A stretch of 32,491 nucleotides of DNA, taken from IMG/VR virus record IMGVR_UViG_3300030101_000881, positions 2,156-34,646 of that record. One strand, written 5' to 3'. A model generated the notes under the pieces. That model searched no databases. It was given only the letters and a program-made list of their open reading frames with translations, and had not been told where the DNA came from. Each line of letters opens with the position of its first letter. The first letter of the stretch is position 1. Source of the stretch: a virus. The position numbers and the translations under genes were made by a program. Of this stretch, positions 1 through 32,491 are shown piece after piece.

Positions 1-3
1 AAC

Positions 4-183
4 TCATTGTATATTCTCTAATAGTTGATTAGTCATTGTGTTGTTCTCGTATATCTGCACTCTTCTGTTTAAATCAGAAGTCAAATACTCTACTATATAA
101 TCATCTCCCCAACTATTGGTTGTTGTTGCGTTGCCCCAATAACTCTCGCTGTATGATTTCCCCCAGTTTATTGTATTCGCCAT
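4..183 (-). CDS. small phage protein, INWGK-type N-terminus
   Basis: A 59-aa frame starting MANTINWGKSYSE and ending at a TGA almost at the window edge. It is rich in Trp, Asn and Tyr and contains a second NSWG stretch. From memory, short proteins beginning with a similar INWGK motif occur beside structural genes in Bacteroidota phages, so I take it as real, but I know no function. Its first 71 nt overlap the end of the 44-aa frame at 113-247 in another register. It ends the connector end of the structural module inside this window. Confidence 0.6.
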   Translation of the reverse strand: MANTINWGKSYSESYWGNATTTNSWGDDYIVEYLTSDLNRRVQIYENNTMTNQLLENIQ

Positions 184-247
184 TTTTTTCTTGTCGTTTT
201 AAATATTGTTTTAGTTTTTCAACATTAATCTTTTTCGGTTTATACAT
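113..247 (-). CDS. small basic/acidic hypothetical protein
   Basis: A 44-aa frame (MYKPKKINVEK start) that begins 8 nt after the stop of the connector gene and ends inside the 59-aa gene. The composition, KxxKLKQYLKRQEK followed by GEIIQREL, suggests an amphipathic helix and normal protein rather than chance. No family recognised. The 71-nt overlap with the next frame is long for this phage, so one of the two could be spurious; the spacing from the upstream stop favours translation of this one. Confidence 0.5.
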   Translation of the reverse strand: MYKPKKINVEKLKQYLKRQEKNGEYNKLGEIIQRELLGQRNNNQ

Positions 248-255
248 CCCCATAA

Positions 256-768
256 TTAAAGAACCCATCCATGAAAGTTAACATCTTTGTCAGGGTACAT
301 ATCCTCATTGGAATTAGAGTTATATTCTGGATATAAAGTCTGATTATAACTCATGTAATCAATAAACCTTCTAGTATAAAACTCTGCAGTTTCAGATACT
401 TTGTTTGTTAGCATAGCTATCTCTTCCTGTGTTACAGAATCAGCATTTTCACTTCTATGTTTAAATACACCTCCGTTAGATACTTGATACATAGCAAACG
501 GAAGATAGTTGCTTTGTGTAAACCAAATCAACATAGGTTTAATATATGTTGTAAGCAGTGTCTTGTAGGCAGCATTAGAACCTAAGTTAATCTCATTATC
601 TGTTATTAACTGCTGTAGCTTGTTATATAAATCTGTTCCTAAATAATTTTGTATATGTGTATCTTGTGCTACCTCAATAAACTGAATTACCTTGTCAGCA
701 TCTAAGTTACCATCTATTATAGATTTTCTTTTTAAGTCTATTACTGTTATAAATAATGCTTTTGCCAT
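256..768 (-). CDS. head-tail connector-like protein (DUF6712-like)
   Basis: I place the start at the ATG at 768 (MAKALFITVIDLKRK), four nt after the portal stop codon, giving 170 aa. An upstream in-frame start at 798 would overlap the portal gene by 26 nt and add an unlike N-terminus. The opening, a short beta segment followed by LKRKSIIDGNLDADKVIQFI and QDTHIQNYLGTDLYNKL, resembles the all-helical head-tail adaptor or connector family (DUF6712-like) found after portal genes in Bacteroidota phages. It would sit below the portal and help join head and tail. The role rests on this resemblance and on its position directly behind the portal. Confidence 0.65.
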   Translation of the reverse strand: MAKALFITVIDLKRKSIIDGNLDADKVIQFIEVAQDTHIQNYLGTDLYNKLQQLITDNEINLGSNAAYKTLLTTYIKPMLIWFTQSNYLPFAMYQVSNGGVFKHRSENADSVTQEEIAMLTNKVSETAEFYTRRFIDYMSYNQTLYPEYNSNSNEDMYPDKDVNFHGWVL

Positions 769-772
769 AATC

Positions 773-2509
773 TTAACTATTTGGATAAGCTCCTGCATTC
801 GGCATATCTGCTGGTCTAACAGATACCTCTGAAGGATTATTAGGTTCTACAAATCCGTCTTTTGCTGCTTGATTAACACTAACCTTTGTATCATCAGATA
901 CTTTTTTTCTATATACTCTTAACTCCCAGTAATGCTTACAGTTTTTACCACCTTTGTATTTAAATAGAGAATAGTTTCTACCTTTGTGTCCTAGTTTTTT
1001 GTTTACTCCTCTAAAACTCATTAGTCCAATATCCTCTTTCCTAAATACAATATTATCTTGAGTATATAACTCCATTCTTTTACAAAACTCTCTGCTATTA
1101 GGAGACTTTCTTAAAGGCATATAAGCATATCTTACTTTAAATATTCCCCTGTCTTGTTTTGACTTCTTACTAGGAGCAGCGTTTATATCGGCTAAATTAG
1201 CTAAATTAAAGTCCTTTTCCGAGTCTTTTACCTCTTCGGAATGTATAAGCTCCCAATCGTCAGAGATGCGCTCTCCTAGAGCCTCTAATTGCTCTAACAT
1301 GTCGTCTCCTTCCTCATCAGTAAAGTCTGTTACTTCCTGTGAGCTTAATTTCTCACCTGTTTCTTCTTCTCTCTTAACTCTTGTGGAGATATTGTCTAGC
1401 TCTGTAAACTCAATCGGTTGTAGGGTTACAAAGTATAGGTTTAAGTATATCTTGTTAAAGTTTAGTATGTCATTAATACCTTCGATAATTCCTTCTTGGA
1501 ACGGTCTAATAACAATATTGTCCATCAATATAGAAGCAGTTCTTAACTCCTCTGCGTTATTCCCAAACCCTGTATTGTCTTTTATACCTAGTAGAATAGG
1601 AGATACAATACCATGTCCTAACATAATCTTTTCTCTGCTCTCATCAGACAAGAACTGATACTGCGCATGAGCATCTGGTAAGTGAATAGGTTCTAGGTCT
1701 GCTTTAGTTTCTATAGATTCGTTAAATGCTAAAATAAATTTACCTGCATTAGAACTGCCACTAAATTTATCATATATTTTTCTTTCAATAATCTCTTGAG
1801 TTTCCTCGTTAGGAATCCCATTGTTAAAGTTTATAAGTAAGCTAGGTTGTAATCCTTGCTTTATGTTACTGATGTGATAGTTGCTTACTTCTTCTTCTAA
1901 AGAACAATATTGTAAACATCCATGATAATCAACAGGAGCATAATAATAAAAGCCACTTCTGTAAGGTTTAAATATATATAGCTCTGATGTTTCGCTTTTT
2001 GTACCGTTACCAAAAGTAGGGATTCTCTTAGGAGTATCACTAGGTTTTATTTCAGACCACTTAGGATGATAATAGTATGCGTTTATTTTTCCCTTTGCAT
2101 CACACTTTTCTGCTCGTAAACACTCCATAGGAAAGTGCAGTACCTTTATTATTTTTGTTTTAGGCTTGTTGTATACTACTTGCATAGCAGCTTGACCTAA
2201 CATTTTGTAGTCGTTAGCTACTCTCTTTACATCTTTAGGTCTAATTAATACCTTAAATTTAGCATACATTTCAGGGAAGTCTTTGCTATCTGTAGCTTCT
2301 AACCCCCTACCATATACCATATCAACAATACCGTTGATACATCTGCTGTTAGTAGGTGAACCTAAATATCTTTCAATAAGTGTATCAAAGTAGTCGTTGT
2401 TTTCTCCATAAGAAATCCACTTTTTATTGTAAACTTCTTTCACCTCTGGTATTTCATAACCAGATAAGTTTACTACTCTTATTGAGTTATTTTTTTCTTT
2501 ATTAGTCAT
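773..2509 (-). CDS. portal protein with C-terminal Cys/His extension
   Basis: A 578-aa protein read as the portal, the dodecameric ring at the head vertex through which DNA is packaged. The first ~390 residues have portal-like features: an N-terminal segment with DTLIERYLGSPTNSRCINGIV, a middle part with GLQPSLLINFNNG, then DAHAQYQFLSDESREKIMLGHGI and LLGIKDNTGFGNNAEEL, as in PBSX/SPP1-like portals. The last ~190 residues are an acidic linker followed by a module with YAYMPLRKSPNSREFCKRM, a KEDIGLM stretch, YKGGKNCKHYWELRVY and a conserved-looking end SVRPADMPN. I remember this terminal module from phage protease or minor-capsid proteins of the same phage group, so here it seems fused to the portal. 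It overlaps the upstream gene by 8 nt. Confidence 0.75.
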   Translation of the reverse strand: MTNKEKNNSIRVVNLSGYEIPEVKEVYNKKWISYGENNDYFDTLIERYLGSPTNSRCINGIVDMVYGRGLEATDSKDFPEMYAKFKVLIRPKDVKRVANDYKMLGQAAMQVVYNKPKTKIIKVLHFPMECLRAEKCDAKGKINAYYYHPKWSEIKPSDTPKRIPTFGNGTKSETSELYIFKPYRSGFYYYAPVDYHGCLQYCSLEEEVSNYHISNIKQGLQPSLLINFNNGIPNEETQEIIERKIYDKFSGSSNAGKFILAFNESIETKADLEPIHLPDAHAQYQFLSDESREKIMLGHGIVSPILLGIKDNTGFGNNAEELRTASILMDNIVIRPFQEGIIEGINDILNFNKIYLNLYFVTLQPIEFTELDNISTRVKREEETGEKLSSQEVTDFTDEEGDDMLEQLEALGERISDDWELIHSEEVKDSEKDFNLANLADINAAPSKKSKQDRGIFKVRYAYMPLRKSPNSREFCKRMELYTQDNIVFRKEDIGLMSFRGVNKKLGHKGRNYSLFKYKGGKNCKHYWELRVYRKKVSDDTKVSVNQAAKDGFVEPNNPSEVSVRPADMPNAGAYPNS

Positions 2510-2924
2510 TTAGTATAATATATTCGTTATCACTAGAAGAACCAACGTATGGGTCGTATTCATTATTGTTTATTGTATGAATAGCCTTATTATCGTAAGG
2601 AACATCTCCATCTGCTAATACCATAACCCTATCTCTATAAACTAATTTACCTGTTGTAAAATTAGTTACTGTCATAAAATAATTAAAGTTCTTTCTAAAT
2701 CTGTTGCTTGTTGCAGTAACATTTAAAGCTAAATAATTATCGTGTTTATCACTTTGATTGTTTAGACTACTAGAACCGTCATTAGTTTCTTCTTCTACAA
2801 ACTTAACACTTAGCTTGCCTGCTAGTACTCTAACATTACCAGATTCATCTGTATCGTATTCTACGTTACTATTTCTTGGAATTATGTTAAAGGTCTGTGT
2901 GTCTGCTTCATTAATAATTATCAT
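2502..2924 (-). CDS. hypothetical structural-module protein
   Basis: A 140-aa acidic, Asn/Asp-rich protein with alternating hydrophobic residues (LALNVTATSNRF, NYFMTVTNF, KLVYRDRVMVLADG), suggesting a beta-rich fold such as a head decoration or head-tail accessory protein. I do not recognise the family. It lies between the tail-tube gene and the portal. Its ATG is the last three bases of the 15-nt CGTTATC element, and the first codons complete a perfect inverted repeat. A terminator separates it from the tail-tube gene, so it and the portal are probably transcribed from a new start. Confidence 0.7.
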   Translation of the reverse strand: MIIINEADTQTFNIIPRNSNVEYDTDESGNVRVLAGKLSVKFVEEETNDGSSSLNNQSDKHDNYLALNVTATSNRFRKNFNYFMTVTNFTTGKLVYRDRVMVLADGDVPYDNKAIHTINNNEYDPYVGSSSDNEYIILND

Positions 2925-2936
2925 ACTATGATAACG
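2922..2936 (-). promoter_or_regulatory. late-gene start element, copy 1
   Basis: On the minus strand this reads CGTTATCATAGTATG, the final ATG being the start codon of the 2502-2924 gene. With the following codons it forms TTATCATAGTATGATAA, a perfect inverted repeat of 8 nt around one central base. The same 15 bases precede the tail chaperone gene. Operator, late-promoter part or translation-control hairpin are all possible. Confidence 0.6.
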
Positions 2937-2959
2937 AAAAAACTGTTTTTTGTTTTATA

Positions 2960-2990
2960 ATAAAAAAGGGCAGACCTAAATCCACCCTTT
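2960..2990 (-). terminator. terminator after tail-tube gene
   Basis: On the minus strand a 10-bp stem (AAAGGGTGGA pairing with TCTGCCCTTT, two G-U pairs) with a 6-nt loop is followed by TTTTTTATTA. It lies 26 nt after the stop of the 3016-3594 gene and 36 nt before the next start. This is a typical intrinsic terminator. Confidence 0.85.
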
Positions 2991-3015
2991 TAATTGAATA
3001 ATAATAAAGGAAGTA

Positions 3016-3594
3016 TTATTCGTTGCTCATAGATGCAGACTGAACATCAAATCCAGCACTAACTCCTGCCCCAACTAAAGTGTTTAGAACAAATAGAGCT
3101 GGGAGAACTTCTTTACCCTCGAAAGAAATTGTATAACCATATAAATCTCCCATAGCGCCACCTGTAGATGTATTTACAGATACTTCTACTCCGTTTTGTG
3201 CGCCAGCAATTCTAAATTTACCATTGAAGTCCTCAATAATAATATGAGGTCTACCATAAGATAATAGTTTTAGCTGCATCATAGTCTCAGCATTCTGAGC
3301 CTTAATAACAAAACTTCCTGATTGCATAAAGAAAGATGTTCCGTTGTCTCTTGAGTTCTCATTAGTCTCTTCAAACGTATTGTTGTCTCCTCTTACTTCA
3401 AATTTATACACATCTACTCCAGCAGTCAACGTATCTACTTGACCGTTAAATGCAGCAGCAGTCGGAGCTACAGAAGCAGAATCAGCCATACCAGCATACA
3501 TAGCAGAGCTATAGTTAGCAATGTATAAATTTTTTATACCACCTACAGATTCTTTACACGCCTCTAACCTTCCTTTTGATATATCACAAGCCAT
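3016..3594 (-). CDS. major tail (tube) protein-like
   Basis: A 192-aa protein whose N-terminus (MACDISKGRLEACKESVGG, then IKNLYIANY) matches what I remember of major tail or tail-tube proteins in Bacteroidota phages. The middle is beta-rich: VYKFEVRGDNNTFEET, SGSFVIKAQNAETMMQLKLL, PHIIIEDFNGKFRI. It ends with LYGYTISFEGKEVLPALFV, fitting a tube protein that polymerises around the tape measure. It sits directly after the major capsid gene and is flanked by terminators on both sides, as expected for a gene expressed at a very high and separate level. No signal peptide or membrane segment. Confidence 0.7.
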   Translation of the reverse strand: MACDISKGRLEACKESVGGIKNLYIANYSSAMYAGMADSASVAPTAAAFNGQVDTLTAGVDVYKFEVRGDNNTFEETNENSRDNGTSFFMQSGSFVIKAQNAETMMQLKLLSYGRPHIIIEDFNGKFRIAGAQNGVEVSVNTSTGGAMGDLYGYTISFEGKEVLPALFVLNTLVGAGVSAGFDVQSASMSNE

Positions 3595-3610
3595 AATTTT
3601 ATTGTTTTAT

Positions 3611-3641
3611 TAAAAAAGGGTAGGTAGAAACCCACCTACCC
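3611..3641 (-). terminator. terminator after major capsid gene
   Basis: On the minus strand GGGTAGGT pairs with ACCTACCC around an 8-nt loop, followed directly by TTTTTTAATAAAA. It lies in the 74-nt gap between the capsid and tail-tube genes. The T-tract ends shortly before the next ATG, so read-through would still translate the tail-tube gene. Confidence 0.87.
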
Positions 3642-3668
3642 CATTTTATGTTAATACTTATTTGTTTA

Positions 3669-4595
3669 TTATGAATAAAGAACGATTTCTGCTCCTAATC
3701 CATACTGTACAGTAGCTGTATATCTCATAACGATTCTTACGTTTTGAGAACCATCAATGTCAGCCATGTCAATAACCTTGACTTCATTGTGGTCAGCTAA
3801 TAATCCAGTACCAAAATATAGGTTAGATTTTTGTGCTGCAAACATTCTGTTGTCAGGTAATCCTTTTGCTACAAATACTTTTACTCCGTCAAAAGTTAAA
3901 GCACCATTGTTCCACCATTGTGTACCTTGATTGTTTGTACCAGCAGCACCTAATCCAGAAGCTCCAAATCCACCTAAAGCTCTTACATAAGCTCTAGCTA
4001 CATTAGAAGAAACATAAAGAAATAAATCTTCACTTCCGTAAATAGTTGAAGGAATTGCGTCTACTACAGCACCCATTTGTGCAATAACGTTAGCAGCAGT
4101 TACTGTTGTAGCAGATACGCCAATAACGTCTGAATCTCCACCAGCTAATGTTACTAATCCGTCAAACTCACCTGCGTTAGCGTTAACCCCTTGCCAGATG
4201 TTTTGCTCATTTTTTTCAGCTACCTTAGCAATTACATGAGCCAATAAGAAGTCTTGAAAGTTCTTAGGTAATGTTTCAAATGCAGAATATCCCATAGATA
4301 TAGCTTCCCAGTCTGAAACAAAATCTTGCTTACATAACTGTAAGTTTACTTGAAATTCTTCTGGCTGAATAATTCTTTCTGTTAATGTAACAGAAGATGT
4401 AGCAGAGAAATCACAAGAAGCGTTAGCAACTAGGTCTCCAGTAGCTAATTTCTTGATGACTTCTTTATATTTAATGTTTGGTTTTACTTCGATTCCACCA
4501 TTATCAATAGTAGAAGAAGAAAGAAGAGCTGCAGCAATATACTTGCCTGCAAATTCTCCTGCGTAAGTACTTGTTATACTTGTTGTTGTTGCCAT
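3669..4595 (-). CDS. major capsid protein
   Basis: A 308-aa protein of the size and position expected for a HK97-fold major capsid protein. It has an Ala/Ser/Thr-rich N-terminal arm, a long helix region around FVSDWEAISMGYSAF and LLAHVIAKVAEKNEQNIWQG, a VTAANVIAQMGAVVDAIPS helix, then DLFLYVSSNVARAYVRAL. The end is the usual strand-rich part with VFVAKGLPDNRMFAAQKSNLYFGTGL, RIVMRYTATVQYGLGAEIVLY. It is directly preceded by a Glu-rich scaffold-like gene (10-nt gap) and followed by a strong terminator. The protein would form the icosahedral shell. The fold assignment rests on pattern and context only. Confidence 0.85.
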   Translation of the reverse strand: MATTTSITSTYAGEFAGKYIAAALLSSSTIDNGGIEVKPNIKYKEVIKKLATGDLVANASCDFSATSSVTLTERIIQPEEFQVNLQLCKQDFVSDWEAISMGYSAFETLPKNFQDFLLAHVIAKVAEKNEQNIWQGVNANAGEFDGLVTLAGGDSDVIGVSATTVTAANVIAQMGAVVDAIPSTIYGSEDLFLYVSSNVARAYVRALGGFGASGLGAAGTNNQGTQWWNNGALTFDGVKVFVAKGLPDNRMFAAQKSNLYFGTGLLADHNEVKVIDMADIDGSQNVRIVMRYTATVQYGLGAEIVLYS

Positions 4596-4605
4596 AATTA
4601 ATTAA

Positions 4606-5091
4606 TTAATTGTTAAATAATTTGTTAAATACTATTTGTTTTGTCGTCATAGGACGATTTTGAGAATATAAATTCATTGGTTTAGAATCTACCTCTGCTT
4701 CAGGAGAATGAGAAATTGCTTCAGTCTCTTCAGAAAGTTCAACTTTGTCTGAGCTTAACTCTTCAGGAGCATCAGCAGCTTCTTCTTTGCCAATACCGTC
4801 CATCATTTGCTCATACATAGCCTTAAATTCAGCTACTACTTTGTTTAATTCTTCTTTAGTAGCATAAATCTCTTCTGGTTTTTCCTCAACTTGTTCTTCA
4901 TACTCTTTTTTCTCAGCTAATTCTTCCGTAGAATCCTCTTCTACTGTTTGCTCTTGAGCAAGCTCAACCTGCTCTTCAGTAACCTCTTCCTTAACCTCAG
5001 TAGAAAGCTCCTCTAATACAGGAGTCTCTTCTTCAGTGTCAGCAGAAAGTAATACTTCTTTGAATTTTTTAATAATTTCTGTTGCTTTCAT
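4606..5091 (-). CDS. capsid scaffold-like acidic protein
   Basis: A 161-aa, extremely Glu-rich protein (long runs such as ELSTEVKEEVTEEQVELAQEQ) with a predicted helical or coiled part around KEELNKVVAEFKAMYEQMM and a distinct C-terminus QNRPMTTKQIVFNKLF. Size, charge, helix content and place immediately ahead of the capsid gene fit an internal scaffold, whose C-terminal segment usually binds capsid protein. The highly acidic middle is typical of such proteins but carries little family signal. It has a partial CGTTATCA element 16 nt upstream of its start. Confidence 0.7.
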   Translation of the reverse strand: MKATEIIKKFKEVLLSADTEEETPVLEELSTEVKEEVTEEQVELAQEQTVEEDSTEELAEKKEYEEQVEEKPEEIYATKEELNKVVAEFKAMYEQMMDGIGKEEAADAPEELSSDKVELSEETEAISHSPEAEVDSKPMNLYSQNRPMTTKQIVFNKLFNN

Positions 5092-5107
5092 AAATAATTA
5101 TTTAATT

Positions 5108-5115
5108 TGATAACG
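5108..5115 (-). promoter_or_regulatory. partial CGTTATCA element before scaffold gene
   Basis: Minus-strand CGTTATCA followed by AA, as in the four complete start elements, but the ATG at 5091 is 16 nt further on instead of 4 nt. It lies in the 54-nt gap behind the Cys-rich gene. It may be a diverged copy, or it may show that the CGTTATCA core rather than the start codon is the conserved unit. Confidence 0.35.
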
Positions 5116-5145
5116 ATTAATAAAATATCTGTTTCATTTTCAAGA

Positions 5146-5292
5146 TTACGGAGTTGTACCTTGTCCTGTTAAAGCTCCGATACCTTGTGCTTGTAAACTT
5201 CCGTCACAGCATTTACTACTGTAAGTTCCGTCTTTGCATAAACAGCCTCTCTTTTTTCCTGTTGGACTAGTCCTGCTGGGTGTTTTTTTCAT
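5146..5292 (-). CDS. small Cys-rich phage protein
   Basis: A 48-aa protein, too short for most gene finders: a basic start (MKKTPSRTSPTGKKR), then GCLCKDGTYSSKCCDGSLQA and QGIG. Four cysteines in a CxC and CC pattern suggest a metal site or a stable knot. I recall short proteins with a similar C-x-DGTYS-xx-CCDG-xxx-QGIG pattern in other Bacteroidota phages, usually among head genes. Its ATG overlaps the stop of the basic 39-aa gene (ATGA), so the two are probably translationally coupled. Function unknown; a minor capsid or decoration component is possible. Confidence 0.72.
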   Translation of the reverse strand: MKKTPSRTSPTGKKRGCLCKDGTYSSKCCDGSLQAQGIGALTGQGTTP

Positions 5293-5408
5293 CTTCCTTG
5301 CCCTCTATATTTTTTCTTATAACCTGTCTTGCCTCTGCTTGCATTTTTGCTATGTGGATGAGATTTTCTTTTATTTTTTCTATATGTGCTTGCTGATTTC
5401 TTTCTCAT
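5289..5408 (-). CDS. tiny highly basic protein
   Basis: A 39-aa protein made almost entirely of Lys, Arg, Ser, His and Gly (MRKKSASTYRKNKRKSHPHS start, KKKYRGQGR end), with no hydrophobic core. Its ATG overlaps the stop of the protease polyprotein (TAATG) and its own stop overlaps the next ATG, so it lies in a tightly coupled string. The charge suggests nucleic-acid binding or binding to the acidic scaffold; neither can be shown from sequence. Not visible to 60-aa ORF cut-offs. Confidence 0.65.
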   Translation of the reverse strand: MRKKSASTYRKNKRKSHPHSKNASRGKTGYKKKYRGQGR

Positions 5409-6928
5409 TATTTAGATGATTTAGGATGTTTTTTAGGTAACAAATCATAATCGGTTGTGTATTTAGCATTTTGTGGTCTACCATTTTTTATTAGATATAA
5501 AAAGGCATTGACTCTTGCAAACGCCCATTGAGATGGACTCTTTACGTTTGGACTATGTGAAGTGTTAAAAGCTCCTAAGCCTCTTTGAAATACACTAGCC
5601 AGCATACCTACAGTAACACCATAACCCAGCTTTTCTTTATATCTCTTGTTAAAGTCATTTGCCTTTTTTGTTAAAGTAGCTCTGTCTTTTGCAGATACCT
5701 TAGCCCCTGTTTTACCCTTTGCACTACCACCTGCACTACCCTTACCTTTTGGGTTCTTGTTAGGTGTATCTGATTTTGGTGCTTTAGGAGATTTACGAAT
5801 GCCACCTTTAGGTCCTACCTCTGCCAGAATGTGTTGTTCACATGGCATGTACCATTTTTCATCTTCTATTTCATGTATGTGAAATCCTTTACAACCTATA
5901 TCTTCTGCTCCTTTTTCTGCTTTTTCTTGTGTATTATACCCCAACCTTCCGTTTATAATAGCATATTCATCAGATACTTTTATAAATTCTTCTGCAAGCT
6001 TTGTTTTATCTATTTGTTTTAGCTTGTTAATAGCCCAGTTTACACCAGAGCTACCACCCCAAGCATCCCACATTAGACCACCACATCCTTCTGAGTAAGG
6101 CACATCTTTGTTTTGTTGGTGTCTCTTAAAGCTCGCCATCCTAGCTATTGTTGAACGAGAGATACTAGCACCTGATGCTAATTGTGAAGCTCTTCTCCAT
6201 CCTACAGGTGTTCCACAACTACTGCCGTTTTCTTCTTTATACTTCAAAGCTCTTCTTGCATTGTTTCTTGCTGACTGTGGATAGTCAGAATAACTTTCTA
6301 GCTCTACATCTTGTATTTCTAAAATGATGTCTTCAAGTTCAAACATCTTAGCTAAAGCACTTAACTCATCTATATCTATTTCTTCCTTTACGCTTTCTCT
6401 TGGTCTTTCATCAAGCTTGTCTGTAAAAAAACCCTCTATACTAAAGCCTTTTACCTTGCCTTCTTTTACAAACTCTTCCCATATCTGGTCGTTGTTTACC
6501 TTAACAGATACCATCCAAGTTCCTACAGGTAAATTAAAGCCATACTTTGCAGACTTGTCTTTTTCTTCATCTTCTATAATCCAACTTTCTACTACACTTA
6601 GTCCTTTTAATTCTACATCATGCTCTAGTGTTGAGTTGTTTTGTTTGCCTTTAGACAGGAACAACTCAGATGCTCTTCTAACAGTGTCTTTAGAGAAGTA
6701 TATAAAATATTCTTTATCGCCACTCTTTCTAAATATCTTTTTGTCAGGAATTAACGCAGCTCCCATTAAGATTCTTTTTTCAGAGTCTACTTCTGCTAAT
6801 TGTATTTGCTGTTCTTTAAGAGCAATAAAATCTTCTTCTATTGCTGGATATTCTACTATAGATATTGCTTCTATTCCAGCAAAATCATTTTCTTCGTCTA
6901 TAAATAGTTCTATAATATCTTGTTCCAT
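5408..6928 (-). CDS. XkdF-like prohead protease polyprotein
   Basis: A 506-aa multi-domain protein. Residues ~18-170 match the XkdF-like putative phage serine protease pattern: EAISIVEYPAIEEDFIAL, GAALIPDKKIFRK, YFIYFSKDTV, LEHDVELKGLSVVESWIIED, GTWMVSVKV, KVKGFSIEGFF. His103 and Ser163 are candidate catalytic residues (inference). Residues ~215-305 form a second module (YPQSARNNARRALKYKEENG, VGWRRASQLASG, WDAWGG). Residues ~345-368 hold CKGFHIHE and MPCEQH, a possible metal site. A Lys/Gly/Pro-rich linker leads to a last module (~415-500) with RGLGAFNTSHSPNV, NAFLYLIKNGRPQNAKYTTD. Such proteins process the scaffold and head during maturation. Start chosen because the ATG ends the CGTTATC element. 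Confidence 0.75.
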   Translation of the reverse strand: MEQDIIELFIDEENDFAGIEAISIVEYPAIEEDFIALKEQQIQLAEVDSEKRILMGAALIPDKKIFRKSGDKEYFIYFSKDTVRRASELFLSKGKQNNSTLEHDVELKGLSVVESWIIEDEEKDKSAKYGFNLPVGTWMVSVKVNNDQIWEEFVKEGKVKGFSIEGFFTDKLDERPRESVKEEIDIDELSALAKMFELEDIILEIQDVELESYSDYPQSARNNARRALKYKEENGSSCGTPVGWRRASQLASGASISRSTIARMASFKRHQQNKDVPYSEGCGGLMWDAWGGSSGVNWAINKLKQIDKTKLAEEFIKVSDEYAIINGRLGYNTQEKAEKGAEDIGCKGFHIHEIEDEKWYMPCEQHILAEVGPKGGIRKSPKAPKSDTPNKNPKGKGSAGGSAKGKTGAKVSAKDRATLTKKANDFNKRYKEKLGYGVTVGMLASVFQRGLGAFNTSHSPNVKSPSQWAFARVNAFLYLIKNGRPQNAKYTTDYDLLPKKHPKSSK

Positions 6929-6940
6929 ACTTTGATAACG
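6926..6940 (-). promoter_or_regulatory. late-gene start element, copy 2
   Basis: Minus strand CGTTATCAAAGTATG, the ATG starting the protease polyprotein. It differs from the 2922 and 14263 copies at one base (A for T). The right half of the palindrome is not kept (TATGGAAC), so the conserved part is the upstream CGTTATCA plus the fixed 4-nt distance to ATG. Confidence 0.55.
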
Positions 6941-6963
6941 TTTTTTATATTATTTGTTTTATA

Positions 6964-8880
6964 TTAATCACCAACAGACGCTCCTGCTTCTATTTGCAAG
7001 TCTAACTCTTGTTGTGATGTCATCTCACTACTTACTACATAAGCTTGTACTGGTTGTTGGAATTGACCTCCTACAGCTTCAGCTAACTGATTTGTTCCTG
7101 TGCTTCCTACTAAATTAAAATCAAAGGCTCTACCACCACCTTCATCTCCTCCAGCCGTTCCACCTCCACCAGACATAGTTTTAGATGCTAAAGTGGTAGC
7201 TAATATGTTAGCAATTGCAATACCTGCTCCAATATTATTTTTAGTTACTTTTTTTTGCGCTCCTATTAGTGCTGCTTTAGCTGCAGCTCCAAAAACTGCC
7301 TGCCCTAAGCCTGGAGGTGCTGCTGCTGCTTTTTTCTTATATTCTGCAGATTCTTCTCTACCTGCAGACATTATTGCTTGATTCGCTGCTGTATTTTCAA
7401 TAACAACTCCTGCTATGGCAGCCCCTTTTTGTAAAACTAAACCTACTTTAGCTAATGCTTCGTTTTCTTTACCTAATGTTGCAAAGACTTGACCAATACC
7501 AGAAACAAAATCTACATATTCTAGTTGTGCTTGCATTTTAAGGTCTATAATCATTAATTCATGCTCTAACTCTTTGTCTTGCAGCTCAATTCTCATAAGA
7601 GAAAGCGTTTGCTCTCTTTCTACTCTTTCTTCGTCAGTAAGTAAAGTATGAGACAACATAAGCTCTTCATGTTTAATTCTGTCATTTAATAAAGTAAGGT
7701 TTGCTTCTGACTGCATCTCTAAAGATTCTTGTGTAAAACCTCTCCTTCTGTCTAGTATTTCTTCTTGCAATTCAAACTCCATTTGTCTTGCCATATCAAA
7801 TTTAGCTAGCTCTCCTCTATACCATGCTTGCAAGTCAAATTGAAATTCTTCCTCTAAAATATCTTTAACTGTTTTGCCTCTTCCTCTTCCTTCTTTGGGT
7901 TCTTTAAACATTTCACTTATTAAACCTTGTTCTCCTCCTATCTTTAACAAACCTTCAATTTCTTCTCCCAATTCTTCTATAAGCTTTTTGTTTTCATCAG
8001 CAGCTTTTCTTGAATTAGTTGCAGCTACTATTACTTTAGAATTATAGTCTCCATAATCAGAAGAATAACGACCTAGACTCTTTCCAGATTCATCATAGGA
8101 TTCGCTAACTTTTTTGTTTTGCTCTTCTAAATCCTCTTGTGCTTTTACATCTAATTCTATTTGTTTAGCTTCTAGCTCTAATAACTCTCCATACTTTTCA
8201 GACAACTTAGATTGTAGTGCTTGTGCTTTTGCTAACCTTTCTAATGCAAGTATCTTAACATCAATAGCAAACACACTATCCTCTGTTAATTGATAGTTTT
8301 CGTCTAACCTTAAGTTTAATCCTTTATATTCTTTATTAGCTCTTCTTACAGCATCATTTGCTTCTTCTTGAGTAAGCATATTTTTCTTTAAAGTATCTCG
8401 TAATACTTTTAGATTTGTTGCAGCACTACCTGCTGCTCCTGCTAATACATTATTTAAGTCTTCTGTAACTTCTGTAGCCTTTTCTGTGGTCATAGACCAT
8501 CTCTCTAACATAGCAATAGCTCCCTGAAAAAGAAGTATAACTCCTAGAGGACCCATAAGAGCTTGACCTATATTTTTAAGACCTCCTAATAGTGTTCCTG
8601 CTTGTTTTGTAGTATATATAAAGTTAGTTGCTAATTGAGAAAGGTTGTTAGCCATACCTCTAATACCATAGTTAGAGTCAGATACAGCTCTACCAAGTTC
8701 TAATACTGTTGCAGATGCAGCTCCTGTTGCAGCAGAGGCACCCTGCGCACCTGTCTGCATTCTGTTTAGTTCGTGATTTAACTCCTTGAAACTCTTTTGT
8801 ACACCATCTACTTGTATCTTGGCTTCTTTGCCTTTGATGTCTATTATTATAGTTTTTCTTGTAGTCGAGTTAGTTGCCAT
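6964..8880 (-). CDS. tail tape measure protein
   Basis: A 638-aa protein that sets tail length and is threaded inside the tube. An N-terminal part with KTIIIDIKGKEAKIQVDG and SFKELNHELNRMQ leads into a Gly/Ala-rich stretch. Hydrophobic helices follow (~95-125, GVILLFQGAIAMLERW), then long charged coiled coil regions (~165-310 and ~370-460). A second Ala/Gly-rich hydrophobic region lies at ~475-565 and the C-terminus reads VQAYVVSSEMTSQQELDLQ, which I recall as conserved in Bacteroidota phage tape measures. It is short for the role, predicting a tail of roughly 90-100 nm by the usual 1.5 angstrom per residue rule. Its ATG overlaps the stop of the small gene before it (TAATG). Confidence 0.85.
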   Translation of the reverse strand: MATNSTTRKTIIIDIKGKEAKIQVDGVQKSFKELNHELNRMQTGAQGASAATGAASATVLELGRAVSDSNYGIRGMANNLSQLATNFIYTTKQAGTLLGGLKNIGQALMGPLGVILLFQGAIAMLERWSMTTEKATEVTEDLNNVLAGAAGSAATNLKVLRDTLKKNMLTQEEANDAVRRANKEYKGLNLRLDENYQLTEDSVFAIDVKILALERLAKAQALQSKLSEKYGELLELEAKQIELDVKAQEDLEEQNKKVSESYDESGKSLGRYSSDYGDYNSKVIVAATNSRKAADENKKLIEELGEEIEGLLKIGGEQGLISEMFKEPKEGRGRGKTVKDILEEEFQFDLQAWYRGELAKFDMARQMEFELQEEILDRRRGFTQESLEMQSEANLTLLNDRIKHEELMLSHTLLTDEERVEREQTLSLMRIELQDKELEHELMIIDLKMQAQLEYVDFVSGIGQVFATLGKENEALAKVGLVLQKGAAIAGVVIENTAANQAIMSAGREESAEYKKKAAAAPPGLGQAVFGAAAKAALIGAQKKVTKNNIGAGIAIANILATTLASKTMSGGGGTAGGDEGGGRAFDFNLVGSTGTNQLAEAVGGQFQQPVQAYVVSSEMTSQQELDLQIEAGASVGD

Positions 8881-9017
8881 TATCTATTTCGTTTTATTGC
8901 GTTTTTAAATTCTTTCCAATTAGTAGGAGCTAAGTATTTACCTTTGGCTATCTTTATATCCTCATCATCTATATGCCAATCTGCTGCTCCTAATAAATCT
9001 ATTATATCTCTAATCAT
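8880..9017 (-). CDS. small protein ahead of the tape measure
   Basis: A 45-aa protein (MIRDIIDLLGAADWHIDDED start, KRNR end) that overlaps the stop of the upstream baseplate gene by ATGA and the tape measure start by TAATG. The tight coupling on both sides argues it is translated. No family recognised. Small tail assembly factors often sit here, but this phage has its tail chaperone elsewhere (13472-14265), so I do not assign that role. Confidence 0.7.
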   Translation of the reverse strand: MIRDIIDLLGAADWHIDDEDIKIAKGKYLAPTNWKEFKNAIKRNR

Positions 9018-11371
9018 AATACTTCATTCATTAATTCTAAATCAGCTTTACCTGTATTTATGTTTAGCTTTATCTTGTTTATTTTATACTTCTTTCCAGA
9101 TATAATAAATCTGTCATTTAGTTTTAACTTAGTAATGATTTTAGCTGGTAATGTTGCTTTGAACTTAAACAACCTAGATTTATTATCATATATTGCAGTT
9201 ACATATCTAGAATAATAATTAGCAAACAAACTTTCTCCATTAGGTAAATTAGTAGGGTAAAAGTATTCATCATCTTCTTCTCCAAAATTTATGCTTTGTA
9301 AATTTGTTCCAGATGTTGTTTGGCTAGTTGTTAAAGTATTTGCAGGTCTTATATATTGCGTTATTGTAGTATTGTCAGTAGTTTTCATTTCATATTCTGA
9401 AGTAGTAAAGTGTTTGTGACAATAAAAAACTAAAGGTTTACCTAATACAGTATTCTCGTCTTCACTGACCATCCATCCTGATTGAATAGTAGTAAGCTCT
9501 TCATCACCAGATTGGTCACTCATTCTTTCAAACATGATGTGTTCAAAGCCTATGTCTACGTCATACTTGCCACCATCAAAAGCAAGTGGGCTTTCTATTT
9601 CATCACTTCTATTGTTTAGTCTTTCATTACCAAACTCATCACCTGTTATCTCATTACTGTGTATTATTGCGAAAGTAGAAGGGTCACTATAATTAAAGTT
9701 AATCTCAGAATATATATTTGCTTTACCAACACTATGCTTGTCTGTATATAAATATTCTGTTATGTCGTAGTTGACTCCTTCAGAATAAAAATCATCTAAG
9801 GTCATAACTTTTATTTTACCAAAGTCAGTATTTGTATTTCCATTTGGTAATATTCTTCTGTCATCAAAAAAGGCTACTAGATTAAACATCTTGAATATAT
9901 TCATTAAGAAATCTATAACTTTTATTTTAGGCATATTAGCAGACATAGATATTCCTACAGAAACAGGAAATCTCTTAGTAGAAGTATCTGGATTTGTTAT
10001 TGTGTAATTAGCATCATAATGTGAAGTACTAAGTGTGGTTGGAACTCCTGCAAAAGTAGACCTTATTACATCAGTGTATTTTTCTATTACTAATGAATCT
10101 ATATCAATATCTGTAATACCTCCTACTGTTTTTACTTTTAGTATTGGTGTAAAAACTTGTACTTTTGGGAAAAGACTAGATTGACTCACTGCTATCATAA
10201 AGGTAGCCTGAGTTTGACCATTTAATCCTGTAGTAATTGAAGTTGGGTTTATGGTTTTTCCTGTTTGAGAGTCTAACATTTCTAAGTCATAAGTAGCTCC
10301 AACTGCTCCAACTGGATTTACAGTAACTATATACTTATAATAAATCCAAGTTCTTGAACCACTGGTTGTTCCTGTTATACTAGAAACTAAATCTTTGTTG
10401 TTTGTGCCACTTCTAGGGTCTGCATTACCTGTAGGAGAAGTATTTGTAAAAGTGTATTGACCTAGATTTATAGCTAATTCACTTTCACCTATTTGTGTTG
10501 CTAAGTCACCTGCTTCTCTATGAAGCCAAAGATATAGATAGTAAAAAGCGTTGTTTACATTACTACCAAAACTACCACTATCATCATAAGCAAAAAAGTC
10601 CTCAGTAAAAGTAATATTATATTTCTCTTCTATTGCTTTTATTATGTGACATACTCTAATAGCAGGTTTAAAATCTACCATAGATAATCCTTTATTGTTT
10701 CCAGATGTTTTTACATTTCTAGAAGGAGTATCTGTTTTAAATGAAGGAGCGTTACTTCCTGAATCGTAATAATAATGTGACTTTCCACTTATAAAAGGAT
10801 AGCATATATCACCTCCTGTAAGGTCAATGTTAGGAGTTAAGCCTGCCGAAAATTTATTTTTACCTGCTGTAAAAAATTCTTGTGCAATTGTGTTTGAATA
10901 AGCATGATTAAATGCGTTTAAATATGAGCCTTCATCATCAGGCAAAGAACTTAACTCGTCATCACCAAACAATCTTTTTATGTTTATAGTTTTTCCGTAG
11001 AAAACTACTTTATATGAAAACGGTTGTTGCTTCTTCATGCTAACATCATTTAGACTTATAAAACCAGTTCTATAGTCTTCTCCGTTTATTTTTATTAAAG
11101 CTTCTCTTTTTACTCTAGCATCAAAACCATTATCTATATCAAAGTTATAGTAATGTTTAAATATCTTATTGTTGTTTCTACTAGCTGGCAAATTAAATTG
11201 TTGTGAGTAATCTGTAAATAACTTTGCAATATCTTTTGCATCTTTTATAGTCATAGTTATATTTATAGATTCTTCCTCAAACAAATCCATCCTTTGATAG
11301 TAAGGAATCTGTAATAAATTCTGTGGATTTATTTCTCTATTACTTATATATAACTCTATTTGTCTACGCAT
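9014..11371 (-). CDS. large tail/baseplate protein
   Basis: A 785-aa protein, beta-rich, with an N-terminal part that I remember as conserved in Bacteroidota phage tails: DLFEEESINITMTIKDAKD, TDYSQQFNLPASRNNNKIF, HYYNFDIDNGFDARVKREAL, then SYKVVFYGKTINIKRLFGDD. The remainder is long, Ser/Thr/Asn-rich and strand-rich, ending KYKINKIKLNINTGKADLEL. Position between the 385-aa tail protein and the tape measure suggests a tail-tip or baseplate hub protein. No peptidase motif seen. Shares one base with the previous stop. Confidence 0.65.
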   Translation of the reverse strand: MRRQIELYISNREINPQNLLQIPYYQRMDLFEEESINITMTIKDAKDIAKLFTDYSQQFNLPASRNNNKIFKHYYNFDIDNGFDARVKREALIKINGEDYRTGFISLNDVSMKKQQPFSYKVVFYGKTINIKRLFGDDELSSLPDDEGSYLNAFNHAYSNTIAQEFFTAGKNKFSAGLTPNIDLTGGDICYPFISGKSHYYYDSGSNAPSFKTDTPSRNVKTSGNNKGLSMVDFKPAIRVCHIIKAIEEKYNITFTEDFFAYDDSGSFGSNVNNAFYYLYLWLHREAGDLATQIGESELAINLGQYTFTNTSPTGNADPRSGTNNKDLVSSITGTTSGSRTWIYYKYIVTVNPVGAVGATYDLEMLDSQTGKTINPTSITTGLNGQTQATFMIAVSQSSLFPKVQVFTPILKVKTVGGITDIDIDSLVIEKYTDVIRSTFAGVPTTLSTSHYDANYTITNPDTSTKRFPVSVGISMSANMPKIKVIDFLMNIFKMFNLVAFFDDRRILPNGNTNTDFGKIKVMTLDDFYSEGVNYDITEYLYTDKHSVGKANIYSEINFNYSDPSTFAIIHSNEITGDEFGNERLNNRSDEIESPLAFDGGKYDVDIGFEHIMFERMSDQSGDEELTTIQSGWMVSEDENTVLGKPLVFYCHKHFTTSEYEMKTTDNTTITQYIRPANTLTTSQTTSGTNLQSINFGEEDDEYFYPTNLPNGESLFANYYSRYVTAIYDNKSRLFKFKATLPAKIITKLKLNDRFIISGKKYKINKIKLNINTGKADLELMNEVL

Positions 11372-12528
11372 TATCTTACGCTATTTATTTTATCAAATGA
11401 AAACTCTACCTCTATAGTATAATTTATTAGTTTATCGTTTAGTTTTGTTTGGAAAGAGAAGTCGCTAGACTTTACTGTAACAGGTAATGTTTTGTTATCA
11501 TATTCTATCCATACTCTTTCACTTAATGTAAATTGTCTAAACACCTCGTTGTATTCTTCTGGATAGAAACCAGTGTTTAATGATAAACTTTCTTTTGCAT
11601 TTATGTTAAATGTTTTATCCTGATGCTCATAAGTATTGTATGTTCCTGAAGTAGATAGTAAAGTAGATGACCTAAATGTTTCGTCTTCTTTCTTCATAGA
11701 TAAATTACTTCTCTTAAACATCCATAGGTCTTGTAAAGCACCATACTTATTCACAAACACCATTTTGTATGGAGTAAACTTACATTCTTCTATGTTTCTT
11801 ATTTCTAGTTTTGTTACACCTTCTGTTGCATCTACATATACTGTGTCTACGCCATATATACCAAACTGTGCTAAAAAGTTGTTTAGGCATTGACTGTTCT
11901 CAAAAGTACCTCCGTCTTCTAACACTCTGTCTTCAAATCCATCTGCTCCTGCTTGTGATTCATTTGTTATGTATTTTACCCAGTTGGTAGAACTTGTTTG
12001 GTCTGCTACAGATTCTGTATATATTTCTTGTCCTTTAGAGAAGAAAGATACAGATGTAGTGTTGTTAGCGTCTACAGGAAAACGCAAAGGAGCGTCATCT
12101 GGTTTTATAATAATTTTATTGCTAATTAAAAGTCCTTGAACTAACTCAGGATTTGCGCCTTCTTCAAAATAACCATATCCGTCAAATGCTCTTAGTCCTA
12201 AAACAGCTGTTTCCACAGTGCTAGTATTATTTGTTAATGTCTTTGTTACTTGATAATCTACATTTATAGTAGTATGTATAGAAGTCGTAGGAGTATAGTG
12301 TCCATCAAAGCCTGTTGCTAGGTAATCTTTTATTAAAGCACTTATCTCAAAGTTTACATAAAATCCAAACTGACCTGCTGCTGTAGAGGTTAGTGTGTAG
12401 GTTGGAGACAATGTATGTCCAGATGTATGTGCTGCTCCTGTGTATATTTCTATGTCTAATTTTGCAGATGCTAAGTTTGCATCAAATATGTTTACAAAAT
12501 ATGGGCTTCTTACATTTATTTTAGCCAT
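11371..12528 (-). CDS. tail-tip protein (distal-tail-like)
   Basis: A 385-aa beta-rich protein beginning MAKINVRSPYFVNIFD, a start I recall from tail-tip proteins of Bacteroidota phages. Further landmarks are ARAFDGYGYFEEG-like text near residue 110-120, PLRFPVDANNTTSVSFFSKG, YKMVFVNKYGALQDLWMFKR near 260-280, and YPEEYNEVFRQFTLSERVWI near 320. The YKxVFVNKYGALQDLW stretch looks like a conserved core. Its place between tail-completion and baseplate genes suggests a distal tail or baseplate ring component. Exact role not shown. Confidence 0.6.
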   Translation of the reverse strand: MAKINVRSPYFVNIFDANLASAKLDIEIYTGAAHTSGHTLSPTYTLTSTAAGQFGFYVNFEISALIKDYLATGFDGHYTPTTSIHTTINVDYQVTKTLTNNTSTVETAVLGLRAFDGYGYFEEGANPELVQGLLISNKIIIKPDDAPLRFPVDANNTTSVSFFSKGQEIYTESVADQTSSTNWVKYITNESQAGADGFEDRVLEDGGTFENSQCLNNFLAQFGIYGVDTVYVDATEGVTKLEIRNIEECKFTPYKMVFVNKYGALQDLWMFKRSNLSMKKEDETFRSSTLLSTSGTYNTYEHQDKTFNINAKESLSLNTGFYPEEYNEVFRQFTLSERVWIEYDNKTLPVTVKSSDFSFQTKLNDKLINYTIEVEFSFDKINSVR

Positions 12529-12534
12529 TTGTTT

Positions 12535-13011
12535 TTATTTTATTTTATTTAATTCTTCATCTAAACCACTTACCCAAGCTGCTAGTAAGTCGTCATCAAA
12601 TTCGTTTAATACGTTATTTATTGCTCTGTCTATAAAGTTGCTACCAGAATAACCAAATCGCTTTATAGTACCTTGTTCATAAATACTTTGAGCAATAGCT
12701 TTTGCTGACTGCATTCTTGTTTTGCCATTTTGTGGATTTATGCCTCTTATAGACATCCATTGAAGTATGTCTTTAGCAAATCCTTTAGGAACTCTAGCAA
12801 ACCTTCTTCTTCCCTCATCTACAGTCATTGCATAGTCAGCCATAAATATTTCTATGTTAGTGCCTACTATTTTATAATACATAGTATCATGCAACTTATT
12901 AGAAGCTCTTAAAGTTTTACCATTTTTTGGCTTACTTAAATTAGCTCTTAGCCTTTCTATGGCTTCAGACCCTAATCTTTCTAATGCTCTTTTAACTAAA
13001 TCTTGTTTCAT
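12535..13011 (-). CDS. tail completion / HK97 gp10-like protein
   Basis: A 158-aa basic protein with HK97 gp10-type features: helical start (LVKRALERLGSEAIERLRANL), a short loop with LRASNKLHDTMYYKIVGTNIEI, DYAMTVDEGRRRF as the central conserved strand-turn, and GSNFIDRAINNVLNEF at the end. HK97 gp10-like proteins act at the head-tail interface in neck or tail completion. Directly upstream lies a tail-terminator-like gene, which is the usual pairing. Its ATG overlaps the stop of that gene by one base (TGATG). Confidence 0.7.
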   Translation of the reverse strand: MKQDLVKRALERLGSEAIERLRANLSKPKNGKTLRASNKLHDTMYYKIVGTNIEIFMADYAMTVDEGRRRFARVPKGFAKDILQWMSIRGINPQNGKTRMQSAKAIAQSIYEQGTIKRFGYSGSNFIDRAINNVLNEFDDDLLAAWVSGLDEELNKIK

Positions 13012-13469
13012 CAGCAGATACTTATATCATTAGCCATGATAATATCTACTTCTGCTTCCCAACCAGCTAACTCATTCTCAAATCTCTCTTTAAATGGCTG
13101 ACAACTCATACTTACATCTACCTGCAGCTTATCAGCTCTCAGATTACCTCTTTTTAGTTTAGAAAATATTAAATTCATTACCTGTAATTGCGTGTTTAAT
13201 ACATCCTGTAAGTTGTCTACACCATAAAAATCATCTGGACTGTATTCTTCTTTTGTGTAATCCACTATATCTGCACATAATATTTGCAATGTAAATGTTA
13301 TAGATTGTGAATCTATAATTGCATTAGAGATGTTTAGGTGTGCTAAAGGAAATATATCTGTCTTGTTTAAGTTGACTTGTGTTATATCACCAAAACTCAC
13401 ACTATTAATGTGATTATCGGCTCTTAACTCATCCTTAATCTTATCTAATAAGTCGTATACTTGTGTCAT
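13011..13469 (-). CDS. tail terminator-like protein
   Basis: A 152-aa protein with VYDLLDKIKDELRADNHINSV, then SFGDITQVNLNKTDIFPLAHL, a mixed alpha/beta middle (SITFTLQILCADIVDYT) and a C-terminus with CQPFKERFENELAGWEAEVDI. The order helix, FGDI strand, FPLAH strand, long strand, helix and final strands fits tail terminator or tail-completion proteins, which cap the growing tube. I recall near-identical layouts in other Bacteroidota phages. It follows the tail chaperone directly and precedes the gp10-like gene. Confidence 0.65.
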   Translation of the reverse strand: MTQVYDLLDKIKDELRADNHINSVSFGDITQVNLNKTDIFPLAHLNISNAIIDSQSITFTLQILCADIVDYTKEEYSPDDFYGVDNLQDVLNTQLQVMNLIFSKLKRGNLRADKLQVDVSMSCQPFKERFENELAGWEAEVDIIMANDISIC

Positions 13470-13471
13470 AT

Positions 13472-14265
13472 CTATTTTTTATATGCCTTTTTTATTAAAG
13501 CATTCTCTATTGTTGTTTTATCTTTTATATACTCCAAATACATTAAACAGGTATGTACTGGTAGTTTTGTAGTTTGGTCAATCTTTGCTGCATCTTCTTG
13601 AGCGATTGTAAATATTGATTGATACCAACCCCATTTTTTTCCAAAGTTTGCTTGAGCTGAGGTGGAAGTTCCTTCCCCTTCAACTGCTGCTGTAAATAAT
13701 CCAGCGTATAGCTTGGTAATTTGCTCCCTAAACGATAAAAAAAAACCATTGCTCCTATCGCTACATTAACAGGCATATCTAACATTACATCAGAATATTT
13801 GTGGCTGCCTTCATAATCCATAATCCTATAGAACTCATTCTTCTTAAAGATGACTGGTCTAAACAATACAGCCATTGCTTTATGCATCTTATCCCAATTA
13901 GAGATATAATCATCTAAATCAATGAACTCTCCAAAGGTCATCTCGTCTAGCTTTGGTATAAAACCAAACTCAACAACCGTCTCATCCCCATGTTCGTCTG
14001 TTGCCGACATACTAAATCTAGGCACTAAAGGAGTTTCTTCCTTAAAACAGTTGTTTATGGCATCTATTGCGAAATCAAAGTTGTTTAAGGGAATCTTAAA
14101 TGTGTCTTCAATTTCTAATCCACAGAATATCTGCAGCATCTTTGTCTTTATATATACCTCATCTTCCTTATCCCACTTATCTAGTATTTTAAGATACTTC
14201 TGATACTGTCTAAGGCTTATTCCTGCCAATGCTTGAGGTATAGACAGCTTATATTCCTTTATCAT
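13472..14265 (-). CDS. tail assembly chaperone fusion (G-T type, -1 frameshift)
   Basis: Predicted longer product of the chaperone gene. Ribosomes slipping back one base on the 9-T run would join 176 residues of frame 0 to 88 residues of the -1 frame, giving 264 aa. The -1 frame runs without a stop from the T-run to TAG at 13472 and reads like a real protein: LSFREQITKLYAGLFTAAVE, then NFGKKWGWYQSIFTIAQEDA, then LPVHTCLMYLEYIKDK and ENALIKKAYKK. A KWGWYQSI segment followed by L-x-V/M-H-x-C-L is what I remember for the T part in Bacteroidota phages. As in lambda gpG/gpGT, the minor fusion would bind the tape measure and recruit tube protein. The slip itself is inferred. Confidence 0.75.
13543..14265 (-). 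CDS. tail assembly chaperone (G type, unshifted product)
   Basis: The 240-aa frame-0 product. I start it at the ATG at 14265 (MIKEYKLSIPQALAG), which ends the CGTTATC element; the frame stays open upstream but that part begins with TTG and is not protein-like in context. Core features: QYQKYLKILDKWDKEDE, EFGFIPKLDEMTFGEFIDLD, DKMHKAMAVLFRPV, RIMDYEGSH and MPVNVAIGAMVFF. The FIPKLD-FGEFIDLD and MAVLFRPV pieces match tail chaperones I know from this phage group. After the slip site frame 0 continues with a helical tail (ELPPQLKQTLEKNGVGINQY) that also looks conserved. A 17-nt-spaced TTG/TAGATTTG promoter lies about 105 nt upstream. Confidence 0.75.
   Translation of the reverse strand: MIKEYKLSIPQALAGISLRQYQKYLKILDKWDKEDEVYIKTKMLQIFCGLEIEDTFKIPLNNFDFAIDAINNCFKEETPLVPRFSMSATDEHGDETVVEFGFIPKLDEMTFGEFIDLDDYISNWDKMHKAMAVLFRPVIFKKNEFYRIMDYEGSHKYSDVMLDMPVNVAIGAMVFFYRLGSKLPSYTLDYLQQQLKGKELPPQLKQTLEKNGVGINQYLQSLKKMQQRLTKLQNYQYIPV
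13737..13745 (-). other. slippery T9 run for -1 frameshift
   Basis: Minus strand: ATG GTT TTT TTT TAT in frame 0, nine T in a row. A T TTT TTT heptamer allows both decoding tRNAs to re-pair after a one-base slip, changing the next codon from TAT to TTA. It sits exactly where the -1 frame becomes protein-like. I did not identify a clear stimulatory stem-loop or pseudoknot just after it. Confidence 0.7.
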
Positions 14266-14277
14266 ACTATGATAACG
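14263..14277 (-). promoter_or_regulatory. late-gene start element, copy 3
   Basis: Minus strand CGTTATCATAGTATG, identical to the copy at 2922-2936, with the ATG starting the tail chaperone. The next codons (ATA AAG) complete the inverted repeat TTATCATAGTATGATAA exactly, as at 2924, although the encoded proteins are unrelated. Confidence 0.6.
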
Positions 14278-14369
14278 AAAATCAACACTTTCTGTTTTCT
14301 TGTTAATAAGTTGTTTAGGGAAGTATAAAACAAAAATTAAAAATATCGTTATCTTTATACAAGTAGTTG

Positions 14370-14397
14370 CAAATCTACATAAGTTGCCACACTTCAA
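14370..14397 (-). promoter_or_regulatory. Bacteroidota-type promoter upstream of tail chaperone
   Basis: Minus strand TTG (14397-14395), 17 nt, then TAGATTTG (14377-14370), a full match to the TAnnTTTG -7 box. Transcription would begin near 14363, leaving a ~100-nt leader before the ATG at 14265. Spacing is at the short end of the known range. Confidence 0.5.
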
Positions 14398-14404
14398 TAC
14401 CCTA

Positions 14405-14893
14405 ATAAATACGGACGATTGTTGGACCTTGTACTCTAAATCTCCTTGTGAATGGCAGTACTAAATCCTTTGTTGTTTTCGTAATCGCCCTAGTACTATT
14501 CCATACAACGAGTAAACTGCTAACCAAATATCTAGCAAATATTATTTAAAATAACATTTATTATAGGTGGGCGAATAATACCTTCCCAATACACTTTCAA
14601 TTATATTTGTATTTTTAGATTATGAGTTTTAGATAAATTCGTTTTGGATGAAATCATTAGAATGGACAACTCCACCTGCCATACATTCATTTTACGTCAA
14701 ATGTATGTTATAAACGTCTAATCTAAGACTATTTATAGACGATTTAAGACACTATCTTTAATTATATGTGTGTAGGTACTTGACGAGGTGTAAAGTATGC
14801 TTAAATGAGCTTAAAATTGTTTGTTATTTCCCAAGCTTTTACAGGCTATGAGAATCAACCAATTACAAAAAATATGCAGATATATAAATGATA
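14405..14893. other. non-coding region with inverted repeats
   Basis: About 490 nt without a convincing gene on either strand. It holds an 8-bp inverted repeat with a 12-nt loop (CATACATT at 14680-14687 and AATGTATG at 14700-14707). A second is CGTCTA at 14715-14720 with TAGACG at 14736-14741. Base composition is slightly less AT-rich than the flanking tiny genes. Candidate functions are an origin, a packaging site, a long 5' leader for the tail operon or a non-coding RNA. One 44-codon open frame without ATG (14402-14536) was judged not coding. No tRNA cloverleaf seen. Confidence 0.5.
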
Positions 14894-14926
14894 TAAAAAA
14901 GCCCTTAAATATAGTATTTAAAGGCT
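14893..14926 (-). terminator. strong terminator closing the tiny-gene cluster
   Basis: On the minus strand a 12-bp stem (AGCCTTTAAATA pairing with TATTTAAGGGCT, one G-U pair) with a 3-nt loop is followed by TTTTTTATA. It lies 40 nt after the last small gene and isolates the cluster 14966-17361 from the tail operon. Confidence 0.85.
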
Positions 14927-14965
14927 CTTTCGGACTAACTAAAAATTAAAACTAATCAAACATAA

Positions 14966-15148
14966 TTATATATTTTTTAAATGGTGCGACCAGTAAGAAA
15001 ATATTTTTTCTATTGTCTCAATGTCTTTTTTAAATTCTTTCTGTTGTCCTCTTGCATAGATATTATTTATTAATTCATTTGTGTGATATTCTAATACTTT
15101 TAAATCATCTTTCAAATATGATTTCAGTTTTATTTCTGTTATTTTCAT
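14966..15148 (-). CDS. hypothetical small protein
   Basis: A 60-aa Lys/Glu-rich helical protein (MKITEIKLKSYLKDDLKVLE start, IEKIFSYWSHHLKNI end). No family recognised. It is the last gene of the tiny-gene cluster, 40 nt before a strong terminator, and its first 44 nt overlap the end of the 55-aa frame. MKITEIKL resembles the start of the 73-aa protein at 15272-15493 (MKEITEIKL), which may hint at duplication but is too short to prove it. Confidence 0.55.
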   Translation of the reverse strand: MKITEIKLKSYLKDDLKVLEYHTNELINNIYARGQQKEFKKDIETIEKIFSYWSHHLKNI

Positions 15149-15272
15149 TCTCTATTATTTTAATAAGTAAATCAAAATCAAAATATATTTTATTATTTAT
15201 TTTAATATGATTAATCGGCAAAGAAAAAGCCGAAGGGATAAGCCCTGTTTTAATATATGTTTCTTTTTTCAT
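15105..15272 (-). CDS. hypothetical small protein
   Basis: A 55-aa frame (MKKETYIKTGLIPSAFSLPI, then NHIKINNKIYFDFDLLIKII). Its ATG overlaps the stop of the preceding 73-aa gene as TAATG, the same coupling seen elsewhere in this phage, which is the main reason to accept it. The second half has alternating hydrophobic residues. No family recognised. Overlaps the next gene by 44 nt. Confidence 0.5.
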   Translation of the reverse strand: MKKETYIKTGLIPSAFSLPINHIKINNKIYFDFDLLIKIIENENNRNKTEIIFER

Positions 15273-15493
15273 TAGTTTAATATTTGTGTTATTTTCATGC
15301 AGAGAATAAAAAACGTAATAAATAAAATTATAAATAATAATATTTGTCTGGTTTCGTTTTCTCTTTTTGTTTTCTTTATTCTTTGCCTCATAAGCTGGTT
15401 AAACTCTTGCAAGGTTAAGACTTCAATTTGTTTGCCATAATGAACACAAATTTTATTTGTTTCTAGTAGTTTTATTTCTGTTATTTCTTTCAT
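15272..15493 (-). CDS. small membrane protein
   Basis: A 73-aa protein: a soluble N-terminal half (MKEITEIKLLETNKICVHYG, LTLQEFNQLMRQRIKKTKRE) followed by one strong C-terminal transmembrane segment, ILLFIILFITFFILCMKITQ. The basic stretch before the helix suggests the N-terminus stays in the cytoplasm (tail-anchored). No family recognised. It belongs to the cluster of tiny genes downstream of the promoter at 16239-16270. Confidence 0.65.
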   Translation of the reverse strand: MKEITEIKLLETNKICVHYGKQIEVLTLQEFNQLMRQRIKKTKRENETRQILLFIILFITFFILCMKITQILN

Positions 15494-15504
15494 GTTATTT
15501 TGTT

Positions 15505-15651
15505 TTATTGTTTCATATATTGAGAGAGGTATTGCCTCGCTTCATGCTTGGTTAAGTCAAACTCTAATTCTAAATATTGACCAGCTCCGAACATGTTAAT
15601 AGTTCCTGATTCTCTTAATTCGTCTAAGTATTCAAATATATCTTCTTTCAT
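15505..15651 (-). CDS. small conserved phage protein (MFGAG-type)
   Basis: A 48-aa protein: MKEDIFEYLDELRESGTINM, then FGAGQYLELEFDLTKHEARQ and YLSQYMK. I recall many phages coding for 45-60-aa proteins with the pattern SG-x-x-NMFGA-x-xYL-x-x-EF-x-L-x-x-xEAR-x-x-L-x-x-WM, so this looks like a member; their function is unknown to me. It sits 11 nt before the 73-aa membrane protein. Below normal ORF length cut-offs. Confidence 0.75.
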   Translation of the reverse strand: MKEDIFEYLDELRESGTINMFGAGQYLELEFDLTKHEARQYLSQYMKQ

Positions 15652-15661
15652 GTTGTTTTAT

Positions 15662-15790
15662 TTATAGTTTGTTTATTAATTCGTTTAATCTGTTCAAATC
15701 TCCAGACATTAAAATACTATCATTTGTAAATAATTTTCTGTGATTAAATACAGATATTAATTCTTTTAATTCTTTTATTGTTTCTTTCAT
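15662..15790 (-). CDS. hypothetical small helical protein
   Basis: A 42-aa frame (MKETIKELKELISVFNHRKL, then FTNDSILMSGDLNRLNELIN, KL). The pattern suggests two short helices around a polar turn. It is preceded by the AAACAATTAAAACAAATAAAC type of leader typical for starts in this phage and followed 10 nt later by the MFGAG-type gene. No family recognised. Confidence 0.55.
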   Translation of the reverse strand: MKETIKELKELISVFNHRKLFTNDSILMSGDLNRLNELINKL

Positions 15791-15817
15791 GTTTATTTGT
15801 TTTAATTGTTTATTATT

Positions 15818-15958
15818 TTAATAGCAATCAAGAGGCAAATTTTTATATAAATTATTCTCTAATTTAATTAACTTTTTTTTCAGCTTCTTGATTTTCTTTT
15901 TTCTTTCGTCTATTGTTTCGTTTCTTAGTCTTTGTAATCTCAAATGTTTGTCATTCAT
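15818..15958 (-). CDS. hypothetical Lys-rich coiled-coil protein
   Basis: A 46-aa, strongly Lys-rich frame: MNDKHLRLQRLRNETIDERK, then a run of KKIKKLKKKLIKLENNL and LPLDCY. The heptad-like leucine and isoleucine spacing suggests a short coiled coil. An alternative ATG lies 4 nt away out of frame. Gene order, leader and spacing fit the neighbours. Function unknown. Confidence 0.5.
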   Translation of the reverse strand: MNDKHLRLQRLRNETIDERKKKIKKLKKKLIKLENNLYKNLPLDCY

Positions 15959-16055
15959 GTTATTTGTTTTAGTTGTTATTTATAAAATTAGCGTGCTATT
16001 TCTCGGACAATTCCAAAGCATAGTTTTTTTATACTTGTCTCACTAATTATTAATA

Positions 16056-16205
16056 TTAAAATGATGCAGTAATAAAACCATTTAAAGCCCATTGACCGAC
16101 AACAGAAACCAGACCGAACATAACAACACTAAATATTGTTAATTGTACTTTTTCAAAGGTGTCTAATTGTTTAAAGTTGTTTACTTGTTTGTTAATTGTT
16201 TTCAT
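16056..16205 (-). CDS. small single-pass membrane protein
   Basis: A 49-aa protein with a polar start (MKTINKQVNNFKQLDTFEKV) and one transmembrane helix, QLTIFSVVMFGLVSVVGQWA. It is the first gene after the promoter at 16239-16270, with a leader of about 25 nt. Small membrane proteins expressed early by phages often target host envelope functions, but nothing in the sequence shows that here. Confidence 0.65.
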   Translation of the reverse strand: MKTINKQVNNFKQLDTFEKVQLTIFSVVMFGLVSVVGQWALNGFITASF

Positions 16206-16238
16206 TGTTTTATTGTTTTTGTTGTTATTATTATAGTG

Positions 16239-16270
16239 TAAATATAAACAATTTTGTTAATATCTACAAA
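16239..16270 (-). promoter_or_regulatory. promoter with AACAA-AA-TTGTT core
   Basis: Minus strand TTTG (16270-16267), 20 nt, TATATTTA (16246-16239). The spacer holds TTAACAAAATTGTTTA, nearly identical to the spacer of the 17389 promoter. Drives the tiny-gene cluster starting at 16205. Confidence 0.65.
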
Positions 16271-16300
16271 TCTAAATGTTAAAATTTTGTTAAAGAAATG

Positions 16301-16591
16301 TTAAAGTTTTATCTCTGTTCTGTGTCCGTTCCATTTCTCACCATTTAAAAACCATTGAAAATTTTTCTGATATATTCCAGCGTGTCCGATATGGTTCAAT
16401 ATTCCGTTAAGCCTTTCTTTAGTTGTGTTACTGAACCAACCACAATTGGAGATAAATAATTTATTATTTTTCTTTTCTGCTATTAAATTATAATGTAAAT
16501 AAAATTTATTATCATTTACAAATGTATTGCTTTTAGAATAATTGTAATTATTAAAAAATGCTTTTACTGATTCTTTTGTTATTTTTCTCAT
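16301..16591 (-). CDS. hypothetical protein
   Basis: A 96-aa protein. It has helix KESVKAFFNNYNYSKSNTFV, strands FYLHYNLIAEKKNNKLFISN, then CGWFSNTTKERLNGIL and NFQWFLNGEKWNGHR. This kind of short protein, with paired tryptophans in a WFLNGEKWNG turn, reminds me of small hypothetical proteins of Bacteroidota phages. No function known. It is the third gene of the run that starts at 17361; the next promoter lies just downstream at 16239. Confidence 0.65.
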   Translation of the reverse strand: MRKITKESVKAFFNNYNYSKSNTFVNDNKFYLHYNLIAEKKNNKLFISNCGWFSNTTKERLNGILNHIGHAGIYQKNFQWFLNGEKWNGHRTEIKL

Positions 16592-16602
16592 GATTGTTTA
16601 TT

Positions 16603-16935
16603 TTAATTATTATTGTTTCTTCTTTCGTCCCAGTCATCAAATAAAATTATTTCACTTTCAATTAAGCTTTCATAATCTTGATAAGATTTCATTAATGAAT
16701 GTTCAAGGTCTTTGATTTCTTCAAAGCTTGCGCCATGTGGGTTGTCATCCCATGTGAATTTTAATTCTTGGACTTTCTTTTTATTCTTGTAAATAACTAT
16801 ATTATAACGCCCTGAAATTTCGCAAAGCCATTTATATTTATTTGCTTCGGCTCTTGCTCTCTCTAATCTTTCAATTACTTGCGCTTTAGTTTCTTTTTTT
16901 ATTTGTTCTTGTTCGTATGTTGTTAAATTGCTCAT
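16603..16935 (-). CDS. hypothetical charged protein
   Basis: A 110-aa protein with a Glu/Lys/Arg-rich helical start (TYEQEQIKKETKAQVIERLE), a short strand hairpin (YNIVIYKNKKKVQELKFTWD) and a second helix (EIKDLEHSLMKSYQDYESLI). It ends in poly-Asn. No family recognised. Gaps of 11-12 nt on either side place it in one operon with the 137-aa and 96-aa genes. Confidence 0.65.
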   Translation of the reverse strand: MSNLTTYEQEQIKKETKAQVIERLERARAEANKYKWLCEISGRYNIVIYKNKKKVQELKFTWDDNPHGASFEEIKDLEHSLMKSYQDYESLIESEIILFDDWDERRNNNN

Positions 16936-16947
16936 TGTTTTATGTTT

Positions 16948-17361
16948 TTAAAATGGTAATAAGTCGAATTTCTCAATATAATTATTTAAATATTGTTCAA
17001 CCTCTTTTTTTATGTCTCCTAATTCCTCAAATGAATCAAAATTAAATTCTAAATCATTTACTAAAATATGCGCATAATGATTAAATATAAAATTTACTAC
17101 AAATTCAGAATTAATATTATCTGTTGGCATTGCTTCCCCTGTCATATCTTTATATAATTCACCTGCGAAGCTTATTAAAGCAAAAACATTAATATTTGAA
17201 TCATTAATAAACTGACTGCAACGGCTATAATAAATCATTGAATATACTTCATCATCTGTTATAAAATTAAAATCTGTTGCGCCTTCGTAGTCATCAAGCG
17301 AATCAATCACACATTCAAGAACATGCTTTTTAAATTGTTTTTCTATGTTTTCGTAATACAT
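16948..17361 (-). CDS. hypothetical protein, first gene after terL-side promoter
   Basis: A 137-aa acidic protein, mostly helical: MYYENIEKQFKKHVLECVID, DDYEGATDFNFITDDEVYSM, then FVVNFIFNHYAHILVNDLEF and EVEQYLNNYIEKFDLLPF. No family recognised with confidence. It starts about 25 nt downstream of a clear promoter (17389-17421) and heads the run of small genes that extends to the terminator at 14893. Its position behind the terminase but with a primary-sigma promoter suggests expression early in infection. Confidence 0.65.
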   Translation of the reverse strand: MYYENIEKQFKKHVLECVIDSLDDYEGATDFNFITDDEVYSMIYYSRCSQFINDSNINVFALISFAGELYKDMTGEAMPTDNINSEFVVNFIFNHYAHILVNDLEFNFDSFEELGDIKKEVEQYLNNYIEKFDLLPF

Positions 17362-17388
17362 TTGTTTTGTTTTTATTGGTTAATGATA

Positions 17389-17421
17389 CAAATATATAAA
17401 CAATTTTGTTAATAAACCAAA
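17389..17421 (-). promoter_or_regulatory. Bacteroidota-type promoter, best match
   Basis: Minus strand TTTG (17421-17418), 21 nt, TATATTTG (17396-17389), matching both boxes of the Bacteroidota primary-sigma promoter. The spacer contains TTAACAAAATTGTTTA with an AACAA/TTGTT dyad that is shared with the promoters at 16239 and, imperfectly, 21298. Confidence 0.75.
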
Positions 17422-17577
17422 TAAATATATAATTTTTTTTATACCTATTATAAGCGAGCGCGCGTGTATACAAAAATAATTTAACACTACAAAAATATAT
17501 TTGATTTTGTTACTGGTTTTTTTTCTAGCTAAAATTACGGAAAGTTTCGCAGGGATACAAGCGCAGAGTTAGACCCT
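17422..17577. other. intergenic segment with GC-rich island
   Basis: Between the promoter and the repeat array lies 156 nt without genes. It is AT-rich except for GCGAGCGCGCGTGTATAC around 17453-17470, an alternating purine-pyrimidine stretch that stands out sharply from its surroundings. Together with the adjacent repeats this could be a replication or packaging site. Confidence 0.4.
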
Positions 17578-17669
17578 CATGTTAAACAACCCCCCATGTT
17601 AAACAGCCCTCATGTTAAACACCTCCATGTTAAACAATCGACCCTTCATGTTAAAGGTCCATGTTAAAC
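17578..17669 (-). repeat. six direct repeats (iteron-like array) behind terL
   Basis: Six copies of plus-strand CATGTTAAAC start at 17578, 17595, 17611, 17626, 17647 and 17660; the fifth ends in G. Spacing is 17, 16, 15, 21 and 13 nt, and spacers are mostly C/T-rich. On the minus strand each copy reads GTTTAACATG, within TGTTTAACATG in most, and carries a TGTT-T-AACA dyad. The array ends 4 nt from the terL stop codon. Iterons of an origin, a terminase or packaging site, or a repressor array are possible. Confidence 0.8.
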
Positions 17670-17672
17670 AAA

Positions 17673-18887
17673 TTATCGAATAACATATTTTCCAGAATTT
17701 ACTCCTTGCACTAAATATTGCAGAGAATATCTGATTGCATCTACAAAGTGATTATACTTGTCTATTGGTTTCTGACCTCTCTCGTGCCAGACATAATTAT
17801 TAAACTCTCTAATTATATTGTGTGAGTTTCTCTCTACTATTATCTCATAGTCTTGCATCAAAGCAATACCTGATAAGATACTGCCCTTTCTTTTTATAGT
17901 TGGTCTAATGTTTAGACCTGTGTTCTTTAATTCTTTTATCAATCTAGGTTCAGAACTATCACAGATTATCAAATCTGCCCCACACTCTTTTCTGTTCATA
18001 AATGCTATATCTGACGTAGAAAGCCCTGTTTTACCAAAAACCTCCTTTACATATACTTTTCTTACTTCTCTGTCTACAGACACCTTTACAAGCGTTGTCA
18101 TGTCCATAGAGAACCCAAAGTCTTGCCCATAGCAAGTTAACTCTGTTTGTGCAAACTCTCCAACCTTCCAATTTCTAATTATTGTGCCTTCAGCTTTTTC
18201 CATCCAACCTCCTAAAATAATATGCTCAAACTTAGAAGGAGTTCTACGCTTCATATCCATTATCTGACCAATAAAGGACTTAGATAGATTCTCTTTATTG
18301 TCTTCGTAAGTGGTGTGTATATAAGTTATATCATTTGTAACACCATTGTAACCCCCTTGAATATTTTTATATAAAAAGAATCTCTGATATATCCAATGCT
18401 CTTTTGTAGCTGGATTTAATATTAAAATACATCTGTTTTGTTTACCTTGTGTTCTAATGGAGAAGTCAATCTTGTTAAACACATCCTCTTCTAAAAGCTC
18501 TTCAGCTTCATCTACAACGAAAGTAGTCACACCATTTAAAGATTTAAGAGCTGCAGTTTGATTACCTGATGAGGTCCTGATACCTTTAAACATTATAGAA
18601 CTGTTTGTCTTCAAGTTTATTATCTCATCTTTAGTAATTCTAAAATCACCATGCACATCCATCAAATCAATCTTCTCAATAAACTCAGGAATAATAGAAG
18701 TGTTAGCTGATGTTAAAGTATACCTTGTAAATAGAATCTTATGCCCATGCTCATAAGTTAGGTTCAGTAGAAACAAAGCTACACCAAAACTCTTCCCACT
18801 ACCTCTACCTCCAGTAATCACAAAATATCTACTCTTTGACTGAAACAAAGGTATATATTTACTATGTAAATTTATATTGCTATTCAT
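17673..18887 (-). CDS. terL: terminase large subunit
   Basis: A 404-aa packaging motor of the Terminase_3/PBSX type: an N-terminal ATPase that drives DNA into the prohead and a C-terminal nuclease that cuts genome units. Walker A is GGRGSGKS at 26-33 and Walker B FVVDEAE at 123-129, followed by a LILNPATKEHW coupling region near 154-164. The nuclease domain shows the expected acidic residues: Asp256 in GQDFGFSMD, Asp310 in LIICDSSEP and Asp383 in NHFVDAIRYS. Length is normal for the family. Its start overlaps the end of the small-subunit gene by 8 nt. Confidence 0.95.
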   Translation of the reverse strand: MNSNINLHSKYIPLFQSKSRYFVITGGRGSGKSFGVALFLLNLTYEHGHKILFTRYTLTSANTSIIPEFIEKIDLMDVHGDFRITKDEIINLKTNSSIMFKGIRTSSGNQTAALKSLNGVTTFVVDEAEELLEEDVFNKIDFSIRTQGKQNRCILILNPATKEHWIYQRFFLYKNIQGGYNGVTNDITYIHTTYEDNKENLSKSFIGQIMDMKRRTPSKFEHIILGGWMEKAEGTIIRNWKVGEFAQTELTCYGQDFGFSMDMTTLVKVSVDREVRKVYVKEVFGKTGLSTSDIAFMNRKECGADLIICDSSEPRLIKELKNTGLNIRPTIKRKGSILSGIALMQDYEIIVERNSHNIIREFNNYVWHERGQKPIDKYNHFVDAIRYSLQYLVQGVNSGKYVIR

Positions 18888-19278
18888 CTTCTGGAGTTAC
18901 ATCTATGATGTCATCCTCTGACTCAGTTTCCTTATTGTTAAAGAAGTTTATAACAGGAACTTGTATTTTATTAGTTTTAGAAGAATCATTTATACTGTCT
19001 GATGGTTTACCATAAGCATACTCCATTAGTAGTTTCATGTGAGTAAAGTTCTTCTTAGCAAGCTCAGCAAGGTGTTTAAACGCCTCTTTCTCGCTTCCAA
19101 ACACTTCTTTCATAGCATTGGTCGCATAAGAAGAGATACGCTCTCTCTTAGCTTTATTTTGCCTCGCAGGTTGTAGCTTCTTAATTGTAGATATTGGCTT
19201 AGGTGCTAGTCTCTTGTTGTTCTTTCTTCCGTCTGTTCTCTTTATTTCTGTAGACCTATTCTTTTTAGCTCTTGACAT
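18880..19278 (-). CDS. terS: terminase small subunit-like
   Basis: I start it at the ATG at 19278 (MSRAKKNRSTEIKRT), which ends the CGTTATC element; an in-frame start at 19353 would overlap the upstream gene. The 132-aa protein has a basic N-terminus, a helical middle (SSYATNAMKEVFGSEKEAFK, HLAELAKKNFTHMKLLMEYA), the YGKPSDSIND motif that I associate with small terminases, and an acidic C-terminus. It would bind the packaging site and regulate TerL, whose gene follows with an 8-nt overlap. Position is the strongest evidence. Confidence 0.75.
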   Translation of the reverse strand: MSRAKKNRSTEIKRTDGRKNNKRLAPKPISTIKKLQPARQNKAKRERISSYATNAMKEVFGSEKEAFKHLAELAKKNFTHMKLLMEYAYGKPSDSINDSSKTNKIQVPVINFFNNKETESEDDIIDVTPEDE

Positions 19279-19290
19279 ATTATGATAACG
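19276..19290 (-). promoter_or_regulatory. late-gene start element, copy 4
   Basis: Minus strand CGTTATCATAATATG, with the ATG starting the small terminase. One base differs from the copies at 2922 and 14263 (A for G). The right half of the palindrome is lost. This copy opens the late (packaging) part of the genome. Confidence 0.55.
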
Positions 19291-19291
19291 T

Positions 19292-19510
19292 TTATTTTGT
19301 ATTATGTTTTTGGTAAAGCTTGTCATGAACATCTGCAATACCTTCATGCACATTTTTTTTATTGTATTTCTCTTGCAACATTGCTCTCTTGTTTCCTTTC
19401 TCTACAATTATGTGATAAGTCAAATTGTCTTTGGTTACAGGATATATGTAAAAATCGTTTGCAATAGCCCACTGTGCAGCTTTCGGACACAATACTTTTA
19501 TCTTACGCAT
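19292..19510 (-). CDS. hypothetical protein
   Basis: A 72-aa protein: MRKIKVLCPKAAQWAIANDF, YIYPVTKDNLTYHIIVEKGN, then a Lys-rich helical end. Strand-helix-strand order with an early KVLCPKAAQWA turn; no family recognised. Its ATG overlaps the end of the DnaA-like gene by 8 nt and its stop lies 13 nt before the small terminase start, so it is the last gene of the replication side. Confidence 0.65.
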   Translation of the reverse strand: MRKIKVLCPKAAQWAIANDFYIYPVTKDNLTYHIIVEKGNKRAMLQEKYNKKNVHEGIADVHDKLYQKHNTK

Positions 19511-19952
19511 AGTTTTTGATTATGTCAACCATTGCTTTTACTCTAACCTTTGCACTGTCTATGTGTTTTTTAGGTATTTCTCTTACAATGCTGACAAGCT
19601 CCTCATGCTCATCATATGTCTTTAGCTTTAAAAGTTTTTCATATTCATTACGCAATGCATAATAATTTTCTTTCAAGTATTTTACATCATCTTCACTCTT
19701 AATCTTATTATATATTTCATATAACAAAGGCTCTTCTCTTTGAATCACAGGAAATACATTATTGATAGCATGTAAAACTGTAGCATGATTCACCTCTAAA
19801 GTATCAGCAATCCTTTGTAATGTAAATGTTGTCTTTTCTTTACATAACTTAAAATAAATCGCTCTTGCATATACTAATTGTCTATTCCTACTTTTGACAG
19901 ACAAGTCTTGTAATGTAGCTTCTTCAACTTCCTTTCTTATTTTCTTTATCAT
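19503..19952 (-). CDS. stand-alone DnaA domain IV-like DNA-binding protein
   Basis: A 149-aa protein whose residues ~19-66 match the C-terminal DNA-binding domain of DnaA: VKSRNRQLVYARAIYFKLCK, TFTLQRIADTLEVNHATVLH, AINNVFPVI. In DnaA this helix-turn-helix (with the DHxTVxxA signature, here NHATVLHA) reads DnaA boxes. There is no AAA+ domain; the rest is a charged helical segment (~75-149) and may mediate dimerisation or partner binding. It could recognise the host or phage origin, or act as a regulator. It overlaps the preceding gene by 29 nt. Confidence 0.8.
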   Translation of the reverse strand: MIKKIRKEVEEATLQDLSVKSRNRQLVYARAIYFKLCKEKTTFTLQRIADTLEVNHATVLHAINNVFPVIQREEPLLYEIYNKIKSEDDVKYLKENYYALRNEYEKLLKLKTYDEHEELVSIVREIPKKHIDSAKVRVKAMVDIIKNYA

Positions 19953-20196
19953 CTTTTATAAATTTTATATTATTTTTTATTTTATCCTCACCATACATTT
20001 TTGCTAAATCTACTGACAAGTTAAACTTGTATACTTCTAATGCTTGATGTATACCAGCACACTCATAAAACATTTCTCTCTGCTCGTATTCTTTCAATAT
20101 TACTAATATCTCCTCAACACTCGTTCCTCTCTCTAATTCATAAGTTGTCAAAGCAAAATACTCTGCAATCTTAGAACTAGATAAATCATCCTTCAT
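19924..20196 (-). CDS. hypothetical acidic helical protein
   Basis: A 90-aa protein, helical throughout: MKDDLSSSKIAEYFALTTYE, TSVEEILVILKEYEQREMFY, ECAGIHQALEVYKFNLSVDL. No family recognised. It overlaps the 5' nuclease gene by 4 nt (ATGA) and the DnaA-like gene by 29 nt, so all three are probably made together. The position suggests a replication accessory role, but nothing more specific is visible. Confidence 0.6.
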   Translation of the reverse strand: MKDDLSSSKIAEYFALTTYELERGTSVEEILVILKEYEQREMFYECAGIHQALEVYKFNLSVDLAKMYGEDKIKNNIKFIKDDKENKKGS

Positions 20197-20879
20197 TCTG
20201 TTCTTAGTCTAAGTAAATTATAACATTGTATATATTTTAATTTTGCTTTTTGTTTATATATTTTCTTAAATAATTGATATACTTTTTTAGTAAATTGATA
20301 ATGCGTAACGCAATCTTTTAACAATTTGTTAGCATACTTTTTACCATAACCTTTACAGTAATTTACATTATCAATAGTGTCACCTACAATCATTTGTGTA
20401 TAGAAGTTTTGTAATGCCTCTACCTCTGTTACATCATACATGCACTGATGATTGTAATGATAGTTATATATTAAAGCTGGTAGCTGCATGTAGTCTTTGT
20501 CTAAAGCCAAGATAATTACATTGTCTCTACCTTTTTCTTGTGACAGATGTTTCCAATACCTAGCAACTAAGTCATCTGTTTCTACACCACAAGTCTTCAC
20601 ACCATCATATTTATCTGTTACATAATTATGTAATTGCTTTAATATATTAGGAAGCTCACTACCCTTCCTATTTGCTTTATAGTTATCATCTAATAGTTTG
20701 CGAAAATTTCCAGCACTATTATTAAAAGTAATAACTGTATCAATATCATAATGACCATACAAAGTTGTTAATATGTTGTCAAACGAATTGTCATATTCAA
20801 TCTTAGCTTGTTCTAAATCATCTTGTGCTTTAAAACAAGAAGCCCACACCAAACTATCTGCATCAAACAATACGGTCAT
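20193..20879 (-). CDS. 5'-3' exonuclease, FEN/T7-type
   Basis: A 228-aa metal-dependent 5' nuclease of the FEN/PIN-like fold, which removes RNA primers or degrades DNA from 5' ends. Metal-binding signatures are in order: FDADSLVW (Asp6, Asp8), the FRKLLDDNYKANRKG arch-basic segment (59-73), ETDDLVARY (100-108), DKDYMQLP (127-134) and GDTIDNV (166-172). The last is followed by the KGYGKKYANKLL helix-hairpin (177-188) that binds duplex DNA. Length fits phage enzymes that stand alone without polymerase. It lies with DNA metabolism genes. Confidence 0.9.
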   Translation of the reverse strand: MTVLFDADSLVWASCFKAQDDLEQAKIEYDNSFDNILTTLYGHYDIDTVITFNNSAGNFRKLLDDNYKANRKGSELPNILKQLHNYVTDKYDGVKTCGVETDDLVARYWKHLSQEKGRDNVIILALDKDYMQLPALIYNYHYNHQCMYDVTEVEALQNFYTQMIVGDTIDNVNYCKGYGKKYANKLLKDCVTHYQFTKKVYQLFKKIYKQKAKLKYIQCYNLLRLRTE

Positions 20880-20881
20880 AA

Positions 20882-21037
20882 CTACTTATATGACGTTCTT
20901 TTTGTATCGTTTATAATGTTACCCTCTGGGTCAAAGATAGTATACCCATCTTTACGCAAAAGTGTTATTGCCTTGTTTCTTTCAGCAACTCTCTGCTGAC
21001 TTCTATAAGTCTCAAATATTTGATTTGATATTGCCAT
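20882..21037 (-). CDS. hypothetical small protein
   Basis: A 51-aa frame: MAISNQIFETYRSQQRVAER, NKAITLLRKDGYTIFDPEGN, IINDTKRTSYK. The pattern (helix, then GYTIFDPEGNII strand-turn-strand) looks like a real small phage protein. It ends 2 nt before the nuclease start and begins 14 nt after the preceding gene. Not visible to 60-aa cut-offs. No family recognised. Confidence 0.7.
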   Translation of the reverse strand: MAISNQIFETYRSQQRVAERNKAITLLRKDGYTIFDPEGNIINDTKRTSYK

Positions 21038-21051
21038 AATTATTATTTTTG

Positions 21052-21270
21052 TTATACATAATCTTCATATTGTTCAACAGCTAGTTCTTCCAGCTCTTTT
21101 ATAACATTATCATCTAATATATCTATAATGTTTTGCTTTCCACAAACTACTTCGTAAATCTCAAAGTATCTAGGTTCTGGTGCATCAAAGTAGGTAGCAT
21201 CTCTACCAGCCTCATAATAACCCCTTAATACTAAAGTAACTGAATCATAAATTATTGTTGTCTCATCCAT
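21052..21270 (-). CDS. hypothetical acidic protein
   Basis: A 72-aa acidic protein: DETTIIYDSVTLVLRGYYEA, GRDATYFDAPEPRYFEIYEV, then a helical end (IIDILDDNVIKELEELAVEQ). The D-x-x-x-Y-x-x-P-E-P-R-YFEI-x-x-V stretch looks like a conserved strand pair, but I cannot name a family. It follows directly after the promoter at 21298-21329 and probably heads a transcript with the 51-aa protein and nuclease. Confidence 0.65.
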   Translation of the reverse strand: MDETTIIYDSVTLVLRGYYEAGRDATYFDAPEPRYFEIYEVVCGKQNIIDILDDNVIKELEELAVEQYEDYV

Positions 21271-21297
21271 TGTTTATTATCTTTATTGTTAATAACT

Positions 21298-21329
21298 GCA
21301 ATATATAAACAATTTTCTTAATTACCAAA
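21298..21329 (-). promoter_or_regulatory. promoter before the 72-aa gene
   Basis: Minus strand TTTG (21329-21326), 20 nt, TATATTGC (21305-21298). The spacer TTAAGAAAATTGTTTA is one base from that of the 17389 promoter, spoiling one side of the dyad. The -33 box lies inside the end of the upstream gene. Confidence 0.6.
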
Positions 21330-21653
21330 CGTTTCTAATTCTTTTTGCAGGTTAGCTAAGGCACGCCATGCAACCTTTGCTGAATGCCTGACACCATCAG
21401 AATCTATCTTGCCTGCTTCCATTAGGTGTCTTGTTAAAGCATCTAGGTCATCTCTGCTTTTATCTCTATCCCAGAACACGCCTTGGTCAGGATGATGTTG
21501 CTTACTTCCAATGTAACTTACTCTAGCTATCTCTGCTATCGCATCAGGAAAGTATTTAATGACTCCAGTATAAATAGGAATCTTTTTTCTCTCTTGACTA
21601 TTCGTTGGTAAACTACCAAACTCTTCTTCGTACGCTCTTCTACTATCACTCAT
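21318..21653 (-). CDS. dATP/dGTP diphosphohydrolase-like protein (DUF5664-type)
   Basis: A 111-aa protein matching what I know of the phage dATP/dGTP diphosphohydrolase N-terminal family (DUF5664): KIPIYTGVIKYFPDAIAEIA, RVSYIGSKQHHPDQGVFWDR, KSRDDLDALTRHLMEAG, then DGVRHSAKVAWRALANLQKE. The core has the GxKxH, LxALxRHL and RHxAxxAWxALAxL elements. All-alpha NTP pyrophosphohydrolases of this sort would hydrolyse purine dNTPs, adjusting the nucleotide pool during phage replication. The activity is inferred. Its ATG overlaps the preceding 49-aa gene by 8 nt. Confidence 0.7.
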   Translation of the reverse strand: MSDSRRAYEEEFGSLPTNSQERKKIPIYTGVIKYFPDAIAEIARVSYIGSKQHHPDQGVFWDRDKSRDDLDALTRHLMEAGKIDSDGVRHSAKVAWRALANLQKELETFGN

Positions 21654-21795
21654 TTGTTTCTTCTTTTAATAATATCTTTTCTAGTTTCTCTATCCTTTCT
21701 CCAAAGGCTACATTTGTTAAATACATTTGTGTTAGCACCTTTTCCATTCTACCCATTCTTTGTGCTATTGTGTGTTTCTTATCTTTTAGTTTCAT
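21646..21795 (-). CDS. small coiled-coil protein
   Basis: A 49-aa helical protein: MKLKDKKHTIAQRMGRMEKV, LTQMYLTNVAFGERIEKLEK, ILLKEETNE. Heptad spacing of Leu, Ile and Met points to a coiled coil. Its ATG overlaps the stop of the metallophosphoesterase (ATGA) and its end overlaps the next gene, so it is translationally coupled on both sides. No family recognised; too short for usual gene calls. Confidence 0.72.
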   Translation of the reverse strand: MKLKDKKHTIAQRMGRMEKVLTQMYLTNVAFGERIEKLEKILLKEETNE

Positions 21796-22505
21796 AAATC
21801 CATTAATTCATTAACAACTGTATGTCCTCCAAATACTACTGCACAACCTATAGCTGGTTTCTTTCCTGCCTTAGCATAAGCAAACGCATACTTCTCATGG
21901 TCTATGCCACAACCTACTTGTGTAGCAAATACTTTAAATTTAGCACCAACACACCATTCACTATAACATTGTGTATGCAGGTGTCCTTGCACTGTAGACA
22001 TCATATCTCCTTTAGCTTTTGTTCTGGCTGTCCCCCCTTCTCCATGTATGTATTGCACATTGTCTACAACTAATCTCTCTATAAAAGTCCAGCCATCTGT
22101 GTTCAACACATCAGAGTAATCTCTTATCCATCTACTAGGTATACCTCCTGTCTGTGCCTTCCTTGCTATAATCCTATCGTGATTCCCTATAATCACATGT
22201 GCTTTAGGAAACGCATGATACCACCTAGATATTCTATCTATAGCTATCTCTAATTCATCTCCACCACCTAAACCGTCTGCATCTGTCTCATGATAACTAG
22301 AATAATGATTGTCTATAACATCTCCTATAAATATTACTTTGTTGCAATTATATTTAGAATAAATATCTTTGCAGAACTTAAGGTAATTGTCTAAACAAAA
22401 AGGCTCATGCAAATCTCCTATAACTAAAACTCTTGTTTCTCTTTTAGTTAAGTTAAGAAATGCTTTGAGCTTATTGCCCTTTAGTCTTGGTCGAAAATCT
22501 TTCAT
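21792..22505 (-). CDS. calcineurin-like metallophosphoesterase
   Basis: A 237-aa metallophosphoesterase with the full set of two-metal motifs in order: GDLH (30-33), GDVIDNH (61-67), GNHD (107-110), HGEGG (154-158) and QGHLH (173-177). The family hydrolyses phosphoesters in nucleotides, nucleic acids or proteins; phage members are variously nucleases, phosphatases or 2'-3' cyclic phosphodiesterases, so the substrate is open. No signal peptide, hence cytoplasmic. It lies between the Cys-rich 133-aa gene (2-nt gap) and a coupled coiled-coil gene. Confidence 0.88.
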   Translation of the reverse strand: MKDFRPRLKGNKLKAFLNLTKRETRVLVIGDLHEPFCLDNYLKFCKDIYSKYNCNKVIFIGDVIDNHYSSYHETDADGLGGGDELEIAIDRISRWYHAFPKAHVIIGNHDRIIARKAQTGGIPSRWIRDYSDVLNTDGWTFIERLVVDNVQYIHGEGGTARTKAKGDMMSTVQGHLHTQCYSEWCVGAKFKVFATQVGCGIDHEKYAFAYAKAGKKPAIGCAVVFGGHTVVNELMDL

Positions 22506-22506
22506 T

Positions 22507-22908
22507 TTAATTGTATTGGTTAAACAAAACTTTTAGTTCATCAATCATTGTTTTTATACAAGAACCACAACTCGTTCTTTGTTTTCTTTGATTGAAGACC
22601 CTATTATATATTGCAAGCAATTTATTCTGGTCTGCTTGCTTCACTACGTTAACCTTCTTACTAAACCAATCAGTTAAGTAAGTATACTCCTCTTGTGTTA
22701 AACAGTTTACATCTCTTCTTTTTAATAACGGAATCGCATTCATCTTTTGTTTTCGCTCTTCACACCCACAATCCTCGCCAGCAATAAACTTAACTGCCTT
22801 CTTAATTCCTGTAGCCTCTGTAACTTTTTCTACTAGGTCTCCTAAACCTATAGTATTGTCCTTGTTAAACGATTCTTTCCAGTTCTTGTAATTTTTCTTC
22901 TTAGCCAT
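22507..22908 (-). CDS. conserved Cys-motif phage protein
   Basis: A 133-aa basic protein with GLGDLVEKVTEATGIKKAVK, then AGEDCGCEERKQKMNAIPLL, a VNCLTQEEY stretch, YNRVFNQRKQ and a final SCGSCIKTMIDELKVLFNQY. Six cysteines (CGC, NC, C-GSC pattern) suggest a zinc site. I recall similar proteins with GEDCGC and CGSC pairs in Bacteroidota phages, of unknown function. It follows 4 nt after the sigma-like gene and could act with it, although no evidence shows this. Confidence 0.65.
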   Translation of the reverse strand: MAKKKNYKNWKESFNKDNTIGLGDLVEKVTEATGIKKAVKFIAGEDCGCEERKQKMNAIPLLKRRDVNCLTQEEYTYLTDWFSKKVNVVKQADQNKLLAIYNRVFNQRKQRTSCGSCIKTMIDELKVLFNQYN

Positions 22909-22912
22909 AATA

Positions 22913-23476
22913 TTAAATTTTATCGTAATCTTTATTGTAGAAATCTTCTACGTCTTCTTTAAACTTATCTTGTATAATCTCTCTATGTATTTTTACTGTG
23001 TTATAAATACTAGAGCGACCTATACCTAATTCTTTTACTAACTTGTCTAACGATAGCCCTGTAGTAAAATATGCAATACATAAATTCTTATTGTAAAAAT
23101 CCCAAGTGTTTATCTCATCTAAGATTCTATTGTAGATTTTTGTGAAGGCTTCTTGTTCTTCCATATCCATACCAGAATAATAAACAGGGCTTTCCGATAT
23201 AGAGTCTACCTCATCATTGTCCATAATTTCAAAGAACGTATATTTGCCTCTTGCCCTCTTATAGTCTATATACATAGACTTCAATGTTAAATAGATATAA
23301 AATCTATTCGCAGACTCTTTATCATACATTATGTTCTTGCCCTCTTTGATAAGTCTGTCTACACGCAGATACATTTGTTGAACAATGTCTTCTGCCATGC
23401 TAGGATTGCACCCCATGTTAAGAACCATCTTCAGCCATAAATCATGATTCTTAGCAATCTTATTCAATATGTTCAT
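22913..23476 (-). CDS. sigma-70-family-like transcription factor
   Basis: A 187-aa protein with ECF-like layout. Residues ~10-75 resemble sigma region 2: HDLWLKMVLNMGCNPSMAED, IVQQMYLRVDRLI, FYIYLTLKSMYIDYKR. Residues ~135-170 form a region-4-type helix-turn-helix, AYFTTGLSLDKLVKELGIGR then SSIYNTVKIHREII. An acidic linker lies between. Such phage proteins could redirect host RNA polymerase to late promoters; the CGTTATC elements at late genes are the obvious candidate target (inference). Overlaps the RusA-like gene by 4 nt. Confidence 0.75.
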   Translation of the reverse strand: MNILNKIAKNHDLWLKMVLNMGCNPSMAEDIVQQMYLRVDRLIKEGKNIMYDKESANRFYIYLTLKSMYIDYKRARGKYTFFEIMDNDEVDSISESPVYYSGMDMEEQEAFTKIYNRILDEINTWDFYNKNLCIAYFTTGLSLDKLVKELGIGRSSIYNTVKIHREIIQDKFKEDVEDFYNKDYDKI

Positions 23477-23865
23477 ATACTTTTTATAAAAACTTCAACT
23501 CTTGGTTTCTCTCTATCTACTTCTGTCGGCATTATTGTTTCTGTTTTTATAAAATCATCATTGTCATCTTCCCAGCAACCTAATTGTGTGACTGCATCCA
23601 TTAAATATTTTGATGTTATACTGACTACATTCATCTTGTCCAGCTTTCTTTTTGATGCTTTGTATACCTTGTAAGTTACTTCAACTGGTGTTTGTATAAC
23701 AACACCTTCTAATTGTTTTTTTATTATTTCTAAATACTTTTTTTTAACCTCATTGTTGGTGTAGTGATAAAGATTCCTATATGTATTAAGGTTTACAGAA
23801 ATCTTCTTATCCTTTCCTTTTACTCTAGGTAATATGATATATAAAGGACAAGTTAATTTAATCAA
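23473..23865 (-). CDS. RusA-like Holliday junction resolvase
   Basis: A 130-aa protein with a RusA-like arrangement: PVEVTYKVYKASKRKLDKMN (60-79), VVSITSKYLMDAVTQLG (80-96) and WEDDNDDFIKTE (98-109). RusA cuts four-way junctions using a cluster of acidic residues and a lysine; here Asp76, Lys86, Asp90 and the DDNDD cluster (100-104) are candidates. The usual DxDN is LDKMN, a slight departure. In phages it resolves recombination intermediates before packaging, which fits the nearby ERF and SSB-like genes. It overlaps the ATPase gene by 8 nt. Confidence 0.8.
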   Translation of the reverse strand: MIKLTCPLYIILPRVKGKDKKISVNLNTYRNLYHYTNNEVKKKYLEIIKKQLEGVVIQTPVEVTYKVYKASKRKLDKMNVVSITSKYLMDAVTQLGCWEDDNDDFIKTETIMPTEVDREKPRVEVFIKSI

Positions 23866-24736
23866 AATCTAATTTTTTATGTTTTATTTCTATTCCTTGT
23901 AAATGGTCGTATAGGTTGCCTACTATTATAGGATAGCCATAATCATTCACTTTGAAGCTAAATGTTTCAAAAGGAAAGCCCCTGCTTCTTCTGCATCTAA
24001 CTGTTATATGTTCTTCATGTACAGTATTCTTTTCTAATTCTATTTGTGTTTCTGCTTTTTTCTCGAGTAAACTACCTAAATGTCCTGTAGGTTTAGTAGT
24101 TCCGTAATTAGAATGTATTATAGTTACTATGTGGCAATTATAAACAGCCGTTAACTGCATCAATTTTTGTACCACATTATTGCTTTCTTCTAAGTTGTTC
24201 ACATCACTCACTAAATCTGCTACACCATCTATAATAACTAAGCCAGCTTTACCGTCTTCTACTCTTTCTCTTAGCCAGTATTCTATAAACTCTAATCTAC
24301 TTTTATAACCTACTGTCCTCAAAGTAAAAGTAAAATAGTTGTCATCTTTTTTAGTGTTGTTCATATCTAGAACTCTTCTGAATACTTTTTGACAATGCCA
24401 TTTACCTTGCTCAGTGTCAAAGTGTAACAAGCATTTATCACCTCTATGTCCTTTTATATCGCCTCCAAACTTATTAGAGTCTGCAAGATAAACAGAAGCT
24501 AGTAGGCTAATAAAAAATGTTTTCTTTGTTTTAGGTGGTGCTTGAACAAAACTAAAGTTTCCATAAGTTCCTATGGGTATTGGGTATGTTTCAGTTCCTT
24601 TTTTTGTGGTCAACTTTTTCTCCCCCATTGACATTGCAATAGGTGGATAGGTTATAGTTTCTGATGTGTCAAGAATGCATCCTTCCTCTAATGCTTCCAT
24701 GACTATATTGTCTAGTGTTCTTTCTTCTAATGTCAT
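23858..24736 (-). CDS. RecA-fold (RepA/DnaB-like) ATPase
   Basis: A 292-aa protein of the RecA-like P-loop type seen in phage RepA-like helicases or ATPases. The P-loop position reads APPKTKKTFFISLLASVYLA (66-85): it keeps K-T but lacks the GxxGxGK glycines, a common drift in this group. Strand FDTEQGKWHC (105-114) contains the expected acidic residue, and Walker B is GLVIIDGVADL (164-174). Then comes VTIIHSNYGTTKPTGHLGSL, the sensor region. It may act in replication initiation or unwinding, or as a recombination ATPase. Its ATG follows a terminator T-tract by 2 nt. Confidence 0.8.
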   Translation of the reverse strand: MTLEERTLDNIVMEALEEGCILDTSETITYPPIAMSMGEKKLTTKKGTETYPIPIGTYGNFSFVQAPPKTKKTFFISLLASVYLADSNKFGGDIKGHRGDKCLLHFDTEQGKWHCQKVFRRVLDMNNTKKDDNYFTFTLRTVGYKSRLEFIEYWLRERVEDGKAGLVIIDGVADLVSDVNNLEESNNVVQKLMQLTAVYNCHIVTIIHSNYGTTKPTGHLGSLLEKKAETQIELEKNTVHEEHITVRCRRSRGFPFETFSFKVNDYGYPIIVGNLYDHLQGIEIKHKKLDFD

Positions 24737-24738
24737 AA

Positions 24739-24765
24739 TAAAAAAGGGAGGTCGTTAAACCTCCC
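24739..24765 (-). terminator. terminator/attenuator between SSB-like and ATPase genes
   Basis: Minus strand GGGAGGT, loop TTAACG, ACCTCCC, then TTTTTTATTATG, where ATG is the ATPase start. A perfect 7-bp stem with T-tract. No separate promoter is visible for the ATPase gene, so partial read-through may set a high SSB to low ATPase ratio. Confidence 0.83.
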
Positions 24766-24770
24766 AATTA

Positions 24771-25070
24771 TTAAAATGGTAAATCGTCTGTAGTTTCTGC
24801 TACTGCCTCTTTTTGAGGCTTGTCGCTAGTTGCTACCACGCAATTGCCGTCTGTCCAAACTACCTTTCCATTACCAATATAGACTTTGTCTTTTTTAGCT
24901 TCTCTCTCTTCTTTTGTTTGGCTGTCAAACACTGCTACGTTCTGACCATACTGATTAGTCTCATCATTTACAGATAAAGTAAAGTTATAGTAAACTCCCT
25001 TTTTACCTTCTACAAATTTCTCTTTCGGCAAATTCTGTAAGTTAAGACTAACGTTAATTAAACTACTCAT
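24771..25070 (-). CDS. single-stranded DNA-binding-like protein
   Basis: A 99-aa protein ending TTDDLPF, the acidic-aromatic tip by which SSBs recruit partner proteins. The body is a small beta-rich domain: LINVSLNLQNLPKEKFVEGK, VYYNFTLSVNDETNQYGQNV, KVYIGNGKVVW. This fits a compact OB-like single-strand binder; it is shorter than bacterial SSB. It lies 18 nt after the ERF annealing gene and is followed by a strong terminator, consistent with high-level expression. Confidence 0.75.
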   Translation of the reverse strand: MSSLINVSLNLQNLPKEKFVEGKKGVYYNFTLSVNDETNQYGQNVAVFDSQTKEEREAKKDKVYIGNGKVVWTDGNCVVATSDKPQKEAVAETTDDLPF

Positions 25071-25088
25071 ATATATTAAATTTAATGG

Positions 25089-25538
25089 TTATAATAAATC
25101 AAATCCTTTAGCTTTGGTGCTAAAAGTTTTTTCTTTTCCATGCGTATTTGTCACATCTGCATCCTTTGTATCGTCTATTAATAATAAACCATTAAGTGCA
25201 TACTTTCTAGCATAGGAACTAGATGAACCAAATGACTGTGATATATCCATACCCTTTCTATTAGGGTCAATACCAGCTTGTGCTGTTGCTTCCATTTTGC
25301 CATCTGGGCAATGTAAGACTGCTCTAGCTTGTACATAAGGTATACCACATACTTCCTTGACTTCATCTGTAATCATTAGTGACAAATCATATTTAGATAG
25401 CAATGGTTTTACTGCTTCTAATATGTCTTCGCAACTTCTGTAATTGTATTTACCAAAGTTATTTCTTTGTTTTTTAGGAGCTTTAAGCTCTGTTTGTAAG
25501 AGAACTACTCTCTCATGAAATGTGAATTGTGTTTCCAT
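25089..25538 (-). CDS. ERF-family single-strand annealing protein
   Basis: A 149-aa protein with clear ERF features: LQTELKAPKKQRNNFGKYNY, RSCEDILEAVKPLLSKYDLS, an alpha/beta middle (YVQARAVLHCPDGKMEATAQ), GMDISQSFGSSSSYARKYAL and NGLLLIDDTKDADV. The Q-S-x-GSSSSYARKYAL-NGLLLIDDTKD segment is the family signature. ERF proteins anneal homologous single strands during phage recombination and genome circularisation. SSB-like, ATPase and resolvase genes follow, making a full recombination set. It overlaps the upstream 77-aa gene by 26 nt. Confidence 0.88.
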   Translation of the reverse strand: METQFTFHERVVLLQTELKAPKKQRNNFGKYNYRSCEDILEAVKPLLSKYDLSLMITDEVKEVCGIPYVQARAVLHCPDGKMEATAQAGIDPNRKGMDISQSFGSSSSYARKYALNGLLLIDDTKDADVTNTHGKEKTFSTKAKGFDLL

Positions 25539-25746
25539 TATTATTATTTATTTGTTTATCATATTTATCTTGCCACTTTGACAAGTTATCTTCTAACTCT
25601 CTATTCTCTATTCTAAGTGAATTAGCATAAAAATAGATTTCTGTTAATGCTTTCTTATATTTATTCCTGTTTTTAACACTATTGTTAATAAAGTATTTAC
25701 TAACAAATTCAAAGTTCTTATAAAAATTAATTTCCTGCATTCTCAT
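25513..25746 (-). CDS. hypothetical coiled-coil protein
   Basis: A 77-aa helical protein (NFYKNFEFVSKYFINNSVKN, KKALTEIYFYANSLRIENRE, ELEDNLSKWQDKYDKQ) that ends in an Asn-rich tail. The charged heptads suggest a coiled coil. An alternative start is 6 nt later (MQEINF). It is the first gene after the promoter at 25774-25804 and so opens the recombination and replication operon. No family recognised. Confidence 0.6.
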   Translation of the reverse strand: MRMQEINFYKNFEFVSKYFINNSVKNRNKYKKALTEIYFYANSLRIENRELEDNLSKWQDKYDKQINNNNGNTIHIS

Positions 25747-25773
25747 TGTTATTTGTTTTTGTTAATATTTATT

Positions 25774-25804
25774 GCAATATACACAAAATTATTAATAAAA
25801 CAAA
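25774..25804 (-). promoter_or_regulatory. promoter opening the recombination operon
   Basis: Minus strand TTTG (25804-25801), 19 nt, TATATTGC (25781-25774). The TTTG -33 box is part of the T-rich end (TTCTTTTTG) of the terminator just upstream, so the two signals share bases. Transcription would start close to 25767. Confidence 0.65.
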
Positions 25805-25832
25805 AAGAAGGGCAGAAAAAAATCTACCCTCC
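25802..25832 (-). terminator. terminator closing the lysis cassette
   Basis: Minus strand GGAGGGTAGA pairs with TCTGCCCTTC (10 bp including two G-U pairs) around a 6-nt T loop, followed by TTTTTG. It lies about 30 nt behind the M15-like gene and directly abuts the next promoter. Confidence 0.8.
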
Positions 25833-25860
25833 CAAAAACAAAAAACAATAATAAACAATA

Positions 25861-26241
25861 TTACCAGAGATATAGTCCTCTTTCTTTCAAATCATCTGTA
25901 TCATAATAGACCATATCTTTGGCTACTGCTATTCTAGTAACACCCTCAATTATTAACAATCTAACTAAATCCATTCTTTTTTGTGCATTTAATATCCTCA
26001 ATCTTACTGCCCTACCTACTCTATGCGAATCTTTACTAGACAAACCATATTTGTTTGCATAAGCTGGAGTTGTATAGCCAAGTATTATGTTAAAGTGTCT
26101 TCTGGTTTTTTTTACTATTCTATCTAAAATGTATACAGGTTCTCTTTCCATAAACTTATAGCCACTGCCTTTTTCATCTGGAGAATCAAATAAACTCCAT
26201 TGTAAATAATCTAAACCTTCTATGTCTAAATCATCTTGCAT
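25861..26241 (-). CDS. M15 peptidase-like protein lacking zinc ligands
   Basis: I start it at 26241 (MQDDLDIEGLDYLQWSLFDS), giving 126 aa; an in-frame start further up (26355 or 26370) adds an unrelated hydrophobic stretch. The body follows the peptidase M15 plan: FDSPDEKGSGYKFM (18-31), LDRIVKKTRRHFNIILGYTT (39-58), SSKDSHRVGRAVRLRI (68-83), then VTRIAVAKDMVYYDTDD (101-117). In active M15 enzymes the corresponding residues are H, D and H. Here His73 is kept but the Asp is Arg80 and the last His is Tyr112, so zinc binding and catalysis should be lost. It may bind peptidoglycan peptide, regulate the true endolysin or act elsewhere in the particle. It ends the lysis cassette. Confidence 0.7.
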   Translation of the reverse strand: MQDDLDIEGLDYLQWSLFDSPDEKGSGYKFMEREPVYILDRIVKKTRRHFNIILGYTTPAYANKYGLSSKDSHRVGRAVRLRILNAQKRMDLVRLLIIEGVTRIAVAKDMVYYDTDDLKERGLYLW

Positions 26242-26414
26242 ATGTAAATATACAAAAAAAATTAAATAAAGGTTGTATAGTGGGAAATATTTTTTATAAC
26301 TTTGTTCTTTATTAGAAACAATGTAAGTTTTCTTAATAGTTTGTGGTGTAGCCATACAGCGAAACCACAAAACACATAGCGTTATAAGTCTTCAATACGC
26401 TATAATTATGTTCT

Positions 26415-26861
26415 TTATTTGATAGATTTAAATTTTTCTGCTCCTCTACTTCCATAATAGGCAACATAAACTGTAATAAGAAGAGATTTTAACAAATCTA
26501 CCCATGAGCTGTCTATACTAAAGTCTATGTTAAAGCTGTCCAATAATATTAAACACACCATAGATATAGTAAGAAATATAAGTGTCATAGGTCTGGTATT
26601 CTTGCTTAACCAACTATCACTAGCCATATCACTAGACCATCTCTTAGAAACCTCTTGCATCTCTATAGAGTCCATTTCAAGCAGTTTTAACGCCTTTTCT
26701 TTATCTTCAGGTGGTAGAGTACTATCCTTATGTATAACGTTCTTTAAAACGCCTAATAAGCCTTGATTTGGCAGTGTATCACCTACCAACCCTACAATAT
26801 CAGAGCCTTTGCTAGTTAAGAACTGTCCTAGCTTAGTATCTTTAAACTTCTTCTTACTCAT
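26415..26861 (-). CDS. holin, 3-TM gene-transfer-release type
   Basis: I start it at 26861 (MSKKKFKDTKLGQFL) because a GGAGG Shine-Dalgarno sequence lies 7 nt upstream, rare in this phage; this gives 148 aa. The order of features matches the 3-TM holin family: GLVGDTLPNQGLLGVLKNVI, LPPEDKEKALKLLEMDSIEM, RWSSDMASDSWLSKNTRPMT, hydrophobic LIFLTISMVCLILLDSF, a second segment LLKSLLITVYVAYYGSR and EKF. Holins open the inner membrane to time lysis. It lies between the M15 endolysin and the M15-like gene. Confidence 0.82.
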   Translation of the reverse strand: MSKKKFKDTKLGQFLTSKGSDIVGLVGDTLPNQGLLGVLKNVIHKDSTLPPEDKEKALKLLEMDSIEMQEVSKRWSSDMASDSWLSKNTRPMTLIFLTISMVCLILLDSFNIDFSIDSSWVDLLKSLLITVYVAYYGSRGAEKFKSIK

Positions 26862-26997
26862 AAGTGAACCTCCATTTAAATTGTACAATAAGTAAATATA
26901 TGTTCAATTCCTCATAGTTATGCTCTGCATCAGCAGGAAAGTAATTAAAACCTATATTTAAACCGTTTGGTAATAATAATATAACTCTAAAATCCAT
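26854..26997 (-). CDS. small lysis-cassette protein
   Basis: A 47-aa frame: MDFRVILLLPNGLNIGFNYF, then PADAEHNYEELNIYLLIVQF and KWRFTYE. It starts 2 nt after the endolysin stop and overlaps the holin start by 8 nt; the holin Shine-Dalgarno lies within its last codons. Moderately hydrophobic but no clear transmembrane helix. The tight packing argues that it is translated. No family recognised. Confidence 0.65.
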   Translation of the reverse strand: MDFRVILLLPNGLNIGFNYFPADAEHNYEELNIYLLIVQFKWRFTYE

Positions 26998-26999
26998 AT

Positions 27000-27380
27000 C
27001 TATTTTTTTCTATAATCCCATCTAGCTTTAGTACCTCTTATATCATAATGAACAAAAGTATCATACAAACCTAAACCACCTTGTAACATCTCACCATTAC
27101 TTATAGCATCTTCTATATATTGATATAAAACATCTGTTGGCATATCCTTAACAACTATATCTGCAGCTTTACCTAGTAAATGCTGAGACTTAGGAACTCC
27201 CCCTATCTTTGCATTATGCTCTGGACTTCTATAAGCACTATTCACTTTGATTGGTTTGTTTAAATAATCTCTTAGGTACTGTAATTGGTTAGCAACCTTA
27301 ACTACATTGTGATATACCTCTTCAGGCATATCTCTACCACATTTTGATTCAAACTCTGATTTACTAAAATTCTTTGTCAT
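27000..27380 (-). CDS. M15 peptidase endolysin
   Basis: A 126-aa zinc peptidase of the M15_3 type that would cut peptide crosslinks or stems in host peptidoglycan. Signatures: NFSKSEFESKCGRDMPEEVY, VNSAYRSPEHNAKIGGVPKS (47-65), QHLLGKAADI with His67 and Asp74, and GLGLYDTFVHYDIRGTKARW with His111. All three zinc ligands are present. No signal peptide, so export depends on the holin gene that follows. It starts at the stop codon of the outer-membrane-type gene. Confidence 0.88.
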   Translation of the reverse strand: MTKNFSKSEFESKCGRDMPEEVYHNVVKVANQLQYLRDYLNKPIKVNSAYRSPEHNAKIGGVPKSQHLLGKAADIVVKDMPTDVLYQYIEDAISNGEMLQGGLGLYDTFVHYDIRGTKARWDYRKK

Positions 27381-28468
27381 TATAATTTATAATTAAGTCC
27401 AACTTTAATTTGCTTTAGGTTTCTATCCCAGTATCTCTGTAAAGTAATCTCACTAAATACACCTAGATTTTTACCCACTCTAAAACCAAATACACTACCT
27501 GCTGAGTAGTCTATCCAATCGCCTTCTACAAAATTATTGTAAGAATATCTTTCATCTCCACTCATTAATTGGTGCTTAGTTAGTATGTTGCCATATAAAT
27601 GCAACCAGAAGTTTTTCTTGTAATGATAAAAGTCTACGCCAACTACTGCTGCCAAATCTGCAAAACCACCTATTTCTGCTAATTTGTCTCTATTGTATTT
27701 ATTGACTACATTTTGAAATACACCGTTTCTGTAATCTGCATCACTGGCTGCAATAATTTGACCTTCTTGATTATACCATAAATAATCAAACCCTAAACTT
27801 TCTTCTGTAAATGGGTCTATCATTTCATATAGTTGGTCTGTATGGTATTGATAAGCTAATTCCCACCAAGCATTGTTTTCTAAATACTTTTGAATTGGGT
27901 TATGCCCATAGGCTTTTTCGTAAGTCCTATAGATTGAGCCGATACTTATACTTAGTTTCTTTCCTATAGGTAATCTAAATCTAACCTCTGCACTTTTATA
28001 ATCTATATCAATTAATTCATTCTTTTGATACTCACCTTTTACTAACCAGTATTTATCTAGGTATCTTACAAAAACTTCTTGATTGTCAAACTCTCTGCCC
28101 TGTTGTCTACCTCTTGAATATTCTACTAAGTATTCTAAACCTTTATATGCACCTATGTTTGACTTTACAGACTGATTTTTTTCACTACCATCATAAAACT
28201 TATTTCTATCTTCATACTGAAAGAAAGCTAACTTTCTTAAACCATAAGTAACCATCATGTCAGATGGATGCCTACGAGTAGTTTCTATTAGTTCGTTGTC
28301 TTGTGTTACAATAAATGTTTGTGGTGCTTGTATTGAGTTTGTTTGTGAGTAAGCTCCGTATATAGTAGAATACTTAAAGGTCTTTTTTAGCCAACCTTCT
28401 TTCTTTTCTTGACTGTTTGCGCTTATGCTTACGATAAGAGCGAATAATACTGCTATTAATTTTTTCAT
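27380..28468 (-). CDS. secreted outer-membrane-type beta-barrel protein
   Basis: A 362-aa protein with a clear signal peptide (MKKLIAVLFALIVSISANSQ, cleavage likely after NSQ or SA-N). The mature part is rich in aromatic residues in alternating strands (KGLEYLVEYSRGRQQGREFD, WLVKGEYQKNELIDIDYKSA, KLSISIGSIYRTYEKAYGHN, IKVGLNYKL at the end). The C-terminus finishes on strands like outer-membrane barrels. It could alter the host surface (superinfection exclusion) or weaken the outer membrane at lysis; the lysis-gene context fits either. Its first 95 nt overlap the previous gene. Confidence 0.7.
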   Translation of the reverse strand: MKKLIAVLFALIVSISANSQEKKEGWLKKTFKYSTIYGAYSQTNSIQAPQTFIVTQDNELIETTRRHPSDMMVTYGLRKLAFFQYEDRNKFYDGSEKNQSVKSNIGAYKGLEYLVEYSRGRQQGREFDNQEVFVRYLDKYWLVKGEYQKNELIDIDYKSAEVRFRLPIGKKLSISIGSIYRTYEKAYGHNPIQKYLENNAWWELAYQYHTDQLYEMIDPFTEESLGFDYLWYNQEGQIIAASDADYRNGVFQNVVNKYNRDKLAEIGGFADLAAVVGVDFYHYKKNFWLHLYGNILTKHQLMSGDERYSYNNFVEGDWIDYSAGSVFGFRVGKNLGVFSEITLQRYWDRNLKQIKVGLNYKL

Positions 28469-28775
28469 CTTTTGGTTTGTTTAATAATTTAATTGTTACT
28501 GATATAGCAACTCCTCCTAAAGTTGTTGCTAATAAATCCTTGCTATCAAATCCTCCATACCTCATTTCATCATAAGTTTCTTTACCTAAACCCACAATAA
28601 AAGAGGTAGCTGCTGCTCCCCCTATATTATCAAAAGTATGGTAACCTGTATAACCTGAAATAGTGCCTGCTGCAAAATGTAGAATCTTATCTTCTGGTAT
28701 TTGAGCAAAACATAAACTTGTTAGAAGCGTTGCTCCAACAAAGAGTCTATACGTTCTATTAAAGTGTCTTTCCAA
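28374..28775 (-). CDS. YfiM-like / DUF2279-like envelope protein
   Basis: A 133-aa protein with an N-terminal signal-like segment (YRLFVGATLLTSLCFAQ) and a YfiM-type core: PEDKILHFAAGTISGYTGYH (27-46), GLGKETYDEMRYGGFDSKDL (62-81), ATTLGGVAISV. The DKxLHFxAG, GxxKExYD and D-x-x-DL motifs identify the family; its role is unknown, and several bacterial members are lipoproteins. The C-terminus is very basic (SYRKHKRKQSRKERRLAKKD) and is encoded in the region that overlaps the next gene's signal peptide. It overlaps the previous gene by 55 nt. Confidence 0.7.
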   Translation of the reverse strand: MERHFNRTYRLFVGATLLTSLCFAQIPEDKILHFAAGTISGYTGYHTFDNIGGAAATSFIVGLGKETYDEMRYGGFDSKDLLATTLGGVAISVTIKLLNKPKDEKINSSIIRSYRKHKRKQSRKERRLAKKDL

Positions 28776-29050
28776 TTTTCAGGTAGTTTTAGGCTTATTC
28801 CACTTTCTATTCTTAATTCTTCCTCACCATCATTATATAAAATAATAGTAGGCAGATACTTTATACTATTCTTGTTAAACGCATCTTCAGATTTAGACAT
28901 AAACAATGTCTCTACATTGTAGTCTCTAAAATCTTTTAACGATACTTCTTCTGCAAATCCTGCTGTATACTGAATTATAGATATAGATTCAGTTTGTGCA
29001 AAATTAACAGCCGATACAAAAAGGGCAATTACCGTTACAATCCATTTCAT
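28721..29050 (-). CDS. secreted thioredoxin-fold-like protein without cysteines
   Basis: A 109-aa protein with a signal peptide (MKWIVTVIALFVSAVNFAQ). The remainder looks like part of a thioredoxin fold: ETLFMSKSEDAFNKNSIKYL, PTIILYNDGEEELRIESGIS, ending in a helix. IKYLPTIILYNDGEE matches the strand-cis-Pro-strand element of thioredoxins with Pro67, but there is no CxxC motif and no cysteine at all, so it cannot be a disulfide oxidoreductase. I recall similar proteins near lysis genes in Bacteroidota phages. It overlaps the previous gene by 4 nt and the next by 55 nt. Confidence 0.6.
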   Translation of the reverse strand: MKWIVTVIALFVSAVNFAQTESISIIQYTAGFAEEVSLKDFRDYNVETLFMSKSEDAFNKNSIKYLPTIILYNDGEEELRIESGISLKLPENWKDTLIERIDSLLEQRF

Positions 29051-29361
29051 CTTTGTTTACTAATTTGATATAATCTCTCATCAATCTTTTGTAGTTGGTC
29101 TTTGACTTCTTTTACATCTCCACTCAATACGTCTGTCTTTTCCTCAACTCTTTGGATTGTGCTTCTAACAAGCTCATCTTTGTATTGAAACTCTACAGGA
29201 TTTACACTATTGTTTTTTAGTGCATCTATGTCCTCTGTGTTAGTATCAACACTTGCTTGTAGGGTAAAGTAAATGCCAAACAAACTTGACAATCCAATGA
29301 CAGCTCCTACAATCTCTTTTAGAGATAAGCTAAATTTGCTTTCTGGGTTTAACTCTGCCAT
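29047..29361 (-). CDS. membrane-anchored coiled-coil protein
   Basis: A 104-aa protein with one N-terminal transmembrane helix (LKEIVGAVIGLSSLFGIYFT, ~14-33) followed by a long charged coiled coil (STIQRVEEKTDVLSGDVKEV, KDQLQKIDERLYQISKQR). The layout (short cytoplasmic start, membrane helix, periplasmic coiled coil) resembles inner-membrane spanins and small holin-accessory proteins, but no outer-membrane lipoprotein partner is obvious. It shares its first base with the stop of the previous gene and opens the lysis cassette. Confidence 0.6.
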   Translation of the reverse strand: MAELNPESKFSLSLKEIVGAVIGLSSLFGIYFTLQASVDTNTEDIDALKNNSVNPVEFQYKDELVRSTIQRVEEKTDVLSGDVKEVKDQLQKIDERLYQISKQR

Positions 29362-29726
29362 TACATTTTGTTTTCTTGATATGAAACTCCCATGAAACCA
29401 TGTATACCTTCACTATCTAAATCAAGTGCATAACTCTTCCATCCATAAGGGTGGTCTACAGTTACGTTTCCGTCTTCGTCAGTCTCTTCTAAGTCTTTCC
29501 AAAGTACATCTACATGATATTTTTCTGATAGTACAGGTGCTTTAGTTTCTTCACCTTCTTCATCATACTCGCCTTGCTCTAAAACTATGTTTCCTAGCTT
29601 AACAATAGTATGTCTATGTGAAGGAACATCATTGCCATCCTCATTCTTTACACTAGGTAAAGCATTGATTTTAGCTAATGCACTTGCTTCATCTGCGAAC
29701 TCATATTTGCTAATTTTAATTCCCAT
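29361..29726 (-). CDS. conserved acidic phage protein
   Basis: A 121-aa acidic protein: KISKYEFADEASALAKINAL, HRHTIVKLGNIVLEQGEYDE, YHVDVLWKDLEETDEDGNVT, then HPYGWKSYALDLDSEGIHGF and MGVSYQENKM. The HPYGWKSYxLDLDxEGIHGFxGVSYQ end is what I remember from small proteins encoded beside fibre genes in Bacteroidota phages. Function unknown; a fibre accessory or structural minor protein is plausible from position. Confidence 0.65.
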   Translation of the reverse strand: MGIKISKYEFADEASALAKINALPSVKNEDGNDVPSHRHTIVKLGNIVLEQGEYDEEGEETKAPVLSEKYHVDVLWKDLEETDEDGNVTVDHPYGWKSYALDLDSEGIHGFMGVSYQENKM

Positions 29727-29729
29727 TTT

Positions 29730-31016
29730 CTATTGTGTTAATTGTGTTAATAAATTATTTATTTCGGTATCTGTCATACCCTCTGTATCGTAATATCTTA
29801 AATCTTTGCATTTGCTATGTAAAAGACCACCTCCGTTAAATTGTCCAAAACTAAGTGTGGTTGGTTGAAACATAGTATATGTAGTAGTAACAACAGATTG
29901 TAAAACTCCATTAATATAATATTTTGTGTTACCACTTTTATAATATACTGCTATCTTGTTAAAATCTTTAATATTTGTAACTGATTTAGCATTAGTTATA
30001 GCTGCCGAACCACCAATTCTTATTGCATAAGAAATTTTATTAGTACTTGAGCTTGGCTTCAAAATCCTCAATACATTGTTTACTGTTCCATCACTTAATG
30101 TAAAATATCTTTTAAAAGAAGAATTATTTCCATCATATAAATCAGCAAACTCTGCAAAAAATATACCTTGCTCTGAGTTAAATGTACTAGCATCTCCTGC
30201 ACCTGTGCAAGTCTCTGCACTTCTTGTAGTTTGACTATTAGAATCACTTTTTATGTAACTAGAAGCTCTTTTACTAGTAGTTGTTTTTTCAAACTGAGCT
30301 CCCCATAAATAAACAAAAGAATTACCATCTAAAGGAACTGTACTTGTTCCATTTGCTGATGCTTGTCTAATTAATAATGTTCCACTTAAATCTGTTCCTG
30401 AAGTAAACTTAATAATACATCTATACCAGTCATTCGGATATTTCTCTATACTTGCTGTGTGATTAGCATAAGTAGTTCCTACTGCACCTGTAGCTAAATT
30501 AAAAAATGTTTCACCAGTACCCCCTCCATCTGAAAAACTTCCTGTTCTTAAAGCTATAAAATCCATACTACCTTTCTTAGCAAATACGCTAAAATGATAG
30601 TCCTCATCTTCTTCTACTGTTACTGATAAAAACCTTTGTGAAGTGTCTGTTCCTGTACTACCATCATCTGACATCTTAGAGCCATTAAGTTGTCCGTCTG
30701 GACTAGTTGTGGAGTTAGAAGTTACTGAACTCCTTGTTTGACCCCAACTAGAAAAAGATTGACTATACCCAATAATATTAGTAGAGGCAGGCTCTAATAA
30801 TAAACAAGGACAGCTATCTGGAACTCCATCTGTTAACCCATAATATAATCTAGGTGTGTTGTTAGCGCACAACTCCCATAACCCATCTTTATTTAACTTA
30901 TAGGCAGTTGAGCTTCTAGTAAAAGTAAAATCCCCAACACCATTCTCAGGCATGATAGAATATAATTTACTTGCTTTTACACCAGAAGGTATCATTGCTA
31001 AATTAGGTTGTTCCAT
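29730..31016 (-). CDS. fibre / receptor-binding protein with LamG-like end
   Basis: A 428-aa Ser/Thr/Asn-rich protein. It begins with the phage-fibre pattern GDFTFTRSSTAYKLNKDGLW, NTPRLYYGLTDG, CLLLEPASTN (~30-85). A jelly-roll-like carbohydrate-binding section follows (DYHFSVFAKKGSMDFIALRT, DWYRCIIKFTSG, FVYLWGAQFE; ~140-245), then a LamG/concanavalin-like C-terminal domain (GIFFAEFADL, KYYINGVLQS, LSFGQFNGGG, DLRYYDTEGMTDTEINNLL). The protein probably binds host glycans at the tail tip or decorates the particle. It is paralogous to the gene just upstream, with which its start codon overlaps. Confidence 0.75.
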   Translation of the reverse strand: MEQPNLAMIPSGVKASKLYSIMPENGVGDFTFTRSSTAYKLNKDGLWELCANNTPRLYYGLTDGVPDSCPCLLLEPASTNIIGYSQSFSSWGQTRSSVTSNSTTSPDGQLNGSKMSDDGSTGTDTSQRFLSVTVEEDEDYHFSVFAKKGSMDFIALRTGSFSDGGGTGETFFNLATGAVGTTYANHTASIEKYPNDWYRCIIKFTSGTDLSGTLLIRQASANGTSTVPLDGNSFVYLWGAQFEKTTTSKRASSYIKSDSNSQTTRSAETCTGAGDASTFNSEQGIFFAEFADLYDGNNSSFKRYFTLSDGTVNNVLRILKPSSSTNKISYAIRIGGSAAITNAKSVTNIKDFNKIAVYYKSGNTKYYINGVLQSVVTTTYTMFQPTTLSFGQFNGGGLLHSKCKDLRYYDTEGMTDTEINNLLTQLTQ

Positions 31017-32491
31017 TATGAAGTTAATTCTATTAATTGTGCATCTGTTAATGCTTCGTTATATACTGCTAAACCTTTTACTTTTCCGTAAAAGTTATCA
31101 GTACCATTTCCCTCAGCAAACTCTAATGTGTTTAATCCTGTAGGCATTGTTGCTGATGTATCTGTTGCTCCTATTTGAGAGCCATTAACAAAAAGTTTAC
31201 ATTGGTTTAGTTTGTAAGAAACTGCTATTTTATTATACTGCTCTATGCTGATTCCTGATGTTGCTGTAAAAAACACTTCAGAACCACCTGCTCTAACCTG
31301 ACCTACAATATTATTTGAAAGAAATATAATTCTTACACAATTAGTAATATCTCCATTACTCATAGCAATAAACCTATTGCCACCATCTTCATCTCCTTTT
31401 ATCTCTGCATATAAAACACCCTCTGTACTATTTACACTTGGTTTAGAATTGTTACAAGTTTCAGCAGCTCTTGTGATAGTTGTTCCTGCTGTGGGTATGT
31501 ATGATGTAGCGTATGATTGCTGTTCTAATTGATAACCAAATAAAGACACATCTACATTTCTACTTGTTAAATGTCCTCTAACTTCAACACCTACATTTGA
31601 AGTTGCTGTAAGTGTAGCTGTATAAGTAAATCTTTGCCAATCAGGAGTTGCTACAAAAGTAGATGGTGTTCCTCCTCCTGAATGGAAACCTAAAGTAACA
31701 TTGTCAGTAGTGTTAGATTTTGCATACACACTGAATGTAAATGTTGTAGCACCTGCTGTAACTAAATCTCTTAAAACTACTCTGTCAGAACTTGATGAGC
31801 CAACTGTTGCTTGTAGTCTAATTGCGTTTTTAGTACCATCAGGAGATATACTATAATTATTAGTAACTGTATGTGTTTGTGTTCCACTACTAAATGTTTC
31901 TAATGCACCACTTCCAAAAAAGTTAGAAAAGGTAAAAACATTTGTAGAACTCGGCTCTAAAAGTAAATGTGGTTGATCTTCTACTACTCCATTTGTTATA
32001 TCGTAACTTAATCTTGGTCTATCGCCTTGTACTTCTACTACGCTTACATTATTATAAAAACAATGCTTGTCTGTTGCACCACTTGCTGCCACTCTTAAAT
32101 TTATATATGTAGTTGTTGCCGTTGCTGTAAAATTTATTATAAGATTACTTGTAACACTTGTGTTTTGATATAGTTCTCCACCAAATACAGATGTTCCTAC
32201 TTGTACTATTCCGTTTACATTACCTGCGACAAAATCTAATTTCAACCTATAATTACTACCTACAACAGTAGTTACGGCTTGATATATACCACCATTTGAG
32301 GAATCATTTGTGGTTAGTTTTATTCCGTTAGTGTCTAAGGCTATATCTACACCACTAACAGTCCATCTATCATTAGGGTCTACTTGTTTTACTGATACGT
32401 TGTCTATTGATAAAGTCGTGTTGTCGCTTGATGAATATAATCTAATTAAAGTTGCATTAGCTACTATATATTCTGTATAAGTGCCATTAGC
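31016..32491 (-). CDS. large fibre protein, partial (runs off the right edge)
   Basis: The frame stays open to the window edge, so at least 491 aa of a longer protein are present; the TTG at 32245 is internal, not a start. The added part reads NATLIRLYSSSDNTTLSIDN, VSVKQVDPNDRW, as in carbohydrate-binding fibre repeats. A second similar module (FYNNVSVVEVQGDRPRLSYD) follows. The rest parallels the next gene: HLLLEPSSTNVFTFSNFF, FTFSVYAKSNTTDNVTL, GYQLEQQSYATSYIP, then a LamG-like end (GVLYAEIKGDEDGG, KLFVNGSQIG, GLAVYNEALTDAQLIEL). Probably a receptor-binding or tail-fibre protein. Confidence 0.75.
   Translation of the reverse strand, partial: ANGTYTEYIVANATLIRLYSSSDNTTLSIDNVSVKQVDPNDRWTVSGVDIALDTNGIKLTTNDSSNGGIYQAVTTVVGSNYRLKLDFVAGNVNGIVQVGTSVFGGELYQNTSVTSNLIINFTATATTTYINLRVAASGATDKHCFYNNVSVVEVQGDRPRLSYDITNGVVEDQPHLLLEPSSTNVFTFSNFFGSGALETFSSGTQTHTVTNNYSISPDGTKNAIRLQATVGSSSSDRVVLRDLVTAGATTFTFSVYAKSNTTDNVTLGFHSGGGTPSTFVATPDWQRFTYTATLTATSNVGVEVRGHLTSRNVDVSLFGYQLEQQSYATSYIPTAGTTITRAAETCNNSKPSVNSTEGVLYAEIKGDEDGGNRFIAMSNGDITNCVRIIFLSNNIVGQVRAGGSEVFFTATSGISIEQYNKIAVSYKLNQCKLFVNGSQIGATDTSATMPTGLNTLEFAEGNGTDNFYGKVKGLAVYNEALTDAQLIELTS

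Follow-up and report, generated by a model that had tools for sequence, protein, structure and literature searches.

The window, that is, the whole stretch of DNA analyzed here (32,491 nucleotides), comprised bases 2156–34646 of the 34,646-base virus record IMGVR_UViG_3300030101_000881 and had a GC content of 32%. It contained a G-like open reading frame in frame 0 and a T domain in the -1 frame, which shared bases at the 3' end of the former (Table 1). The coding strand, which was left unstated in the preliminary description of this locus, was the minus strand, on which frame 0 around the run of nine T's read ATG GTT TTT TTT TAT CGT TTA GGG. Frame 0 ended with a stop codon at 13543–13545, 63 codons past the T9, and the -1 frame was open from before the T9 to a stop codon at 13472–13474, 87 codons past it; that both frames stay open well past the run had been read from the sequence earlier. 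This T9 was single on both strands of the 34.6-kb record, where 5.7 such runs would be expected by chance in the window. On the coding strand, an A7 at window positions 13634–13640 formed a second in-frame heptamer, A AAA AAT, within the dual-coding stretch. Just 25 of 235 homologues carried an in-frame A AAA AAN there.

Table 1. Features of the G/T locus and associated genes (positions in the window)
Feature	Position	Strand	Basis or remark
G-like ORF, frame 0 (240 aa, alternative C-terminal tail included)	13543..14265	-	ORF, homologues, AF2 model, PHROG 32199
T9 run (putative slip site)	13737..13745	-	
In-frame T TTT TTT heptamer (X XXY YYZ)	13738..13744	-	inside the T9 run
T domain, -1 frame, about 90 aa	13472..13744	-	presumably reached via the slip; KWGWY motif
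Dual-coding stretch	13543..13736	-	same bases for the frame-0 tail and the T domain
T-only coding stretch	13472..13542	-	
Next gene, 152 aa	13011..13469	-	ATG 2 nt past the T stop
HK97 gp10-type tail completion-like protein, 158 aa	12535..13011	-	by reading the sequence; no database match
Likely tape measure protein, 638 aa	6964..8880	-	by reading the sequence; no named match
Terminase large subunit	17673..18887	-	upstream of G/T

The G protein belonged to PHROG 32199, a family of unknown function, and no named family was found for G or T in sequence searches of Pfam, NCBIfam, PHROGs, and PDB. Phage_TAC_7 of Pfam (PF10109) gave an E-value of 0.043 in just 1 of 43 members, and the matches to chaperones in BFVD were weak. 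The AF2 model of G had a mean pLDDT of 85.5 and was confident to about residue 190 (block mean pLDDT of at least 84), with a long predicted helix from residue 166 to 195 that crossed the slip site, followed by two low-confidence helices; T was predicted to be helical with low to medium confidence. A Foldseek search of G against PDB gave no significant match, and alignment of T with VIA-align gave nothing at a Z of at least 2. The HK97 tail assembly chaperone (PDB ID: 2ob9) showed weak fold similarity to residues 3–75 of G (Z 3.7, rmsd 3.6, 66 residues), a Z too low to claim homology, and the G domain here differed from it in being larger and including beta strands. The genes for terminase, protease, portal, and the likely tape measure protein shared the strand of G/T. 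Chaperone genes of the G/GT type are placed between those for the major tail and tape measure proteins; here, four genes separated G/T from the likely tape measure gene and a major-tail-like gene was located beyond it, these last two being assigned only by reading their sequences. The gene architecture, the neighborhood, and the weak fold match suggested that G/T is likely a tail assembly chaperone gene.

When the frame-0 protein was compared with viral contigs, 60 loci with 34–98% identity over most of the protein were obtained, and profile scans and further queries enlarged the set, in which 244 distinct loci were counted. The homologues were located mostly in viral contigs, and five were in Bacteroidota assemblies, including MAGs of Flavobacterium, Winogradskyella, and Psychroflexus; the only cultured relatives were the Nonlabens phages P12024L and P12024S. 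In 243 of the 244 loci, the T domain was found in the -1 frame relative to G, in agreement with the shift on nine T's into a long open frame that had been proposed, and the sole locus in which both seemed to share a frame (L207) had a fragmentary G match. T9 was present in 233 loci, L207 among them, and T10 in 8; of the others, two were truncated and one (L087) had no run. Across 11 clusters there were zero substitutions in the run, its codon phase was conserved, and T TTT TTT was present in all phase-1 runs, so that, as in G/GT pairs, an in-frame slippery sequence at the junction was kept in the homologues. L087 and its near-twin L352 (98%) carried an in-frame A AAT TTT at exactly the same place, which was the only in-frame X XXY YYZ sequence in their overlap. 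The preliminary description would have given way to homologues in which the run was absent and the -1 frame broken; no such homologue was found, as this run-less lineage had a heptamer and an intact -1 frame. In one locus, L060 (2969 region), exactly nine T's were kept though in another codon phase (GCT TTT TTT TTA), a hint that the length of the run may be important in its own right.

Homopolymers are error-prone in sequencing and assembly, and such an error could in principle have split a gene in which G and T truly share one frame. The same frame relation, however, recurred in metagenomes of independent origin and in both isolates, P12024L and P12024S, and the frame-0 extension was intact; an artifact was hence rejected and is almost inconceivable. 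A separate, overlapping T gene with its own start codon, as P12024L gp41 is annotated, was also rejected as very improbable. In the interval from the run to the W motif, neither ATG nor GTG was available for T in 42 of 45 lineages and one was found in just 3, and the conserved T residues started right at the run. T was thus a -1 open reading frame that started at the slip site and had no conserved start of its own, which is the arrangement of G/GT pairs. In most homologues the T stop overlapped or abutted the start of the next gene; therefore, slipped ribosomes would end at the next gene. P12024L gp40 and gp41 (L062:11998–12692) corresponded to G and T of the window's family, and their re-annotation as a frameshift pair is due. 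This pair in P12024L/S (Inhavirus) resembled the window in its homologous G and T, its T9, and its -1 relation, but frame 0 ran just 24 codons past the run and the two were annotated as hypothetical genes.

The heptamer at the T9 was in the right phase for a canonical -1 frameshift, and this phase fits tandem slippage on T TTT TTT. A downstream stem-loop or pseudoknot, or an upstream Shine-Dalgarno sequence, is usual at -1 sites and is not obligatory. In a test of stem-loop folding downstream of the run, the mean z was −0.15 and −0.38, so that no conserved local RNA structure was detected; inspection by eye of the upstream base frequencies likewise revealed no conserved Shine-Dalgarno-like element. 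According to the review PMC5009743, certain tailed phages apparently do without a stimulator, and P2-type slip sites likewise are without downstream structure (PMC3091744). The E/E+E' genes of P2 are further alike in their T-rich slip site (TTTTTTG), their -1 frame, and their being essential tail genes, whereas the P2 run consists of six T's followed by G rather than T9, and P2 frame 0 ends about 20 nt past the shift site.

Slippage of RNA polymerase on the T9 could also give both products. In that case some of the transcripts would carry U10 (or U7) and yield GT by ordinary translation, and U8 transcripts would end G about 5 codons past the run. Runs of nine A or T are known sites of bacterial transcriptional slippage (mxiE and Thermus dnaX; PMC5009743, PMC3711429); the T9 of Shigella mxiE, as cited in PMC3711429, opens another frame as here, but the slippage there is by RNA polymerase and the gene is unrelated. 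The run had 9 or 10 T's in 241 of 244 loci and never 7 or 8, and a length of at least nine T's where the ribosome needs seven counts against a ribosomal slip. TTC at the Z position, which is synonymous in both frames, was never seen though 20% of the Phe codons of these genes were TTC; by our own arithmetic, its absence in 45 lineages has an expectation of 0.8^45, about 4e-5. The recurrence of nine T's in a different codon phase in L060, the lack of detected stimulators, and the absence of any other T9 from the genome also fit polymerase slippage. On the other hand, hydrophobic residues encoded in both frames also call for the flanking T's of the run, and a run of at least nine A or T, as transcriptional slippage would demand of every functional copy, was present in the 241 loci but missing from L087/L352. 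We favored ribosomal over transcriptional slippage because L087/L352 carry A AAT TTT, the canonical heptamer for tandem slippage, and no homopolymer, and we regard the polymerase route as rather unlikely. The preliminary description, which had named the locus a programmed frameshift in a tail chaperone gene, thus stood as to the -1 T frame and the slip site, and the ribosomal route and the chaperone identity are better worded as probable.

Past the run, frame 0 extended for a mean of 61.4 codons (about 184 nt) in 235 complete loci, mostly 52–67 codons, with extremes of 24 codons in P12024-type loci, 15 in one other locus, and 72–86 in some. The average distance from slip to stop in published tail chaperones is 26 nt for SEA-PHAGES and 36 nt for the Xu set (PMC10885494); the failure of frame 0 to stop soon after the slip, which had been singled out as the unusual point, was therefore confirmed against known genes. 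The short tails of P12024L/S and of the locus with 15 codons count against the two-ended reading of the locus.

To evaluate the openness of frame 0, synonymous codons of T were redrawn in 45 lineages with less than 60% T identity. Frame 0 was open for 53–86 codons past the run in 44 of the 45 lineages, and the resampled -1 codons kept it that open in 0.05–4% of cases (p 0.0005–0.043 per lineage), the exception being P12024 (p 0.42). The combined Fisher p was 5e-48 for frame 0 and 1 for the third-frame control, and the third frame stopped within 10 codons in every lineage. The change at four-fold sites, as defined by the -1 frame, was 0.40, 0.57, and 0.69 along the overlap (0.58 overall), 1.04 in the T-only stretch, and 2.48 in the G-only stretch, and the overlap differed from the G-only stretch at p 5e-31 but from the T-only stretch at p 0.06 only. 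Synonymous change was also lowered in the T-only stretch; therefore, part of the slowdown was not due to the overlap. The pairwise identity of the frame-0 tails was 33% versus 25% as dictated by T (mean z 2.0), and their similarity beyond the demands of T, summed over columns, gave z 18.1. This excess peaked in the first columns past the run, with xLGxxL, and again near columns 44–51, with Q....L.E, and the last ten columns were mostly not above the null. In the same test of excess similarity, z was 15.4 for frame 0 in the overlap, 10.6 for the third frame, and −1.1 to 2.5 for the G-only controls. The third-frame excess indicated that part of the signal is plain nucleotide conservation, and that of frame 0 was still larger.

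If the frame-0 tail were non-functional, its openness would follow from -1 coding or from constraint at the nucleotide level. In the window's clade, the rate of change at second positions of frame 0 was roughly sixfold higher in the overlap than in the body of G and close to that in the T-only stretch, which, like the third-frame excess and the short tail in P12024L/S, fits this reading. An unconstrained tail was suggested by this close clade alone, and the wider set corrected it. Frame 0 stayed open far more often than the redrawn -1 codons allow, the excess similarity peaked in frame 0 and was absent in the controls, and no RNA structure was detected; a non-functional tail is accordingly improbable. 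The substitution patterns instead point to a frame-0 tail that is real and only moderately constrained. Both C-termini appear to be under selection, the -1 end strongly and the frame-0 end more weakly yet clearly above the control, so that purifying selection seems detectable in both frames, as would be expected of overlapping genes. The earlier claim that both ends look conserved, for which codon substitution patterns in both frames across homologues had been named as the check, was in this way borne out by openness, synonymous rate, and excess frame-0 similarity.

Taken as a whole, the locus is probably a G/GT-type frameshift gene, most likely of a tail assembly chaperone, with a long dual-coded frame-0 end, in a large family of tailed phages of Bacteroidota (flavobacterial). 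We infer that most ribosomes would pass the T9 in frame and produce G, in which a folded domain (about 175 aa) is followed by a largely helical tail (about 63 aa). A smaller share would move back by one base at T TTT TTT, as the P- and A-site tRNA-Phe could re-pair with UUU, and would produce GT, which has the same domain and a different C-terminus of about 90 aa with the conserved KWGWY region. The frequency of the slip would set the G:GT ratio. By analogy with lambda, G may coat the tape measure protein and GT may recruit the major tail protein; the frame-0 tail may perhaps serve G–G or G–tape-measure contacts and exclude T from most copies. The G/GT system of lambda is alike in its two proteins with a common N-terminus, the minor one made via -1 slippage at an in-frame heptamer (PMC5009743), and in its T domain in the -1 frame. 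It is unlike the present locus in that G and T overlap by just 19 nt as annotated, whereas frame 0 here runs about 190 nt and is dual-coded; the gene order also differs, and no sequence similarity was detected.

The ordinary part of this locus is the frameshifted G/GT-type gene, and what sets it apart is a frame-0 end that is long, dual-coding, and apparently under selection. Two functionally uncharacterized PHROG families would thereby be named as the partners of a frameshift pair in a group of uncultured marine phages that is very common, and the usual rule that frame 0 ends just past the slip would not be general. A long alternative C-terminus raises the question of whether G has a job beyond being GT minus T. 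Such genes are likely missed by annotation tools that depend on a short distance from slip to stop (PMC10885494). There is some chance, though a small one, that the product ratio is set by polymerase slippage on the T9, alone or together with the ribosome, with both C-termini functional and sharing about 190 bases; transcriptional slippage would then have been adopted for phage tail assembly.

Elsewhere in the window, genes on one strand between 773 and 18887 were arranged in an unusual order: terminase, G/T, tail genes, likely tape measure, protease, likely capsid, and portal. A plus-strand open reading frame of 203 codons at 6324–6935 was mostly antisense to the gene of the 506-aa protease. 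At 29730–32245 there were two adjacent, related tail proteins (phrog_5939) with weak to significant LamG-like domains, which perhaps arose by duplication.
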